Source of the DNA: Actinocorallia sp. API 0066
GTDB taxonomy: Bacteria > Actinomycetota > Actinomycetes > Streptosporangiales > Streptosporangiaceae
DNA length: 64,000 bases
NCBI RefSeq assembly: GCF_020991275.1
Contig: NZ_JAJLQY010000001.1
Coordinates: forward strand, 744,001-808,000
Reading direction: 5' to 3'
Under the pieces are notes generated by a model. The model saw only the letters and a program-made list of their open reading frames with translations, searched no databases and had not been told where the DNA came from. Below are positions 1 to 64,000 of the stretch, piece after piece; position 1 is the first letter of the stretch; each line of letters opens with the position of its first letter. Position numbers and translations under genes: made by a program.

Positions 1-1940
1 ACCGAGGCGTCGGGCCCGGAGTACACCTCGGTGAACTGGCCGGACTCCTTGATCTCCCGGACCAGCCTGCTGTTCCAGTCGGCCGCGAGCCCGAAGTTGA
101 GCACCTGGTAGGTGTCGTTGGTGCGGGAGCTGAACAGGTAGCTGCCGGGGTTCTCCTGCATCTTGGCGACGATCTCGTCGACGCTCGGCCTGCGGCTCGC
201 GGCCTCGGCGGGCGTCGGCGCGACCGGCGGCGTCGCCATGAGTTTTGTCCGGTACGGCTCCTGCGCGAACTCGACGCGCACGTAGGAGAACCGCTCGAAG
301 GACCGGTACCCCCAGGGCCCCTGTGGGGTGGCGCTGGCGGCGTCGCCGTTGGTGACGACCTCGCCCGACACCCAGACCATCGGGACCGGTTTGTCCCCGG
401 CGTCCTCCAGCATCGCGTCGATCGCGCGCAGCTCGCTCGGCCGGACCTGCTCGAACGCCTCGTTGCCGTACCGGACCACCATGAACCCGCCCATGAGGAG
501 CAGCGCGAACGTGCTGGCCATGACCGTCGGGCCCCAGCGCCGCACCCGCTGGCGGCGCGGCCCGGCCCGGACGACGGGCACCGGCTTCGGGTCGGGGTAG
601 AAGGCGTACGCGGCGAGGAACACCGCGCCGGGCAGCATGAACATGTAGGTGCGCAGCGCGATCTCGCCGCCGTAGGACTGGAGGCCGAACGAGCTGATCG
701 GGACGATGAGGAGGATCAGCGCGACCCTGTCGTCGATGCCGCGGATCCGGCGGCGCAGCAGCCCCACCACGGTGAGCGCCATGATGACGAGCACGATGAC
801 GATCCGGAGCCGCTGGATCTTGCCGAGGTCGGGGTCGCCGAACCCGATGCGTCCCGACGTGCTCTCCAGGATCGTCGCGATCGGGTTGCCGCCGCCCGCG
901 AACAGGGTGCTTCCGGGGTCGGCCCGCCAGTACCCGTAGGCCATGAACGAGATCCACGCGAGGTAGATGACGCCGCCGATGACGGGCAGGCCGCGCAGCG
1001 TGCACCGGCCGACGATGGTGAGCGCCGCGCAGGAGGCGATGAGCAGGTAGGGGGTGAGCTGGTGGGCGGCGGTGCCGACGACGAGCAGCACCACGAGCAG
1101 GATGACGAGGGACCGTTTCTCCCACAGCCCGACGTCCCGGACGGGTTCCTCGCCGGGCGTCTTCGGCCCGAACAGGAACGTATAGACACGTCCGGGTTCG
1201 TCGCCCTTGCCGCGCTTGCCGCCGAGCCGCGTCCGCAGCACCGACGGACGGAACCACGTAAGCAGGATCGCGAGGAACAACAGATAGATGAGGTACCCGA
1301 ACGCCTGTGGGGCGACGTAGTCCTGGCCGACCCAGTTCGCGACGGGGAACAGCCAGACCGCGAACCACTTGGCCCGCCAGTTGGCCTTCATCACCCGGAC
1401 GATCATCGCGAGCGGCAGCAGGTACAGCAGCTGGATGAAGACCGGAGCCCACTTGAACACCGAGTTCAGGTCGTGCACCCCGACCGATTCGGCCAGGAAT
1501 CCCACGAACGCGAAGAACGCGGGCCAGGAGAACCTGGCGTCCATGTCAGTTCCGACACTGCCGGTACGGGTGATGTACTCGATGAAGCCGGAGTGCTGCC
1601 AGACGGTCGGGAACCGCGCGATCGGTTCCATCACCTGGGCGAGCGTGTGCAGCGCCACCACGGTGACGACGATCTGCGCGCCGAGCAGCCACGGGGTGGG
1701 GCGGCGCAGCGCGAGGGTCGCGACGAACGTCAGCGTGAGCACGGCCGCGCCGAGCAGCGTCGGCAGCGGCAGCACGCTGATGAGGCCGAGGCCGGTGGCC
1801 TCGCGCGGGGTGACGCCGCGCAGCGGCACCCAGAAGAGCACGGCGCCGAGCCCGACGCCGAGGGCCAGCACCACGGCGGGGAGCTTGGCCAGGGGGTCGG
1901 CGGGCAGGACTTCGGGCTCGGTCGCCGAGCGGGTCGTCAC
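1..1940 (-). CDS. Large multi-pass membrane protein of polysaccharide cluster (partial)
   Basis: Read from a GTG at 1940, just downstream of the flippase stop, this frame stays open for 646 codons to the left edge, so the C-terminus is missing. The N-terminus (MTTRSATEPEVLPADPLAKL) is cytoplasmic-looking. About ten or more hydrophobic segments follow, then a soluble, probably extracytoplasmic region beginning after about residue 480 (MVVRYGNEAFEQVRPSELRA). The layout resembles GT-C type integral membrane glycosyltransferases or polymerase-like proteins of actinobacterial polysaccharide loci. I see no diagnostic catalytic motif. It is the last visible gene of an operon of overlapping glycan genes, so a polymerase or lipid-sugar-dependent transferase role is inferred. 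Confidence 0.7.
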   Translation of the reverse strand, partial: MTTRSATEPEVLPADPLAKLPAVVLALGVGLGAVLFWVPLRGVTPREATGLGLISVLPLPTLLGAAVLTLTFVATLALRRPTPWLLGAQIVVTVVALHTLAQVMEPIARFPTVWQHSGFIEYITRTGSVGTDMDARFSWPAFFAFVGFLAESVGVHDLNSVFKWAPVFIQLLYLLPLAMIVRVMKANWRAKWFAVWLFPVANWVGQDYVAPQAFGYLIYLLFLAILLTWFRPSVLRTRLGGKRGKGDEPGRVYTFLFGPKTPGEEPVRDVGLWEKRSLVILLVVLLVVGTAAHQLTPYLLIASCAALTIVGRCTLRGLPVIGGVIYLAWISFMAYGYWRADPGSTLFAGGGNPIATILESTSGRIGFGDPDLGKIQRLRIVIVLVIMALTVVGLLRRRIRGIDDRVALILLIVPISSFGLQSYGGEIALRTYMFMLPGAVFLAAYAFYPDPKPVPVVRAGPRRQRVRRWGPTVMASTFALLLMGGFMVVRYGNEAFEQVRPSELRAIDAMLEDAGDKPVPMVWVSGEVVTNGDAASATPQGPWGYRSFERFSYVRVEFAQEPYRTKLMATPPVAPTPAEAASRRPSVDEIVAKMQENPGSYLFSSRTNDTYQVLNFGLAADWNSRLVREIKESGQFTEVYSGPDAS

Positions 1941-1942
1941 GC

Positions 1943-3373
1943 TCACTTGCCACCTTCCGAGGCGGGCGGGACGGGCGGGGCGGCGGGCGTCTCGGGCGAG
2001 AGCGCCTGCGCGGGCGGCGCGGGCGGCGGGTCCTGCGCGCGTGCCGCCTTGCGCAGTCGCGGCAGCACCGCGAGCGCCACCGCGCTCTGCACGAGCAGCA
2101 CCGACCAGCCGACGGCGGCGAGGTGGTCGTCGTGCACGAACATGCCGACGCCGATGACAACGCCGGCGAACCGGACGAGCTGGATGAGCGCGACGAGCCG
2201 GGTGCGCGACCTGACCCGCAGCACCCCGACGTACAGCTCGATGAGCGCCTTGGGCAGGGTGGAGAGCGCGAGCAGGACGAGCACGAACCCGGCCTCGGTC
2301 TTGAACTCGGCGCCGAACAGGAACGGCAGGCCGAGCACCCACGGCCCGGCGAACGCGACGACCAGCGAGACGGGCACGAGCAGCATGAGCGTGCGGCGCA
2401 GCGCGTCACGGCAGGTCGAGGCGAGGTTGTCGGTGGCGTGTGAGCCCTCGACGGTGAGGGACATCGCCATGTTGAGGGCGAGCAGGTCGAGCATCAGCCC
2501 GAAGATCCACGCCATCGCGAAGAACCCGTTGGCGGCCTCGCTGACCTTCGCCGCGACGAGCAGCGGGATGAAGTTGATGGCCGAGTGTGAGGCGACCGTG
2601 CCGATGAAGTCGCCCTGCAGGTAGCGGCCGATCTCGCGCGGCGTCGGGGTGTGGCGCTTGTCCTTGGTGAGTTCCTCGTGTTCGGGCAGCAGCCGCCGGA
2701 ACACGAACCAGTCCATCGGCAGCACCAGGAAGATCACGGGGATCATCGTGGCGAGCAGGATGCCGTCGTTCGGCGCGAACGTCCAGGCGAGCCCGGCGAG
2801 CATGACGAACTTCACCAGCCCGTACAGGGTGTTCTTCACCGGCACCCATCCGGCGTGCCGGAGCCCGGTCAGGGCGGCGTCCTGCTGGGTGAAGATGTTC
2901 CACGCCGCGATGAAGATGATGAACGGGATGGCGTGCGACGGGTCGGCGAGCTGGTCGTAGTTGGGGCTGTCCCACCAGGCGAGGGACAGCACGAACCCGA
3001 TGCCGAGCAGCACCGCGAGCACCGAGCCGAACAGGTAGGTGGCGAGGATGAGCCGTCCGCTGGAGCGCCCGGCCTGCGGGATGAACCGCATCAGCACGTA
3101 GCTGAGCGTCGTCATGCCGCCGATGCACATGACGGCCTGGATGACGGCGGCGTTCCTGCCGAAGTCGTCCTGGCTGTGGAAGTGCCGGGCCGCGATCCAG
3201 AAGCCGAGGCCGAGCACGCCGGTGAGGCCGCCGTTCAGCATGAGCGCGTAGGCGTTGCGGAACAGCGGGTTGCCGAGCTCGCCGCGCAGCCACGCCAGGC
3301 GCTTGGGCGCTGTCGGCGCCGCCGCGGGCGCCTCGCCCGGGGCGGGGCCGGGCGGGGCCTTGCGGTCAGCCAT
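1943..3373 (-). CDS. Wzx/MATE-like polysaccharide flippase
   Basis: A 476-residue protein with about 12 hydrophobic segments, a short Pro/Ala-rich cytoplasmic N-terminus and a Pro/Ala-rich C-terminal tail after about residue 440. The alternation of helices (MLNGGLTGVLGLGFWIAARH near the start, FVLVLLALSTLPKALIELYVG near residue 370) fits the polysaccharide transporter (MOP) superfamily that flips undecaprenyl- or polyprenyl-linked glycans. Its start overlaps the end of the upstream deacetylase by 8 bp, so the two are translationally coupled. The substrate is unknown. Family placement is by overall pattern, not by a catalytic motif. Confidence 0.75.
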   Translation of the reverse strand: MADRKAPPGPAPGEAPAAAPTAPKRLAWLRGELGNPLFRNAYALMLNGGLTGVLGLGFWIAARHFHSQDDFGRNAAVIQAVMCIGGMTTLSYVLMRFIPQAGRSSGRLILATYLFGSVLAVLLGIGFVLSLAWWDSPNYDQLADPSHAIPFIIFIAAWNIFTQQDAALTGLRHAGWVPVKNTLYGLVKFVMLAGLAWTFAPNDGILLATMIPVIFLVLPMDWFVFRRLLPEHEELTKDKRHTPTPREIGRYLQGDFIGTVASHSAINFIPLLVAAKVSEAANGFFAMAWIFGLMLDLLALNMAMSLTVEGSHATDNLASTCRDALRRTLMLLVPVSLVVAFAGPWVLGLPFLFGAEFKTEAGFVLVLLALSTLPKALIELYVGVLRVRSRTRLVALIQLVRFAGVVIGVGMFVHDDHLAAVGWSVLLVQSAVALAVLPRLRKAARAQDPPPAPPAQALSPETPAAPPVPPASEGGK

Positions 3374-4166
3374 GGTGCGTCGTCTTCCGGTAGAGGTACC
3401 TGGACCGGCGTACGAGCGCGTACCCCTTGGTCAGTGCCTTCTCCCGGAAGAACCCATGCGTCCCTTCGGCGATCCTCCCGAATGTGTCAAGGGAGGTGCC
3501 GCGCGCCACCGTCAGCCTGGGGATCGTGTAGCCCGAACGCTCCCGGGCGACGTCGTTGGCGACGACGTAGGCGCTGGAGTACCCCGCGCGCGCGACGGCC
3601 CTGCGGACGCGCGCGCTGGAGTAGCCGTAGGGGTAGGCCATCGTGGTGACGGGCCGCTGCAACCTGTCCTCCAGGAGGAGGCGGCTGCGGGTGAGCTCGT
3701 CGTGCAGCGCCCCGTCCGGGAGCTGGTCGAGCTGCGGGTGGCTGTGGCTGTGCGCGCCGACCTCGACGCCGTGCTCGACGATCTCCTTGACGTGCGCCCA
3801 GGTGAGCATCGCGTCGAGCGGGCGGCCCGCGGCGTCCGGCCCGGCGTCGTCGAGCCAGCCGGTGGTGACGAACACCGTCGCCGGGTAGCCGAAGGACTCC
3901 AGCACGGGCAGTGCCTCGGTGTGGAAGTCGGCGTAGCCGTCGTCGAAGGTGATGCAGATCGGCTTGGCGGCGCCCGCGTAGGGGCCGCTGCCGGGTGCGG
4001 CCCGCAGCCCGGCCAGCGCCGACAGCGGCACCGGCGTGAACCCGCGCTCGCGCAGCAGCCCGAGCTGCGCGGCGAACATGCCGGGATCGACGGACAGGCC
4101 CCTGGTCTCCGGCGGCGGGTCCGCCCGCACGGAGTGGTACATGAGGATCGGGACGCCCGGCATCAC
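3366..4166 (-). CDS. Polysaccharide deacetylase (NodB homology domain)
   Basis: A 266-residue carbohydrate esterase family 4 protein. The start (PILMYHSV) and the motif ITFDDGYAD near residue 72 give the catalytic and metal-binding aspartates. GAHSHSHPQ near residue 138 supplies the histidine pair that binds zinc. There is no signal peptide, so it may act on a lipid-linked sugar at the cytoplasmic face or be exported another way. It overlaps the GT2 gene upstream by 4 bp and the flippase downstream by 8 bp. The probable role is N-deacetylation of a sugar in the polysaccharide made by this operon. Confidence 0.88.
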   Translation of the reverse strand: MMPGVPILMYHSVRADPPPETRGLSVDPGMFAAQLGLLRERGFTPVPLSALAGLRAAPGSGPYAGAAKPICITFDDGYADFHTEALPVLESFGYPATVFVTTGWLDDAGPDAAGRPLDAMLTWAHVKEIVEHGVEVGAHSHSHPQLDQLPDGALHDELTRSRLLLEDRLQRPVTTMAYPYGYSSARVRRAVARAGYSSAYVVANDVARERSGYTIPRLTVARGTSLDTFGRIAEGTHGFFREKALTKGYALVRRSRYLYRKTTHHG

Positions 4167-5227
4167 GCCCCCCTGCGCACCGCGCGGCGGCCCACCAGGT
4201 ACCCGGTGGCGGTGAAACCGAGGCCGGCGGTGATGGCGGCGGCCCGGCCGAGCCCGCCGACGTCGCCGCGGGCCGCGTCGCCGACCCCGCGCAGCGCCCC
4301 CTTCGGCAGGGTCTTGAACGCGTGCGCCCGCTCGTTGGACAGGCCGTCCTGGCTGCCGACGAGTGACGCGACGAGCGCCTTGGACAGGCCCTCGGCGTAG
4401 CAGCGCGACCGGTAGTAGGCGAACCGGGTGCGTTCGGCGGGCACCCGGTGCCAGATGACGGCGTCGGGTTCGAAGAGCTGGATCGTGTCGGGCCGGTGCT
4501 GGCCGAGCCGGATGCAGAACTCGGTCTCCTCGCAGCCGAGCGGCCGGTCGATGGCGTGGGTGCGGCCGATGTCGCTGGAGAAGCCGCCCGCGACGTCGAA
4601 CGCCTCACGCAGGAACGAGGCGTTCCCGCCGAGCACGTTGCGCACCGGACCGGGCAGCATGCCCCGGTACGTCCCGCCTACCGTCCATTCGAACTCTTCC
4701 GGGAACCACCGCGGCCTTTGCCCCGTTGTCACGGTGAAGGCTTCTGCGGAGTCGGGGTGAAGATGGGGGTCTCCGGTCTGGATCCGCAGAAGCCTTCCCG
4801 ACTCCATCTCGGCGCGCAGTTCGGCGGAGGACGGCGCGCCGGGCCACAGCGACAGCGTCCGGCCGCCGACCCCGATGACACGCGGGTCGGCGTACGCCGC
4901 CGCGAACGCCGCGAGCCAGCCGGGCGCGGCCACCGCGTCGTCGTCGAGGAACGCCACGACGTCGCCGGTGGCCAGCTCCACCCCGGTGTTCTTGCCGCCC
5001 GACAGCCCGCGCGGATGCTTGTTCCGCACCACGTTGACGTCGGGCAGCGCGGCCGCGAGCTTGCCGTGCAGCTCGGGGTTGTGGTCGACGGACAGGATGA
5101 TCTCGTGCGCGGGATGCCGCTGCGCGCGCACCGACGCGACGGCCGCGAGCACGTCCTCCCACCGTTTGTCGGTGAACGCGCAGATGACGACGGAGATGCG
5201 CGGCGGCGCGCTGTGCCCGGTGCTCAT
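4163..5227 (-). CDS. Family 2 glycosyltransferase (GT-A fold)
   Basis: A 354-residue GT2 enzyme. The N-terminal ISVVICAFTDKRW strand and the FLDDDA motif near residue 94 (the DXD metal/nucleotide-sugar site) are clear. LSGGKNTGV precedes the DXD, as in many GT2 proteins. A later acidic CEETEFCIRL segment near residue 232 is in the position of the catalytic base (ED-type motif). A short hydrophobic C-terminal segment (AAITAGLGFTATGYLVG) may touch the membrane. It overlaps both neighbours by 4 bp (ATGA type). Donor and acceptor are not deducible. Confidence 0.88.
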   Translation of the reverse strand: MSTGHSAPPRISVVICAFTDKRWEDVLAAVASVRAQRHPAHEIILSVDHNPELHGKLAAALPDVNVVRNKHPRGLSGGKNTGVELATGDVVAFLDDDAVAAPGWLAAFAAAYADPRVIGVGGRTLSLWPGAPSSAELRAEMESGRLLRIQTGDPHLHPDSAEAFTVTTGQRPRWFPEEFEWTVGGTYRGMLPGPVRNVLGGNASFLREAFDVAGGFSSDIGRTHAIDRPLGCEETEFCIRLGQHRPDTIQLFEPDAVIWHRVPAERTRFAYYRSRCYAEGLSKALVASLVGSQDGLSNERAHAFKTLPKGALRGVGDAARGDVGGLGRAAAITAGLGFTATGYLVGRRAVRRGA

Positions 5228-6294
5228 GCCGACCGTCCCCGGAGTTTGGCGTAGCCCTTCAGTACCCGGTCGGCGAACCGGTAGAACGCCGGATTGTCCA
5301 GCGCCCTGTCGCGCAGCCGGTTCAGCGGCACGTGCCGCACCCAGTGCAGCGCCGCGCCCGCCGAGGGACGGGCCACCCGGCCCTCGGCGATGGGGATCTC
5401 ACGGCTCTTCAGCCACTCCTTGAACTCCTTGCCGCCGCGGCCCATCCAGATCTCGTCGAGGCCGGATCCGGACGCGCCCTCCGCGAGCCGCAGGTGGCCG
5501 ATCATGCCGGGCGAGTAGCGCGCGAACTCGGTGTCGTAGGCCGGGAACCACCCGGCCATCGACGCGCCGTCGCGCAGCCCGAAGTGCATCGACACCGGCT
5601 TGCCCCCGGCGCGCAGCACGCTCAGCACGCCGAAGCCGGTCTCGTGGAAGTGCCGCATCAGCGCGACGATCCAGGGCCTGGCGAACCTGTCGGTGCGCCC
5701 GGTGCGCTGGTACTGGAGCGACTTCCAGCGCATCAGGGTCCGCAGGTCCTCCGGGTCGGTGGAGGCGAACGCGTAGCTCACCTCGCCGACCTCGCGGCCC
5801 AGCTTGCGTTCCTTGTACCGGATCGTCTTGTGCGTCTTGGGGGCCAGCGCCCTGGCCTCGGCCTCCCACGCGGGGAAGCCGCCGGCCAGGTCGATGATCG
5901 GCTCGACCCGCACCACCTGGTGGTACGGCGCGAACATGCGCTGCCCGGCGATGAGGTGGTCGAAGTCCCAGACGCCCAGGCCGCACTGGCGCAGCAGCTC
6001 GGCGGCGGGCAGGTCGAGCGCCGGGTCGGCGACGATGCCCTGCAGGTCGGTCAGCCCGAACCCGACCGGATGCCCGACGCCGCCCCGGTGCCGTTCGAAC
6101 GGGAAGAACGCCGCGACGCCCGCGCCGTCCTCGACGACGGCCACCCGCACGTCGGCACGGAACCGCGCGACGCCCAGGGTGAACTCGGGCGCGAGGAACG
6201 GGTTGTGCAGTGCCGGGTCGGCGCCGCGCAGCTCCCGCCACCGGCGCAGCTCCGGTTCCCCCAGTTCGTCGGGCCGGACGATCCGCGTCCTCAT
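5224..6294 (-). CDS. BioF2-like GNAT family acyltransferase
   Basis: The frame is open further upstream, but the ATG at 6294 (MRTRIVRPDELGEPEL) overlaps the upstream GT2 stop as ATGA, like the other junctions of this operon, so I chose it (356 residues). The central part (ALAPKTHKTIRYKERKLGRE) and the C-terminal GNAT-like core (GWFPAYDTEFARYSPGMIG, then DEIWMGRGGKEFKEWL) match the Acetyltransf_6/BioF2-like family related to FemAB. Such proteins are frequent in exopolysaccharide loci, where they are thought to acylate or aminoacylate sugars. The substrate here is inferred only from context. Confidence 0.8.
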   Translation of the reverse strand: MRTRIVRPDELGEPELRRWRELRGADPALHNPFLAPEFTLGVARFRADVRVAVVEDGAGVAAFFPFERHRGGVGHPVGFGLTDLQGIVADPALDLPAAELLRQCGLGVWDFDHLIAGQRMFAPYHQVVRVEPIIDLAGGFPAWEAEARALAPKTHKTIRYKERKLGREVGEVSYAFASTDPEDLRTLMRWKSLQYQRTGRTDRFARPWIVALMRHFHETGFGVLSVLRAGGKPVSMHFGLRDGASMAGWFPAYDTEFARYSPGMIGHLRLAEGASGSGLDEIWMGRGGKEFKEWLKSREIPIAEGRVARPSAGAALHWVRHVPLNRLRDRALDNPAFYRFADRVLKGYAKLRGRSA

Positions 6295-7121
6295 TTCGCC
6301 CTCGCCGCCGCCAGACTGCCGACCGGGACGGGCTCGAACGAGGTGTTCAGGTGGGAGTTGTCGAGTTTGCCGGCGAACCGGAGCCGGATCATCGTCTTCA
6401 GCACCCGCCAACCATCGCGGAAGGTGTTGAGGTTCGACTCGCCGAATCGCCGATGTGACTCATGACTTGCCACCTCCGCTACCTTCAGACCGGCGCGGAC
6501 GGCGTTCACGCAGATCTCCGTCTCGATCTCGAAGCCGGTCGACTGAAGTTGGAGCTTCTCCACGACGTTCCGGCGCATCGCGACGTACCCGTAGCACAGG
6601 TCCGTCCACTTCTGGCCGTAGAGGAGGTTGGCGAAGCGGGTGAGCCAGAGATTGCCCTTGTCACGCAGCCAGGTGAGGTCGTCGGAGCCGCCGCCGCAGT
6701 TGTAGCGGGAGCCCTTGACGAACTCGAAGCCGCGGCACAGGAGCGACAGGAAGCTGTCGAACTCGGCCGGGTCCATGGAGCCGTCGGCGTCCAGCATGAT
6801 GATGACCTCGCTGGTGGCCGCGGCCATTCCGGTGCGCATCGCGGTGCCCTTCCCCGTCGGGGGCTCCACGATGATGACGGCGTCGGGCCGCAGCAGCCGG
6901 GTGATCTCCACGGTGCCGTCCGTCGACTCGCCGTCGACGATGACGACCTCGTCCACCGCGGTCAGCCGCGGCAGTAGCCATCGGAGGTTGTCGGCCTCGT
7001 TCAGAGTAGGGATCACGGCCGTGACCGTGGGCCACTGGGTACGCCGCCTGGACAGGTCCAGCCGGTTGCGACGGGCGGTCTGCGACAGCATCGCCGGCCC
7101 GAGGGAGTGCTGGGTGTTCAT
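6291..7121 (-). CDS. Family 2 glycosyltransferase (dolichol-P-sugar synthase type)
   Basis: A 276-residue GT2 protein and the first gene of the minus-strand glycan operon. TAVIPTLNEADNL near residue 34 starts the GT-A fold, VIVDGESTDGT is the first nucleotide-binding loop and IIMLDADGSMDP near residue 109 carries the DXD. It resembles polyprenyl/dolichol-phosphate mannose or glucose synthases but has no C-terminal membrane helices. On the coding strand a GGGGGACC stretch lies 3-4 bases before the ATG as a ribosome site. It probably makes a lipid-linked sugar donor or primes the repeat unit. Confidence 0.85.
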   Translation of the reverse strand: MNTQHSLGPAMLSQTARRNRLDLSRRRTQWPTVTAVIPTLNEADNLRWLLPRLTAVDEVVIVDGESTDGTVEITRLLRPDAVIIVEPPTGKGTAMRTGMAAATSEVIIMLDADGSMDPAEFDSFLSLLCRGFEFVKGSRYNCGGGSDDLTWLRDKGNLWLTRFANLLYGQKWTDLCYGYVAMRRNVVEKLQLQSTGFEIETEICVNAVRAGLKVAEVASHESHRRFGESNLNTFRDGWRVLKTMIRLRFAGKLDNSHLNTSFEPVPVGSLAAARAK

Positions 7122-7500
7122 GAGGGTCCCCCGTGCGGAGTGGGTATCTGCTCTGTTTGATGTAGGCCACCCTCATGATGTTCAGATGTACGCGGAAGGC
7201 CATCCCTTAGGTGACGCTGGCCATACTACGACCAGCATCTCGTCGCGGATAGTCAGGGGTCGGCTACAACGAGTTGGTAGCCTCCGACGTTATGGAAATG
7301 GGCGCTTCGCGGTGGTATGGCCGCCGGTGCGTACCCCCCGGGAAGCGGCATTTTCGGGATATTCCCGGTCCCTTCGATACCCGGTTCCCCAAGGCTTTCG
7401 CCGACCTTTCTCCGTCACGGGAGGATCTTGGGTGTTCACCCTTATGGCCGGATTGTGCCAGGTATGCGAACTGCGTCCGAGAATGTCGATAAAGGACTTC
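7122..7500. other. Intergenic region upstream of glycan operon
   Basis: About 380 bp between the divergently read start of the glycan operon (7121) and the stop of the SWIM-domain gene (7501). It must contain the operon promoter. I see a weak imperfect hairpin around 7338-7372 (CCGGGAA ... TTCCCGG) but no convincing gene, operator or terminator with a T-run. Confidence 0.5.
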
Positions 7501-8268
7501 TCAACCGTCCGGGAGGGCGCGGTAGAGGGGGGCCAGCGCGTCGGGCAGCGGGCGGCGGCGGACGCGGACGTCCGGCGGGTCCAGGAGGGTCAGCAGGAGA
7601 TCGGGTGGGGCCGGGGGAGCGGCGGGGCGCTCGCGGAGCGCGGCGAGGCCCTCGGGCGGGGTCCAGAAGTCGTCCGCGCGCAGCGGCGGGCCCGGCGGCG
7701 CCGGGGCGGCGTCGGCGGTGCCCGGGCGGCGGCGCAGCGCGGTGCGCAGCGCGTCCGGGGCCCTGCCGTTCCAGGCGGGGATGAGGAACGGGTCGTCGTC
7801 GAACGCCTCGGCCAGCATCGCCAGGGCGGCCAGCGCGTGGTCGCACACCGCGCCCCACTCCGGGCAGTCGCACATGACGTGCAGGTCCTCGGCCGTCTCG
7901 GGGAACAGCGGGACGCCGCAGTCGGCGAAGACCCTGGCCACCTCGTCGGGGAGGTCGCCGCCCAGGATGCGCGCCCTGACCACGGGACGGCGCGCCAGCT
8001 CCCCCTCGATCTCCTCCCAGCCCTCGATCTCGGGCAGGCCGAGCGTCACCCGGTAGGGCTCCTCACGGGCTCCCTGGACGAGGGCCGTCACCTCGTAGGC
8101 GCGCACGTCAAGGCGCTTCACGTGGACGCGCCCCCTGACGCCCCTCGCCAGCGCGGCGGTGCCCAGGAAGCCCGCGAGCGCGGTGAGGAACGCGCGCGAC
8201 CAGCGGGTGTCCTGCGGCGGCGGGTCGGCGCGCGGCGTCAGCCTGCGGACGCGGATCGGGCCGGACAT
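7501..8268 (-). CDS. SWIM zinc finger protein, partner of SNF2 helicase
   Basis: The ATG at 8268 shares a base with the TGA of the helicase (TGATG), giving 255 residues and tight coupling. The defining feature is the SWIM motif CDCPEWGAVCDHALAAL near residues 138-154 (CxCx6CxH), predicted to bind zinc and DNA or protein. The N-terminal half is an alpha/beta region and the C-terminal third is Pro/Ala-rich linker with an LYRAL end. SWIM proteins next to SNF2/RapA-like helicases are a recurrent bacterial pair (for example ywqB-ywqA in Bacillus). The molecular role is not well defined; DNA or RNA polymerase remodelling is inferred. Confidence 0.88.
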   Translation of the reverse strand: MSGPIRVRRLTPRADPPPQDTRWSRAFLTALAGFLGTAALARGVRGRVHVKRLDVRAYEVTALVQGAREEPYRVTLGLPEIEGWEEIEGELARRPVVRARILGGDLPDEVARVFADCGVPLFPETAEDLHVMCDCPEWGAVCDHALAALAMLAEAFDDDPFLIPAWNGRAPDALRTALRRRPGTADAAPAPPGPPLRADDFWTPPEGLAALRERPAAPPAPPDLLLTLLDPPDVRVRRRPLPDALAPLYRALPDG

Positions 8269-11200
8269 CAGCGGGCCACCGCGTCGGGGGAGAGCGCGAG
8301 CAGGTCGCGCAGCTCGGCGACCGACAGGCCGGTCAGCCACTCCTCGCCGGTGCCGACGACGGCCTCCGCGAGCGCCTTCTTGCGTTCGATCATCTCGTCC
8401 ACCCGCTCCTCCATCGTCCCGGCGCACACGAACTTGCGGACCTGGACGTCACGCGTCTGCCCGATGCGGAACGCGCGGTCGGTCGCCTGGTCCTCGACCG
8501 CCGGGTTCCACCAGCGGTCCAGGTGGATGACGTGGTTGGCGGCCGTCAGCGTCAGCCCGGTGCCCGCCGCCTTCAGCGACAGCAGGAACACCGATGGGCC
8601 CGACGGACCCTGGAACTCCCGCACCATCGCGTCGCGCTGCTCCCTGGTGGTGCCGCCGTGCAGCCACAGGACGGGCCGCTCCAGCCGGGCCGCGAGATAC
8701 GGCTGGAGCATCGTGCCGAACTCCGCGTACTGGGTGAAGACGAGCACCTTCTCCCCGGCCTCCAGGATGCGCCCGCACAGCTCCTCCAGGTGCTCCAGCT
8801 TGCCCGACCTGCCCTGGAGGCGGGAGCCGTCCTTCAGCAGCAGCGCCGGATGGTCGCAGACCTGCTTGAGCCTTGCCATCGTGGCCAGGACCAGGCCGCG
8901 CCGCTTACGCGCGTCGGCTTCCGCGACGCGTTCCAACATGTCCTCGACCGTCGCGCGGTACAGGGACGCCTGCTCGGGGGTGAGCGGGCAGTACACCTTC
9001 ATCTCCTGCTTCTCCGGCAGATCCGAGATGATCGACTTGTCGGTCTTGAGGCGGCGCAGGATAAAAGGTCGCGTCGCGCGCTGGAGGGCCGCCGCCGCGT
9101 GCTCGTCGCCGTCGCCCTCGATCGGCGCCGCGAACCGCTCGCGGAACGCCTCGCGCGGGCCCAGCACACCGGGATTGGCGAACTCCATCACCGACCACAG
9201 CTCGCCCAGGTGGTTCTCCACCGGGGTGCCGGTGAGCGCGATCCTGCGCGGCGCCGGGATCGACCGGATCGCCTTCGCCTGCCGCGTCGCGCTGTTCTTG
9301 AGCGCCTGCGCCTCGTCGCACACGATCCGCGCCCACGGGACGGCCGCCAGCCGCTCAGCGTCGCGGGTGGCGGTGCCGTAGGTGGTGAGCACAAGGTCGG
9401 CGGCCTTCGCGGCGTGGACGAGCGCGTCGTCACGGTGCCTGGCCTGGCCGTGGTGGACGTGCACGCGCAGCTTCGGCGCGAACCGGGCGGCCTCCCGCTG
9501 CCAGGTGCCGACCAGCGACATCGGCACCACCGCGAGCGTCGGCGCGCGCTCGCCCGCCTCGACGGCCCGGACGAGATAGGACAGAACGGTGAGCGTCTTG
9601 CCCAGGCCCATGTCGTCGGCCAGCAGCGCGCCCAGGCCCAGGTCCTCCATGAAGGCGAGCCACGACAGGCCGCGCTCCTGGTAGGGCCGCAGCGTCGCGG
9701 TGATGCCCTCCGGCGTCGGGACCGGGGTGATCCTGCGGTCGGCCTCGCCGGACAGGAGGTCGCCGAGCGCGCCGTGCGCCTCCACCGCGACGAGCGGGAG
9801 CGACCGCTCGCCCGCGTGGATGACGGCCCGGACGGCCTGGCCCGCCGTCATCGTGCCCGAGCCGCCGTGCCTGAGGAACTCCAGTGCCGCGTCGAGCTGG
9901 TCCGGATCGAGCTCGACCCAGCGGCCGCGTAGCCGGACCAGGGGTGTCTTGAGCCTGGCGAGTTCGGCCAGTTCGTCCTCGTCCAGGGACTCGTCGCCGA
10001 CCGCGACCTCCCAGCGGAACTCCACGAGGTCGTCCAGCCCGAACCCGGACTTCCCGGCGGCGCCCTGCTGGCCGCCGTCGGCGGGATCGGCCGTGCGCAG
10101 CTTCAGGCCGAGCCTCTCGCGCCCCGCCCACGTCGGCAGCAGCACCCCGAACCCGGCGGCGCCGAGCAGCGGCGCGGTCCTGCGCAGGAACCGGAACGCC
10201 CCCGCCACGTCGAGTTCGAGCTCCGAGGGCACCGCCGAGTCCAACGCCCGCGCCAGCTCGGGAAACACCCGCAACGCCCGCCCGAGCCCCGCCATGAGGA
10301 CCTCCTCGGCCCCCTCGACAAACGCGTCACCCTCCCAGACCCGCCCGGCGGGCACCAGAAGGCTCAGATCCCGAGTCCCCTGCACCAGGAACTCCACCCG
10401 CCACACCTCCCCGACGGCTTCGCCCTGGTCGAGCCCACGCGCATCGGCGCCGCCGTCCTCCGGCCGCGCGGGCGCGGCGTCAGCGAGTTCCGGCCCGGCG
10501 ATCCGGGCGGGACCGTGCGCGAGGGCGACGGTCGCGGCGGTGGGGAACTCCGGCCCCGGGAGACGGATGGTGTCGTCTGCGGCATGGGGGAGGTGTGCGG
10601 GGTTGGTGGGGTTCTCGGTGGCGTGGGGGTCGATGAGGCGGAAGGTGAGGCGGAGGGGGGAGTCGGCGGGACGGGCGGTGCGGAACCAGGCGTCGAGGTC
10701 GGCGCGGAGGGGTGCCGGGTCGTCGCCGGGTTCGCGGGCGACGGCGCCGGACGGGCCGGTGAGCGCGGCGAACCAGCGTTCGGCGAGCGGGATCCGCTCG
10801 GGGGTCTTGCCGGTGCGCGGCGGAAGGGCCGGGTGCGGGACGCGGGCGCGCACGGCGGTGTCGGCGAGGCCGTCGAGGGCGGCGGTGAGGACGTCGGCGG
10901 CGGGCGTCTCCGGCGCGGCGGCCCGGCACGCGGGCGGTATCGCGGCGGCCAGCGCGGCGAACCTGCCCGCGTCCGGCACCGCCCGCCAGTGCGCCACGAG
11001 GTCGCCGTCCTCCTCGCGCAGCGCGGGCAGCACCCGCCCCCGCCGCGCCAACTCCACCGCGTCGCCCGCGACGATCGCCAGGAACCGCAGATCACTCCCC
11101 GCCACCAACCCCCGCGCGCCCCCGGCGTCCGCCGCGTCGTCGCCCGGGTCCGCGCGGTCGTGGAGCGCGGGCACGGCGGTGAGGACGTTCATCGCCGCGA

Positions 11201-11483
11201 ACGGTTCGAGGACCAGCGCGGGCACCTGCCACACCTGGAGTTCCGGCGCCTCGGCCGCGACGGCGGCGCCCAGCTCGCCGGACGGCAGCGGCCCCCCGTC
11301 CGCGCTGGGCAGCAGCATCGGCAGCGTCACCCGCGCCGCCCCGCGTACCGCCGCCTCCAGCACGGTGCCGCCGAACTCGCGCGTGGCGAACGGATGCGCC
11401 CCCGCCGCGCCCGCCCGCTCCCCGTCGTGCTCGGCCCAGAGGCACAGCGCCCCGCCGTGCCACACCGCGTGCCCCACCAGCAT
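8268..11483 (-). CDS. SNF2-family DNA helicase/ATPase
   Basis: A 1071-residue protein. The first about 580 residues are the SNF2-associated N-terminal region. The two RecA-like domains follow: motif I LLADDMGLGKTLT, motif II VCDEAQALKN, motif III LTGTPVENHLGELWSV, and in the C-terminal helicase lobe LLSLKAAGTGLTLTAANHVIHLDRWWNP with motif VI QATDRAFRIGQTRDVQVRKF. These are the diagnostic Swi2/Snf2 motifs, so ATP-driven translocation on double-stranded DNA is expected. The coding strand changes from C-ending to mixed codons near 10520, with a sharp flip of GC skew inside the N-terminal region. Confidence 0.93.
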   Translation of the reverse strand: MLVGHAVWHGGALCLWAEHDGERAGAAGAHPFATREFGGTVLEAAVRGAARVTLPMLLPSADGGPLPSGELGAAVAAEAPELQVWQVPALVLEPFAAMNVLTAVPALHDRADPGDDAADAGGARGLVAGSDLRFLAIVAGDAVELARRGRVLPALREEDGDLVAHWRAVPDAGRFAALAAAIPPACRAAAPETPAADVLTAALDGLADTAVRARVPHPALPPRTGKTPERIPLAERWFAALTGPSGAVAREPGDDPAPLRADLDAWFRTARPADSPLRLTFRLIDPHATENPTNPAHLPHAADDTIRLPGPEFPTAATVALAHGPARIAGPELADAAPARPEDGGADARGLDQGEAVGEVWRVEFLVQGTRDLSLLVPAGRVWEGDAFVEGAEEVLMAGLGRALRVFPELARALDSAVPSELELDVAGAFRFLRRTAPLLGAAGFGVLLPTWAGRERLGLKLRTADPADGGQQGAAGKSGFGLDDLVEFRWEVAVGDESLDEDELAELARLKTPLVRLRGRWVELDPDQLDAALEFLRHGGSGTMTAGQAVRAVIHAGERSLPLVAVEAHGALGDLLSGEADRRITPVPTPEGITATLRPYQERGLSWLAFMEDLGLGALLADDMGLGKTLTVLSYLVRAVEAGERAPTLAVVPMSLVGTWQREAARFAPKLRVHVHHGQARHRDDALVHAAKAADLVLTTYGTATRDAERLAAVPWARIVCDEAQALKNSATRQAKAIRSIPAPRRIALTGTPVENHLGELWSVMEFANPGVLGPREAFRERFAAPIEGDGDEHAAAALQRATRPFILRRLKTDKSIISDLPEKQEMKVYCPLTPEQASLYRATVEDMLERVAEADARKRRGLVLATMARLKQVCDHPALLLKDGSRLQGRSGKLEHLEELCGRILEAGEKVLVFTQYAEFGTMLQPYLAARLERPVLWLHGGTTREQRDAMVREFQGPSGPSVFLLSLKAAGTGLTLTAANHVIHLDRWWNPAVEDQATDRAFRIGQTRDVQVRKFVCAGTMEERVDEMIERKKALAEAVVGTGEEWLTGLSVAELRDLLALSPDAVAR

Positions 11484-11582
11484 GCCGCGAAGCTACCAGC
11501 GCCCTCTGACATTCCGACCCGGCCGCAAAGGGTGAAGGGCGTGTTCGGTCGGGGTTGTGCGGGTGGCGTTAAGGTGCGTGGT

Positions 11583-12338
11583 ATGTGGCGGAGTGCGATG
11601 GTTACCGGGGCTTCCAGTGGTATCGGGGAGAGTTTTGCGGCGGCGCTGGCTCGGGCCGGAGTGGATCTTGTGTTGGTGGCTCGGCGGGGGGAGCTGCTGG
11701 AGGAACAGGCCGGGCGGTTGCGGGGGCTCGGGGTGGGGGTCGAGGTGCTGGTGGCGGATCTGACGGAGGACGACGGGCTCAGGAGGGCGTGTGAGCGGGC
11801 TCGGGGGGTGGATCTGCTGGTGAACAACGCGGGGTTCGGGGCCTTCGGCGCGTTCGAGGGGGTCGGCGTCGAGGAGCATCGGCGACAGATCGGGCTGAAC
11901 GTGACGGCGGTGGTCGAGCTCGCGCACGCGGCGCTCGGGGGCATGGCCGAGCGGGGCCGGGGCGGGATCCTCAATGTCGCGTCCGTCGCGGCCTACGTGC
12001 CTTCGCCGGGAAGCGCCGTGTACGGGGCGTCGAAGGCGTTCGTCGTGTCGTTCAGCGAGAGCCTGCACGCGGAGGCGAAGGGCGCGGGCGTCCACGTCAC
12101 GGCGCTCTGCCCCGGTTTCACCCGGACCACGGAGGGCGAGGCGACCGGCCTGATGTGGCTCGCCAGGGAGAAGGTGGCGGCCGCCGGACTGGCCGCGGTG
12201 GCGCGGGGTAAGGCCCGATGTGTGCCCGGCGCGCAGTACCGGGCGCTGCTTCCGGTGCTCGCGCTGACGCCCGCCGCGGCCCTGCGCGCCGCCTCCGCCG
12301 CGCTCTGGCGGCGGGCCTTCGCGACGCACGCGGGCTGA
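11583..12338 (+). CDS. Short-chain dehydrogenase/reductase
   Basis: A 251-residue classical SDR. The Rossmann cofactor motif TGASSGIG is at residues 8-15, NNAG at 81-84, catalytic Ser134 lies in NVASVAAY and Tyr147/Lys151 in YGASK. The absence of an acidic residue and the presence of ARR after the second strand favours NADPH. The C-terminal region is of the DltE/YqjQ-like group acting on lipophilic carbonyls. The 5' half uses G/T-ending codons, unlike the C-ending rest of the gene. The substrate is unknown, and the neighbouring acyl-ACP desaturase makes a lipid role possible. Confidence 0.88.
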   Translation: MWRSAMVTGASSGIGESFAAALARAGVDLVLVARRGELLEEQAGRLRGLGVGVEVLVADLTEDDGLRRACERARGVDLLVNNAGFGAFGAFEGVGVEEHRRQIGLNVTAVVELAHAALGGMAERGRGGILNVASVAAYVPSPGSAVYGASKAFVVSFSESLHAEAKGAGVHVTALCPGFTRTTEGEATGLMWLAREKVAAAGLAAVARGKARCVPGAQYRALLPVLALTPAAALRAASAALWRRAFATHAG

Positions 12339-12528
12339 CCGCCTTTCTTGTGAGCTACCCCCAAACGCCACGCGGATCACTTGTAGCCGCCGCTCATATC
12401 GGTTCCGTACGCCCAGCCCTAGCATGGGGTACGTCGTCTTCGGACGTGCCGTCAGGCGCCCTCTCCAGGGGCCTGTGCCCGGGGTCCACCCGCCCTGGCC
12501 GATCACACGAGATCCGAAAGGTCCAGGT

Positions 12529-13464
12529 ATGCCGGAAGCTATTGACATTCAGGTGCTGCACGAGCTCGAACCGGTCGTGGAGAAAGAGCTGAACCGGCAC
12601 TTGTCGATGGCCAAGGAGTGGTTCCCGCACGAGTACGTGCCGTGGAGCAAGGGCCGTGACTTCGCCTTTCTCGGCGGCGAGGACTGGGTGCCCGAGGACT
12701 CCAAGGTCAGCGACGCCGCCCGGGAGGCCCTGCTCGTCAACCTCCTGACCGAGGACAACCTGCCCGGCTACCACTCGGCGATCTCCCGGATCATGGGCCG
12801 GGAGGGCGCCTGGGGCCAGTGGGTGAACCGCTGGACGGCCGAGGAGAACCGGCACGGCATCGTGATCCGCGACTTCCTCACCGTCACCAGGTCGGTCGAT
12901 CCGGTGCTGCTGGAGCGGGCCCGGATGCAGCACATGGAGATCGGCTACGAGCCCGACCACGGTGACAAGGTCCTGCACGGTGTGGCTTACGTGTCGTTCC
13001 AGGAGCTGGCCACCCGCGTCTCGCACCGCAACACCGGCAGGGCGTCGGAGGACCCGCTCTGCGAGCAGATGATGCAGCGGGTCGCGGCCGACGAGAACCT
13101 GCACATGATCTTCTACCGGAACGTGCTCGCGGCGTCGTTCGAGGTCGCGCCCAGCGCGGCGATGCGGGCCGTCGCGGACGTCGTCAAGGGCTTCCAGATG
13201 CCCGGCTACACGATCGACGGCTTCCTCCGCAAGTCCGTCGCGATCGCCAACGCGGGGATCTACGACCTGCGCCTGCACCACGACGAGGTGCTCATGCCGG
13301 TCCTGCGCAAGTGGGGGGTCTTCGACGTCGAGGGCCTGGACGGCGAGGGCGAGAAGGCGCGCGAGGAGCTGTCCGAGTTCATGAACGCCCTGGACGCGGC
13401 CGCCACGAAGTTCGAGGAGCGCCGTGAGGCCCGGCGGGCGAGGATCGCGGCCCGCCAGGGCTGA
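12529..13464 (+). CDS. desA: Acyl-ACP desaturase (stearoyl-ACP 9-desaturase type)
   Basis: A 311-residue soluble di-iron desaturase. The ATG at 12529 is preceded by GAAAGG about 8 bases upstream, while an upstream in-frame ATG lacks such a site. Iron ligands are visible: Glu75 (TEDNLPGYH), Glu106 and His109 (EENRHG), Glu159 (SFQELA), Glu189 and His192 (DENLHM). The two ExxH motifs are the signature of the plant-type FA_desaturase_2 family used by actinobacteria (mycobacterial DesA1/DesA2). It introduces a cis double bond into ACP-bound fatty acyl chains with ferredoxin as electron donor. A strong hairpin terminator follows. Confidence 0.92.
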   Translation: MPEAIDIQVLHELEPVVEKELNRHLSMAKEWFPHEYVPWSKGRDFAFLGGEDWVPEDSKVSDAAREALLVNLLTEDNLPGYHSAISRIMGREGAWGQWVNRWTAEENRHGIVIRDFLTVTRSVDPVLLERARMQHMEIGYEPDHGDKVLHGVAYVSFQELATRVSHRNTGRASEDPLCEQMMQRVAADENLHMIFYRNVLAASFEVAPSAAMRAVADVVKGFQMPGYTIDGFLRKSVAIANAGIYDLRLHHDEVLMPVLRKWGVFDVEGLDGEGEKAREELSEFMNALDAAATKFEERREARRARIAARQG

Positions 13465-13500
13465 CCGCCGACACGGGTTTCCGACCCGGACGAAACCAAC

Positions 13501-13543
13501 GGCCCCGGCATTTCGTCTCATGGGGAGACGGGGTGCCGGGGCC
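13501..13543 (+). terminator. Nested hairpin terminator after desaturase
   Basis: A perfect 10-bp stem, GGCCCCGGCA pairing with TGCCGGGGCC, encloses a second 6-bp stem CGTCTC/GAGACG. There is no T-run, as is common for high-GC actinomycete terminators. Confidence 0.75.
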
Positions 13544-13591
13544 TCGTCCGTCCCGCCCCGGCCGTGACGTTCGGGGGTAGGGTTGGCCGCG

Positions 13592-15550
13592 ATGAGCCAG
13601 CAAGGCCGGAGTGATCGGAGGGGTGCCACGTCCGGGGAGACCATCGGCCCGTACCGCCTCGCCGAGGTGCTCGGTGAGGGCGGCATGGGAGTCGTGCGCC
13701 GGGGAACCGACCCGGCGGGGCGCGCGGTCGCGGTGAAGCTGCTGCGCGGCGCGTCGGACGAGACGGCGCTGCGGCGGCTGGCCCGCGAGGTGGACACCAT
13801 GCGCCGGGTGCGCAGCCCGTACGTCGCGCAGATCGTGGACGCCGACGTCACCCACGAGCCGCCCTACATCGTCACCCAGTACGTGCCGGGCAAGACGCTG
13901 GAGCAGACCGTCGAGTCGCAGGGGCCGTTGTCGGGGCACGCCCTGAAGCGGCTGGCGTGGGGCCTGGCCGAGGCGCTCGCGGCGATCCACTCCTCCGGGA
14001 TCGTGCACCGCGACCTGAAGCCGGGCAACGTGATGTTCGCCGGGAACGGCGACCCGATCCTCATCGACTTCGGCATCGCCCAGCCGGTGGACGCGACCCG
14101 GCTGACGTCGGCGGGCATGGTCATCGGCACGCCCGGCTACCTGGCCCCCGAACTCCTGAACGGCGAGGACTTCCGCGCGCCCGCCGACGTGCACGCGCTG
14201 GCCGGCACGGTGATCTACGCGTCGACGGGTCGGCCGCCGTTCGGCACCGGCACGTTCGAGCAGATCTTCGCGAAGATCATCCAGGGCACGCCGGACCTGG
14301 ACGGCGTCCCGCCGGCGCTGCTGCCGCTGCTGCGCGGCGCGATGGCGCAGAACCCGGCCGAGCGCCCCACCGCCAAGAACGTCGCGGCCCTGGTCGAGCG
14401 CATCGACCTGGAGATGACGATGTTCGACCAGACGATGCTGGACGACAGGGCGGCGCACGGCCAGCCCGCGCCGTCGGACGCGCGGGACGCGCACCAGCGG
14501 CCGCGGACGGGCCCGGCGCATCCGGTGGCGCCGCCTCCGGCCGTCCAGGAGATCCCGCGCCAGCCGTCCGGGAGGCTGCCGCAGCCGAGCGACTTCATGG
14601 GGCAGCTGCCCCCGGTGGCGCCGCCTCCGGAGCCGTACCCGCAGCAGGACATGTACGAGACGCGGCGGCTGCCCCCGACCGGGGCGAACCCGTACGACCC
14701 TTACCCGACATCGGATGACCGGCCTTACGCGCCGCCGCCTCCGCCGGGCGCCATGTACGGGCCGCCTTCGCCGTCGGCGCAGCAGCCCTACCAGACGCCG
14801 CCGCCCTGGGCGGGCCCGCAGGGCAACCCCTACGGCGCCGACCAGCCCTACGCGCCTCCGCCGCCGCACCAGCCGCTTCCGTGGGCGGATCCGCGGCCTC
14901 AGGCCCCGGAGACGGCCACGGACCGGACGTCGGCGGACAGGCCGCAGGAGCCGAAGCCGTTCGGCCTGTACCAGGTGCTCGGCTTCCTGCTGCTCACCGG
15001 CATACTCGCGCTCGCCTGGGCGGTGCCCGCCACCGCGTTCGTCGTCGCGGTGGGCGCGACGGTGCTGCTGCGCGCGGGCGACAAGGCGGCGCAGGGCACC
15101 GAGTCGCGCCGGACGAGGCGCGGCGAGCGGGAGTCCGACCTCGCCTCGACGCTGCTGCGCACGCCCCTGCACCTGCCGGGGACGATCATCAGCACGGCCG
15201 TCATCGCGCTGACGAACCTGCTCCTCGGCATGGTCGTCGCCGCGGTGCTCGTCGGGGTGGGCCAGGAGGGCAACCGCGCGGTGACGCTCGGCACGATGCT
15301 CGCGGTCTTCCTCCAGTTCTGGGGGATGGGCGGCACCGCCTCGCGGCGCCAGCTCGCCCGGATCTGGGGCGGTGTGCTGCCGCGCCGCGAGCCCGCGCTC
15401 ATCGCCGTCCTGTGCGTCGGCGCCGCCGTGGCGGTGCTCGCGCTCATGGTCTACGACGGGCAGCCCGATCCCGGTGCTTTCGGCGGTTTCGCGGGCTGGC
15501 TCGAGGACGCCCGCGCGACGATCAGGGGCTGGGTCGAGCGGATCGGCTAG
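13592..15550 (+). CDS. Transmembrane Ser/Thr protein kinase
   Basis: A 652-residue PknB-type (Hanks) kinase starting at the ATG at 13592; an in-frame TTG nine bases upstream is less likely. The glycine loop LGEGGMGVV is near residue 28, catalytic Lys49 in VAVKLL, HRDLKPGN at about 139-146 and DFG at 159-161; GTPGYLAPE forms the P+1 region. After the kinase domain comes a long Pro/Tyr/Gln-rich linker (about 290-460), then three to four membrane helices at the C-terminus and no PASTA repeats. The linker segment MTMFDQTMLDD may carry phosphorylated threonines. The signal sensed is unknown. Confidence 0.92.
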   Translation: MSQQGRSDRRGATSGETIGPYRLAEVLGEGGMGVVRRGTDPAGRAVAVKLLRGASDETALRRLAREVDTMRRVRSPYVAQIVDADVTHEPPYIVTQYVPGKTLEQTVESQGPLSGHALKRLAWGLAEALAAIHSSGIVHRDLKPGNVMFAGNGDPILIDFGIAQPVDATRLTSAGMVIGTPGYLAPELLNGEDFRAPADVHALAGTVIYASTGRPPFGTGTFEQIFAKIIQGTPDLDGVPPALLPLLRGAMAQNPAERPTAKNVAALVERIDLEMTMFDQTMLDDRAAHGQPAPSDARDAHQRPRTGPAHPVAPPPAVQEIPRQPSGRLPQPSDFMGQLPPVAPPPEPYPQQDMYETRRLPPTGANPYDPYPTSDDRPYAPPPPPGAMYGPPSPSAQQPYQTPPPWAGPQGNPYGADQPYAPPPPHQPLPWADPRPQAPETATDRTSADRPQEPKPFGLYQVLGFLLLTGILALAWAVPATAFVVAVGATVLLRAGDKAAQGTESRRTRRGERESDLASTLLRTPLHLPGTIISTAVIALTNLLLGMVVAAVLVGVGQEGNRAVTLGTMLAVFLQFWGMGGTASRRQLARIWGGVLPRREPALIAVLCVGAAVAVLALMVYDGQPDPGAFGGFAGWLEDARATIRGWVERIG

Positions 15551-15770
15551 CGGCCGGGGGCGCGCGTTGGTGTGATCCCGGCCACGTGAGAGAGTGAGAT
15601 CCCCAGCCAGGGGCCTCCTCGGTGTCGGGCGGTGTGCTACCGACGAGTAACATCTGGGTACGGTCTGACTGACCCCCGGATCCGCAGAGAGTTCGGGCGT
15701 TTGGCAGGCTGTAGCCACCACAGGATTCAGTCAGCCCCAGAGATAAGTGCAGGGAGGTCGGCCAGCGGCC

Positions 15771-16550
15771 ATGAACATCGTCGTATGCGTGAAGCAGGTT
15801 CCCGACACGGAGAGCCCGCGTAAGTTGAAGTCCGATGACAACACCCTCGACCGCGCTGCGGCGGACGGCGTCATCAACGAGCTCGATGAGTACGCCATTG
15901 AGGAGGCCCTGGCCCTCAAGGAGGCGCACGGGGGCGAGGTCACCGTCCTGACCATCGGTCCGGACAAGGCGACCGAGTCGATCCGCAAGGCTCTGGCGAT
16001 GGGCGCCGACAAGGCCATCCACCTGGTCGACGACGCCTTCGTCGGCTCGGACGCGCTGCAGACGTCCTACGCGCTGCAGCAGCTCGTCACCCGCGCCGGT
16101 GCTGACGTGGTGATCCTGGGTTCGGAGTCCACCGACGCCCGTACCGGCGTCCTGCCGGCGATGCTGTCGGAGCGCCTCGGGTGGCCGCAGCTGACCCTCG
16201 CCAACAAGGTCGAGATCGCCGGCACCGCGGTGACCATCCAGCGGCAGACCGACACCGGCTTCGACAAGGTCGAGGCGTCCCTGCCCGCGGTCATCTCCGT
16301 CGTGGAGAAGATCAACGAGCCGCGTTACCCGAACTTCAAGGGCATCATGGCGGCCAAGAAGAAGCCGGTCGAGTCCCTCTCGATCGCGGACGCCGGCCTG
16401 GACGCCGCGCTGGTGGGCGGCGCCAACGCCTACACCACCGTGGTCGACCACGCCGACGCGCCCGCGCGCGCCAAGGGCGAGATCGTCAGCGACGAGGGTG
16501 ACGGCGGCGTGAAGATCGCCGACTTCCTCGCCAGCAAGAAGTTCGTGTAA
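15771..16550 (+). CDS. etfB: Electron transfer flavoprotein beta subunit
   Basis: A 259-residue FixA/EtfB protein. The start MNIVVCVKQVPDTE is the family N-terminus, and an AGGGAGG site lies 13 bases upstream. The AMP-binding beta-subunit fold includes ALAMGADKAIHL and the SESTDARTGVLPAMLSERL region, which contacts the alpha subunit and nucleotide. With EtfA encoded 14 bp downstream it forms the FAD/AMP heterodimer that passes electrons from acyl-CoA and other dehydrogenases to EtfQO. Confidence 0.96.
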   Translation: MNIVVCVKQVPDTESPRKLKSDDNTLDRAAADGVINELDEYAIEEALALKEAHGGEVTVLTIGPDKATESIRKALAMGADKAIHLVDDAFVGSDALQTSYALQQLVTRAGADVVILGSESTDARTGVLPAMLSERLGWPQLTLANKVEIAGTAVTIQRQTDTGFDKVEASLPAVISVVEKINEPRYPNFKGIMAAKKKPVESLSIADAGLDAALVGGANAYTTVVDHADAPARAKGEIVSDEGDGGVKIADFLASKKFV

Positions 16551-16564
16551 GGGGATACAGGGAC

Positions 16565-17512
16565 ATGGCAGAGATTCTGGTCCTCGTCGACCACGCCGAC
16601 GGCGAGGTCAAGAAGGTCACCTTCGAGCTCCTGACCCTCGCCCGCTCGCTGGGTGAGGCTTCCGCGGTCTGGATCGGTCCTGGCTACGAGGCCGCCGCCG
16701 ACAAGATCGCCGAGTACGGTCCGGCCAAGGTCTACGTGGCCGATGACGCGGAGCTCACCGGCTACGTCGTCGCCCCGAAGGTCGAGACGCTGCAGCAGCT
16801 CGCGGCCAACGGCGCCGCCGCCATCCTCGTCCCGGCCACGGCCGAGGGCAAGGAGATCGCGGGCCGTCTGGCCGTCCGCCTGGACTCCGGCGTCCTCACC
16901 GACGTCGTGGGTGTGACCGGCGAGCTCGTCGCCGAGCACTCGATCTTCGGTGGCGCGGTCATCGCGCACGCCAAGGTCGCCAAGGGCACCCCGATCATCG
17001 CGGTCCGGCCGAACGCGATCGCGCTGGCGGCCGCGCCCGGCAGCCCGGCCGTCGAGCAGGTCTCGGTGGCCCTGTCGGACGCCGCCAAGGCCGCGAAGAT
17101 CACCGACCGCGTCGTGCAGGAGAAGGGCGAGCGCCCCGACCTGACCGAGGCGTCGGTCGTCGTCTCCGGCGGCCGTGGTGTCGGCGGCGCCGAGAACTTC
17201 AAGATTATTGAGGGGCTCGCCGACACGCTCGGCGCGGCCGTCGGCGCCTCCCGCGCCGCGACCGACGCCGGCTGGTACCCGCACCAGTTCCAGGTCGGCC
17301 AGACCGGCAAGACGGTCTCGCCGCAGCTGTACATCGCCGCGGGCATCTCCGGCGCCATCCAGCACCGCGCCGGCATGCAGACGTCCAAGACGATCATCGC
17401 GATCAACAAGGACCCCGAGGCCCCGATCTTCGAGCTCGTCGACTACGGCGTCGTGGGCGACCTCTTCCAGGTCGTGCCGCAGCTCACCGAGGAGATCACC
17501 AAGCGCAAGTAG
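16565..17512 (+). CDS. etfA: Electron transfer flavoprotein alpha subunit
   Basis: A 315-residue FixB/EtfA protein starting [17 protein letters not shown]. The C-terminal FAD-binding region is intact: [14 protein letters not shown], the Arg/Ala loop of [39 protein letters not shown] and the ending [22 protein letters not shown]. It forms an operon with etfB and is closed by a strong hairpin. Its role is electron transfer from fatty acid beta-oxidation dehydrogenases. Confidence 0.96.
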
Positions 17513-17528
17513 CATCACGCGCTGCTTC

Positions 17529-17564
17529 GCACGCCCCCGGTTCCGTACGGAGCCGGGGGCGTGC
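17529..17564. terminator. Bidirectional hairpin between etfA and MFS gene
   Basis: A perfect 12-bp stem, GCACGCCCCCGG pairing with CCGGGGGCGTGC, encloses a self-complementary 12-base centre. It lies between convergent genes. Confidence 0.8.
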
Positions 17565-17586
17565 GCCGTTGTCAGGGGTGGTCCCT

Positions 17587-18771
17587 TCAGGCGGCCTGGA
17601 GTTCGCGGTCGTCGGCCGGGCGGGTGGGCGCGGCGCTGTCGATAGTGTCGCGTAGCGGGAGCTTGCGGGTGGCCGCGACGATCACGGCGGCCAGGACCAG
17701 GACGACGGCCAGGCCGGTGCGCACGGAGGTGCCCTCGGCGATGGCGCCGATGACGACCGGGCCGAGCAGCAGGCCGCCGTAGCCCATCGCGCCTACCTGG
17801 GTGACCGCGGCGGCGGCCTGGCCGGGGGCGGCGGTGCCCGCGAGCGAGATCGTCGTGGGGACGATCACACAGACCATGAGGCCGGTGAGGAAGAACCCGG
17901 CGAGGGCCAGCGGGACGGTCGGGGCCAGCAGGACCGTCAGCATGCCGACGAAGGTGCCGACGCCCGCGCCGGTGATGAGGAGGCGGCTGCCGAAGCGGGT
18001 GCGGAAGCGGTCGCCCGCGAGCCTGCCGACGAGCATCGCCGCCTCGAACGCCGGGTAGGCGAGCGCCGCGACGGCCTGGCTCGCGCCCAGGTCGTCGTGC
18101 AGGAGCAGGCCGCTCCAGTCGGCGACGGCGCCCTCGGCCATGAACGCCAGGAAGGCGATCGCGCCGATCAGGTAGACGACGCCGGGCAGCCCGCGGCGCG
18201 CCCCGGCCGTCACGGCGACGGGCGGGTCGGGCAGGTAGGTGCCGGCGAGCAGCAGGGCCAGCGGCAGCGCGGCCAGCCCGGTGGTGAGCACCGCCGCGCC
18301 GAACGACAGGCCGAGCGCGGCGGTGGCCGCGCCGATGAGCCCGCCGGTCATCGCGCCGACGCACCAGCCCGCGTGCATGAAGTTCAGCACCGGCCGCCGC
18401 GCCGCCCGCTCGACGACCGAGCCCTGGGCGTTCATGGACACGTCGGTGACGCCGAAGGCCATACCGAACAAGGCGACCGCGACGAGCAGCGTGCCGAAAC
18501 TCGGCATCAGCCCCAGCAGCGCGAACGAGGCGGCGGTCAGCGGCGTGGAGATCCGCAGCACGGCCCGGCTGCCGGTGCGCGCGATCAGCCCGCGCAGGCC
18601 CTGCATGGCGATGATCGCCGCCAGGCCCCAGGTGAGCAGGACGACGCCGATGGTCCCCGCGCTCAGCCCGAACGTGTCCCGCAGCGCGGGCATCCGGACG
18701 ACCCAGACGCCCGAGAGCAGCCCGGCGAGGGCGAAGGTCGAGAACGTGCCCCAACGGGCGCGGAACAGCAT
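17587..18771 (-). CDS. MFS transporter
   Basis: A 394-residue major facilitator protein with 12 predicted helices. I prefer the ATG at 18771 (MLFRARWGTFSTFALAGLLSG) over the GTG at 18780, because an AGGAG ribosome site lies eight bases before the ATG and touches the GTG. Motif NAQGSVVERAARRPVLNFMHAGWCVG resembles fucose-permease/YbjJ-like MFS proteins. It lies 117 bp downstream of the tetR gene on the same strand, so it is the probable regulated target of that repressor. The substrate is unknown. Confidence 0.85.
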   Translation of the reverse strand: MLFRARWGTFSTFALAGLLSGVWVVRMPALRDTFGLSAGTIGVVLLTWGLAAIIAMQGLRGLIARTGSRAVLRISTPLTAASFALLGLMPSFGTLLVAVALFGMAFGVTDVSMNAQGSVVERAARRPVLNFMHAGWCVGAMTGGLIGAATAALGLSFGAAVLTTGLAALPLALLLAGTYLPDPPVAVTAGARRGLPGVVYLIGAIAFLAFMAEGAVADWSGLLLHDDLGASQAVAALAYPAFEAAMLVGRLAGDRFRTRFGSRLLITGAGVGTFVGMLTVLLAPTVPLALAGFFLTGLMVCVIVPTTISLAGTAAPGQAAAAVTQVGAMGYGGLLLGPVVIGAIAEGTSVRTGLAVVLVLAAVIVAATRKLPLRDTIDSAAPTRPADDRELQAA

Positions 18772-18888
18772 GACGCACACTCCTGGTGAAGACGCGACGC
18801 GGGGAGGCCCGCGTGGGGCGCGCCGAAGCCGGCGCGCGGAAGATCGGGTGAAAGGGGCGAAGAGGTGGTGGGGTTCCGGCCCGTGCCG

Positions 18889-19410
18889 TCAGAGCAGGTC
18901 GAGCATGCGTCGTCGCAGCGCGGTGAACTCCTCGGCGGAGTACCCGCCGGGGTCCTGCGCCGCGACCTCCCACAGCCCCTCGGCGGCCAGCCTGACGACG
19001 GCAGCCGTCACCGGGTCGTGTTCGTGCTCGACGGCGGTGTCCCTGCGGTGCCAGCGGCGCATCGCCTCGTGTAGCGGGGCGCGCAGTTCCGGCGTGGTGG
19101 CGGCCGCGGTGATCGCGGCCCACCGGCGGGTGGTGCGCTCGCCCGACGGGGCGGCGAGGATCGCGAACGTGGCCTCCACGAACCCGCGCGTGTAGGAGCC
19201 CTCGTCGGCGTGCTCGGCGATGAGCTCGTCGAACTCGGCGATCACCCGCGCGATGAGCGCGGTGACCAGGGCGTCCTTGGTCGGGAAGTGGTAAAGCAGG
19301 CCGCCCTTGCTGACCCCGGCGCGCTCGGCGACGGCGGTCAGCGTCAACGCCTGGCTGCCGTGCTCCTGGAGCACGGATTCGGCGGCGTCGAGCAGGGCTT
19401 CACGTTTCAT
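18889..19410 (-). CDS. TetR family transcriptional repressor
   Basis: A 173-residue regulator starting MKREALLDAAESVLQEHG. The N-terminal helix-turn-helix is typical: LTLTAVAERAGVSKGGLLYHFPTKDALVTAL (read in pieces, residues about 22-52). The C-terminal ligand domain is of the TetR_C_25-like group. A perfect 32-bp palindrome begins 6 bp before its start codon, so autoregulation and control of the downstream MFS gene are very likely. Confidence 0.92.
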   Translation of the reverse strand: MKREALLDAAESVLQEHGSQALTLTAVAERAGVSKGGLLYHFPTKDALVTALIARVIAEFDELIAEHADEGSYTRGFVEATFAILAAPSGERTTRRWAAITAAATTPELRAPLHEAMRRWHRRDTAVEHEHDPVTAAVVRLAAEGLWEVAAQDPGGYSAEEFTALRRRMLDLL

Positions 19411-19415
19411 GACGC

Positions 19416-19447
19416 GTCCACTGTACCGTCCGGACGGTACAGTGGAC
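19416..19447. promoter_or_regulatory. Perfect 32-bp palindromic TetR operator
   Basis: Half-site GTCCACTGTACCGTCC is followed directly by its exact reverse complement. The core ACCGTCCGGACGGT is a common TetR-family operator form. It sits 6 bp upstream of tetR and 57 bp upstream of the divergent cysteine desulfurase start. Confidence 0.88.
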
Positions 19448-19470
19448 AAATCCCAACGGTCGGCGGCGGA

Positions 19471-19476
19471 TAGGAT
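19471..19476 (+). promoter_or_regulatory. Possible -10 element for cysteine desulfurase
   Basis: TAGGAT followed by GGGG lies 28 bp before the TTG start. The same TAGGATGGGG string occurs before gatC (30021). No clear -35 hexamer is visible. Confidence 0.3.
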
Positions 19477-19503
19477 GGGGCGAACACGGAGGAAGGAAGC
19501 CCG

Positions 19504-20646
19504 TTGCCGTATCTGGACCACGCGGCGACCGCGCCGATGCTCCCCGAGGCGATCGCCGCGATGACCGAGCAGCTGGGCCGGGTGGGCAATCCCTCGTCGC
19601 TGCACGCGGCCGGGCGCCGGGCCCGCAGGGTGGTCGAGGAGTCCCGCGAGATCATCGCCGAGGCGTTCCAGGCCCGCCCCTCCGAGGTGATCTTCACCAG
19701 CGGCGGCACCGAAGCCGACAACCTGGCTGTGAAGGGCCTCTACTGGCAGCGGCGCGATCTGGGCGGCCGCCGCGTCGTCACCAGCGCGATCGAGCACCAC
19801 GCCGTCCTCGACGCGGTGCACTGGCTCGGCGAGCACGAGGGCGCGGAAGTCGTCTACCTACCCGTCGACGCGCTGGGCCGGGTCCGTCCCGCCGACCTGG
19901 AGGCCGCGCTCACCGAGGACACCGCGCTCGTCAGCGTCATGTGGGCCAACAACGAGATCGGCACCGTCCAGCCGATCGCCGAGCTGACCGCGCTGGCCCG
20001 CGCGCGCGGCGTGCCGTTCCACTCCGACGCCGTCCAGGCGGCGCCGTTCCTGCCCGTCACGCTCGGCGGCCCGGACGCGGTGACGCTCAGCGCGCACAAG
20101 CTCGGCGGCCCGCTCGGCGTCGGCGCCCTCCTGCTGGCCAAGGGCGTCGATCCGACCCCGGTGCTGCACGGCGGCGGCCAGGAACGCGACGTCCGCTCCG
20201 GCACCCTGGACACCCCGGCCATCGCCGGGTTCGCCGCCGCCGTCCAGGCGACGGCCGCGCGCCGCGAGGAGGCCACACGCCGGGTCTCCGCCCTGCGCGA
20301 CCTGCTCATCGACCGGATCCGGGCCGAGGTGCCCGACGCCGTCCTCAACGGCGACCCGGCCGACCGCCTTCCGGGGAACGCGCACTTCTCCTTCCCCGGC
20401 TGCGAGGGCGACGCGCTGCTCATGCTGCTCGACGCGCGCGGCGTCTCCTGCTCGACGGGCTCGGCCTGCTCGGCGGGCGTCGCCCAGCCCAGCCACGTGC
20501 TCCTCGCGATGGGCGTCGATCCCGAGCTGGCGCGCGGCAGCCTGAGGTTCTCGCTCGGCCACGACTCCACCGAGGACGACGTCAAGGCGCTCGCCGAGGT
20601 GATCGGCCCCGTCGTGGAGCGGGCCCGCCGCGCGGGCCTCACCTAG
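19504..20646 (+). CDS. Cysteine desulfurase (IscS/NifS family)
   Basis: A 380-residue PLP enzyme using a TTG start with the strong site GGAGGAAGGAAG upstream. The start [18 protein letters not shown] near residue 64, PLP-binding Lys199 in [10 protein letters not shown] and mobile-loop Cys322 in TGSACSAG are all present. The GSAC loop places it in the IscS/group I type. It removes sulfur from cysteine as a persulfide. Its neighbour two genes on, mnmA, uses such sulfur for tRNA 2-thiouridine, so sulfur relay to MnmA is the likely job, as in many actinobacteria. Confidence 0.95.
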
Positions 20647-20653
20647 GACGTCG

Positions 20654-21679
20654 TCAGGGCCGGTACGGCTGGACCGTGCGCCAGGCCGGATCCTGCCGCG
20701 AGTCCACCTTCGCCTTGCCCTCCGGCCAGGCCGCCGCGAACTGGTCGAGCTCGGCGAGCACGCCGGACTCGGAGTCGGCGTACAGGTGGAACACGCGCAG
20801 GCCGTCGCCCGTCTCCCGCAGGAACAGCACGGCGTCCGTGCGCTCCTCCAGCTGCTTCTCCGCGTCCCGTAGGGCCGACGCCGAAGGCTCGACCGGCAGG
20901 CGGTCCGGCCCGGAGTGCGCGTAGGGCAGCGTGACGCTCACGTGCAGGTCGTACAGCGGATGGTCCTGCCGGTGCAGCGGGAACCGCACGGTGATCTGGG
21001 CGGGATGTCCTCGCGGGGTGCGGCCTTCGCCCTTCAGCCACGCCCCCTGCCTAAAAGGCTCCGCGATCTGCTCCACGACCGAGGCGAGCAGGTGCGGTGG
21101 CAGCGCGTCCATGGGCGCCTCGATGGCGATCGTCACGTCGCCGACCCAGCGGGCCACGTCGTCCTCGCCCAGCGCCCAGACCAGGACCGTCCGGGCGACC
21201 TGGAGCTGGGTGTGCTCGTCGACGAACAGGAAGTCCGGGTGGTAGGCGGCGATGTCCACCCGCGCGCGCGCCTGGTCGACCCGCATGCCGAGCCTGACGT
21301 AGGACAGGTCGAACTCGTGGTCGCCCAGCGCCAGCTTGGAGCCGAGCGCCTCGGCGTCGGCCTGGCGGGCCGCGTGGAACGCCCACTTCTCCCGGCGCGG
21401 CCTGCGCTTGCGCCAGCGCTCGGCGATGCCGCGCAGCTCGTCCACGCCCTGGCCGCTGACCGTGAAGGACGGGGCGCCCGGGTCGATCTCCCACACGAGG
21501 TCCGGATGGATCCTGTGGACCAGGAGGGTGATCTCCTCATGCAGTTCCGTAGGCAGGGTCTCGCCCGCCGCCGCGATCCGCTCACGCAGGTCGGGCCACC
21601 TGTCCCAGAACTCGCCGATCGCCGCGGCGGCGGGGGAGGTGTCGCGTGAACGCTTGAAGATGCCCATATCGCCGCCCAT
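20654..21679 (-). CDS. Hypothetical protein between cysteine desulfurase and mnmA
   Basis: A 341-residue soluble protein starting at the ATG at 21679, which has GGAGGG six bases upstream; a second ATG 12 bases on lacks this site. The first 140 residues (FWDRWPDLRERIAAAGETLP, then LHEEITLLVHRIHPDLVWEI) resemble the start of DUF695-like proteins, and the rest contains repeated alpha/beta elements (DVTIAIEAPMDALPP; LYDLHVSVTLPYAH). No catalytic motif or membrane segment is visible. It converges on the cysteine desulfurase with a 7-bp gap and is divergent from mnmA. I do not assign a function. Confidence 0.75.
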   Translation of the reverse strand: MGGDMGIFKRSRDTSPAAAAIGEFWDRWPDLRERIAAAGETLPTELHEEITLLVHRIHPDLVWEIDPGAPSFTVSGQGVDELRGIAERWRKRRPRREKWAFHAARQADAEALGSKLALGDHEFDLSYVRLGMRVDQARARVDIAAYHPDFLFVDEHTQLQVARTVLVWALGEDDVARWVGDVTIAIEAPMDALPPHLLASVVEQIAEPFRQGAWLKGEGRTPRGHPAQITVRFPLHRQDHPLYDLHVSVTLPYAHSGPDRLPVEPSASALRDAEKQLEERTDAVLFLRETGDGLRVFHLYADSESGVLAELDQFAAAWPEGKAKVDSRQDPAWRTVQPYRP

Positions 21680-21756
21680 GCTAAGCCCTCCGCGCGGCGC
21701 TCCGCCGCCCGCTCGCCCGCGAAACCGGTGGACGCCGCCGATATCCTGAGAAGACC

Positions 21757-22836
21757 ATGACTCTTCGTGTGCTCGCCGCCATGTCCGGCGGCGTCGACTC
21801 AGCCGTCGCCGCGGCCAGGGCCGCCGAGGCCGGTTACGACGTGACGGGCGTCCACATGGCGCTGTCGGCCAACCCCCAGTCCTACCGGACGGGCGCGCGC
21901 GGCTGCTGCACCGTGGAGGACTCCCGCGACGCCCGCCGCGCCGCCGACGTCATCGGCATCCCCTTCTACGTCTGGGACCTCGCGGAGCGGTTCCACCGCG
22001 ACGTCGTCGAGGACTTCGTCGCCGAGTACGCGGCGGGGCGCACGCCCAACCCGTGCCTGCGCTGCAACGAGAAGATCAAGTTCGAGGCGCTGCTGGACAA
22101 GGCGCTCGCGCTCGGCTTCGACGCCGTCTGCACCGGCCACTACGCGCGCGTCGCGGACGGTGTGCTGGCGCGCGGCGTGGACGAGGGCAAGGACCAGTCC
22201 TACGTGCTCGCCGTGTGCACGCGCGAGCAGCTCAGGCACGCGATCTTCCCGCTGGGCGGCTCCACCAAGGCCGAGATCCGGGCCGAGGCCGCGCGGCGCG
22301 ATCTGCTCGTCGCGGACAAGCCGGACAGCCACGACATCTGCTTCATCGCCGACGGCGACACCCGCGGGTTCCTGGCGTCCCGGCTGGGCGCGTCGAAGGG
22401 CCCGATCGTGGACGAGTCCGGCGTCGTCGTGGGCGAGCACGAGGGCGCGTACGGGTTCACCGTGGGCCAGCGCAAGGGCCTGCGGATCGGCACGCCCGCG
22501 CCGGACGGCAAGCCCCGGTACGTGCTGGACATCTCGCCCGTCACCAACACGGTGCGGGTAGGGCCACGTGAGGCGCTCGACGTGACGGAGATCACGGCTG
22601 ATCGGCTGGTCGGTTTTGCCGGTCCGCCGCCCGCGCGCTGCGCCGTCCAACTGCGCGCGCACGGCGAGGTCTACGAGTGCGTCCCGGAGGTCTCCGGCGG
22701 CGTGCTGCGGCTGCGGCTGGCCCGTCCGGCCCGGGGCGTCGCGCCCGGCCAGGCCGCGGTGCTCTACGCGGGCGACACCGTGCTCGGCTCCGCCACGATC
22801 ACCGCCACCGCCCACCCGGCCGCCACCGCCTCCTGA
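21757..22836 (+). CDS. mnmA: tRNA-specific 2-thiouridylase MnmA
   Basis: A 359-residue ATP-dependent thiouridylase. The PP-loop SGGVDS is at residues 10-15, nucleophilic Cys100 in TPNPCLRCN and the second catalytic Cys196 in [17 protein letters not shown], which contacts tRNA, and the C-terminal beta-barrel ([14 protein letters not shown] onward) are complete. It forms s2U34 in tRNAs for Lys, Glu and Gln, taking sulfur from the nearby cysteine desulfurase. A tRNA-Gln gene is present in the same window, though with a CUG anticodon that is not its target. Confidence 0.96.
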
Positions 22837-23264
22837 CGGCCTCCGCGGCGTCCCGGCGCCCTTTTGGGCGCCGCCGCGCGCGTCTTCGGCTCAGCGCGGC
22901 GCTGACGGCCTCCACGCCTCCTCAACGGCCTCAACGAGGCCGCCACGGGTCCCGCGGCGCTTTCCGGCCGGTGGCGGTGTTGGCGGTCTCCCTGCGACCT
23001 GACGGCGTCGATGCGGCCGCCACGGGTTCCGCGCGCCTGCGCGCTGTTTCCGGCCTGTGGCGGTGCTTGACGGTCTTCGCGCTTGCTGGTGCGGCGGCCA
23101 TGGGTTCGGTGGCGCCTACGCGCGGGTCTGGGCTGACGGTCTCCGTTCTGTCTCTTCAAGGGTTCTGCTTCTGTGTGCTCAGGGGTGTCCGCGCGGGCCG
23201 GGGCGGCCCCTGCCGACCCGCGCGGCCGGGCGCGTCCCGGAGGGGGGACGCGCGGGGGGAGGGG
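22837..23264. repeat. Non-coding stretch with degenerate tandem repeat
   Basis: About 430 bp with no convincing gene. Two imperfect copies of a unit of roughly 75-80 bp are readable: one from about 22938 and one from about 23011, both opening with GGCCGCCACGGGT, continuing through CCGCG and TTTCCGGCC, then TGTGGCGGTG-like and GACGGTCT-like words. A third, weaker copy starts near 23092 (GCGGCCATGGGTT). It lies after mnmA and before the end of the convergent SemiSWEET gene. Confidence 0.5.
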
Positions 23265-23666
23265 TCAGGGGGTCGGGGTGGGCTGGGGGAGGGGTGCGGG
23301 GTGGGAGATGGGGGTGGGGTGGGGGATCGGGGTGGGGAGGGGGATCGGGAGGGGTGTGGAGATCTGGGCGGGGAGGGGTGAAGGGGTGGGGAGGGGTGAG
23401 GGGGCGGGGAGGGTGGAGGGGTGGGTCTCGCGGGACTTCAGGGCGGCGATGACCGTGATGAAGAGGAGGGTGATGCCGTTCGCCGCGATGAGGGCGGGGT
23501 CACCGCTCAGCAGGCCGTAGGCGAGCCAGAGGGCGATGCCCGTGCCGAGCAGGGCGAGGTATGTCCAGGAGATGTCGTCGGTGGAACGGGTGCGCCACGA
23601 GCGGAGCAGCTGGGGCAGCCAACATCCGGTCGTCAGCGCTCCGGCGAGCAGTCCGAGGCTCGTCAT
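23265..23666 (-). CDS. SemiSWEET-like PQ-loop transporter with proline-rich tail
   Basis: A 133-residue protein. Residues 1-80 form a three-helix SemiSWEET unit: GLLAGALTTGCWLPQLLRSW carries the PQ motif, then DDISWTYLALLGTGIALWLAYG, and LIAANGITLLFITVIAAL. SemiSWEETs dimerise to move small sugars across the membrane. The last about 54 residues are an unusual Pro-Thr/Ser-Pro-Leu/Ile repeat (PSPLPTPSPLP and variants), encoded by an extreme G-run tract on the opposite strand. The tail is not part of the family and may be extracytoplasmic or disordered, or may have grown by repeat slippage. Confidence 0.8.
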   Translation of the reverse strand: MTSLGLLAGALTTGCWLPQLLRSWRTRSTDDISWTYLALLGTGIALWLAYGLLSGDPALIAANGITLLFITVIAALKSRETHPSTLPAPSPLPTPSPLPAQISTPLPIPLPTPIPHPTPISHPAPLPQPTPTP

Positions 23667-23781
23667 TTCCTGAAACTCCCATCTTCGGCCTTTTGTCCAG
23701 GTTGGGACCGTTCCAGAAGGGTAACCCGCGTCACATTCCCGTGTCCGGCGATAGGCAGGATACGGACATGAGAACTCGCGG

Positions 23782-24390
23782 TTACGGGGCTATTACGGGG
23801 GCCGAGGGCGGCCGCGCCGACGGCGACGGCGACGGCGTTGCGCTGGCACCGAGCTCCAGCGCCGCCTCCAACACGGGCATCAACCGCTCCGCCGCGTCGG
23901 CGGGCGGGCCCGACCCGTCGCTCTTCTGCACCACGACCCTGACGATGAACTGCGCCGCGACGGCCGCCGCGACGCCCGTCTCCGGGTCGTAGACGCCGTC
24001 CTCGCCCACCCCGATGAGCGTCACCCGCTGCTTCTCCACGTAGCCGTAGACCTCCCAGAAGTCCAGGCCCGTGTTCCGGTCGTAGCGGCCCAGATAGGAG
24101 ACGACGAGGGAGGCCGCGCCCTGCGAGCCCGCTCCTGCGGCGGCGGTGAAGCGCGCGCCGTACGCGCCGTCGTCGGAGCTGGTGAGGCAGGACGACGGCT
24201 TGCGGCCCAGCGCCGTCCGGACCAGGTCCTCCGGCAGGTCGGCGCACACGTCCGGCTTCGGGAGGGGCGGGTGGTCGAGCCGTCCCACGGGGTCGTAGCC
24301 TCCGCACGCCGTGGCGAACGCCAGGCACGCGGCCATGACGGCGGTCGGCAGGACCTGCCGCGGAGCCGGGCTGAGCCGGGGGGCGCGCAT
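23782..24390 (-). CDS. Secreted lipoprotein, DUF3558-like
   Basis: A 202-residue protein starting MRAPRLSPAPRQVLPTAVMA, with a signal peptide and a lipobox-like FATAC followed by GG near residue 29. The mature part has CADLPEDLVRTALGRKPSSC near residue 48 and an alpha/beta body ending in a Ser/Pro-rich tail. Two conserved-looking cysteines could form a disulfide. The pattern resembles actinobacterial DUF3558 lipoproteins, though this is a loose match. The open frame continues far upstream antisense to the metE-like gene, but signal peptide and lipobox mark 24390 as the start. Confidence 0.72.
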   Translation of the reverse strand: MRAPRLSPAPRQVLPTAVMAACLAFATACGGYDPVGRLDHPPLPKPDVCADLPEDLVRTALGRKPSSCLTSSDDGAYGARFTAAAGAGSQGAASLVVSYLGRYDRNTGLDFWEVYGYVEKQRVTLIGVGEDGVYDPETGVAAAVAAQFIVRVVVQKSDGSGPPADAAERLMPVLEAALELGASATPSPSPSARPPSAPVIAP

Positions 24391-24447
24391 GGCCCGGCAG
24401 AATAGAGCACCGACCGGCGCATGCGGAATGGCGGGGAGAATGGGCGG

Positions 24448-27686
<3,239 letters not shown>

Positions 27687-27865
27687 CCGGATTTCCCCGG
27701 GGAAGGCCCCTAAGCTAGGCGAAAAACCGGCACAAATGCCGATTTCGCTATCAATCGGTGAGTAACAGAACGTACCCATCCGGTTTCGTAAAGCTGAGCC
27801 AAAGCCTTACTCTCCTCATGAGCACCTGTTTGAACCTCAATCCGGTGTGTCCCTGAGGAAGCTGA

Positions 27866-29935
27866 ATGAAGGACCCGAACAACACGCGGGACACGCGGCC
27901 CCGCACCGGCTCGCCGCTGTGGAGCTACCTGTCCGCGGTCACCGTCGCCGGCGCGCTCGTGCTCCTGCTCGCGGTGCCGCAGCTCACCCCTCTTGAGCTG
28001 TGGACGGTCTTGGGGGAGCCCCGGTTCTGGCTCCTCGCGGGCTTCGTCGTGTTCGGCGAGCTCAAACCGATCATCACGCCAGGGTCCAACGAGAACAACG
28101 GCGCGTCCACGTCCACCACCTTCACCTTCGCCGCCCTGCTGTACGCGGGCCTGCCGCTCGCCCTGCTGCTCCAGGGCGCCGCGCTGGTCATCTGCGGCGT
28201 GTTCCGGCGCCGCTCCGCGCACCGCACCGCCTTCAACGTCGCCCAGTACGCGCTCGCGCAGGGCGCCGCCGCCGCGGTGCTGTGGGGCTTCGGCATCACC
28301 GCCTCGCCCGTGCACACCTGGGTGCCGCACGGCGCCGACCTCGGCGCCGTCATGCTCGCCGGGATGACGTACTTCGCCGTCAACGACGTGCTCGTCGGCG
28401 GGGCCGTCGCCCTGCACGAGCGGGTCGGGCTGCTCCGGGTGCTGCGCTGGGACCTCGCCTACCAGGTGCTCGCCCATCTGGCACTCCTGGGGCTGGCGCC
28501 GATCATCGTGGTGGTGGTGGACCGCTCCCCGGCGTTCATTCCACTGATCATCCTCCCGTTCACCGCCGTGTACCTCACCGCCGCCGCGTCCGTCCGGCGC
28601 GAACACCAGGCGCTGCACGACGGGCTCACCGGCCTGCCCAACCGCAAGCTGCTCTTCCTGCGCGCCGAAGAGGCGCTGCTGGCCCGCCAACTCAGGGAGG
28701 CGCGCGGAGACAGGCTCCAGAAGGTCGGGCTGTTCCTCCTCGACCTGGACCGCTTCAAGGAGGTCAACGACACCCTCGGCCACCCCACCGGCGACCGGCT
28801 CCTCCAGATCGTCGCGCACCGGCTCACGCACAGCGTCCGGCCCGGCGACCTCGTGGCCCGGCTCGGCGGCGACGAGTTCGCGGTGCTGCTCCCGTCCGTC
28901 CGCGACGTGCCCGCCGCCCGCGAGGTCGCCATCCGGCTGCGCGCCGCGCTCAGCGAACCCGTCCGCCTCGACGGCATGAGCTTCGACCTGGAGGGCAGCG
29001 TCGGCATCGCGCTCAGCCCCGACCACGCGCCCGACTTCGAACTGCTGCTCCAGCGCGCCGACGTCGCCATGTACGTCGCCAAGGAGAGCCGCACCGGCGT
29101 CGAGATCTACTCGCCCGCCAGCGACCGCAACTCCCCGGCCCGGCTCGGCCTGCTCGGCGACCTGCGCCGCGGCATCGACAGACGCGAACTCGAACTGCAC
29201 TACCAGCCCAAGGTCAGGCTCTCCGACGACGGGCTGCTCGGCATGGAGGGGCTGCTCCGCTGGCGGCATCCCGAACGCGGCCTGCTCGCCCCCGAGGAGT
29301 TCCTCCCGCTCGCCGAACAGACCTACCTGATGAAGGCGATCACCCACTACGTCGTCAGGGAGGCGCTCGCCCAGGCGCACACCTGGTGGGCCGACGGGCT
29401 CCCCGTGCAGGTCACCGTCAACGTCTCCGGCCGCGACCTCCTCGACGGGCAGCTCGCCGAGACGATCACCGGCGAGCTGATGGCCAGACGGCTGCCCGCC
29501 ACGGCGTTCGGCCTGGAGATCACCGAGCGCATCCTCATGAACGAGTCCGCCTACGCCTCCGAGACCGTCAAGGCGCTCGCCGAACTCAACATCCCGCTCA
29601 GCCTCGACGACTTCGGCACCGGCTACTCCTCGCTCGTCCGGCTCAAGCGGCTGCCCGTCGGCGAGGTCAAGATCGACGCCTCGTTCGTGCGGCGGCTCAC
29701 CGAGTCCGGCGAGGACGCGGTGATCGTCCAGTCCATCATCGACCTCGTCCGCACCCTCGGGCTCCGCTCCGTCGCCGAGGGCGTCGAGGACGCCGCCACC
29801 ACCGCCCGCCTCCGCGAGATGGGCTGCGACAGCGGCCAGGGCTGGCACCTGGGCCGTCCCATGGCGCCGGAAGACGCCACCGCCTGGATGCGCCGCCGGG
29901 TGCCGCGCTCACCCGCCTCCGTCGCACCGCGCTGA
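27866..29935 (+). CDS. Membrane GGDEF-EAL protein (c-di-GMP turnover)
   Basis: A 689-residue protein. About seven membrane helices fill residues 20-235 in a MASE-like sensor. The GGDEF domain has DLDRFKEVNDTLGH and an intact LGGDEFAV. The EAL domain has LHYQPKVRL, an EGL in place of EAL (GMEGLLRW), NVSG, EITER, LDDFGTGYSS, VKIDASF and AEGVED, so the metal-binding residues are retained. Both synthesis and hydrolysis of cyclic di-GMP are therefore possible. It is related to the Streptomyces CdgB/RmdA-type class that links c-di-GMP to development, an inference from architecture. Confidence 0.92.
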   Translation: MKDPNNTRDTRPRTGSPLWSYLSAVTVAGALVLLLAVPQLTPLELWTVLGEPRFWLLAGFVVFGELKPIITPGSNENNGASTSTTFTFAALLYAGLPLALLLQGAALVICGVFRRRSAHRTAFNVAQYALAQGAAAAVLWGFGITASPVHTWVPHGADLGAVMLAGMTYFAVNDVLVGGAVALHERVGLLRVLRWDLAYQVLAHLALLGLAPIIVVVVDRSPAFIPLIILPFTAVYLTAAASVRREHQALHDGLTGLPNRKLLFLRAEEALLARQLREARGDRLQKVGLFLLDLDRFKEVNDTLGHPTGDRLLQIVAHRLTHSVRPGDLVARLGGDEFAVLLPSVRDVPAAREVAIRLRAALSEPVRLDGMSFDLEGSVGIALSPDHAPDFELLLQRADVAMYVAKESRTGVEIYSPASDRNSPARLGLLGDLRRGIDRRELELHYQPKVRLSDDGLLGMEGLLRWRHPERGLLAPEEFLPLAEQTYLMKAITHYVVREALAQAHTWWADGLPVQVTVNVSGRDLLDGQLAETITGELMARRLPATAFGLEITERILMNESAYASETVKALAELNIPLSLDDFGTGYSSLVRLKRLPVGEVKIDASFVRRLTESGEDAVIVQSIIDLVRTLGLRSVAEGVEDAATTARLREMGCDSGQGWHLGRPMAPEDATAWMRRRVPRSPASVAPR

Positions 29936-29950
29936 GCGGGCGGCCACAGG

Positions 29951-30003
29951 CCGGGGCAGGCGCTCCCGACGAAGTCGGGGTTGAGAAAGCGCCTGGCCCC
30001 CGG
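29951..30003 (+). terminator. Long compound hairpin after GGDEF-EAL gene
   Basis: The inner stem CCCGAC/GTCGGG, middle stem AGGCGCT/AGCGCCT and outer stem CCGGGGC/GCCCC(C)GG stack with small bulges. It lies between the GGDEF-EAL stop and gatC. Confidence 0.7.
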
Positions 30004-30020
30004 CCCAATCGAACAGGTCA

Positions 30021-30026
30021 TAGGAT
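30021..30026 (+). promoter_or_regulatory. Possible -10 element for gatCA operon
   Basis: TAGGAT followed by GGGGG lies 42 bp upstream of gatC, just after the compound hairpin. No matching -35 is visible. The same string precedes the cysteine desulfurase. Confidence 0.3.
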
Positions 30027-30067
30027 GGGGGTGAATCCCCGTCGATCACTTCGGAACGGCTTCTTCT

Positions 30068-30361
30068 ATGTCCATCACCCGTGACGAGGTAGCGCACCTC
30101 GCCCGGCTCTCCAGGCTCGCTCTCGGCGACGAGGAGCTCGACCACTTCGCCGTCCAGCTCGACGCGATCGTGTCCGCGGTCGCGCGGGTGCAGGAGGTCG
30201 CCGCCGAGGACATCCCGCCGACCACGCACGCCCTGCCGCTGGTCAACGTCTTCCGCGCCGACGAGGTGCGCCCGTCCCTGGGCACCGCCGAGGCGCTGTC
30301 GGGCGCCCCGGCCGCCGAGGACGAGCGGTTCCGGGTGCCGCGGATCCTGGAGGAGGACTGA
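30068..30361 (+). CDS. gatC: Asp/Glu-tRNA(Asn/Gln) amidotransferase subunit C
   Basis: A 97-residue GatC starting [19 protein letters not shown], the family signature. It is the small stabilising subunit that wraps around GatA and links it to GatB. Its TGA overlaps the gatA ATG by one base. GatCAB amidates Glu-tRNA(Gln) and Asp-tRNA(Asn), the only route to Gln-tRNA in bacteria without GlnRS, which includes actinomycetes. Confidence 0.95.
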
Positions 30362-31845
30362 TGATCTTCAAGACCGCAGCCGAGCTGGGCGCCCTCATCG
30401 CGTCCGGCGAGACGACCTCCGTCGAGGTGACGCGGGCCCACCTGGAGCGGATCGAGCAGGTCGAGGGCAGGGTCAACGCCTTCCTGCACGTCGCCGCCGA
30501 GCGCGCCCTGGAGCAGGCCGCCGACGTGGACCGCCGCCGCGCCGAGGGCGAGGAGCTGGGCCCGCTCGCCGGGGTGCCGATCGCGCACAAGGACGTGTTC
30601 ACCACCAAGGACATGCCGACCACGTGCGCGTCCAAGATCCTCGAAGGCTGGGTGCCGCCCTACGACGCGACCGTGACCGAGCGGCTGCGCGCCGCGGGCC
30701 TGGTGATCCTCGGCAAGACCAACATGGACGAGTTCGCGATGGGCTCCTCCACCGAGAACAGCGCCTACCAGGTCACCAGCAACCCGTGGGACCTCACCCG
30801 CATCCCGGGCGGCTCCTCGGGCGGCTCGTCAGCCGCCGTCGCCGCCTACGAGGCCCCGCTGGCCACCGGGACGGACACGGGCGGCTCGATCCGGCAGCCC
30901 GCCGCCGTCACGGGGATCGTCGGGATGAAGCCGACCTATGGCGGATCCTCCCGGTACGGCCTTGTGGCGTTCGCGTCCTCGCTGGACACTCCCGGGCCGT
31001 TCGCCCGGAACGTCCTGGACGCGGCGCTGCTGCACGAGGCGTTCTCCGGATACGACCCGCGCGACTCGACATCCGTCGACGAGGCGGTTCCGCCCGTCGT
31101 CGCGGCGGCCCGTCAGGGGGACGTCGCGGGGCTGCGGGTCGGCGTCGTCAAGGAGTTCGCGGGCGAGGGCTACCAGTCGGGCGTGCTGAACCGCTTCAAC
31201 GAGACCGTGGAGCTGCTGGAGTCGCTCGGCGCGAAGGTCGTCGAGGTGTCCTGCCCGGCGTTCACCTACGCGCTCGCCTCCTACTACCTGATCGCCCCGT
31301 CCGAGGCGTCCTCGAACCTCGCGCGCTTCGACGCGATGCGTTACGGCCTGCGTGTCGGCGACGACGGCACCCGCTCGGCCGAAGAGGTCATGGCCCTCAC
31401 CCGCGCGGCCGGGTTCGGCCCCGAGGTGAAGCGCCGCATCATCCTCGGCACCTACGCCCTGTCGTCCGGCTACTACGACGCCTACTACGGCAAGGCACAG
31501 CAGGTCCGCACCCTCATCACCCGCGACTTCGAGGCGGCCTTCACCCAGGTGGACGTCCTCATCTCCCCGACGACGCCCACCACCGCCTTCCCCATCGGCG
31601 AACGCGCCGACGACCCGATGGCCATGTACCTGGCAGACCTCTGCACCATCCCGTCCAACATGGCCGGCAACGCCGCCATCTCCGTCCCCTGCGGCCTCGC
31701 CGACGAGGACAACCTCCCGGTCGGCCTCCAGATCATGGCCCCGGCCCTAGCGGACGACCGCTGCTACCGGGTCGCCGCCGCCGTCGAAACCGCCCTCGAA
31801 TCCCGCTGGTCCTCCCCCCTCCTCACCAAGGCCCCAGCCCTCTAG
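30361..31845 (+). CDS. gatA: Asp/Glu-tRNA(Asn/Gln) amidotransferase subunit A
   Basis: A 494-residue amidase-signature enzyme. The Ser-cisSer-Lys triad is visible in [12 protein letters not shown] (Lys), [15 protein letters not shown] (cis-Ser) and [14 protein letters not shown] (nucleophile Ser). It releases ammonia from glutamine and channels it to GatB. The 3' third of the gene, from about 31560, is strikingly pyrimidine-rich with C-ending codons, and this bias runs on into the start of the next gene. gatB is not adjacent: two foreign-looking genes lie between. Confidence 0.96.
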
Positions 31846-31873
31846 GCACCACCAGAAGGGGCCAGGACGTCAC

Positions 31874-33136
31874 ATGATCACCCACATCAAGATCAACGGC
31901 TTCAAGTCCTTCCTGGACTTCGAACTCGACGTCCCCCCCTTCCTGGCCTTGATCGGCCCCAACGCCTCCGGCAAAAGCAACCTCTTCGACGCCCTCACCC
32001 TCGTAGCCGACGTCCTGGAACACGGTCCGGCCGGAGCACTCACCCGCCAGGAGCGCGGCTCGGCCCTCGACATGTTCCACAGGTTCGACGACGGCACCAC
32101 GGTCGACCGGGCGACGATCACGGTCACCGCGCTCGTGGGGAGTCTGTTGAGCGGCGGGAGGTACCGAATCGTCGTGCCGATGGTGTGCCAAATCGTCCTA
32201 GAGAAGAGCGATGGTCAAGATCCACGCTTCGCGGAGGGTTTCCTCCGGGTCGTTCCGTCAGACGAACTGACCGAGCTGCCAGGGCGAGGCAATTTGGACG
32301 TTCGGCACTTCTCCTTTGTCCATTCCTACTCCGACGGCAGGGTTCTGTGGACGAGGGATCCAAAGCGCGAGGTCCCGGTTCCACCGATATCCCTCCTGAG
32401 CGAGGGCTCTCAGCCTGACCGCTCGATTCTCGCTTTGATGTTCCGGGACGAATGCCAGTCCTGGCGTCCGCATGTGCTCAACCCCGGCTTGATGCGGCTC
32501 CCGGCCCCCGCGCCGGATCGGAGTCCGTTGGCGTCGGACGGCCGGAACCTGGCCGCCGTGCTGTTCCGGCTGGACGACATCGGCGAGCTGTGGCGGCTTG
32601 AGGCGGATCTCATCGCGCTGATTCCGGGCCTCAAAGCTGTCAAGCCACTGTTGGACAAGCGGCGGCAGGAGTACGACTTCGACGCGGTCTTCGCGGGGAC
32701 CGGCGCGGTGCTGCCGCGCGCGCTGTCCGATGGGACCCTGCGGGCGCTGGCGCTGCTGGCGGCGGCGCATGACACGGTTCATCAGGGTGTGCTCGCGGTC
32801 GAGGAGATCGAGAACGGTTTCCATCCGGGGCGGGTCGCCGAACTCGTCCGCCGCCTGACAAGAGATCTTCCGGGTGCGGATGGAAGCGGCGAGCCCGACA
32901 GCCTGCGGCAGGTGCTGGTCACCTCACACTCACCCGCGTTGGTGTCGGCGTTGTGGGAACGGAACCCGGAGAGTCTGCGCTTCTCCGAGATGGTGACGCG
33001 GATCGACGGGTCCAGGAAGCGGAGCTCCCGGGTGACCCGTGTGCTGCCGGTCAGGACGGACGCGGCGACCGGTACGGCCGCCACACCTTGGGACGTGGAA
33101 AGGTTCCTGGGCACGGTACGGGCCGGTGACCTGTGA
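31874..33136 (+). CDS. AAA (ABC/RecF-like) ATPase, likely defence component
   Basis: A 420-residue ATPase of the AAA_15/AAA_21 (OLD/SMC-like) type. Walker A GPNASGKSN is at residues 28-36, a signature-like ALSDGTLRAL near residue 285, Walker B AVEEIENGFHP near residue 309 and the H-loop VTSHSPALVSAL near 353. The start MITHIKINGFKSF is the usual first strand. Its stop overlaps the next gene by 4 bp (GTGA). Such ATPases paired with a separate TOPRIM-like protein form anti-phage modules of AbiL, PARIS or split-OLD style. Its location between gatA and gatB is abnormal. Confidence 0.85.
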   Translation: MITHIKINGFKSFLDFELDVPPFLALIGPNASGKSNLFDALTLVADVLEHGPAGALTRQERGSALDMFHRFDDGTTVDRATITVTALVGSLLSGGRYRIVVPMVCQIVLEKSDGQDPRFAEGFLRVVPSDELTELPGRGNLDVRHFSFVHSYSDGRVLWTRDPKREVPVPPISLLSEGSQPDRSILALMFRDECQSWRPHVLNPGLMRLPAPAPDRSPLASDGRNLAAVLFRLDDIGELWRLEADLIALIPGLKAVKPLLDKRRQEYDFDAVFAGTGAVLPRALSDGTLRALALLAAAHDTVHQGVLAVEEIENGFHPGRVAELVRRLTRDLPGADGSGEPDSLRQVLVTSHSPALVSALWERNPESLRFSEMVTRIDGSRKRSSRVTRVLPVRTDAATGTAATPWDVERFLGTVRAGDL

Positions 33137-33720
33137 GCCGACCGTTGCGTCCCGGCCTGGTCACCGAAGGCGAGTCCGATCAGGACTTCCTCCTGCCGGT
33201 GATCGACCGCTATCTCGCCGCGGAACTCGTCCGGAACCGCGCGGCGGACTTTGATCTTCTGGAGACCGTGCCGTCCCCCCGGGTCAAGAAGCACGGCAAA
33301 GAGCTGTTCACCGAGGCCGCCCGAGCACTGGGGCGGCGATGCCATCTCGTCTTCGTCCACGCCGACTTCTCCGAGGCGCACGAGGCGGACGCCCTGCTGC
33401 CGGTCCTGGCCTGTGCCGCCGTCGTCCTGGTGCCCAAGCGGGAGACGGAGTCCTGGATGCTCGCCGATCCGGCGGCTTTCCAGCGGCTCCGGGGAGCACG
33501 GACCGACCTGCTTCCCCGCGATCCGGCGGCGGTCGAGCGGGAGCCGAAGCCCAAGGCGCTGCTCGCCCGGGTGGTGAAGCCCGCGCGGGTCAGCGATCCG
33601 GCGGACTATTTTGGACTCCTCGGCGAGGACATCAGCCTGCAGGTGCTGGGACGGGTACCTGCCTTCGCCCGGTGGGCGGACGACACCAAAGAAGCCCTGA
33701 AAGGACTGGGATATCTGTGA
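33133..33720 (+). CDS. DUF4276-like (TOPRIM-type) partner of AAA ATPase
   Basis: A 195-residue protein starting with GTG in a 4-bp overlap with the ATPase gene. [20 protein letters not shown] at the start gives an acidic EGESD motif, [16 protein letters not shown] near residue 75 supplies further acids, and [12 protein letters not shown] and KPKALLARV are the DUF4276 family blocks. The arrangement of acidic motifs is TOPRIM-like, which suggests a metal-dependent nuclease or RNase effector controlled by the ATPase. Its own stop overlaps the GTG of gatB by 4 bp. The toxic-effector role is inferred from related two-gene systems. Confidence 0.78.
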
Positions 33721-35213
33721 GCACGTTGGTTCCGTTTGGTGAGGCGCTGGGTAGGTACTCGCCGGTTTTGGGCATTGAGACGCATATTGAGTTGGGGACG
33801 GCGTCGAAGATGTTCTGTGGGTGTTCTACGGGGTTTGGGGGGGAGCCGAACGGTCAGGTTTGTCCGGTGTGTTTGGGGTTGCCGGGGGCGTTGCCGGTGG
33901 TGAACGAGAAGGCGATCGAGTTCGCGATCAGGATCGGGCTCGCGCTGAACTGTGAGATCGCCGAGTGGTGTCGGTTCGCGCGGAAGAACTACTTCTATCC
34001 GGACATGCCGAAGGACTTCCAGATCTCGCAGTACGACGAGCCGATCTGCTTCGACGGGTACCTGGACGTCGAGGTCGAGGGGGAGACGTACCGGATCGGG
34101 ATCGAGCGGGCGCACCTGGAGGAGGACACCGGGAAGTCCACCCACGTGGGTGGTGCCACCGGACGGATCCATGGCGCCGACTACTCCCTGGTCGACTACA
34201 ACCGGTCCGGCATCCCGCTGATCGAGATCGTCACCAAGCCGATCGAGGCCACCGAGGAGAAGGCGCCGCTGGTGGCCCGCGCGTACGCGACCGAGCTGCG
34301 TGAGCTCGTCCGGGCGCTGGGGGCCTCGGACGTCCGGATGGAGGAGGGCTCCATGCGGTGCGACGTGAACGTGTCCCTCATGCCGAAGGGCGCCGCCGAG
34401 TGGGGCACCCGGACCGAGACGAAGAACGTCAACTCGCTGCGCAGCGTCGAGCGGTCGGTCCGGTTCGAGGTCGAGCGGCAGGCGGGCGTCCTGGACGCGG
34501 GCGGCAGGATCGTCCAGGAGACCCGGCACTTCCACGAGGGCGACGGGAGCACGAGCCCCGGCCGGTCGAAGGAGGAGGCGCAGGACTACCGGTACTTCCC
34601 CGAGCCGGACCTGGTGCCGGTGGCGCCGTCCAGGGCGTGGGTGGAGGAGATCCGCGCGACCCTGCCGGAGCTGCCCGCCGCCCGCCGCGTCCGGGTGAAG
34701 GCGGCCTGGTCGCTGACGGACGAGGAGCTGCGCGACGTGATCAACGCGGGCGCCCTCGACCTCATCGAGGAGACGGTCGCGGCGGGTGCCGCGCCGGGCG
34801 CCGCCCGCAAGTGGTGGATGAACGAGCTGTCCCGGACGGCGACGGCGCGGGGTGTCGAGTTGGCGGCGCTGCCGATCACCGCCGCGCAGGTCGCCCGGAT
34901 CCAGGCGCTGGTGGACGCGGGCGAGCTGAACGACAAGCTCGCCAGGAAGGTCTTTGAGGGGGTGCTCGCGGGCGAGGGCACCCCGGACGAGGTCGTGGCC
35001 GGGCGCGGCCTGAAGGTCGTGAGTGACGAGGGCGCGTTGCTCGCCCTGGTCGACCAGGTGATCGCGGAGAACGCGGACGCCGCGCGGAAGGTCCGTGACG
35101 GCAAGGTCGCGGCGGCGGGCGCGCTGGTCGGCGCGATCATGAAGGCGAGCCGGGGCCAGGCCGACGCGGGCCGGGCCCGCGAGCTGATCCTGGAGCGGCT
35201 CGGCCAGTCCTGA
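33717..35213 (+). CDS. gatB: Asp/Glu-tRNA(Asn/Gln) amidotransferase subunit B
   Basis: A 498-residue GatB starting at the GTG that overlaps the DUF4276 stop (GTGA). The core has [11 protein letters not shown], zinc-site cysteines in MFCGCSTGF and [36 protein letters not shown] and [13 protein letters not shown], followed by the helical cradle and YqeY-like tail. It phosphorylates and amidates the mischarged tRNA. The first about 190 bases use G/T-ending codons (for example runs of TTG, GGG, GTT), unlike the C-ending remainder, with a switch near 33905. Confidence 0.97.
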
Positions 35214-35226
35214 GCGGCGACGCACC

Positions 35227-35262
35227 GTGACGGCGGTCGCGGCCACCTTCGGCCGCCGTCAC
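35227..35262 (+). terminator. Hairpin terminator after gatB
   Basis: A perfect 10-bp stem, GTGACGGCGG pairing with CCGCCGTCAC, starts 13 bp after the gatB stop. Confidence 0.75.
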
Positions 35263-35530
35263 CGCGAGGTGATCACGCAGTGTCCCGGTGGCGGCAATCA
35301 GCTGTCTTCCTGATCACAAATCGGCAATCCGGGGTACCGCCTGCCCTGCCGCGATTACGCGCCGTGAGATTCTGTCGCCGGATGGGCACTCACCCTCAAT
35401 CGCTCCGTGACCTACGGAACGTAGATTGATGGGCACGGTGCCGACACGGGTCGGCGCCGGTCCAGGCAGCGCCGCCTGCTCTCTTCCGGGCCGCGGATCG
35501 AGCCGCAAGAAACCAGGAGCACGAACGACG
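35263..35530. other. Intergenic region before PAS-GGDEF-EAL gene
   Basis: About 270 bp between the gatB terminator and the next start. It presumably holds the promoter of the c-di-GMP gene. I see no gene, strong hairpin or recognisable BldD-type box in it. Confidence 0.45.
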
Positions 35531-38203
35531 ATGACGGGCGAGGAAGCGCCGCGCCGACTCCCGGCGCAGGCCCTGCCGCTGACCATCGTCGCCGTGCTCG
35601 GCGGCCTGTACGCGATCGGCGCGCTGTTCGGCTGGACGAGTGACTGGTTCGCCGCGGGCGCGGGCGCCGCGGCCTGCGGGAGCCTCTGGTACGCGGCCTG
35701 GCAGAAGCCGGGCGACACCGCCTCGTGGCGCTGGTTCGGCGCGGCGGCGGGTCTGTGGGGGGTCGGCGCGGTGGTCCGCGCGATCTCGCAGATCGTGCTG
35801 CCCGGCCAGGTGATGACGCTGTCGCTGGCCGATCTGTTCCATGTCGCGGCGATCGTCGCGATGGCCGCGGGTTTTGTGGTGCCGACGAGGTTGCCGCGGT
35901 CGCCTCGGCAGTGGCTGAGACATACCGCGGATTCCTATGTGTGCGGTGTCGCCCTGTTCGTCCTGGGCTGGGACACGGTGTTCGGGCGGTTGTTCCGGAT
36001 GTCGGACGAGTCGCCCGCCCAGTTCCTCAGCGAGCTGCTGTTCCCGCTCCTGGACGTGGTGCTCATCTGCGCGCTGCTCCCGTTCGTGTTGGGCGCGGCC
36101 CGCAGGCAGCGCCCCACAACCGTCATCGCTTACGTCGCGCTGCTGACGATCGCCGCGGGTGACGTGGTCAGCACCGTCGTCAGGCTGGAGAGCGGAACCT
36201 CGGTGCTGGGCGACGTCCTGCGGTTCGCGGGTCTGCTGCTGCTCGGCGCGGTCCCGTGGATCGGCACCGCGGCCCGGCGCGGCGGCCCGCGCGGCCGGAT
36301 GGTCGGCCCCGGCATCGCGCCCGCGCTGCTGGCGGGCGCCGCCGCGATGTTCGTCGCCGGGCACACCCTGACGGGCAGCCGCCCGGTCGAGCCGGTCGTC
36401 CTGATCGTCGCGGGGACGGCGCTGCTCGTCCTCATCGCCCGGCTGACCGACCTGCTGCGCGAGAACGACAGGCTGAAGTCGGAGATCCGGGCGGGCGAGG
36501 AGCACTTCAGGGCGCTGGCCGAGAGCGTCGAGGACCTGGTGCTGATCTGTGACGAGCCGGGCACCGTCCAGTACGTCAACGCGGGCGAGCAGTGGACCAC
36601 CGCGCACGCGCTGCCGGACCTGCTCGGCAGGCCGCTGACCGAGCTGCTGCACCCCGAGGACGTCGCCGAGGTCGAGGCGGCGTTGGGCCGCTGCGAGCAG
36701 GAGGCCGAGCAGCCGCTACGACTGGCGTGCCGCCTGCGCACCGAGGACGGCACCTGGCTCCCGACGGAGTCCACGTTCTCCCGGTACGCCCCGGGACGTG
36801 TGCTGATCACCGTCCGCGACCTGTCGGAGGAGGCGGCGCTCAAGCGCCAGGTGGACCACCTGACGTTCCACGACGGGCTGACGGGCCTGCCCAACCGCGC
36901 CTACTTCGAGGAGCGGACCCGCCAGGTGCTGACCCGCGGCGGCGCCACCGGCGCGGTGATCTTCGTTGACCTCGACGGGTTCACCGCCGTCAACGACTCG
37001 GCGGGGCACGCGGCGGGCGACCAGGTGCTCGCCCAGGCGGCGCGGCGGCTGCGCGCGGCCGTCCCCGCGACGGACACGGTGGCCCGCTGGGGCGGCGACG
37101 AGTTCGCCGTCCTCGTGGAGGCCGCCCCCGACGCCCAGTCCGTGGTGGACCTGGCCGAACGGCTCCTGCGCGTCCTGTCCGGCGAGCCCTACCGGGTGGG
37201 GGAGCGCGGCATCGCCCTGACGGCCGGGATAGGCGTGGCCTTCGCTGACGACGACCTCGCCTCCACCACCGAGGCGCACAGCCTGGACGAGACGGGCTCG
37301 GCCTCCCTGATCCGCAACGGCGACCTGGCGATGACCAGGGCGAAGGAGTTGGGCGGCGGCCGGGTCGAGGTGTTCGCGACCCAGATGCACGCGGCGGTGG
37401 TCCGCCGGATGGAGTTGAGCAGCGACCTCCAGCGGGCGCTGGCCGCCGAGGAGTTCGAGGTCGAGTTCCAGCCCGTGGTGGATCTCGCCGACGGCAAGGT
37501 CACCGGGGTGGAGGCGCTCGCCCGATGGCGCCGCGACGGCCGTCAGGTGCCTCCTGAGGAGTTCCTGGGCACCGCCGAGGAGTCGGGGCTCATCGTCCAG
37601 CTCGGGGCCTGGGTGCTGCGCGAGGCGTGTGCTGAGGTGGCGCGCTGGCGGGCGCAGGGCTGGGAGATCGGCCTGTCGGTGAACTTCACCGCGCGGCAGA
37701 TCGCCTCCCCGAAGATCGCCGGGACGGTCGCCGCCGCCCTCACCGAGACCGGCCTCCCGCCGCACGCCCTCACCCTTGAGGTGAAGGAGGAGGTCCTCGT
37801 GGAGCAGGCGCAGGGCGACGAGCAGCACGCCGCCCGCCTCGCCGCGCTCAGGGATCTCGGCGTCCGCCTGGCGATCGACGACTTCGGCACCGGCTACGCC
37901 TCGCTCGCCTTCCTCGGCCAGCTCCCCGTCGACGTCATCAAGATCGACCCGTCGTTCACCGCGGGCCTGGAGGAGGACGAGACCCGAGCCCTCCTCACCC
38001 GCACGATCATCCGCCTGGGGTCGGATTTGGGTCTGACCGTAGTCGCCGAAGGCATCGAGAGCGCGCGGCAACAGGAGATCCTCAGAGAGATGGGCTGCCA
38101 CCGCGGACAGGGCTTCCACGTGGCACGTCCCATGTCGGCGGCCCGGGTGGACGCCGAGATCAGGCCTGGCGTCGTGCCGCTCCCCGGCGTCCAGGCGGGC
38201 TGA
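35531..38203 (+). CDS. Membrane PAS-GGDEF-EAL protein
   Basis: An 890-residue protein starting at the ATG at 35531 with AGGAG 11 bases upstream. About eight to ten membrane helices fill residues 12-310. A PAS-like domain follows (HFRALAESVEDLVLICDEPG, TVQYVNAGEQW), then a GGDEF domain with DLDGFTAVNDSAGH and WGGDEFAVL, and an EAL domain with GVEALARW, EVKEEV, IDDFGTGYASL, IKIDPSF and AEGIES. All key motifs are intact, so it may both make and break cyclic di-GMP. It is the second such protein within 6 kb, one on each side of gatCAB. Confidence 0.92.
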   Translation: MTGEEAPRRLPAQALPLTIVAVLGGLYAIGALFGWTSDWFAAGAGAAACGSLWYAAWQKPGDTASWRWFGAAAGLWGVGAVVRAISQIVLPGQVMTLSLADLFHVAAIVAMAAGFVVPTRLPRSPRQWLRHTADSYVCGVALFVLGWDTVFGRLFRMSDESPAQFLSELLFPLLDVVLICALLPFVLGAARRQRPTTVIAYVALLTIAAGDVVSTVVRLESGTSVLGDVLRFAGLLLLGAVPWIGTAARRGGPRGRMVGPGIAPALLAGAAAMFVAGHTLTGSRPVEPVVLIVAGTALLVLIARLTDLLRENDRLKSEIRAGEEHFRALAESVEDLVLICDEPGTVQYVNAGEQWTTAHALPDLLGRPLTELLHPEDVAEVEAALGRCEQEAEQPLRLACRLRTEDGTWLPTESTFSRYAPGRVLITVRDLSEEAALKRQVDHLTFHDGLTGLPNRAYFEERTRQVLTRGGATGAVIFVDLDGFTAVNDSAGHAAGDQVLAQAARRLRAAVPATDTVARWGGDEFAVLVEAAPDAQSVVDLAERLLRVLSGEPYRVGERGIALTAGIGVAFADDDLASTTEAHSLDETGSASLIRNGDLAMTRAKELGGGRVEVFATQMHAAVVRRMELSSDLQRALAAEEFEVEFQPVVDLADGKVTGVEALARWRRDGRQVPPEEFLGTAEESGLIVQLGAWVLREACAEVARWRAQGWEIGLSVNFTARQIASPKIAGTVAAALTETGLPPHALTLEVKEEVLVEQAQGDEQHAARLAALRDLGVRLAIDDFGTGYASLAFLGQLPVDVIKIDPSFTAGLEEDETRALLTRTIIRLGSDLGLTVVAEGIESARQQEILREMGCHRGQGFHVARPMSAARVDAEIRPGVVPLPGVQAG

Positions 38204-38276
38204 CCTTTATCTCACCTCCTGAGACATCCGCAACATGGATTTGACCTGGAGGTGCCACATCGGCAAAAGTAGTGGT

Positions 38277-38327
38277 GTGCAAAGCAGCTTCCGCATCCTC
38301 GTAGTACTTGGCAGGCGCGCAGCCTGA
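38277..38327 (+). CDS. ilvB leader peptide (Ile-Leu-Val-Val-Leu)
   Basis: A 16-codon frame VQSSFRILVVLGRRAA ending in TGA, located 25 bp before a T-tailed hairpin and 158 bp before ilvB. The run ATC CTC GTA GTA CTT encodes Ile-Leu-Val-Val-Leu, the three end products of the pathway. The RILV-LG-R core resembles ilv leader peptides described for other actinobacteria. The GTG at 38277 has a weak ribosome site, and an in-frame ATG at 38235 would give a 30-residue version. Ribosome stalling here would control the terminator downstream. Confidence 0.8.
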   Translation: MQSSFRILVVLGRRAA

Positions 38328-38350
38328 GCCAAGGTTCTCGGCATGCGCGC
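38315..38350 (+). promoter_or_regulatory. Possible pause hairpin of ilvB attenuator
   Basis: GCGCGCA at 38315-38321, inside the last leader codons, can pair with TGCGCGC at 38344-38350, immediately before the terminator stem. This is the position of the 1:2 pause hairpin in classical attenuators. Confidence 0.5.
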
Positions 38351-38351
38351 T

Positions 38352-38385
38352 CCCCTCGACCGCCGTAAGGCGCGAGGGGTTTTTT
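38352..38385 (+). terminator. Rho-independent attenuator terminator of ilvB
   Basis: CCCCTCG pairs with CGAGGGG, and CGCC/GGCG closes a GTAA loop inside, followed by six T residues. A clear T-run is rare in this window, which supports a true attenuator. Confidence 0.88.
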
Positions 38386-38434
38386 GTTGGCCACACACCT
38401 TCTCCACCCTCCCCTCCTTCCGAAGGAAATGCAG

Positions 38435-40176
38435 ATGACCGAGCAGATGACCGGGGCTCAGGCGCTGGTCCGTGCCCTGGAGAACGTCGGCGTCGACACC
38501 GTGTTCGGGATTCCGGGCGGGGCGATCCTTCCGGCTTACGACCCGCTCTACGACTCAGCGAAGCTGCGGCACATCCTCGTCCGCCACGAGCAGGGGGCGG
38601 GCCACGCGGCCCAGGGCTACGCCCAGGCCACGGGCCGGGTCGGCGTCTGTATGGCGACGTCGGGCCCCGGCGCCACCAACCTGGTGACGCCGATCGCGGA
38701 CGCCTACATGGACTCGGTCCCCATGGTCGCCGTCACCGGCCAGGTTCCGTCCGCGGCGATCGGCACCGACGCCTTCCAGGAAGCCGACATCTCCGGCATC
38801 ACCCTGCCGATCACCAAGCACAACTTCCTGGTGACCGACCCGCGTGACATCGCCAGGACGATCACCGAGGCGTTCCACATCGCCTCCACCGGGCGTCCCG
38901 GGCCGGTCCTGGTCGACATCGCCAAGGACGCGCTGCAGCACACCTTCGACTTCGTGTGGGGCGAGGAGATGAGGCTGCCGGGCTACCGTCCCGTCACCCG
39001 GCCGCACTCCAAGCAGGTCCGCGAGGCGGCCCGCCTCCTCCTGGACGCCAAGCGGCCCGTCCTGTACGTCGGCGGCGGCGTCCTCAAGGCACGCGCGGCC
39101 GCCGAGCTGCGGGTCCTGGCCGAGCTGACCGGCGCGCCCGTCATCACCACCCTGATGGCCCTGGGTGCCTTCCCCGACAGCCACCCGCAGCACCTGGGCA
39201 TGCCCGGCATGCACGGCACCGTCGCGGCCGTCGGCTCGCTCCAGAAGGCCGACCTGATCGTCGCGCTCGGCGCCCGCTTCGACGACCGCGTCACCGGCCG
39301 CCTCGACAGCTTCGCGCCCGGCGCGGCCATCGTGCACGCCGACATCGACCCCGCCGAGATCTCCAAGAACCGGCACGCCGACGTCCCGATCGTCGGCGAC
39401 GCCCGCGAGGTCATCGCCGACCTGATCGTCGCCGTCCAGGCCGAGCAGGCGGCGGGCCGCACCGCCGACTACGCCGCCTGGTGGCAGCAGCTCAACGCGT
39501 GGAAGTCCACCTACGCGCTCGGCTACGACACGCCCCCCGACGGCGAACTGGCACCCCAGTACGTCATCGAGCGGCTCGGCAGGCTCGTCGGCCCGGACGC
39601 GCTGTACTGCGCGGGCGTCGGCCAGCACCAGATGTGGGCCTCGCAGTTCATCTCCTACGAGAACCCCGGCACGTTCATCAACTCCGGCGGCGCGGGCACC
39701 ATGGGCTTCGCCGTCCCGGCCGCGATGGGCGCCAAGGTCGGCGCGCCCGACAAGACGGTGTGGGCGATCGACGGCGACGGCTGCTTCCAGATGACCAACC
39801 AGGAGCTGGTCACCTGCGCCGTCGAGGGCATCCCGATCAAGGTCGCCCTGATCAACAACGGTAACCTCGGCATGGTCCGGCAGTGGCAGACCCTCTTCTA
39901 CGACGGCCGCTACTCCAACACCAAGCTGCACTCCAAGCGGATCCCCGACTTCGTGAAGCTCGCCGACGCCTACGGCTGTGAGGGCCTGCGGGTCGAGCGC
40001 GCCGAAGAGGTCGACGCGGCCATCGAGAAGGCCATGGCGATCAACGACCGGCCCGTCGTCGTCGACTTCGTCGTGCACGACGACGCGATGGTCTGGCCGA
40101 TGGTCGCCGCGGGCGCCAGCAACGACGACATCAAGTACGCGCGGGACCTCGCGCCGAACTGGGAGCACGAAGACTG

Positions 40177-40177
<1 letters not shown>
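38435..40177 (+). CDS. ilvB: Acetolactate synthase large subunit
   Basis: A 580-residue ThDP enzyme. I chose the ATG at 38435 ([15 protein letters not shown]), eight bases after GAAGGA, over the ATG at 38429, which abuts that site. The ThDP activator Glu is in [30 protein letters not shown] follows, and the ThDP/Mg motif [29 protein letters not shown] (read in pieces) is intact, as is the FAD-type central domain. It makes acetolactate and acetohydroxybutyrate for valine, leucine and isoleucine. It is the first gene of ilvBNC and is controlled by the attenuator upstream. Confidence 0.97.
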
Positions 40178-41723
<1,546 letters not shown>

Positions 41724-41739
41724 CGTCGTCCGCCTCCGT

Positions 41740-41775
41740 CCGCCCGCACGCCCGTTTTCCGGGGTGTGCGGGCGG
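41740..41775 (+). terminator. Hairpin terminator after ilvC
   Basis: A perfect 10-bp stem CCGCCCGCAC/GTGCGGGCGG with TTTT in the loop; no T-run follows. Confidence 0.72.
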
Positions 41776-41831
41776 TCGGCTTTGGGGTAGGTCTCTCCCG
41801 GTACGGGATTCGCCTGGAGGGGGAGACAAGG

Positions 41832-42779
41832 ATGCGTGCTGTTGCCGTGCGGGAGTTCGGGGCAGCGCCGGAGCTGATGGAGCTCCCGGCGCCGGAGGCG
41901 GGTCCTGGGGAGATCCTGGTGCGGCTGCGCGTCGCGGGCGTCAACCCGTTCGACTGGAAGGCGGCGGACGGGGCGATGCGCGGCTCGGTCGAGCACCGGT
42001 TCCCGATGATCATGGGTTCGGACGGCGCGGGCGTGGTCGAGAAGGTCGGCCCCGGCGTCACCAAGTTCCAGGTCGGGCAGGCCGTCTACGGGCAGTTCAT
42101 GAAGGTCCAGCGCGGCCTGGGCTCGTACGCGGACTACGCGGTGGCTTCGGAGGACGGGCCTGTCGCGACGTTCCCTGAGGGGCTGCCCTACACGTGGGCC
42201 GCTGCGCTGCCCACGGCGTCGAGCACCGCCTACAACCTGGTCGAGACGACCAAGATCGAACCGGGCACCGTTGTGCTCATCAACGGCGCGACGGGCGGCG
42301 TCGGCCAGTCGGCGGTGCAGCTCGCTGCGAACAAGGGAGCCCACGTCATCGCGACGGCCGAGCCGGGCGAGATCGCCGACTACCTGACCGAGCTGGGCGC
42401 CATGGAGACGGTCGACTTCACCCGTAACCGTGTCGTCGAGGACGTCCTGGAGTCCCACCCGGGCGGCATCGACGTCGTCATCGACCTGGTGACGGCGACC
42501 CGCGGCGACACGCCCTTGGTGGCCGTCCTACGCCGCGGCGGCATCTACATCAGCACCCTGGGCGCCGCCGACCCCGAGGCCCTCGCCGCCATCGACATCC
42601 AGGGCGCCAACCTCATGAACCGCACAACCCCGGAACTCCTGGCCCTCCTCGCCGAACTGGCCGACGGCGGCCGCCTCAAGGTCCGCGTGGAACACGAGGT
42701 CCGCCTCGACGACGCCCCCAAGACCCTGGCCCAACTCCGCTCCGGCAAATCCCACGGCAAGACCGTCATCGTCCTCTGA
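41832..42779 (+). CDS. Zinc-free alcohol dehydrogenase/quinone oxidoreductase (MDR)
   Basis: A 315-residue medium-chain reductase starting MRAVAVREFGAAPELMELP after a GGAGGGGGAG site. The GroES-like N-terminal domain (GEILVRLRVAGVNPFDWK) is followed by the Rossmann motif INGATGGVGQSAVQLA; the zinc-binding cysteines of true alcohol dehydrogenases are absent. This is the QOR-like NADPH family. The last 250 bases are strongly C-rich on the coding strand. Substrate unknown. It is separate from ilvC by a terminator. Confidence 0.88.
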   Translation: MRAVAVREFGAAPELMELPAPEAGPGEILVRLRVAGVNPFDWKAADGAMRGSVEHRFPMIMGSDGAGVVEKVGPGVTKFQVGQAVYGQFMKVQRGLGSYADYAVASEDGPVATFPEGLPYTWAAALPTASSTAYNLVETTKIEPGTVVLINGATGGVGQSAVQLAANKGAHVIATAEPGEIADYLTELGAMETVDFTRNRVVEDVLESHPGGIDVVIDLVTATRGDTPLVAVLRRGGIYISTLGAADPEALAAIDIQGANLMNRTTPELLALLAELADGGRLKVRVEHEVRLDDAPKTLAQLRSGKSHGKTVIVL

Positions 42780-42793
42780 CCCGCCCGCGCGGA

Positions 42794-42834
42794 GCCCGGC
42801 GAGGGCGCGCCCCCGAGGAGCGCCCCCGCCGGGC
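42794..42834 (+). terminator. 15-pair hairpin after oxidoreductase
   Basis: GCCCGGCG-A-GGGCGC pairs with GCGCCC-C-CGCCGGGC with a single A:C mismatch and an 11-base loop. Confidence 0.75.
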
Positions 42835-42842
42835 CCTGTGTG

Positions 42843-42875
42843 GACGCCGCCGGGCCGAGCGGGCTTGGCGGCGTC
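42843..42875. terminator. Second hairpin between convergent genes
   Basis: GACGCCGCC pairs with GGCGGCGTC (9 bp). It ends two bases before the permease stop and probably serves the minus-strand operon. Confidence 0.65.
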
Positions 42876-42876
42876 G

Positions 42877-44826
42877 TCAGGTGAGGCGGCGGGGCGGGGC
42901 CGCCTTGGTGGAGGCGAAGAGCGCGGCCAGCAGGGCAGCCAGGAGGGTGACGGCCAGGCAGACCGAGCCGAGGGTGAGCCAGGGGATCTCGGTGATCGGG
43001 CCGTGGGCGAGGGGGCCGTCGCCGCTCTGACCGGCGGTGAGGGGGCGGGCCACGGCGATGCCGGGTGGGAGGCCCGCCAGGAGGCCGAGCGCGCAGCCCA
43101 GGAGGGCGACGAACGCGGCCTGGCCCGCCCGGACGAGCCGGACCGTTCGGGGGCGGGCGCCGAGGACGGCGAGGGTCGCGACGTCGGGGCGGGAGTCGGC
43201 GGCGGCGAGGCCGGTCGCGGTGAGGGTGCCCGCCAGCACGAGGAACGCGGCGACGAGGCTCAGCGCGAGCACAACACCGGTGTAGCCGTCGGCGTGGTGG
43301 CCGCGCTCGGTGGAGACGGTGCCGAAGGGCGCCACGGCGGCCGTCAGCCGTGCGGTCTGCGCGTCGGTGAGGGGGGCGGTGACGAGGAGGGCGCGGGTGT
43401 TGACGGGCAGGCCGGTCCGCTCCGCGAGTGCCGGGGGAAGCAGGGTGATGAGCTCCTGGAAGAGCTGCGGGGAGAGGGTGGCCGGGAACTTCGGCGTCTC
43501 GCCCGGTGTCGCGGCGACCTCGACGCCGGGGTCGGACGGCTGCTCGTAGTGGAACCGGATGTGTCCGCCTTCGATCATGCCCGGCTGGAAGACGACGGCC
43601 TCGCCGCGGGCCAGCGCGGCGTGCACCACGGGGTCGTCCCGGCCCAGGAGCAGCGCCGCGGTCTCCGGGCCGCCGACGTAGTGCCGGGTGCCGAGCACGA
43701 GTCCTTCCGGGCCGTAGTAACCGCACCCGCACTCGGGCGTCAGCGCGATCTCGGACTCGTCGAGCCCGGCCAGCCGGTGCAGGGTGACGCCGGGTAGCGC
43801 CTGCGCGGCGGCGGCCTCGGCGGCCCCGGCCAGATCCGCGCTGAACCCGCCGACGAGGGTGGCGCCGTGCGCGACGCGCGGGACGTACTCGACGCGGTTC
43901 TGCTCCTCGTCGCTGGCCATGCCGATGCCGAGCGCGGTGAACGCGGCGACGGTCGCCATGACGGCGGCGACGGCGGGCGCCGTCCGGGAGCGGTGGCGTC
44001 CGGCGTCGCGCACGGCGATCCGCAGGGGCAGCGGGAGCCGTCCGGCGAACCGCGCGCACCCGGCGACGACCGCAGGGGTGAGCAGCACGAACCCGAGGAC
44101 GACCGGGACGGCGCCGAGCGCGGGCCCGAGCTCGTTCAGCCGCCACAGCGTCACCCACGTGAACCCGAGCCCGGCCAGCACCAGCAGCACGCCCAGGATC
44201 GGCGCGCCCCGGCTCACCCGGGGCTGTTCGACGCGTCCGGCGAGCACGGCCGCCGGGTCGGTCAGCCCCGCCTGCCGCGCGGGCAGGTAGGCGGCGGCCA
44301 GCGCGCTGAGGATCGCGAGCGCGACGGCGAACACGATCGCGCCCGGGTGGAGCGTCCACGCGGGGATCTCGGTGGGTTCCCAGCGCGCGCGCAGCAGCGT
44401 CTCGCGCAGCACCACCGACCCGGCGAGCCCGAGTACGGTGCCCAGCGCCGCCGCGATCAGGCCCAGCGCGAGCCCGGCCGCCAGGACGACGGCGCGCAGG
44501 TGTCCCGGCGTGCCGCCCGCCGCCGCGAGCCGCGCCAGCAGCAGCCGCTGCCGCCGCAGCCCGACCGCGAACGCGGGCCCGGCCAGCAGCACGATCTGCA
44601 ACACGACCATCGCGAGGACCAGCCCGTTCACGGCGTCGGCGACGGCCGTCCGGTACTCGCCGCCGAACGCGAGCGGCCCGTACCCCTCGCTCCCACCCCT
44701 CAGATGCGCCAACAACACCAGCGCGCCCACCGGCGACCCGATCATCGCGACAACAAGCAGGCTCCGCCCCTTCGCCGCCAACACGTCACGCAAGGCAAGC
44801 CGCAGAACGGCCGTGTGAACACTCAC
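42877..44826 (-). CDS. FtsX-type ABC transporter permease
   Basis: A 649-residue MacB/FtsX-type permease with a GTG start (MSVHTAVLRLALRDVLAAKG). Two FtsX-like halves, each of several helices (LVLAMVVLQIVLLAGPAFAVG; VVLALSLVAAFLVLAGTLTATG), flank a large extracytoplasmic domain that contains a Cys pair (TPECGCGYYGPEG). It is downstream of its ATPase and a PadR gene on the same strand. Exporters of this set usually handle antimicrobial peptides or lipophilic drugs; the substrate here is unknown. Confidence 0.85.
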   Translation of the reverse strand: MSVHTAVLRLALRDVLAAKGRSLLVVAMIGSPVGALVLLAHLRGGSEGYGPLAFGGEYRTAVADAVNGLVLAMVVLQIVLLAGPAFAVGLRRQRLLLARLAAAGGTPGHLRAVVLAAGLALGLIAAALGTVLGLAGSVVLRETLLRARWEPTEIPAWTLHPGAIVFAVALAILSALAAAYLPARQAGLTDPAAVLAGRVEQPRVSRGAPILGVLLVLAGLGFTWVTLWRLNELGPALGAVPVVLGFVLLTPAVVAGCARFAGRLPLPLRIAVRDAGRHRSRTAPAVAAVMATVAAFTALGIGMASDEEQNRVEYVPRVAHGATLVGGFSADLAGAAEAAAAQALPGVTLHRLAGLDESEIALTPECGCGYYGPEGLVLGTRHYVGGPETAALLLGRDDPVVHAALARGEAVVFQPGMIEGGHIRFHYEQPSDPGVEVAATPGETPKFPATLSPQLFQELITLLPPALAERTGLPVNTRALLVTAPLTDAQTARLTAAVAPFGTVSTERGHHADGYTGVVLALSLVAAFLVLAGTLTATGLAAADSRPDVATLAVLGARPRTVRLVRAGQAAFVALLGCALGLLAGLPPGIAVARPLTAGQSGDGPLAHGPITEIPWLTLGSVCLAVTLLAALLAALFASTKAAPPRRLT

Positions 44827-44938
44827 GCCTCCTCCCCAAGGAACACGAGCCGCGTCGAGGTGACGCGGACGGCGGTGTAGGCAGGCGCGTGCCCATGCCC
44901 GACGGGTAGGGAAGCCGCCGCGAGGGCGGGGTAGGGGG

Positions 44939-45646
44939 TCACGCGTCCTCCTTGGTGTGGGCGGGGGCGGAAGGGGTGGGGGATTCGGTGAGGGTGCCGT
45001 CTTGGAGGAAGAGGACTCGGTCGGCGTAGGCGGCGTGGCGGGACTCGTGGGTGGCCATGAGGCAGGAGGCGCCGGAGTCGCAGCGGGCGCGGAGGAGCTT
45101 CATGATGTCCTCGCCCGTGGTGGAGTCGAGGGCGCCGGCGGGTTCGTCGGCCAACAGCAACGCACGGGAGCCGACCAGGGCGCGGGCGATGGCCACGCGT
45201 TGGCGCTGGCCGCCGGAGAGCTCGTCGGGGAAGCGGGAGGCGGCGTCCGCGAGGCCGACGTCGGCCAGGGCGACGGCGGCCTCCGTGCGGGCCTGGGCGG
45301 TGCGGACGCCGTCGAGTTCGCGCGGAAGCATGACGTTCTCCAGCGCGCTGAGCGCCGGGATGAGGTTGAGGTCCTGGAAGACGTAGCCGACGGTGCGGCG
45401 GCGCAGCGCGGCCAGCGCGGCGCGGTCGCCGGTGAGGAGGCGGTCGGCGACGAGGACCTCGCCGCGCGTCGGCCGGTCGAGGCCGCCCGCGACGTTGAGC
45501 AGCGTCGTCTTGCCGGAGCCGGACGCGCCCATCACCGCGACGAACTCACCGGCCTCGACCGTCAGGGACAGGCCGCGTAGGGCGCGCACCAGGGAGGCTC
45601 CGCTGCCGAAGTCCCGATGGACGTCGCGGAGGTCGAGCACACTCAT
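44939..45646 (-). CDS. ABC transporter ATP-binding protein (LolD/MacB type)
   Basis: A 235-residue ATPase. ATG at 45646 is chosen because AGAGG lies five bases upstream; a GTG six bases earlier would overlap that site. Walker A GASGSGKTT, Q-loop YVFQDLNLIP, signature LSGGQRQRVAIARAL, Walker B LLLADEPAGALD and H-loop MATHES are intact. The C-terminal 15 residues are Pro/Thr-rich. It energises the FtsX-type permease encoded downstream. Confidence 0.95.
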   Translation of the reverse strand: MSVLDLRDVHRDFGSGASLVRALRGLSLTVEAGEFVAVMGASGSGKTTLLNVAGGLDRPTRGEVLVADRLLTGDRAALAALRRRTVGYVFQDLNLIPALSALENVMLPRELDGVRTAQARTEAAVALADVGLADAASRFPDELSGGQRQRVAIARALVGSRALLLADEPAGALDSTTGEDIMKLLRARCDSGASCLMATHESRHAAYADRVLFLQDGTLTESPTPSAPAHTKEDA

Positions 45647-45679
45647 GGTCACCTCTGGGGGGGAGTCGGGGGGAGCGGG

Positions 45680-46177
45680 TCAGCGGAGGCTGCGTTCGCA
45701 GTGGTCGAGCCACCGGATCTCGGCCTCCGCCTGGAAGATCTGCGCGTCCAGGACGAGGGCCTGGGCGGGTTCGGCGACGCCGAGTTTGCGCCGGGTCAGG
45801 TCGCGCATCGTCGCGAGGGTGGAGGCGCGTTGGGCCTGGACGACGGCGCGCACGTCGACGCCGGATCCGGTGAGGGCGAGCGCGAGTTTGACGGCGAGTT
45901 CGTCGCGCGGCCGGTCGGCCCGCCCGACGGGGGAGGCGAACCAGCGGGCGGCCTCGGCCCGTCCGGCGTCGGTGACGGCGTAGACGTGCCTGCCCTCGGC
46001 GTCCTCCGCGCCCCGGACGGCGAGGCCGTCGCGTTCGAGGCGGCCGAGCGTCGTGTAGACCTGCCCGATGTTGAGCGGCCAGGCGCCGCCCGTGGCCGTC
46101 TCGAACTCGGCGCGCAGTTGGTAGCCGTAGCGGGGCCCCCGGGTCAGGAGCGCGAGCAGGCCGTGACGGATCGACAT
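45680..46177 (-). CDS. PadR family transcriptional regulator
   Basis: A 165-residue regulator starting MSIRHGLLALLTRGPRYGYQLRAEFE, the classic PadR winged helix, with LNIGQVYTTLGRLERDGLV-type recognition region and a long C-terminal dimerisation helix (DAQIFQAEAEIRWLDHCE). It heads the padR-ABC operon, 33 bp before the ATPase gene. An inverted repeat 12 bp upstream is its probable operator. Confidence 0.93.
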   Translation of the reverse strand: MSIRHGLLALLTRGPRYGYQLRAEFETATGGAWPLNIGQVYTTLGRLERDGLAVRGAEDAEGRHVYAVTDAGRAEAARWFASPVGRADRPRDELAVKLALALTGSGVDVRAVVQAQRASTLATMRDLTRRKLGVAEPAQALVLDAQIFQAEAEIRWLDHCERSLR

Positions 46178-46188
46178 GGATACTGAGT

Positions 46189-46207
46189 ATGCATACCGGG
46201 TATGCAT
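46189..46207. promoter_or_regulatory. Inverted repeat operator upstream of padR
   Basis: ATGCATACC-G-GGTATGCAT, a perfect 9-bp inverted repeat with one spacer base. It lies 12 bp before the padR start and fits PadR autoregulation. Confidence 0.8.
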
Positions 46208-46384
46208 CGCACAAGGGGCAGACCTCTCGGGCCGCCCCGCGCCGCCGTGTCGGAGTCGCGCCGGAAGCCGTTCCGGGCCTACCGTTCAGGGTTGTCCGCA
46301 GCGCCGGACCGCCCGCCCCCGCCCAGTCGCCCGCCCGCCGCCGTACCCGTACCCACCGGCCCGCCAAAGGGAAGCCCTGTACCA

Positions 46385-47134
46385 GTGACGACGACATCCA
46401 CCCTCAGCATCACCCGAGAGATCCTGCGCGTGTACGACCAGCGCTTCCTTGAGGTCGAGCCGCCCGTGCGCAGGCAGGTCGTCACCGCGACCAAGGGGAT
46501 GCTCGGCGGGCTGCTGACCGCCGAGGTGCGCCAGGAACTGCCCGAGGGCGCGAGGCTGCGCGCGTTCTGCATCGAGAACGAGCTGTTCGAGGAGCTGGAA
46601 CGGCTCATCGCCGACGAGCTCGCCGGGCGCAAGGAGGGCGCGGTGGTCGTCGGCGGCCGGGTCTACGCCGTCTACCCGTACCTGCGCGGGGTGCCCCGCC
46701 AGGACGCCGACATCACCGACGAGGTGGGCGTCGAGCACGTCCTCAGCGGGCTCGTGTGGGAGCGGAGCGGGCGGCTGCGCGTCTCCGGGCGGGCGGCGAT
46801 CTCGCGCGTCCAGGCGCGCAACCAGGTCGTCCAGCTGATCCTGCGGGACGGCGACGAGACCGTCATCCACCCCGTCTCGACCGAGGGCGAGGAATTCGAG
46901 TACTCGCTCGAACTGCCCGGCACCGGCCTGTGGACCGTCGACGTGGAGGTGACGGTTCTCGGCCTCCGACGCACCGCGCTCTTCGGGACGACCAGGGCAA
47001 ACGGCTTCAAGCCGCCCAAGCCACGCGAGGGCGTCACGCTCGACCTTTCCGACGGACTCTGGATCGGCGTGGAGTCCACCCCGCTGCCCGAGCCCCGTCG
47101 ATTCTGGGAGTTCGGGCGGTCCCGTCGGGGCTGA
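46385..47134 (+). CDS. Hypothetical protein resembling glycosyltransferase accessory domains
   Basis: A 249-residue protein with a GTG start 10 bases after AAAGGGAAG. Residues 1-85 are helical (TREILRVYDQRFLEVEPPVRRQ, LPEGARLRAFCIENELFEEL) and resemble the linker that follows the catalytic domain in GT2 and CDP-glycerol transferases. The remainder is beta-rich (GRLRVSGRAAISR, QVVQLILRDGDETVIHP, GTGLWTVDVEVTVLGLRRTALFG), like the C-terminal beta-sandwich of those enzymes. No catalytic domain is present, so this may be a free-standing or remnant domain. I do not assign a function. Confidence 0.6.
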   Translation: MTTTSTLSITREILRVYDQRFLEVEPPVRRQVVTATKGMLGGLLTAEVRQELPEGARLRAFCIENELFEELERLIADELAGRKEGAVVVGGRVYAVYPYLRGVPRQDADITDEVGVEHVLSGLVWERSGRLRVSGRAAISRVQARNQVVQLILRDGDETVIHPVSTEGEEFEYSLELPGTGLWTVDVEVTVLGLRRTALFGTTRANGFKPPKPREGVTLDLSDGLWIGVESTPLPEPRRFWEFGRSRRG

Positions 47135-47224
47135 CACCCCTTGCCCGCTAGACTCGGTCACAGGCGCGGCACGAGGGCGTGGCGGCCTTTCACCTGCAAA
47201 GATCTCACCTCAAGGACTCCCACG

Positions 47225-48814
47225 TTGAGCAAGCCAGTCGTCCTCGTAGCCGAAGAGCTGTCTCCGGCCGGAATCGCCGTCCTGGAGAACGACTTCGAGG
47301 TCCGTTACGTGGACGGTGCCGACCGCGCCGCTCTGCTGCCCGCCGTCGCCGACGTCGACGCGCTGATCATCCGGTCGGCCACCAAGGCCAACGCCGAGGT
47401 GTTCGACCACGCCAAGCGCCTGCGGGTCGTCGCCCGCGCCGGCGTCGGGCTGGACAACGTCGACGTCGAAGCCGCCACCAAGGCGGGCGTGATGGTCGTC
47501 AACGCGCCCACCTCCAACATCGTCACCGCCGCCGAGCACGCCATCGCGCTGCTGCTCGCCACGGCCCGCAACGTCCCGCAGGGCCACGCCGCCCTCAAGC
47601 AGGGCGAGTGGAAGCGCTCCAAGTACACCGGCGTCGAGCTCCAGGGCAAGACCGTCGGCGTGCTCGGCCTCGGCCGCATCGGCGTGCTCGTCGCGCAGCG
47701 CCTCGCCGGGTTCGACATGGACGTCATCGCCTACGACCCCTACATCCAGGCCGCGCGCGCCGCGCAGCTCGGCGTCCGGCTCGTCACCCTGGACGAGCTG
47801 CTGGAGCAGGCCGACTTCATCTCGGTCCACCTGCCCAAGACCAAGGAGACGCTCGGCCTCATCGGCGACCGCGAGCTGCGCCTGGTCAAGCCCGAGGTCC
47901 GGATCGTGAACGCCGCGCGCGGCGGGATCGTGGACGAGGCCGCGCTCGACCTCGCGCTCACCGAGGGCCGCGTCGCGGGCGCCGGCCTCGACGTGTTCTC
48001 CACCGAGCCGATGACCGAGAGCCCGCTGTTCAAGCACGACAACATCGTCGTCACCCCGCACCTCGGCGCGTCCACCCACGAGGCGCAGGAGAAGGCGGGC
48101 ACGCAGGTCGCCAAGTCGGTCAAGCTGGCGCTGTCCGGCGAGTTCGTGCCGGACGCCGTCAACGTCCAGGGCGGCGCCGTCGCCGAGGACATCAAGCCGG
48201 GCCTGCCGCTCACCGAGAAGCTCGGCCGGGTCTTCACCGCGCTGGCCGCGGGCGTGCCGGTCCGCCTGGACGTCATCGTGCGCGGCGAGATCACCGCGCA
48301 CGACGTCAAGGTGCTGGAGCTGGCGGCGCTGAAGGGCGTGTTCTCCGACGTCGTCGAGGAGTCGGTGACCTTCGTCAACGCGCCGCTGGTCGCCTCCGAG
48401 CGGGGCGTCGAGGTCTCGCTCGTCACCAGCGAGGAGTCCCCGGCCTGGCGGAACGTCATCACCGTCAAGGGCACCATGGCCGACGGCGAGGTCATCTCGG
48501 TGTCCGGCACCCTGTCGGGCCCGCGCCACCTGGAGCGGATCGTCGAGATCAACGGCTTCGACGTGGAGCTGTCGCCCGCGCCGCACATGGCCGTGCTCGG
48601 CTACATCGACAAGCCGGGTGTCATCGGCGTCATCGGCAAGCTGCTCGGCGACCGCGGCATCAACATCGCGGGCATGCAGGTCGGCCGGGACGCCAAGGGC
48701 GGCAAGGCGCTGACCGTGCTCACCGTCGACTCGGCGATCGAGCAGGACGTGCTGGAGGCCATCGCCGAGGAGATCGGCGCCGGCCTCGTCCGCCGCGTCG
48801 AGCTCGGCGAGTAG
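47225..48814 (+). CDS. serA: D-3-phosphoglycerate dehydrogenase
   Basis: A 529-residue long-form PGDH with TTG start at 47225, seven bases after AAGGA. The NAD Rossmann motif VLGLGRIG, catalytic Arg in NAARGGIVDE, Glu, and His in TPHLGASTHEAQ are present. The ASB domain follows, then a C-terminal ACT domain (HMAVLGYIDKPGVIGVIGKLLGDRGINIAGMQ, read in parts). It begins serine synthesis and is typically inhibited by serine through the ACT domain. The preceding hypothetical gene ends 90 bp upstream. Confidence 0.96.
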   Translation: MSKPVVLVAEELSPAGIAVLENDFEVRYVDGADRAALLPAVADVDALIIRSATKANAEVFDHAKRLRVVARAGVGLDNVDVEAATKAGVMVVNAPTSNIVTAAEHAIALLLATARNVPQGHAALKQGEWKRSKYTGVELQGKTVGVLGLGRIGVLVAQRLAGFDMDVIAYDPYIQAARAAQLGVRLVTLDELLEQADFISVHLPKTKETLGLIGDRELRLVKPEVRIVNAARGGIVDEAALDLALTEGRVAGAGLDVFSTEPMTESPLFKHDNIVVTPHLGASTHEAQEKAGTQVAKSVKLALSGEFVPDAVNVQGGAVAEDIKPGLPLTEKLGRVFTALAAGVPVRLDVIVRGEITAHDVKVLELAALKGVFSDVVEESVTFVNAPLVASERGVEVSLVTSEESPAWRNVITVKGTMADGEVISVSGTLSGPRHLERIVEINGFDVELSPAPHMAVLGYIDKPGVIGVIGKLLGDRGINIAGMQVGRDAKGGKALTVLTVDSAIEQDVLEAIAEEIGAGLVRRVELGE

Positions 48815-48844
48815 TCCCGCCGCCCGAACGCAGCTTCACCGCGA

Positions 48845-48873
48845 CGCCCGCACGGCACCCGCCCGTGCGGGCG
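48845..48873 (+). terminator. Hairpin terminator after serA
   Basis: A perfect 11-bp stem CGCCCGCACGG/CCGTGCGGGCG followed by TTT. Confidence 0.8.
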
Positions 48874-49310
48874 TTTCGCATGGGCGCGAAGTGACGGACG
48901 GTGCCACCCGTGTCCCCTGCCGGATGCGGCCACGGAATGGTCGGGCTGGGATTCTCTCGTGCGCCGCCAAATCGGAGGATAAATAACTCCAAGCGGCATT
49001 CCTCGACGAATGCCCACGTGCCGCTCGCCCCGATGTCCGGAAGCGGACGCCCCGCGACGTCCCCGAACCGGGGGTCGGCGATGGGATCCTGGGACCCGCG
49101 TGTCCTGCGGACGCCTTGACTTCCTCACGGCGGCGTAACGTCCACCGCCTCTTTCATCGAGTTCCGCCCGGCGTCGAGAAATGCGGTGACTGCCCGCTGT
49201 AAAAGACATCAGGTGAACTGCGAACCGTCGGCAGGGGGTGGGCGTCACATGGCACGAGACCACACGGTCGAGGTGCGGCCCGGAGCGCACCGGAGAGTTG
49301 AGGGCTTGTC
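48874..49310. other. Intergenic region before LuxR-type ATPase gene
   Basis: About 440 bp without a convincing gene. It is locally AT-richer around 48970-49010. It contains TTGACT at 49116 and TAACGT at 49136, spaced only 14 bp apart, so a promoter is possible but not convincing. Confidence 0.45.
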
Positions 49311-51395
49311 GTGACGCGATGGGGAATCTTCGCCCCCGACGTGGGGACCGCGTGGTCCTTCCGCGGGAGGGACGCCGACATGGCCGCGGTGCGGACCGCG
49401 GTGCTCGACCCCGCGGCGCTCGGCGCCGTCGTCGGCGGACCCGGCGGTGTCGGCAAGTCCCGGCTCCTGCACGAGTTCGCCGCCACCGTGGACACTCCCG
49501 TGCTGGAGGCCAGGGCAGGGCAGGCGCCCGCCCTGCGGTTCGGCGCTTTCGCGCACCTGCTTCCGATCCGCACGCCCGTCCGCGAGGTCGCGGGCGCCGT
49601 CGCCGCCCTGCTGTCACGCGCGGGCGAGGGCGCCTTCACCGTCGTCGCCGACGACGTGCACGACCTGGACGGCGACTCGGCGCTCCTGCTCGCCGAACTC
49701 GCCAAGACCGGCCGGATGCGCCTGGTCGCGGCGGGCTCCGCGCTGCCCGCGCCGCTGGACGGGCTCGCGCTCGTCCCGGTCGAGCTGAGGCCGCTGACCG
49801 GCCTCGCCGCGCTCGCCGAGGTGGACGATCCGACCGCCGAGTACCTCGCCGAGGCCACCGGCGGCGATCTGCGGCTGCTGCACGAGCTGTTGCGGGCGGG
49901 CCGCGCCACCGGCGTCCTGGACGGCGGCCAGTGGAAGGAGGTGCCCGCGCGCTCCGGCGACGGGCCCGCCTCGCTGGAGGAGGCCATCGCCCGCGCCGCG
50001 CTGCTCGCCGCGCTCGACTCACCCGAGGAGGCCGAGCAGACGCTCGCCGACGCGCCGCGCCGTCCCGAGGACAAGGCGCGCTCCGTCCTGGCCTGCGCCC
50101 GCGCCGCCGTCCTCGCCTACGGCCTGGGCCGCGCCGAGGACGCCGACCGGGTCCTGTCGGTCGCGCTGGAGACCGTCGGCATGCCCGCCGCGCGCCAGCG
50201 GCTCCTGGCGCAGCGTGCCGCGTTCGCGGTGCACCGGGCCGAGAGCCGCGCCGCGTTCGACCTCGCCGACGACGCCGCCGAGCTGGCCGACGCCGACCCC
50301 GGGATCCGCGCCAGGATCGACACCGTCGAGGCCGTCACCGCCGCGCTCACCGGGCAGGCGACGGCCGCGCTCGACAAGGTGCGGTCCGGGCTGCGGCTCA
50401 GCGACGGCTGGCTGGAGCACGCGCCGGAGTCCGGGCCGCTGCTGGAGTTCGCGCGGTCCTGGGTGTGGATCACCGTCGGCGACCTGGACGCGGCGGCCGA
50501 GCACGTCGAACCGTCCGACGACCCCGTCGCGCGGGCCGCCACCCGCGCCCGGGTGCTGCGCGGGCGCGGCCAGGTCCACGCCGCGCTGCGTGAGGGCTGG
50601 GACGGCGCCCGGCTGCTGGACCGCGGCAAGTCGCTGTTCGCCGGGCCCTGCCTGGGCGAGCTGGCGCACGCCGCGGCGCTCGCGGGTGACCTCGCGACGG
50701 CCCGGCACGCGCTCGCCGAGGCCGACCGGCGCGCGCTGCCCACGCTGCGCGCCCTGTGGTTCCCGGTGGCGCTCGCCCGGCCCTGGCTGCTCGTCGCACA
50801 GGGCGCCGTCGGCGCCGCCGTGCACGGGTTGCTGGACGCCGCCGCGGCGGCCGAGGCCCTGGAGTTGCGGCCCTACGCGCTGACCGCGCTGCACGACGTG
50901 GTGCGGCTGGGTGCTGCGGGCGTCGTGGCGGACCGGCTCGCGCACCTCGCCGAGGACGCCGAGGGCGACCTGGCCGCGCTGTGCGCCAGGCACGCCGAGG
51001 CCGCGGCGGCGGGCGACTGGTCGGGGCTCATCGGCGTGTCGCTGGAGTTCGAGGACCTCGGGATGACGCTGCACGCCGCCGAGGCCGCCGCGCAGGCGGC
51101 CGAGGTGCACTGGGACAAGCAGCAGGCCGCCGCAGCCGGGACCCGCGCGTGGGTGCTCGTGCAGCGCTCGGACCAGGTGCGCACGCCCGCGCTGCGCACC
51201 GCCGCGGTGCCCGACCTCACCCGCATCCAGTACGAGATCGCCGAGCTGATCGCGGCGGGCCGCACCGAGCCGGAGATCGCCGAGCAGATGTCGCTCGCCG
51301 CCAGGACCGTCACGGAGCAGACCGTCGAGATCTGCGCGAAGCTCGGCGTCTCCGGGCCGGAGCGCCTCGCCGTGCTGCTCGCCCCGCCCGTCTGA
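49311..51395 (+). CDS. LuxR family regulator with N-terminal AAA ATPase (LAL-like)
   Basis: A 694-residue protein with a GTG start. Walker A GGPGGVGKSRLLHEF is near residue 42 and a Walker B-like TVVADDVHDLDGD near residue 109. A long helical TPR-like middle region is rich in Ala and Asp. The C-terminus is a LuxR helix-turn-helix: LTRIQYEIAELIAAGRTEPEIAEQ, then ARTVTEQTVEICAKLGVSG. It is shorter than typical LAL regulators (about 900) but has the same order of domains. The target is unknown. It converges on cbtA with a very strong shared terminator. Confidence 0.86.
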   Translation: MTRWGIFAPDVGTAWSFRGRDADMAAVRTAVLDPAALGAVVGGPGGVGKSRLLHEFAATVDTPVLEARAGQAPALRFGAFAHLLPIRTPVREVAGAVAALLSRAGEGAFTVVADDVHDLDGDSALLLAELAKTGRMRLVAAGSALPAPLDGLALVPVELRPLTGLAALAEVDDPTAEYLAEATGGDLRLLHELLRAGRATGVLDGGQWKEVPARSGDGPASLEEAIARAALLAALDSPEEAEQTLADAPRRPEDKARSVLACARAAVLAYGLGRAEDADRVLSVALETVGMPAARQRLLAQRAAFAVHRAESRAAFDLADDAAELADADPGIRARIDTVEAVTAALTGQATAALDKVRSGLRLSDGWLEHAPESGPLLEFARSWVWITVGDLDAAAEHVEPSDDPVARAATRARVLRGRGQVHAALREGWDGARLLDRGKSLFAGPCLGELAHAAALAGDLATARHALAEADRRALPTLRALWFPVALARPWLLVAQGAVGAAVHGLLDAAAAAEALELRPYALTALHDVVRLGAAGVVADRLAHLAEDAEGDLAALCARHAEAAAAGDWSGLIGVSLEFEDLGMTLHAAEAAAQAAEVHWDKQQAAAAGTRAWVLVQRSDQVRTPALRTAAVPDLTRIQYEIAELIAAGRTEPEIAEQMSLAARTVTEQTVEICAKLGVSGPERLAVLLAPPV

Positions 51396-51400
51396 CGCGC

Positions 51401-51446
51401 GAAGACCGGCGGCACCCGTTGAGGCGGACGGGTGCCGCCGGTCTTC
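51401..51446. terminator. Perfect 19-bp bidirectional terminator
   Basis: GAAGACCGGCGGCACCCGT pairs exactly with its complement 8 bases on. It lies between the convergent LuxR-type gene and cbtA. Confidence 0.9.
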
Positions 51447-51458
51447 GTGTGCGGTGCG

Positions 51459-52226
51459 TCAGGCGGCGGCGGGGGCCGTCGCGGGGGCGGGAGCGGGAGT
51501 GGGAGCGGCGGCGCGCAGGCCGAGCAGGCCGAACAGCACGCCGAGCGACGTCCAGAGGATGACCGCCGAGGCAGCGGCCAGGATCCGGAAGTCCCACAGG
51601 AGATCCGGCGGGACGGGCAGCTCGTCGGGGTTGGCGGGCAGCAGGAACAGCACACCGAGGCCGACGACGGGCACCGCGCCCGTCGCCAACTGCCGGATGT
51701 GCGGCGCCTTGTCGGCCAGCGCGGCGTTGACGCGCCAGGCGACGAACACCGCGGCGAGCCCGATGACGATCGCGGCGGCCCAGGTGACCGTCCGCTGGGT
51801 CAGGCTGCCCTCGTCGCCGACGCCCGGCGGGTTGGCCGGGTAGCGGACGAACGGAAGCAGCCAGAACCCGGTGAAGGCGGCTCCGGCGAGCGTCAGCGCG
51901 CGCTGCCAGGGCCGCTCGGAGGCGGTCCGGCTGAAGACGGCCCAGTAGACCGCCGCGAACAGGATGCCGAGCGCGACACCCGCGCCGACCGAGGCGAGGA
52001 TGAGGCCGAAGTGCTGCTCGGTGCGGGTGAACACCTCCTCGGCGTGCTCGTGCGCGGCGGCACCGGCGGCGGCCTCCTCGGCCGCGGAGCGGATGCCTTC
52101 GAGTTCGACGGCACGGTCCATCACGGGCTCGGTGACGAAGAAGGCGAAGCCGCCCGAGATGAGGCCCGCGAGGCCGCCCGCGATGACGCCCCGGCCCAGG
52201 AGGCGGGGGAGGAGTTCGGCGGCCAT
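51459..52226 (-). CDS. cbtA: Cobalt transporter subunit CbtA
   Basis: A 255-residue membrane protein with five to six helices, starting MAAELLPRLLGRGVIAGGLAGLISG. The family blocks are present: FFVTEPVMDRAVELE, the loop AAAHEHAEEVFTRTEQHFGL with histidines, and LPFVRYPANPPGVGDEG. The open frame extends upstream, but the ATG at 52226 overlaps the cbtB stop by one base (TGATG). With CbtB it is predicted to import cobalt for cobalamin synthesis. The cobalamin riboswitch upstream supports this role. Confidence 0.92.
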   Translation of the reverse strand: MAAELLPRLLGRGVIAGGLAGLISGGFAFFVTEPVMDRAVELEGIRSAAEEAAAGAAAHEHAEEVFTRTEQHFGLILASVGAGVALGILFAAVYWAVFSRTASERPWQRALTLAGAAFTGFWLLPFVRYPANPPGVGDEGSLTQRTVTWAAAIVIGLAAVFVAWRVNAALADKAPHIRQLATGAVPVVGLGVLFLLPANPDELPVPPDLLWDFRILAAASAVILWTSLGVLFGLLGLRAAAPTPAPAPATAPAAA

Positions 52227-52420
52227 CAGTGGCACGGGGCGCCGAACAGGTGCCGGCCGTCGTGCGCCAACTCGTGCAGGACGGTCTGCGGCGCGAAGAA
52301 CAGGGCGTAGAGGGTGGCGAACGCCAGGAGGACGGCGACAGCCAGGAAGAGATAGGTACGGAGATTGCTTGCGACCACGGGCTGTGCGCCCGCTGTGGCC
52401 GTCGTCTCGGGTGTGCTCAA
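52226..52420 (-). CDS. cbtB: Cobalt transporter subunit CbtB
   Basis: A 64-residue protein with one membrane helix (TYLFLAVAVLLAFATLYALFFA) and the CbtB histidine-rich end HELAHDGRHLFGAPCH, expected to bind cobalt. It uses a TTG start at 52420 with AGGAG (52432-52428 on the minus strand) seven bases upstream. The riboswitch lies directly before it. Confidence 0.92.
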   Translation of the reverse strand: MSTPETTATAGAQPVVASNLRTYLFLAVAVLLAFATLYALFFAPQTVLHELAHDGRHLFGAPCH

Positions 52421-52433
52421 AGGGGGTCTCCTT

Positions 52434-52452
52434 TCGGGGTGCCTCGCCCCGA
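52434..52452 (-). promoter_or_regulatory. Hairpin of riboswitch expression platform
   Basis: On the minus strand TCGGGG pairs with CCCCGA two bases before the cbtB ribosome site. It could be part of a translational sequestering switch. Confidence 0.5.
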
Positions 52453-52454
52453 GT

Positions 52455-52570
52455 ACAGGGAGGACGACGGGCCAGTGCCCTGACTTCCCGGTGTCGCCGG
52501 GTCACAGTGGCGGGACCGTCCCGGAGTCACACCGGAGTTTCCTGGTCACCGTCGCCTCTTTATGCATTTG
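52455..52570 (-). ncRNA. Cobalamin riboswitch controlling cbtBA
   Basis: The minus strand shows the conserved cobalamin aptamer pieces in order: a GGAAAC-CCGGTG segment (52529-52545), GACTCCGG, GGTCCCGCCACTGTGA (about 52500-52520) and a B12-box-like AAGTCAGGGCACTGG (about 52466-52486). It ends just before the cbtB ribosome site. High cobalamin would be expected to shut off cobalt uptake. The outer ends of the aptamer are approximate. Confidence 0.9.
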
Positions 52571-52661
52571 TCCACTTGGAGGTTCCTCTCTCGCGGCGGG
52601 GTCCGTCAAGTCGCGCCGGGGTGACCCCGCCGAGTGGAAAGGCATGCCATATCCTGAAATG

Positions 52662-52693
52662 TGAGACGGATGCCCGATGACTGAGACGGATGC
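52662..52693 (+). promoter_or_regulatory. 12-bp direct repeat in leuB promoter
   Basis: TGAGACGGATGC occurs at 52662-52673 and 52682-52693, 20 bp apart (two helical turns), ending 14 bp before leuB. It is a candidate site for a regulator of leucine synthesis, or could overlap the transcription start. Confidence 0.55.
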
Positions 52694-52707
52694 ACTAGGA
52701 TGCCGCC

Positions 52708-53757
52708 ATGGCATCCCGCAGCATCCGACTCGCAGTCGTCGCAGGTGACGGCATCGGTCCCGAGGTCGTCGCCGAGGGGCTGAAGGTCCTCGACGTCATC
52801 GCCGGCCAGTACGACCTGGCGATCGAGCAGACCGCCTACGACCTGGGCGCCGCCCGGTGGCACCGGACGGGCGAGGTCCTCCCGGATTCCGTCCTGGAGG
52901 AGATCCGCGGGCAGGACGCCATCCTCCTCGGCGCGGTCGGCGACCCGAGCGTCCCGTCCGGCGTGCTGGAGCGGGGGCTGCTGCTGAAGCTGCGCTTCGC
53001 CCTCGACCACTACGTGAACCTGCGCCCGGTCAAGCTGTTCCCCGGCGTCACCACCCCGCTGGCGGGCGTCACCCCCGAGGACATCGACATGGTCGTCGTC
53101 CGGGAGGGCACCGAGGGGCCGTACACCGGCGTCGGCGGCGTGCTGCGCAAGGGCACCCCGCACGAGATCGCCACCCAGGAGAGCGTCAACACCGCCTTCG
53201 GCGTCGAGCGGGTCGTGCGTTACGCGTATCAGCAGGCGGCGGCGCGGCCGCGCAAGAAACTGACCCTCGTGCACAAGGACAACGTGCTGACGTTCGCGGG
53301 CGAGCTGTACCAGCGCGTCCTCAAGGAGGTCGGCGCGGAGTTCCCCGACGTCGCCACCGACTACGTCCACGTGGACGCCGCGACGATGTTCTTCGTCAAC
53401 AACCCCGCCCGGTTCGACGTGATCGTCACCGACAACCTGTTCGGCGACATCATCACCGACATCGGCGCCGCGATCGCCGGCGGCATCGGCCTCGCCGCGT
53501 CCGGCAACGTCAACCCCGACAAGACCGCGCCGTCGATGTTCGAGCCCGTGCACGGCAGCGCCCCCGACATCGCGGGCCAGAGCAAGGCGGACCCGACCGC
53601 CACGATCCTGTCCGTCGCCATGCTGCTCGACCACCTGGGCCTGGCCGAGGCGGCCCGCAAGATCGAGACGGCCGTCGGCGCGGACCTCACCGAGCGCTCC
53701 GGCGCCCGGCCCACCCAGCAGGTCGGCGACGACATCGCGAAGCGAGTAGCCGGGTAG
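52708..53757 (+). CDS. leuB: 3-isopropylmalate dehydrogenase
   Basis: A 349-residue actinobacterial Leu[19 protein letters not shown] starts the fold; [35 protein letters not shown], the Mg-binding [18 protein letters not shown], and [12 protein letters not shown] near the end bind substrate, metal and NAD. It oxidises 3-isopropylmalate in leucine synthesis. CimA-route enzymes often share LeuB for 3-methylmalate, and cimA is 1.5 kb downstream. Confidence 0.96.
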
Positions 53758-53781
53758 GCGGCAGCCTCCCCCGGTTCACCG

Positions 53782-53816
53782 AACGGGCGTGCCGCTGACG
53801 CGGCGCGCCCGTTTTT
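53782..53816 (+). terminator. Hairpin terminator after leuB
   Basis: AACGGGCG-T-GCCGC pairs with GCGGC-G-CGCCCGTT with one mismatch, loop TGAC, followed by TTT. Confidence 0.82.
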
Positions 53817-53923
53817 GCGTGCGCGCCGCGTCTGTCCACAGGTCCAGGTCGCAAGAACGTGAGACACAGCACACAATGGATTACCGGAGTTCTCTCCGGG
53901 CACCCGGAAGAGTTGGGACAGAC

Positions 53924-55015
<1,092 letters not shown>

Positions 55016-55023
55016 AGCCATGC

Positions 55024-55049
55024 GGGCCGGATGCCCCGGCGTCCGGCCC
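55024..55049 (+). terminator. Hairpin terminator after ilvE
   Basis: A perfect 8-bp stem GGGCCGGA/TCCGGCCC starting 8 bp after the stop. Confidence 0.65.
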
Positions 55050-55120
55050 TGTGAGTTGTGTCTCGGATGGTGAGATCGATGTGACGGGCTCGTAACATGT
55101 GTGGCAGACTGCGAGGCGTT

Positions 55121-55162
55121 ATGCGCACCGGCTCGATCATTATCGGACGGCGCGTCGGCTAA
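55121..55162 (+). CDS. cimA leader peptide with three Ile codons
   Basis: A 13-residue frame MRTGSIIIGRRVG with ATC ATT ATC in tandem (55136-55144), ending TAA, with GAGG four bases before its ATG. It is followed by a pause-type hairpin and a T-tailed terminator, then cimA. The IGRRVG ending resembles the LGRRAA ending of the ilvB leader in the same window. The peptide would sense isoleucyl-tRNA, the end product of the citramalate route. Confidence 0.85.
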   Translation: MRTGSIIIGRRVG

Positions 55163-55181
55163 AAGGACATCGCCGGCGCGC
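55150..55181 (+). promoter_or_regulatory. Pause hairpin of cimA attenuator
   Basis: GCGCGTCGGC (55150-55159, last leader codons) pairs with GCCGGCGCGC (55172-55181) over 10 pairs with one G:U. It abuts the terminator stem directly. Confidence 0.72.
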
Positions 55182-55212
55182 AGACCTTCCACGTCCCGTG
55201 GAGGGTCTTTTT
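55182..55212 (+). terminator. Rho-independent attenuator terminator of cimA
   Basis: AGACCTTCCACG pairs with CGTGGAGGGTCT (12 pairs, one G:U), a three-base loop, and a run of T residues to 55212. It ends 37 bp before the cimA start. Confidence 0.9.
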
Positions 55213-55249
55213 GTTTCGCCGGACCTTGCGAACCTAAGGGCTGCTTCCC

Positions 55250-56824
55250 ATGAGCGACGGATTCCACGTCTACGACACCACCCTGCGGGACGGTTCCCAG
55301 CAGGAGGGCCTCAACCTGAGCGTGCAGGACAAGCTGGTGATCGCCCGGCACCTCGACGCGCTCGGCGTGAGCTTCATCGAAGGCGGCTGGCCCGGCGCCA
55401 ACCCGAAGGACACCGAGTTCTTCCGGCTCGCCCGCACCGAACTCGACCTCAAACACGCCCAGCTCGCCGCGTTCGGCGCGACCCGCAGGGCCGGGCTCAG
55501 GGCGGCCGACGACCCGCAGGTCGCCGCGCTGCGCGACTCGCGGGCCCCGGTCGTCACGCTGGTCGCCAAGGCGCACGACAGGCACGTGGAGCTCGCGCTG
55601 CGCACCACGCTGCAAGAGAACCTGGCGATGGTCCGCGACACCGTCGCGCACCTGCGGGCCGAGGGGCAGCGCGTGTTCGTCGACGCCGAGCACTTCTTCG
55701 ACGGCTACAAGGCCAACCGCGCCTACGCCCTCGAAGTCGTCCTCGCCGCGGCCGAGGCGGGCGCCGACGTGGTCGCGCTGTGCGACACCAACGGCGGCAT
55801 GCTGCCGGACGAGCTCGCAGACGTCGTCAACGACGTGGTCGCCGCGGGCGCCCGTGTCGGCATCCACTGCCACGACGACTCGGGCTGCGCCGTCGCCAAC
55901 TCGCTGGCCGCGGTGAAGGCGGGCGCGACGCACGTGCAGGGCTGCGCCAACGGGTACGGGGAGCGCTCGGGCAACGCCAACCTCTTCACCGTCGTGGGGA
56001 ACCTCCAGCTCAAGCGGGGGATGCAACTCGTCAGCGAGGAGCAGCTCGCGGCGATGACGCGGATCGCGCACTCCGTCGCGGAGGTCACGAACGTCACGCT
56101 GGGCTCGCAGACCCCCTATGTCGGATATTCCGCATTCGCCCACAAGGCCGGGCTGCACGCGTCGGCCGTCAAGGTGGACCCCGACCTCTACCAGCACATC
56201 GACCCCGCGCGCGTCGGCAACGACATGCGGATGCTCGTCTCCTCGATGTCCGGGCGGGCCTCGGTCGAGCTCAAGGGCAAGGAACTCGGCTACGACCTCT
56301 CCGGCGAGAAGGCCGCCGAGGTCGTCACCCGGGTCAAGGACCTCGAATCCCAGGGCTACACCTTCGAGGCCGCCGACGCGTCCTTCGAACTGCTGCTGCG
56401 CGAGGAGCTCGCGGGCGCCCGGACGTCCTACTTCGACGTCGAGTCCTGGCGCGTCATCGTCGAGCAGCGGCCCGACGGCGCCCAGATCAGCGAGGCCACC
56501 GTCAAGGTGCACGCCAAGGGCGAGCGCATCGTCTCCACCGGCGAGGGCAACGGCCCCGTCAACGCGCTCGACACCGCGCTGCGGGTCGCGCTGGAGCGGC
56601 TCTACCCCGAACTGGCGACGCTGGAGCTCGTCGACTTCAAGGTCCGCATCCTCGAAGGCTCGCACGGCACCGACGCCGTCACCCGCGTGCTCATCGACTC
56701 CTCCGACGGCAAGGCCGAATGGGGCACCGTCGGCGTCGGCGAGAACATCATCGCCGCCTCGTGGCAGGCGCTGGAGCAGGCTGTGACGTACTGCCTGCTT
56801 CGCGCGGGTTATGACCCGTCGTAG
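55250..56824 (+). CDS. cimA: Citramalate synthase
   Basis: A 524-residue LeuA/CimA-family enzyme. VYDTTLRDGSQQEGLNLS holds the metal Asp and catalytic Arg; the GGWPGANPKDTEFF block is typical of CimA rather than LeuA; GIHCHDDSGCAVANSLAAVKAG contains the HxH metal ligands. The C-terminal allosteric domain (EATVKVHAKGERIVSTGEGNGPVNALD, read in parts) is present. It condenses pyruvate and acetyl-CoA to citramalate, a threonine-independent start of isoleucine synthesis. The Ile-codon attenuator upstream agrees with this assignment. Confidence 0.93.
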   Translation: MSDGFHVYDTTLRDGSQQEGLNLSVQDKLVIARHLDALGVSFIEGGWPGANPKDTEFFRLARTELDLKHAQLAAFGATRRAGLRAADDPQVAALRDSRAPVVTLVAKAHDRHVELALRTTLQENLAMVRDTVAHLRAEGQRVFVDAEHFFDGYKANRAYALEVVLAAAEAGADVVALCDTNGGMLPDELADVVNDVVAAGARVGIHCHDDSGCAVANSLAAVKAGATHVQGCANGYGERSGNANLFTVVGNLQLKRGMQLVSEEQLAAMTRIAHSVAEVTNVTLGSQTPYVGYSAFAHKAGLHASAVKVDPDLYQHIDPARVGNDMRMLVSSMSGRASVELKGKELGYDLSGEKAAEVVTRVKDLESQGYTFEAADASFELLLREELAGARTSYFDVESWRVIVEQRPDGAQISEATVKVHAKGERIVSTGEGNGPVNALDTALRVALERLYPELATLELVDFKVRILEGSHGTDAVTRVLIDSSDGKAEWGTVGVGENIIAASWQALEQAVTYCLLRAGYDPS

Positions 56825-56842
56825 GGCTGGTACAACTCGATC

Positions 56843-57121
56843 ATGCCGAAGGTAACGGACAACCCGCAGCGCGGACGCTACGAGATCTTCACCGACGACG
56901 GGGAGCTCGCCGGCTTCTCCACGTACGCGCTGAAACAGGGCGTGATCACCTTCCTGCACACCGAGGTGGACCCGGCCTTCGAGGGCCAGGGGCTCGGCGG
57001 CAAGCTGGTGCGGGGCGAACTCGAGGACGCGCGGGCGCGCGGGTTCAAGGTCGTCCCGCGCTGCCCGTTCGTCAAGGCGTACCTGGCCAAGCACCCCGAG
57101 TTCGAGGACATCAGGGCCTGA
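56843..57121 (+). CDS. Small GNAT-like N-acetyltransferase (YidJ/NATD1 type)
   Basis: A 92-residue protein: RYEIFTDDGELAGFSTYAL, then ITFLHTEVDPAFEGQGLGGKLVRGELEDARARGFKV with the acetyl-CoA loop GQGLGGKL, and CPFVKAYLAKHPEFEDI at the end. This is the Acetyltransf_CG/NATD1 family, about 90 residues long, of unknown acceptor. It lies 18 bp after cimA on the same strand and may be co-transcribed. Confidence 0.9.
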   Translation: MPKVTDNPQRGRYEIFTDDGELAGFSTYALKQGVITFLHTEVDPAFEGQGLGGKLVRGELEDARARGFKVVPRCPFVKAYLAKHPEFEDIRA

Positions 57122-57124
57122 CCT

Positions 57125-57481
57125 TCAGCCCTCCTTGGGTTCGACCTTCTGGATCACCTCGAAGGCCCACAGTTCGGCTGCCGTCGAGGCCGGACCGCCG
57201 TGGCCGTGCCCGTGGCCGTGCCCGGCGGCCTGCGCGTCGGCGGCGGCCTTCGCGTGGCCCTGCACGAACGCCGCGCTCTTCGTCCAGTTCTCGAAGTCCT
57301 CCTCGCTGCGCCACCGCGTGTAGACGAGATACTTCTCCGTCCCGTCCGTCGGGCGCAGCAGCTCGAACCCCTCGAACCCCGCCGACCCCTCCACCAGCCC
57401 GGCCCGGTGCGCGAACCGCTTCTCCAGCTCGGCTCCGTTTCCCTCCGGCACCGTCAACACGTTGATCTTCACCACCGACAC
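57125..57481 (-). CDS. Antibiotic biosynthesis monooxygenase (ABM) domain protein
   Basis: A 118-residue dimeric alpha/beta-barrel protein: MSVVKINVLTVPEGNGAELEKRFAHRAGLVE, GFEGFELLRPTDGTEKYLVYTRWRSEEDFENW and SAAFVQGHA (read in parts) fit the ABM/IsdG-MhuD family that includes haem-degrading and quinone-forming monooxygenases. An unusual GHGHGHGHGG insertion near residue 88 could bind metal. Its stop is 3 bp from the stop of the convergent GNAT gene. Confidence 0.85.
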   Translation of the reverse strand: MSVVKINVLTVPEGNGAELEKRFAHRAGLVEGSAGFEGFELLRPTDGTEKYLVYTRWRSEEDFENWTKSAAFVQGHAKAAADAQAAGHGHGHGHGGPASTAAELWAFEVIQKVEPKEG

Positions 57482-57749
57482 GCCGATCCTCCTCTACCGA
57501 TCCGCCGCCGACCCCGCGTCGGCGCCACCCCCAACGCTATAACCGCGCACGGCCACGCGACGGCCCGCGTCCCCAACCTGTGGATAACCTCGCGCGTCGG
57601 CCGGACATCTGCGGGATGGGCACTTGTGGGGGATTGGCGGCGTTGGACGGGGAGAGCTTCCGGTTCGGGCGGCGTGGGTGGGAGTGGGTCCGAACCGGGG
57701 GTGGGGGAGCGGCGTCGGATCGTGCGGGACGCGTGGAGGAGGAGACGTC

Positions 57750-58811
57750 GTGGGCGGTGGCGACGAACGGGCGACGCGGCGGGATCTGCCGCTGCCGCGC
57801 CGGAAGAGGCAGGCCGAGGAACCGCCTGTCACGGTCGTCGAGAGCGCGGCCAAACCCCTGGTGCCGCCGCCCGCGGCGGCCCAGGACACGGCCGAACAGA
57901 CCATCGTGGACAGGCCGCGCAAGCCGAAGTCCTCCGGCGACCGGTGGGTGGCGGGCCGCGCCCTCACCCCGCAGGAGGACGCCGCACAGGAGGGCGTCCT
58001 GTCGGACCAGTCGGAGGCGACGGTCGTCGACAGCGGCGGCGCCGCGCGGGAAGGCAATCCGCCGGATCAGTCCGAGGCGACCGTCGTGGACGGTGGGCTC
58101 GCGCTTCCGGGGCTGCCGCCCCGTCCTGAGGACGTCGTCTTCGGGTCGGCGGCGGGGGCGGAGGACGTCACCGGGCCGCAGCCGCCCCTGCCCGTCCTCA
58201 TGGGCCTGCTCGGACGCGGCGAGGTCGAGGCGTCCGAACGTGACACGGCCGACGTCAGGGTGCACCCGCCGATCTCGCCGGTCCTCGCCGAGGCGCTCTA
58301 CTCGCCGCCCAGGCCGCGCCGAAAGGTCGGGCTTGTCATCCCCGGCGTGATCGTCACCGGGCTGCTCGTGATCGGCGCCGTCGCGGCCCTCCTGTGGCCG
58401 GACGCGCCCCGCGCCCGGCCGTCCGCCCCCGGGGCCACCGGCGCCGCCGCGACGCCCGCACCGGCCCAGGGAGACGCGCAGGGCGTCTCCGGCGTGACGC
58501 CCGAAGGAGTCGAGGTCGTCTACGAGACCGTCGAAGTGGCGACGGGCTACTTCGAAGGCACGATCACCCTGACGAACGGCACGGGTGAGACGCTCCCGTC
58601 CTGGACGCTGTCGTTCACCTATCCGGGCGCCTACATCCGCAACGTGTGGGGCGGCGAGCTGACCGACCCGGGCAACGAGGTCACCATCGTCAACGACGGG
58701 AACACCGCGCCGATCGCGCCCGGCGCCAGCGTCGAGGTGAGGTTCGGGGGCGGCGGCGCCCCGTCCCGTCCGGAGAACTGCACGTTCGGTGGCACACCCT
58801 GCGGGTTCTGA
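57750..58811 (+). CDS. Single-pass membrane protein with extracellular CBM2-like domain
   Basis: GTG start at 57750 with GGAGGAG eight bases before, 353 residues. The cytoplasmic part (1-190) is acidic and repeats an E-x-T-[IV]-V-D motif: [18 protein letters not shown] and SEATVVDGG. One membrane helix follows ([24 protein letters not shown], about 194-217 after a basic RPRRK), then an Ala/Pro linker and a C-terminal domain with the CBM2 pattern ([28 protein letters not shown], read in parts; [18 protein letters not shown]; two cysteines at the end). The threonine motifs look like kinase or FHA-binding sites. A sugar-binding surface sensor is inferred. Confidence 0.75.
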
Positions 58812-58837
58812 CCGGGCCGCTATGGAAAACTGCAGGG

Positions 58838-59605
58838 ATGCGCATCGCGAGGTTTGCCGTAGGTGACGAGGTTTCTTTTGGGGTCGTGGAGGGTGCGGAG
58901 GTCGCCGCGATCGCCGCGCACCCGCTGCTGGGCGACATCGCCTTCACGGGGGGCCGCTTCCCGCTCGACGACGTGCGGCTGCTCGCGCCGATCATCCCGA
59001 ACAAGATCATCGCGATCGGCCGCAACTACGCCGAGCACGCCCGCGAGATGGGCGGCGAACCGCCCGTCGAGCCGCTGATCTTCAGCAAGCCGGCCACCTC
59101 CGTCATCGGCCCTAACCAGCCGATCCTCTACCCGGAGAAGCTGTCGCAGCGGGTGGACTACGAGGGCGAACTGGCCGTCGTCATCGGCCGGGTCTGCCGT
59201 GACGTCGCCGTGGCCCGCGCGCACGAGGTGATCTTCGGTTACACGTGCGCCAACGACGTCACCGCCCGCGACCTGCAGAAGCGCGACGGCCAGTGGACCC
59301 GCGCCAAGGGCTTCGACACCTTCTGCCCCCTGGGCCCCTGGATCGCCACCGACATCGACCCCACCGACCTGTCCATCCGCACCCTCGTCAACGGCGAGGT
59401 CCGCCAGGACGCCCGCACCTCCGCCATGATCCACGACATCCCCAACCTCATCGCCCACATCACCCAGGTCATGACCCTCCTCCCCGGCGACGTCATCCTC
59501 ACCGGCACCCCCGCCGGCATCGCCCCCCTGCACATCGGCGACACCGTCACCGTAGAGATCGAGTCCATCGGCTCCCTCCCCAACCAAGTAACCCCCCGCC
59601 CCTAA
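58838..59605 (+). CDS. Fumarylacetoacetate hydrolase family protein
   Basis: A 255-residue FAH-family enzyme: [20 protein letters not shown]-terminus, [31 protein letters not shown], and metal-binding acids in [12 protein letters not shown] with Glu-x-Glu spacing, then [35 protein letters not shown] in parts. Relatives include 5-carboxymethyl-2-hydroxymuconate isomerases and acylpyruvases. Substrate unknown. The final 260 bases have an extreme C-rich coding strand. Confidence 0.9.
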
Positions 59606-59715
59606 CCCAGCCCACCCCGCCACACACCAGCCACCCCCAACCCGTTTTGGCGACTCCCCCCAAGTCCTGTAAGCTTTCGGACGTCGCCAGGCCCCCCACG
59701 GGAGGCCCAACGCGA

Positions 59716-59787
59716 TGGGGTATGGTGTAATCGGCAACACGACTGATTCTGGTTCAGTTATTCTAGGTTCGAGTCCTGGTACCCCAG
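59716..59787 (+). tRNA. tRNA-Gln (anticodon CUG)
   Basis: A 72-nt cloverleaf: acceptor TGGGGTA/TACCCCA, anticodon stem ACTGA/TCAGT with loop TTCTGGT (anticodon CTG at 59749-59751) and T-arm CTAGG-TTCGAGT-CCTGG. CCA is not encoded. It marks the boundary after which foreign-looking genes begin. Confidence 0.95.
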
Positions 59788-59803
59788 CAAGTTCCTGACC
59801 TGC

Positions 59804-59830
59804 GGCGCGAGTCTCCACGAGACTCGCGCC
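59804..59830 (+). terminator. Terminator after tRNA-Gln
   Basis: A perfect 12-bp stem GGCGCGAGTCTC/GAGACTCGCGCC with a CAC loop, starting 17 bp after the tRNA. Confidence 0.85.
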
Positions 59831-59946
59831 TTCGTCATTTGGGCGAAGTTTGGGGACATATTGGGGAGGGCCCCAAGGACGAGCGCTGCCGTCGGATGCA
59901 GCCGCTGGTGATCTCCCAAGGAATCGAACCACTGCGCATCACTCGA

Positions 59947-61548
59947 TCACGGCCCAGGACGGCCGGTTTGGGTGTTGTTCGACGCACGGACGCGCTGTGG
60001 CGGGACCACTCCTGGGATGACGTCGAGTCCCAGGTGTTCCTTGAGGAGATGCTTCAGCTCGGCACCGTTGATGAGGATGATTCGGTTGCGCTGGGCGAAC
60101 TGCTCGCTTGCCCGTCCGAACCAGGAGGGGGTGACGAGTACGCCTCTGGTGGCGTTGTGGTCCGCCATGACGCCGGTGAGCGCGTGGACGGCATCGAGGC
60201 CGACGAGTTTGGACCACCGCTTGGCCTGGATCAGGCAGACTCCGCCGAAGAGCTTGTCGTCGCTGGTCGCGACGGCGTCGACTCCTCCGTCCTTGGACGG
60301 GACGGTGGTCCATGTCTCGGCGCCCATGGCGGTGAACAGTTGTTTGATGAGGTGCTCGAATTCGGTTGGGGTCAGCTTCATGAGATTGGGTCGAGAGTCC
60401 AGGCCCGCGACGACGTCCACGTCGTCGCTGAACCGGAATCGCTTCAGGTCGAAGGTGATGAACGGCTCGACGGCCTCGATGTCGTGGGGGTTGGGTGAGA
60501 CGAGGGCGTTGAGCCGCTTGAGGCATGCGGCGGGATCGACCTTGGCGAGGACGAGCTCGCTGAAGTCGGATCGCTCGGCTTCGACGCTCACGAGGTGCGG
60601 ACGGACCTGCTTGCCGGTGGCGAGGTCCGTAGTGGTGAGCCTTCCGTTGAAGACCACGGCCTCGACGGTCGCCGGCGGCGTCGCCGTGAAGATCTCGTGC
60701 AGAGTGCGCAGCGCGACCCGCGCGATGAGCTGGGCGTAGCGCTGCTTGATCTCGGTCTGCGGCCGGGGGGTCGGGTCGATGGAGTCGCGCGTCTTCACGT
60801 ACTTGTAGCCACGGACAGCGGGGATCACGGTGGTCGGTGGCAGCTCGAAGTCTACGATCACATCGCGGTTCTCCGGGCGATACGCGACCTGGACCACGTG
60901 CGGGAACCCGTGCGGGTACTCCGATGCATCGAGAACGCGGATGACGAACCACTCGATGGACTCGGCCTCGCCGGCATCTACTCCAGTCCGACATCGAGTG
61001 ACCTTCGCGTTTTCCGCCGCAGCCCTCGCCGAGAGCTCCGCATTCTTTCTCTCGTGCTCGGAACGTGCTGCAGCAAGCTCGGCGACTCGCTGGCCCTCTC
61101 GCCGCTGATACTCCTGAAGATCTTGCCGGAAGAGTTGCTGAGCTTCCTCCAAAGCTCGCTCGTATCGAGCTTCGCCGCCGAAAAGACGCCCGACTGCACC
61201 GGGCGGAAGTGGCGCATACGCCGCGAACTCCGGCCTCTCTTCGGCGATGCGCAACCGAGCGGGAGGTTCGAAGACCGAAAGCTGAGGCTGAGAGGTCAGG
61301 TCGTCGAAACCCAGCGGCTGCCCATCGAGAGCAGCGGTCAGAACTCCATCAAGAGCCTCGATCCGGCGCTCGGTGTCAGCGGTCTTGTCCTCCGCCAGCT
61401 TCAACTGCGCTTCGACGTGGCGTTCCTTGCGTATCTTCTCGCGTTCGCGTTCTTTGCGGGCTTGCTCGCGAGCGATTCGTTCGTTCTCTCGCCGCTGCGC
61501 TGCTTGAAGCCGTTCCCACTCTGATCGCCCACTGCCTGCCCGCGTCAC
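59947..61548 (-). CDS. Mrr-type restriction endonuclease with coiled-coil N-terminus
   Basis: About 533 residues from the GTG at 61548, which has GGTGGAGG four bases upstream; ATG starts at 61566/61569 are possible but poorly supported. Residues 1-55 are a highly charged coiled coil (RENERIAREQARKEREREK). The middle domain is unassigned. The C-terminal about 140 residues are an Mrr_cat domain: LTPTEFEHLIKQLFTAMG, catalytic Asp in KDGGVDAVA and Q-x-K in CLIQAKRW. Such proteins cleave modified or foreign DNA (type IV-like). It is next to the Thoeris-like genes, read in the opposite direction. Confidence 0.85.
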   Translation of the reverse strand: MTRAGSGRSEWERLQAAQRRENERIAREQARKEREREKIRKERHVEAQLKLAEDKTADTERRIEALDGVLTAALDGQPLGFDDLTSQPQLSVFEPPARLRIAEERPEFAAYAPLPPGAVGRLFGGEARYERALEEAQQLFRQDLQEYQRREGQRVAELAAARSEHERKNAELSARAAAENAKVTRCRTGVDAGEAESIEWFVIRVLDASEYPHGFPHVVQVAYRPENRDVIVDFELPPTTVIPAVRGYKYVKTRDSIDPTPRPQTEIKQRYAQLIARVALRTLHEIFTATPPATVEAVVFNGRLTTTDLATGKQVRPHLVSVEAERSDFSELVLAKVDPAACLKRLNALVSPNPHDIEAVEPFITFDLKRFRFSDDVDVVAGLDSRPNLMKLTPTEFEHLIKQLFTAMGAETWTTVPSKDGGVDAVATSDDKLFGGVCLIQAKRWSKLVGLDAVHALTGVMADHNATRGVLVTPSWFGRASEQFAQRNRIILINGAELKHLLKEHLGLDVIPGVVPPQRVRASNNTQTGRPGP

Positions 61549-61569
61549 GTGGCCTCCACCACTCATCAT

Positions 61570-62041
61570 CGCCGACGGTCCGCCATCACTGTAAGTCGCT
61601 CCGCCGCCCGTGAGAAGTACAGATCGGGAGGAGGTACGCAGGAGCAGCGATCGCGAACGATCTTAGAACCACGTGACCCCCGGTCGTTGACAGTCACCGA
61701 AGACCTTGTCGGATGTTGTAGCGGCTTGCAGCCACAGCTAAGGGCAGCCACAGCACAAGTTCGGAACCGTATGTGGAGCCGGGAGTACCCGATAAATCGG
61801 TGCCAGGCATTGGGCATCTAAGCGATCTTGTTGGGGCCTCGGGAGGTATGAGGGATCTAGGCGTCAGCCAACATGCGCAGATATTTGGACATAGCTCCCA
61901 TATTGGGATGGCTGGTGGCAAGATGGGAGCTATGCTCTTAGCAGTCAGAGCTCGGGACTGCTAGCCTCGATCCTAGGTAGTTTCGACCCGTAAAATCACC
62001 AGACCGTAAACGATCGGACACCGAGGAAGTAGATTCTACTT
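61570..62041. other. AT-richer intergenic region before TIR gene
   Basis: About 470 bp with no convincing gene. It holds the start region of the Mrr gene (left), the promoter of the TIR gene (right), a perfect 12-bp inverted repeat at 61890-61934, and an AGTAGA-T-TCTACT palindrome at 62028-62040 overlapping the TIR ribosome site (GAGGAAG). Confidence 0.55.
61890..61934. repeat. 12-bp perfect inverted repeat
   Basis: CATAGCTCCCAT at 61890-61901 and ATGGGAGCTATG at 61923-61934 with a 21-base spacer. It lacks a T-run, so a regulatory or recombination role is as likely as termination. Confidence 0.65.
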
Positions 62042-62560
62042 ATGGCCTATCGAAACAAGACCTATGTAGCCTTCGCTAGTGAAGACATTCACTGTTACCG
62101 GATGATGCAGGCTTGGCGGAGTAATCAGCACATAGAATTCAATTTCTTCGATGCACACGATATCAATACTGCACGGGATACTAGTCTTGATGAAACGATT
62201 AGGAGAAGGCTTAGGGAGCGTTTGATCAACGCGAAGCAGTCTGTCGTCTTGGTTAGCGATACGACGAAGTCCAAATCTGCTCGGTCATCGACATTCCTCG
62301 CCTATGAGATGGAGGTAATCGCTCGCCTAGGAATCCCGGTAGTATTTGCGAATCTGAACGGCTCGCGTGATGTACAGCATGCGAAACTTCCCCAGCAGTT
62401 GGCCAAAGTCTACTCGGTAAGTGTCTCGTTTCAACCGAAGATTATCAAGTACGCGCTCGATGGCTATGTCGAAAATTTTGCGAAGGTGTCGAAGGAGGAA
62501 TATCCCAAGCAAGGTCCACATGTCTATAATGCTAGCGTCTACAAGAGTTTGGGAATTTAG
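62042..62560 (+). CDS. thsB: TIR-like ThsB protein (Thoeris sensor/NADase)
   Basis: A 172-residue protein. The start YVAFASEDIHCYRMMQAW, the FNFFDAHDIN segment near residue 33, SVVLVSDTT near 67, and FLAYEMEVIARLGIPVVFANLNG near 85-106 fit the ThsB_TIR family (PF08937, former DUF1863). Glu89 or Glu91 in YEMEV is the probable catalytic glutamate. In Thoeris, ThsB senses phage and makes an ADP-ribose-derived signal from NAD. The gene is AT-rich and unlike the host in codon use. It is 2 bp upstream of a TM-Macro gene, which points to type II Thoeris. Confidence 0.82.
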   Translation: MAYRNKTYVAFASEDIHCYRMMQAWRSNQHIEFNFFDAHDINTARDTSLDETIRRRLRERLINAKQSVVLVSDTTKSKSARSSTFLAYEMEVIARLGIPVVFANLNGSRDVQHAKLPQQLAKVYSVSVSFQPKIIKYALDGYVENFAKVSKEEYPKQGPHVYNASVYKSLGI

Positions 62561-62562
62561 TA

Positions 62563-63435
62563 GTGAAGCACAGCATGGTGGTCCTGTTTCAAACAAAACG
62601 TGGACTGCTACTCCTCGCTCAGAGCAGTCTAGTGGCTTTTGGTATTCTCTCTGGTTTTGCTCAAATAGTCTTGGCCATATGGCCAAATCCTCATCTTTCG
62701 AGTAATGAGCGCTGGTTTCTACTTGCTGCACTTCTCGTAGCTTCACTTGTTTTTGGGCTGAGTAGAACTTGGCCCCGAAGCGGTGCAGACCGCAGCTTTG
62801 ATAGCCCCGACATAACGGTTAGCATTGTTGTTGGTGATCTATTCGATCAGCAAACCCACCTGGTTGTTGGGTTCAATGATGTCTTTGATACCGACACTAC
62901 TGACAGTGTGATCATCGCTGCGAGCAGCGTGCAAGGTCAATTCCTCCAGAGGATTTATGGTGGAGACAGGGGGAAACTGGATGCTGATATATCAGACTCC
63001 CTGGCTGGTGTGCAAATATCAGAAGCTGAAGATCGGGCAAATAAATCTGCTGGGAAGCTGGAGCGCTATCCAATGGGTACCGTCGCGGTTTTGGGTGCCC
63101 CGAATCGGCATTACTTCTGCGTTGCCTACACCAAGATGCAGAATAACCTTATCGCACAGTCTGATGTCGATTTGCTCTGGCGAAGCCTTAGTGAAGTATG
63201 GGAATCGGTTTATCTCAGAGGGCAGCAGAAAGCAGTTTCAATTCCGATCGTTGGCTCCGAGTTGGCGAGAATCAATTGCCTGGACCGGGAGAGTCTGCTA
63301 AGGATGATTCTACTCTCATTCGTGGCTCGTTCGAGACAGGGTATCTTCTGCAAAGAGCTCCGGATCGTTGTCCACCCAAAGGACTTTGATCAATTGAACA
63401 TGCTTGAAGTTGCGGCCTTTCTTCGCACCTTGTAA
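62563..63435 (+). CDS. thsA: Two-TM Macro-domain effector (type II ThsA-like)
   Basis: A 290-residue protein with a GTG start 2 bp after the TIR gene (ATG at 62575 is an alternative). Helices span about 14-40 (LLLLAQSSLVAFGILSGF) and 51-67 (WFLLAALLVASLVFGLS). Residues about 80-290 match the Macro-like ThsA_Macro (former DUF6430) fold: ITVSIVVGDLFDQQTH, VVGFNDVFDTD, IIAASSVQGQFLQRIYGG, MGTVAVL, and the C-terminal VSIPIVGSELARI. In type II Thoeris the Macro domain binds histidine-ADP-ribose made by ThsB and the membrane part triggers cell death. Function here is inferred from that match. Confidence 0.8.
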   Translation: MKHSMVVLFQTKRGLLLLAQSSLVAFGILSGFAQIVLAIWPNPHLSSNERWFLLAALLVASLVFGLSRTWPRSGADRSFDSPDITVSIVVGDLFDQQTHLVVGFNDVFDTDTTDSVIIAASSVQGQFLQRIYGGDRGKLDADISDSLAGVQISEAEDRANKSAGKLERYPMGTVAVLGAPNRHYFCVAYTKMQNNLIAQSDVDLLWRSLSEVWESVYLRGQQKAVSIPIVGSELARINCLDRESLLRMILLSFVARSRQGIFCKELRIVVHPKDFDQLNMLEVAAFLRTL

Positions 63436-63625
63436 TTGATTTGAGTTGCGGATCAATTTGATGAAGAATTGCCTCGCTGCTTTGTGGTCGAGTGCACATG
63501 GAAACATCCGTCGGATATTACCAGTGCTATGCTGGTGGCGGATATCCATCGGTAAAACTACATCGGAACGAGCCGGTAGTTCGTTCTGTTAAGAAGCCGA
63601 ATCCTAGAATTGACAGGAGAAGATT
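63436..63625. other. Short spacer with weak hairpins
   Basis: 190 bp between the Macro gene and the DUF1883 gene. It contains an AATTGAT/ATCAATT pair at the Macro stop (63434-63458) and a GGATAT...ATATCC hairpin around 63512-63547. No gene is seen. Confidence 0.45.
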
Positions 63626-64000
63626 TTGGAGCATTTGTACAAAAATCTCGGCAGTTTGAAAAAAGGATCAACGGTGATCGTCACCCTGAGAAACCAAGCC
63701 AACGTACAGGTGATGACGACTAGTGAGTACCGGAACTACAAGTCAGGAAAGAGATACAAGTATTTCGGCGGCCGTGTAACCAAGTCTCCCTTTAGGGTTA
63801 GCGTTCCAAGCGACGGTAACTGGGTCGTTGCCATTGATCTTGGGGGCTATCGCGGGCGAATTAGCGCTTCTATCGCCGTCCAACCACCACCGAGAGGATT
63901 CCTACCTGTGGCACGAGATGTAAAAGATGAACCTGCCCGATCCGTCGCGCTCCGCAATCCAGAGGAGCCTGACGGCGATATTTTGGGAGGGCAGACCTGG
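63626..64000 (+). CDS. DUF1883 domain protein (partial, probably DUF1883-TIR)
   Basis: A frame starting at TTG 63626, five bases after AGGAGA, runs 125 codons to the right edge without a stop. The start MEHLYKNLGSLKKGSTVIVT, QANVQVMTTSEYRNYKSGKR, KYFGGRVTKSPFRVSVPSDG and WVVAIDLGGYRGRISASIAV match the DUF1883 domain over its full length (about 85 residues). DUF1883 commonly precedes a TIR domain, so the missing C-terminus probably encodes a second TIR sensor. After residue 85 the visible part is a Pro/charged linker. Confidence 0.82.
   Translation, partial: MEHLYKNLGSLKKGSTVIVTLRNQANVQVMTTSEYRNYKSGKRYKYFGGRVTKSPFRVSVPSDGNWVVAIDLGGYRGRISASIAVQPPPRGFLPVARDVKDEPARSVALRNPEEPDGDILGGQTW

Follow-up and report, generated by a model that had tools for sequence, protein, structure and literature searches.

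What might a protein do for an actinobacterium if it carries repeated acidic threonine motifs inside the cell and a predicted carbohydrate-binding fold outside? The question is raised by a gene at 57750–58811 (+) in a 64,000-nucleotide stretch of the Actinocorallia sp. API 0066 genome (hereafter, the window). It has a GTG start at 57750, with GGAGGAGGAG a few bases upstream as read from the sequence, and encodes 353 amino acids; a simple scan of 57400–58900 found no promoter- or terminator-like sites. The product begins with a low-complexity N-terminal tail (residues 1–194; 57750–58331, +) high in Ala, Pro, Glu, Asp and Gly, followed by a single transmembrane segment assigned from hydropathy and flanking sequence (residues 195–216, preceded by RPRRK; 58332–58397, +), a short extracytoplasmic linker spanning the stretch from the helix to the Pfam match (residues 217–256; 58398–58517, +) and a CBM2-type domain (residues 257–351; 58518–58802, +). 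The N-terminus most likely lies inside the cell, because the net charge (K+R minus D+E) before the helix exceeds that after it in every one of the 33 named relatives whose helix is clear. The chain has no kinase domain, CBM_2 being its sole Pfam match up to an E-value of 1. A fumarylacetoacetate-hydrolase (FAA_hydrolase) gene follows 26 bases downstream (58838–59605, +), and an ABM monooxygenase gene is encoded divergently (57125–57481, −). Beyond the FAA_hydrolase gene lie two defence genes, encoding a type IV methyl-directed restriction enzyme (Mrr_cat; 59947–61569, −) and a Thoeris ThsB-type TIR protein (62042–62560, +). Judged from its sequence, the 353-residue protein may couple the cell surface to kinase signalling.

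We examined the outside domain by profile search and structure prediction. Pfam CBM_2 (PF00553) matched residues 257–351 with an E-value of 1.4e-12 (48.2 bits against a curated cut-off of 24), and NCBIfam returned only a cellobiohydrolase model, far below its cut-off (32.3 versus 1950 bits). A domain model built from this protein and 30 relatives reached a pLDDT of 93.3. Foldseek ranked CBM2 modules that bind cellulose or chitin at the top (best E 7.8e-08), and VIA-align placed the model on the Cellulomonas fimi module 6qfs with a Z-score of 13.9 and an rmsd of 1.9 over 100 residues. The C-terminal domain is thus predicted to fold like CBM2 modules, the Pfam match and the modelled beta-sandwich agreeing; the earlier note had called the domain CBM2-like and had staked its proposal on that fold. 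The family alignment shows no variation at two cysteines near the domain end (Cys344 and Cys351), which may form a disulfide outside the cell, and a G-Y-[FY]-E motif is likewise invariant. Of W17, W54 and W72 of the C. fimi Cex module, which we take to be the cellulose-binding tryptophans of CBM2a, the family keeps one: the W54 equivalent is present in all 29 aligned domains, whereas the W17 and W72 equivalents are W, Y or F in none of the 29, with the loop alignment at W72 uncertain. With these two positions non-aromatic throughout, the domain is unlikely to bind crystalline cellulose; candidate ligands are chitin, a protein or the wall of the cell itself. The glycan sensor proposed in the earlier note therefore keeps its predicted CBM2 fold, but cellulose sensing by the family is not supported.

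The three acidic E-x-T-[IV]-V-D motifs claimed for the inside part are present on the + strand, as found both by reading the sequence and by a DNA pattern search: E49-Q-T-I-V-D54 around T51 (57894–57911), E89-A-T-V-V-D94 around T91 (58014–58031) and E109-A-T-V-V-D114 around T111 (58074–58091). Also read from the + strand were a fourth, related motif, T28-V-V-E31 (57831–57842), and two sites without a hydrophobic residue at +1, T9-R-R-D (57774–57785) and T73-P-Q-E (57966–57977). Three exact motifs never arose in 100,000 shuffles of the cytoplasmic part (193 residues; mean 0.00075), and none of 20,000 matched its four T[VILM]x[DE] sites; the six looser T-x-x-[DE] sites, against a shuffle mean of 1.4, were matched by nine of 20,000. 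As a DNA pattern, the exact motif occurred 10 times in the 7.01-Mb genome, three times inside this gene and otherwise as seven single occurrences in other reading frames, compared with two for the reversed-pattern control (loci were obtained for 30 of the 31 genomic pattern matches). On the strength of the shuffles, the genome pattern counts and the counts in relatives given below, we rejected a chance origin. Copies 2 and 3 share DQSEATVVD at a spacing of 20 codons. We rejected a recent tandem duplication as their source because Tandem Repeats Finder detected no array within the gene and identity at a 60-base step reached at most 44 of 60.

Scanning 200 genomes of the bacterial family, with mostly 24 candidates scored in each, we found a CBM2 match at an E-value of 1e-15 in 59 of them. 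The best 30 of these 59 rows (E ≤2.6e-29; 30 genomes, 8 of 68 genera) formed our first set of relatives, and the long N-terminus could be read in those not ended by a contig edge. In a class-wide sample of 296 genomes with 17 candidates scored per genome, 10 genomes matched at 1e-15, one of them outside the bacterial family (4e-16); absences in these searches are soft, because only 24 or 17 candidates were scored per genome. A scan of named genomes yielded 35 loci, from Actinomadura (32), Thermomonospora (2) and Spirillospora (1), and places the protein in soil bacteria of the Actinomadura type. A single-protein scan of genome contigs found no relative. The FAA_hydrolase gene lies downstream in all 35 named loci and in 29 of the 30 first-set rows (28 of 29 distinct loci; L140 was missed by the motif used). 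Since this neighbour recurs in both sets, we regard the CBM2/threonine-array proteins beside it as positional orthologs on the strength of gene order. Another locus encodes a different family of shorter CBM2 proteins anchored in the membrane (L022, at G000:C1:866604, and L021, L005, L011 and L016). Its members likewise have a cytoplasmic N-terminus, one helix and CBM2 outside, but the N-terminus is much shorter and the motif array is absent in the five proteins read.

The earlier note had suggested a search for other proteins with the repeat, and the array indeed recurs in the FAA_hydrolase-linked relatives. Motifs were counted in 27 proteins of the first set, after dropping L136 (same locus as L003) and L139 and L143 (contig ends), and in 31 of the 35 named relatives, after dropping L177, L185, L193 and L196 (contig ends); the two sets overlap (L162/L169, L157/L166 and L144/L195 read alike) and are therefore not independent. 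Among the 31 named relatives, T-x-x-D occurred 167 times versus 45.4 in shuffles, with no excess of S-x-x-D (17 versus 32.8). With a hydrophobic residue at +1, T[VILM]xD rose to 85 versus 5.5, compared with 3 versus 3.7 for S[VILM]xD, 4 versus 12.3 for A-[VILM]xD and 2 versus 4.6 for V-[VILM]xD. Asp at the remaining offsets from +1 to +6 stayed at or below expectation, and a lesser excess was seen at +7 (90 versus 44.4). T-x-x-E was enriched neither here (53 versus 43.9) nor in the 27-protein set (33 versus about 30), and a purely acidophilic motif was rejected on this ground. Position +1 is hydrophobic, and Pro follows at +5 in 99 of the 167 T-x-x-D sites. At least three T-x-x-D sites are found in 29 of the 31 proteins, and T[VILMA]xD is singly significant at 0.05 in 24. 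The 27-protein set gave 102 T-x-x-D versus 27.7 in shuffles, with acidic residues enriched at −2 and −4; T-D neighbours were also in excess (52 versus 28.0), which probably stems from the T-x-T-D form. Common descent is not accounted for in these shuffle statistics, which matters most for the T-x-x-F sites described below; when each of 7 genera was represented by one protein, T-x-x-D still averaged 20.1 (range 12–29) versus 6.6 (largest shuffle 17).

Copy number and spacing differ by species, and the threonine and its +3 Asp stay while most of the surrounding sequence has changed, with forms such as the D-E-T-[IV]-[VE] type in L145, Q-T-A-T-D in L162 and T-V-x-E in L138. T-x-x-D is weak or absent in some relatives, with none in L003, which belongs to the same genus as the host of the 353-residue protein, or in L142, and one each in L137, L140, L144 and L195. 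L166 scored zero in a region comprising its last 230 residues, and its printed N-terminus holds two T-V-T-D. Tail length ranges from 108 to 307 residues (27-protein set). As far as sequence comparison tells, the threonine array is a fast-changing family trait. The T-x-x-D counts have the form that FHA docking calls for, Thr rather than Ser with a fixed +3 residue, except in the members where they are weak or absent. Of the earlier note's view that such threonines are typical targets of Hanks-type kinases and FHA domains, the comparison supports a Thr-specific, recurring motif with Asp at +3; phosphorylation and FHA binding are the putative part of it.

A second +3 residue emerged from the same 31 named relatives, in which T-x-x-F occurred 63 times versus 11.8 in shuffles and S-x-x-F three times versus 8.7, while T-x-x-[LIVM] was depleted (25 versus 59.6). 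T-x-x-F is present in most of these proteins. Two conserved sites, T-T-A-E-F (23 of 31) and P-W-T-x-Q-F (24 of 31 with a looser pattern), contribute most of its excess, and common descent inflates the count. The tail of the 353-residue protein holds no T-x-x-F.

A similar motif had been claimed for the kinase at 13592–15550, and we found it as LEMTMFDQTMLDD, with two overlapping T-x-x-D, at 14408–14446 (+), directly after the kinase domain (Pkinase, residues 21–264). A search of 61 genomes gave 24 matches to this kinase outside its own genome. The seven closest orthologs carry T-x-x-D at the same post-kinase place; among the other 17 matches, seven have a T-[KR]-x-L type there instead, three show a lone T-x-x-D within the stretch that was printed, and one is cut short. 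After the kinase domain of the more distant relatives L218, L219, L221, L222, L226, L231 and L234, sites of the G-T-[KR]-x-L type were seen. The long CBM2 protein was found in seven of the 61 genomes, all among the top eight for this kinase, the eighth (G003) having no CBM2 match; the co-occurrence may reflect shared ancestry. Pkinase matches number 49 in the genome, of which 48 exceed the cut-off. In a second of its kinases, L110 (G000:C42:167258), the kinase domain is followed by a denser array (DETVLD, LETVLD and HTVLE). The tail of a further kinase of the same genome, L108 (G000:C41:263709), shows a different +3 code, repeated T-[SA]-V-L (ATSVL, ATSVL, TAVL, TAVL). With 30 of the 49 matches fetched and 21 tails analyzed, T[VILM]xD occurred five times versus 1.2, a count reached by six of 1000 shuffles. 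Because 42 kb separate the two genes and the L110 array is denser, we limit the putative link between the 353-residue protein and the kinase at 13592–15550 to motif type.

As for possible readers, the genome has six FHA matches. Arg R83 of yeast Rad53 FHA1 is presumably the determinant for Asp at +3, and among the FHA domains read in the genus none has Arg at the equivalent place. FHA domains are described as phosphothreonine-specific (PMC3146460), and pTXX(D) appears among the FHA-binding motifs that have been reported (PMC5549992). The pT382 site of CwlM that is bound by FhaA has Phe at +3 (PMC6180346), the residue also found in the T-x-x-F sites of most named relatives. Thr specificity is not universal, since some FHA domains also take phosphoserine, as stated for MupFHA (PMC4238996).

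Taken together, we tentatively favour, at somewhat less than even confidence, the reading of the 353-residue protein as a kinase-less, single-pass membrane scaffold, because FHA domains recognise motifs of this kind, restricted to Thr and with one set residue at +3. Its disordered cytoplasmic tail would display several [DE]-x-T-[hydrophobic]-x-D threonines for phosphorylation by the cell's Hanks-type kinases, and FHA-domain proteins would bind the resulting phosphothreonines by recognising the residue at +3. On the outer side, the CBM2-fold domain on its flexible linker would hold the scaffold to, or sense, a surface polysaccharide or other wall component, and signalling proteins would thereby gather where that ligand is. 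In favour of this reading are the Thr-specific T-x-x-D and T-x-x-F excesses, the T-x-x-D behind the kinase domain of the 13592–15550 kinase and its seven closest orthologs, and the predicted CBM2 fold. Against it are the weak or absent arrays of some relatives, the lack of the Rad53-type Arg in the FHA domains read in the genus, the FHA domains that also take phosphoserine, the single tryptophan equivalent kept, and the preference of PknA-dependent sites of Mycobacterium tuberculosis for Leu or Val, not Asp, at +3 (PMC7164672). The same tail could instead be a multisite substrate of kinases that prefer an acidic T-x-x-D, phosphorylation altering its charge or shape or making it compete for the kinase, with no FHA reader. 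T-x-x-D after the kinase domain of the 13592–15550 kinase and its relatives would fit, as would the acidic residues at −2 and −4, given that mycobacterial STPKs are reported to favour acidic residues at −2 to −5 (PMC6030727), and an FHA domain with an obvious +3-Asp pocket was not found among those read in the genus. We nevertheless consider it unlikely: an acidophilic consensus or an effect of bulk charge should also have enriched T-x-x-E, and leaves unexplained why Phe, too, is enriched at +3 after Thr and not after Ser.

Docking that needs no phosphate, with T-x-x-D as a linear motif, is improbable in our estimation. A peptide-binding groove could read the hydrophobic +1 residue and the Pro at +5, but the strict choice of Thr over Ser, and of T[VILM]xD over its Ala and Val counterparts, points to a modified hydroxyl. 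We see still less of a case for the tail as the passive, disordered spacer of a surface glycan anchor, its T-x-x-D arising from low-complexity drift or as helix N-caps. Low complexity, variable length and the relatives with few or no motifs suit this explanation; an excess confined to one offset and one residue pair, which persists when each genus contributes one protein, does not. Helix capping boxes accept Ser as well, and were rejected as an explanation of the array, since the Ser form shows no excess and Pro at +5 speaks against a helix. Slimmest of all is the chance that the CBM2-type domain senses cellulose or chitin and signals the presence of plant or fungal polymer inward. The predicted fold and its nearest solved structures, cellulose- and chitin-binding modules, would agree with such a role, but two of the three tryptophan equivalents are non-aromatic and, within the 64-kb window, the gene does not adjoin one for a polysaccharide-degrading enzyme.

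How does the scaffold reading compare with known systems? The domain resembles the C. fimi Cex (1exg/6qfs) and Streptomyces coelicolor ChiC (2rtt) modules in CBM_2 sequence match and predicted fold, but the protein is membrane-anchored and without an enzyme, and its family has lost the W17 and W72 equivalents and has the invariant G-Y-[FY]-E. Mycobacterial MmpS3/LamA (Rv2198c) combines a disordered inside part, one helix and a beta-rich domain outside, and the likeness is an analogy of layout only; MmpS membership was rejected, as the Pfam scan up to an E-value of 1 gave CBM_2 alone, and PF05423 (MmpS) had no match in the host genome at 0.001. MmpS3/LamA is reported to be phosphorylated on 16 residues (PMC7164672) and to be a divisome component (PMC8093794). 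Docking of FhaA on CwlM and on the PknB juxtamembrane stretch shares with the putative docking here a motif that admits only Thr, keeps one residue at +3 and lies in a disordered region; FhaA is reported to bind the juxtamembrane part of a mycobacterial kinase in its phosphorylated form (PMC12077195). Unlike those sites, the arrays of the present family are multi-copy, have Asp at +3 and sit on a membrane protein that lacks a kinase domain. No such protein or family was described in the titles and abstract openings searched, which cover part of the literature. The pieces are already known; CBM2 outside combined with a threonine array inside is new to us.

A wider version of the scaffold reading, which we hold to be doubtful, would make these proteins kinase-less receptors or anchors in which an external CBM2 fold is connected to a multivalent platform of phosphothreonines on the inside, the variable T-x-x-D and conserved T-x-x-F codes gathering different FHA proteins and T-x-x-D-tailed kinases at wall-bound sites. 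Which extracellular cues feed Hanks-kinase/FHA signalling in actinobacteria is largely an open question. If the arrays are phosphorylated and read, they would provide a simple, kinase-less coupling of a surface-bound domain to this signalling, and their species-varying copy number would offer a natural series for the evolution of multivalent phosphothreonine docking.
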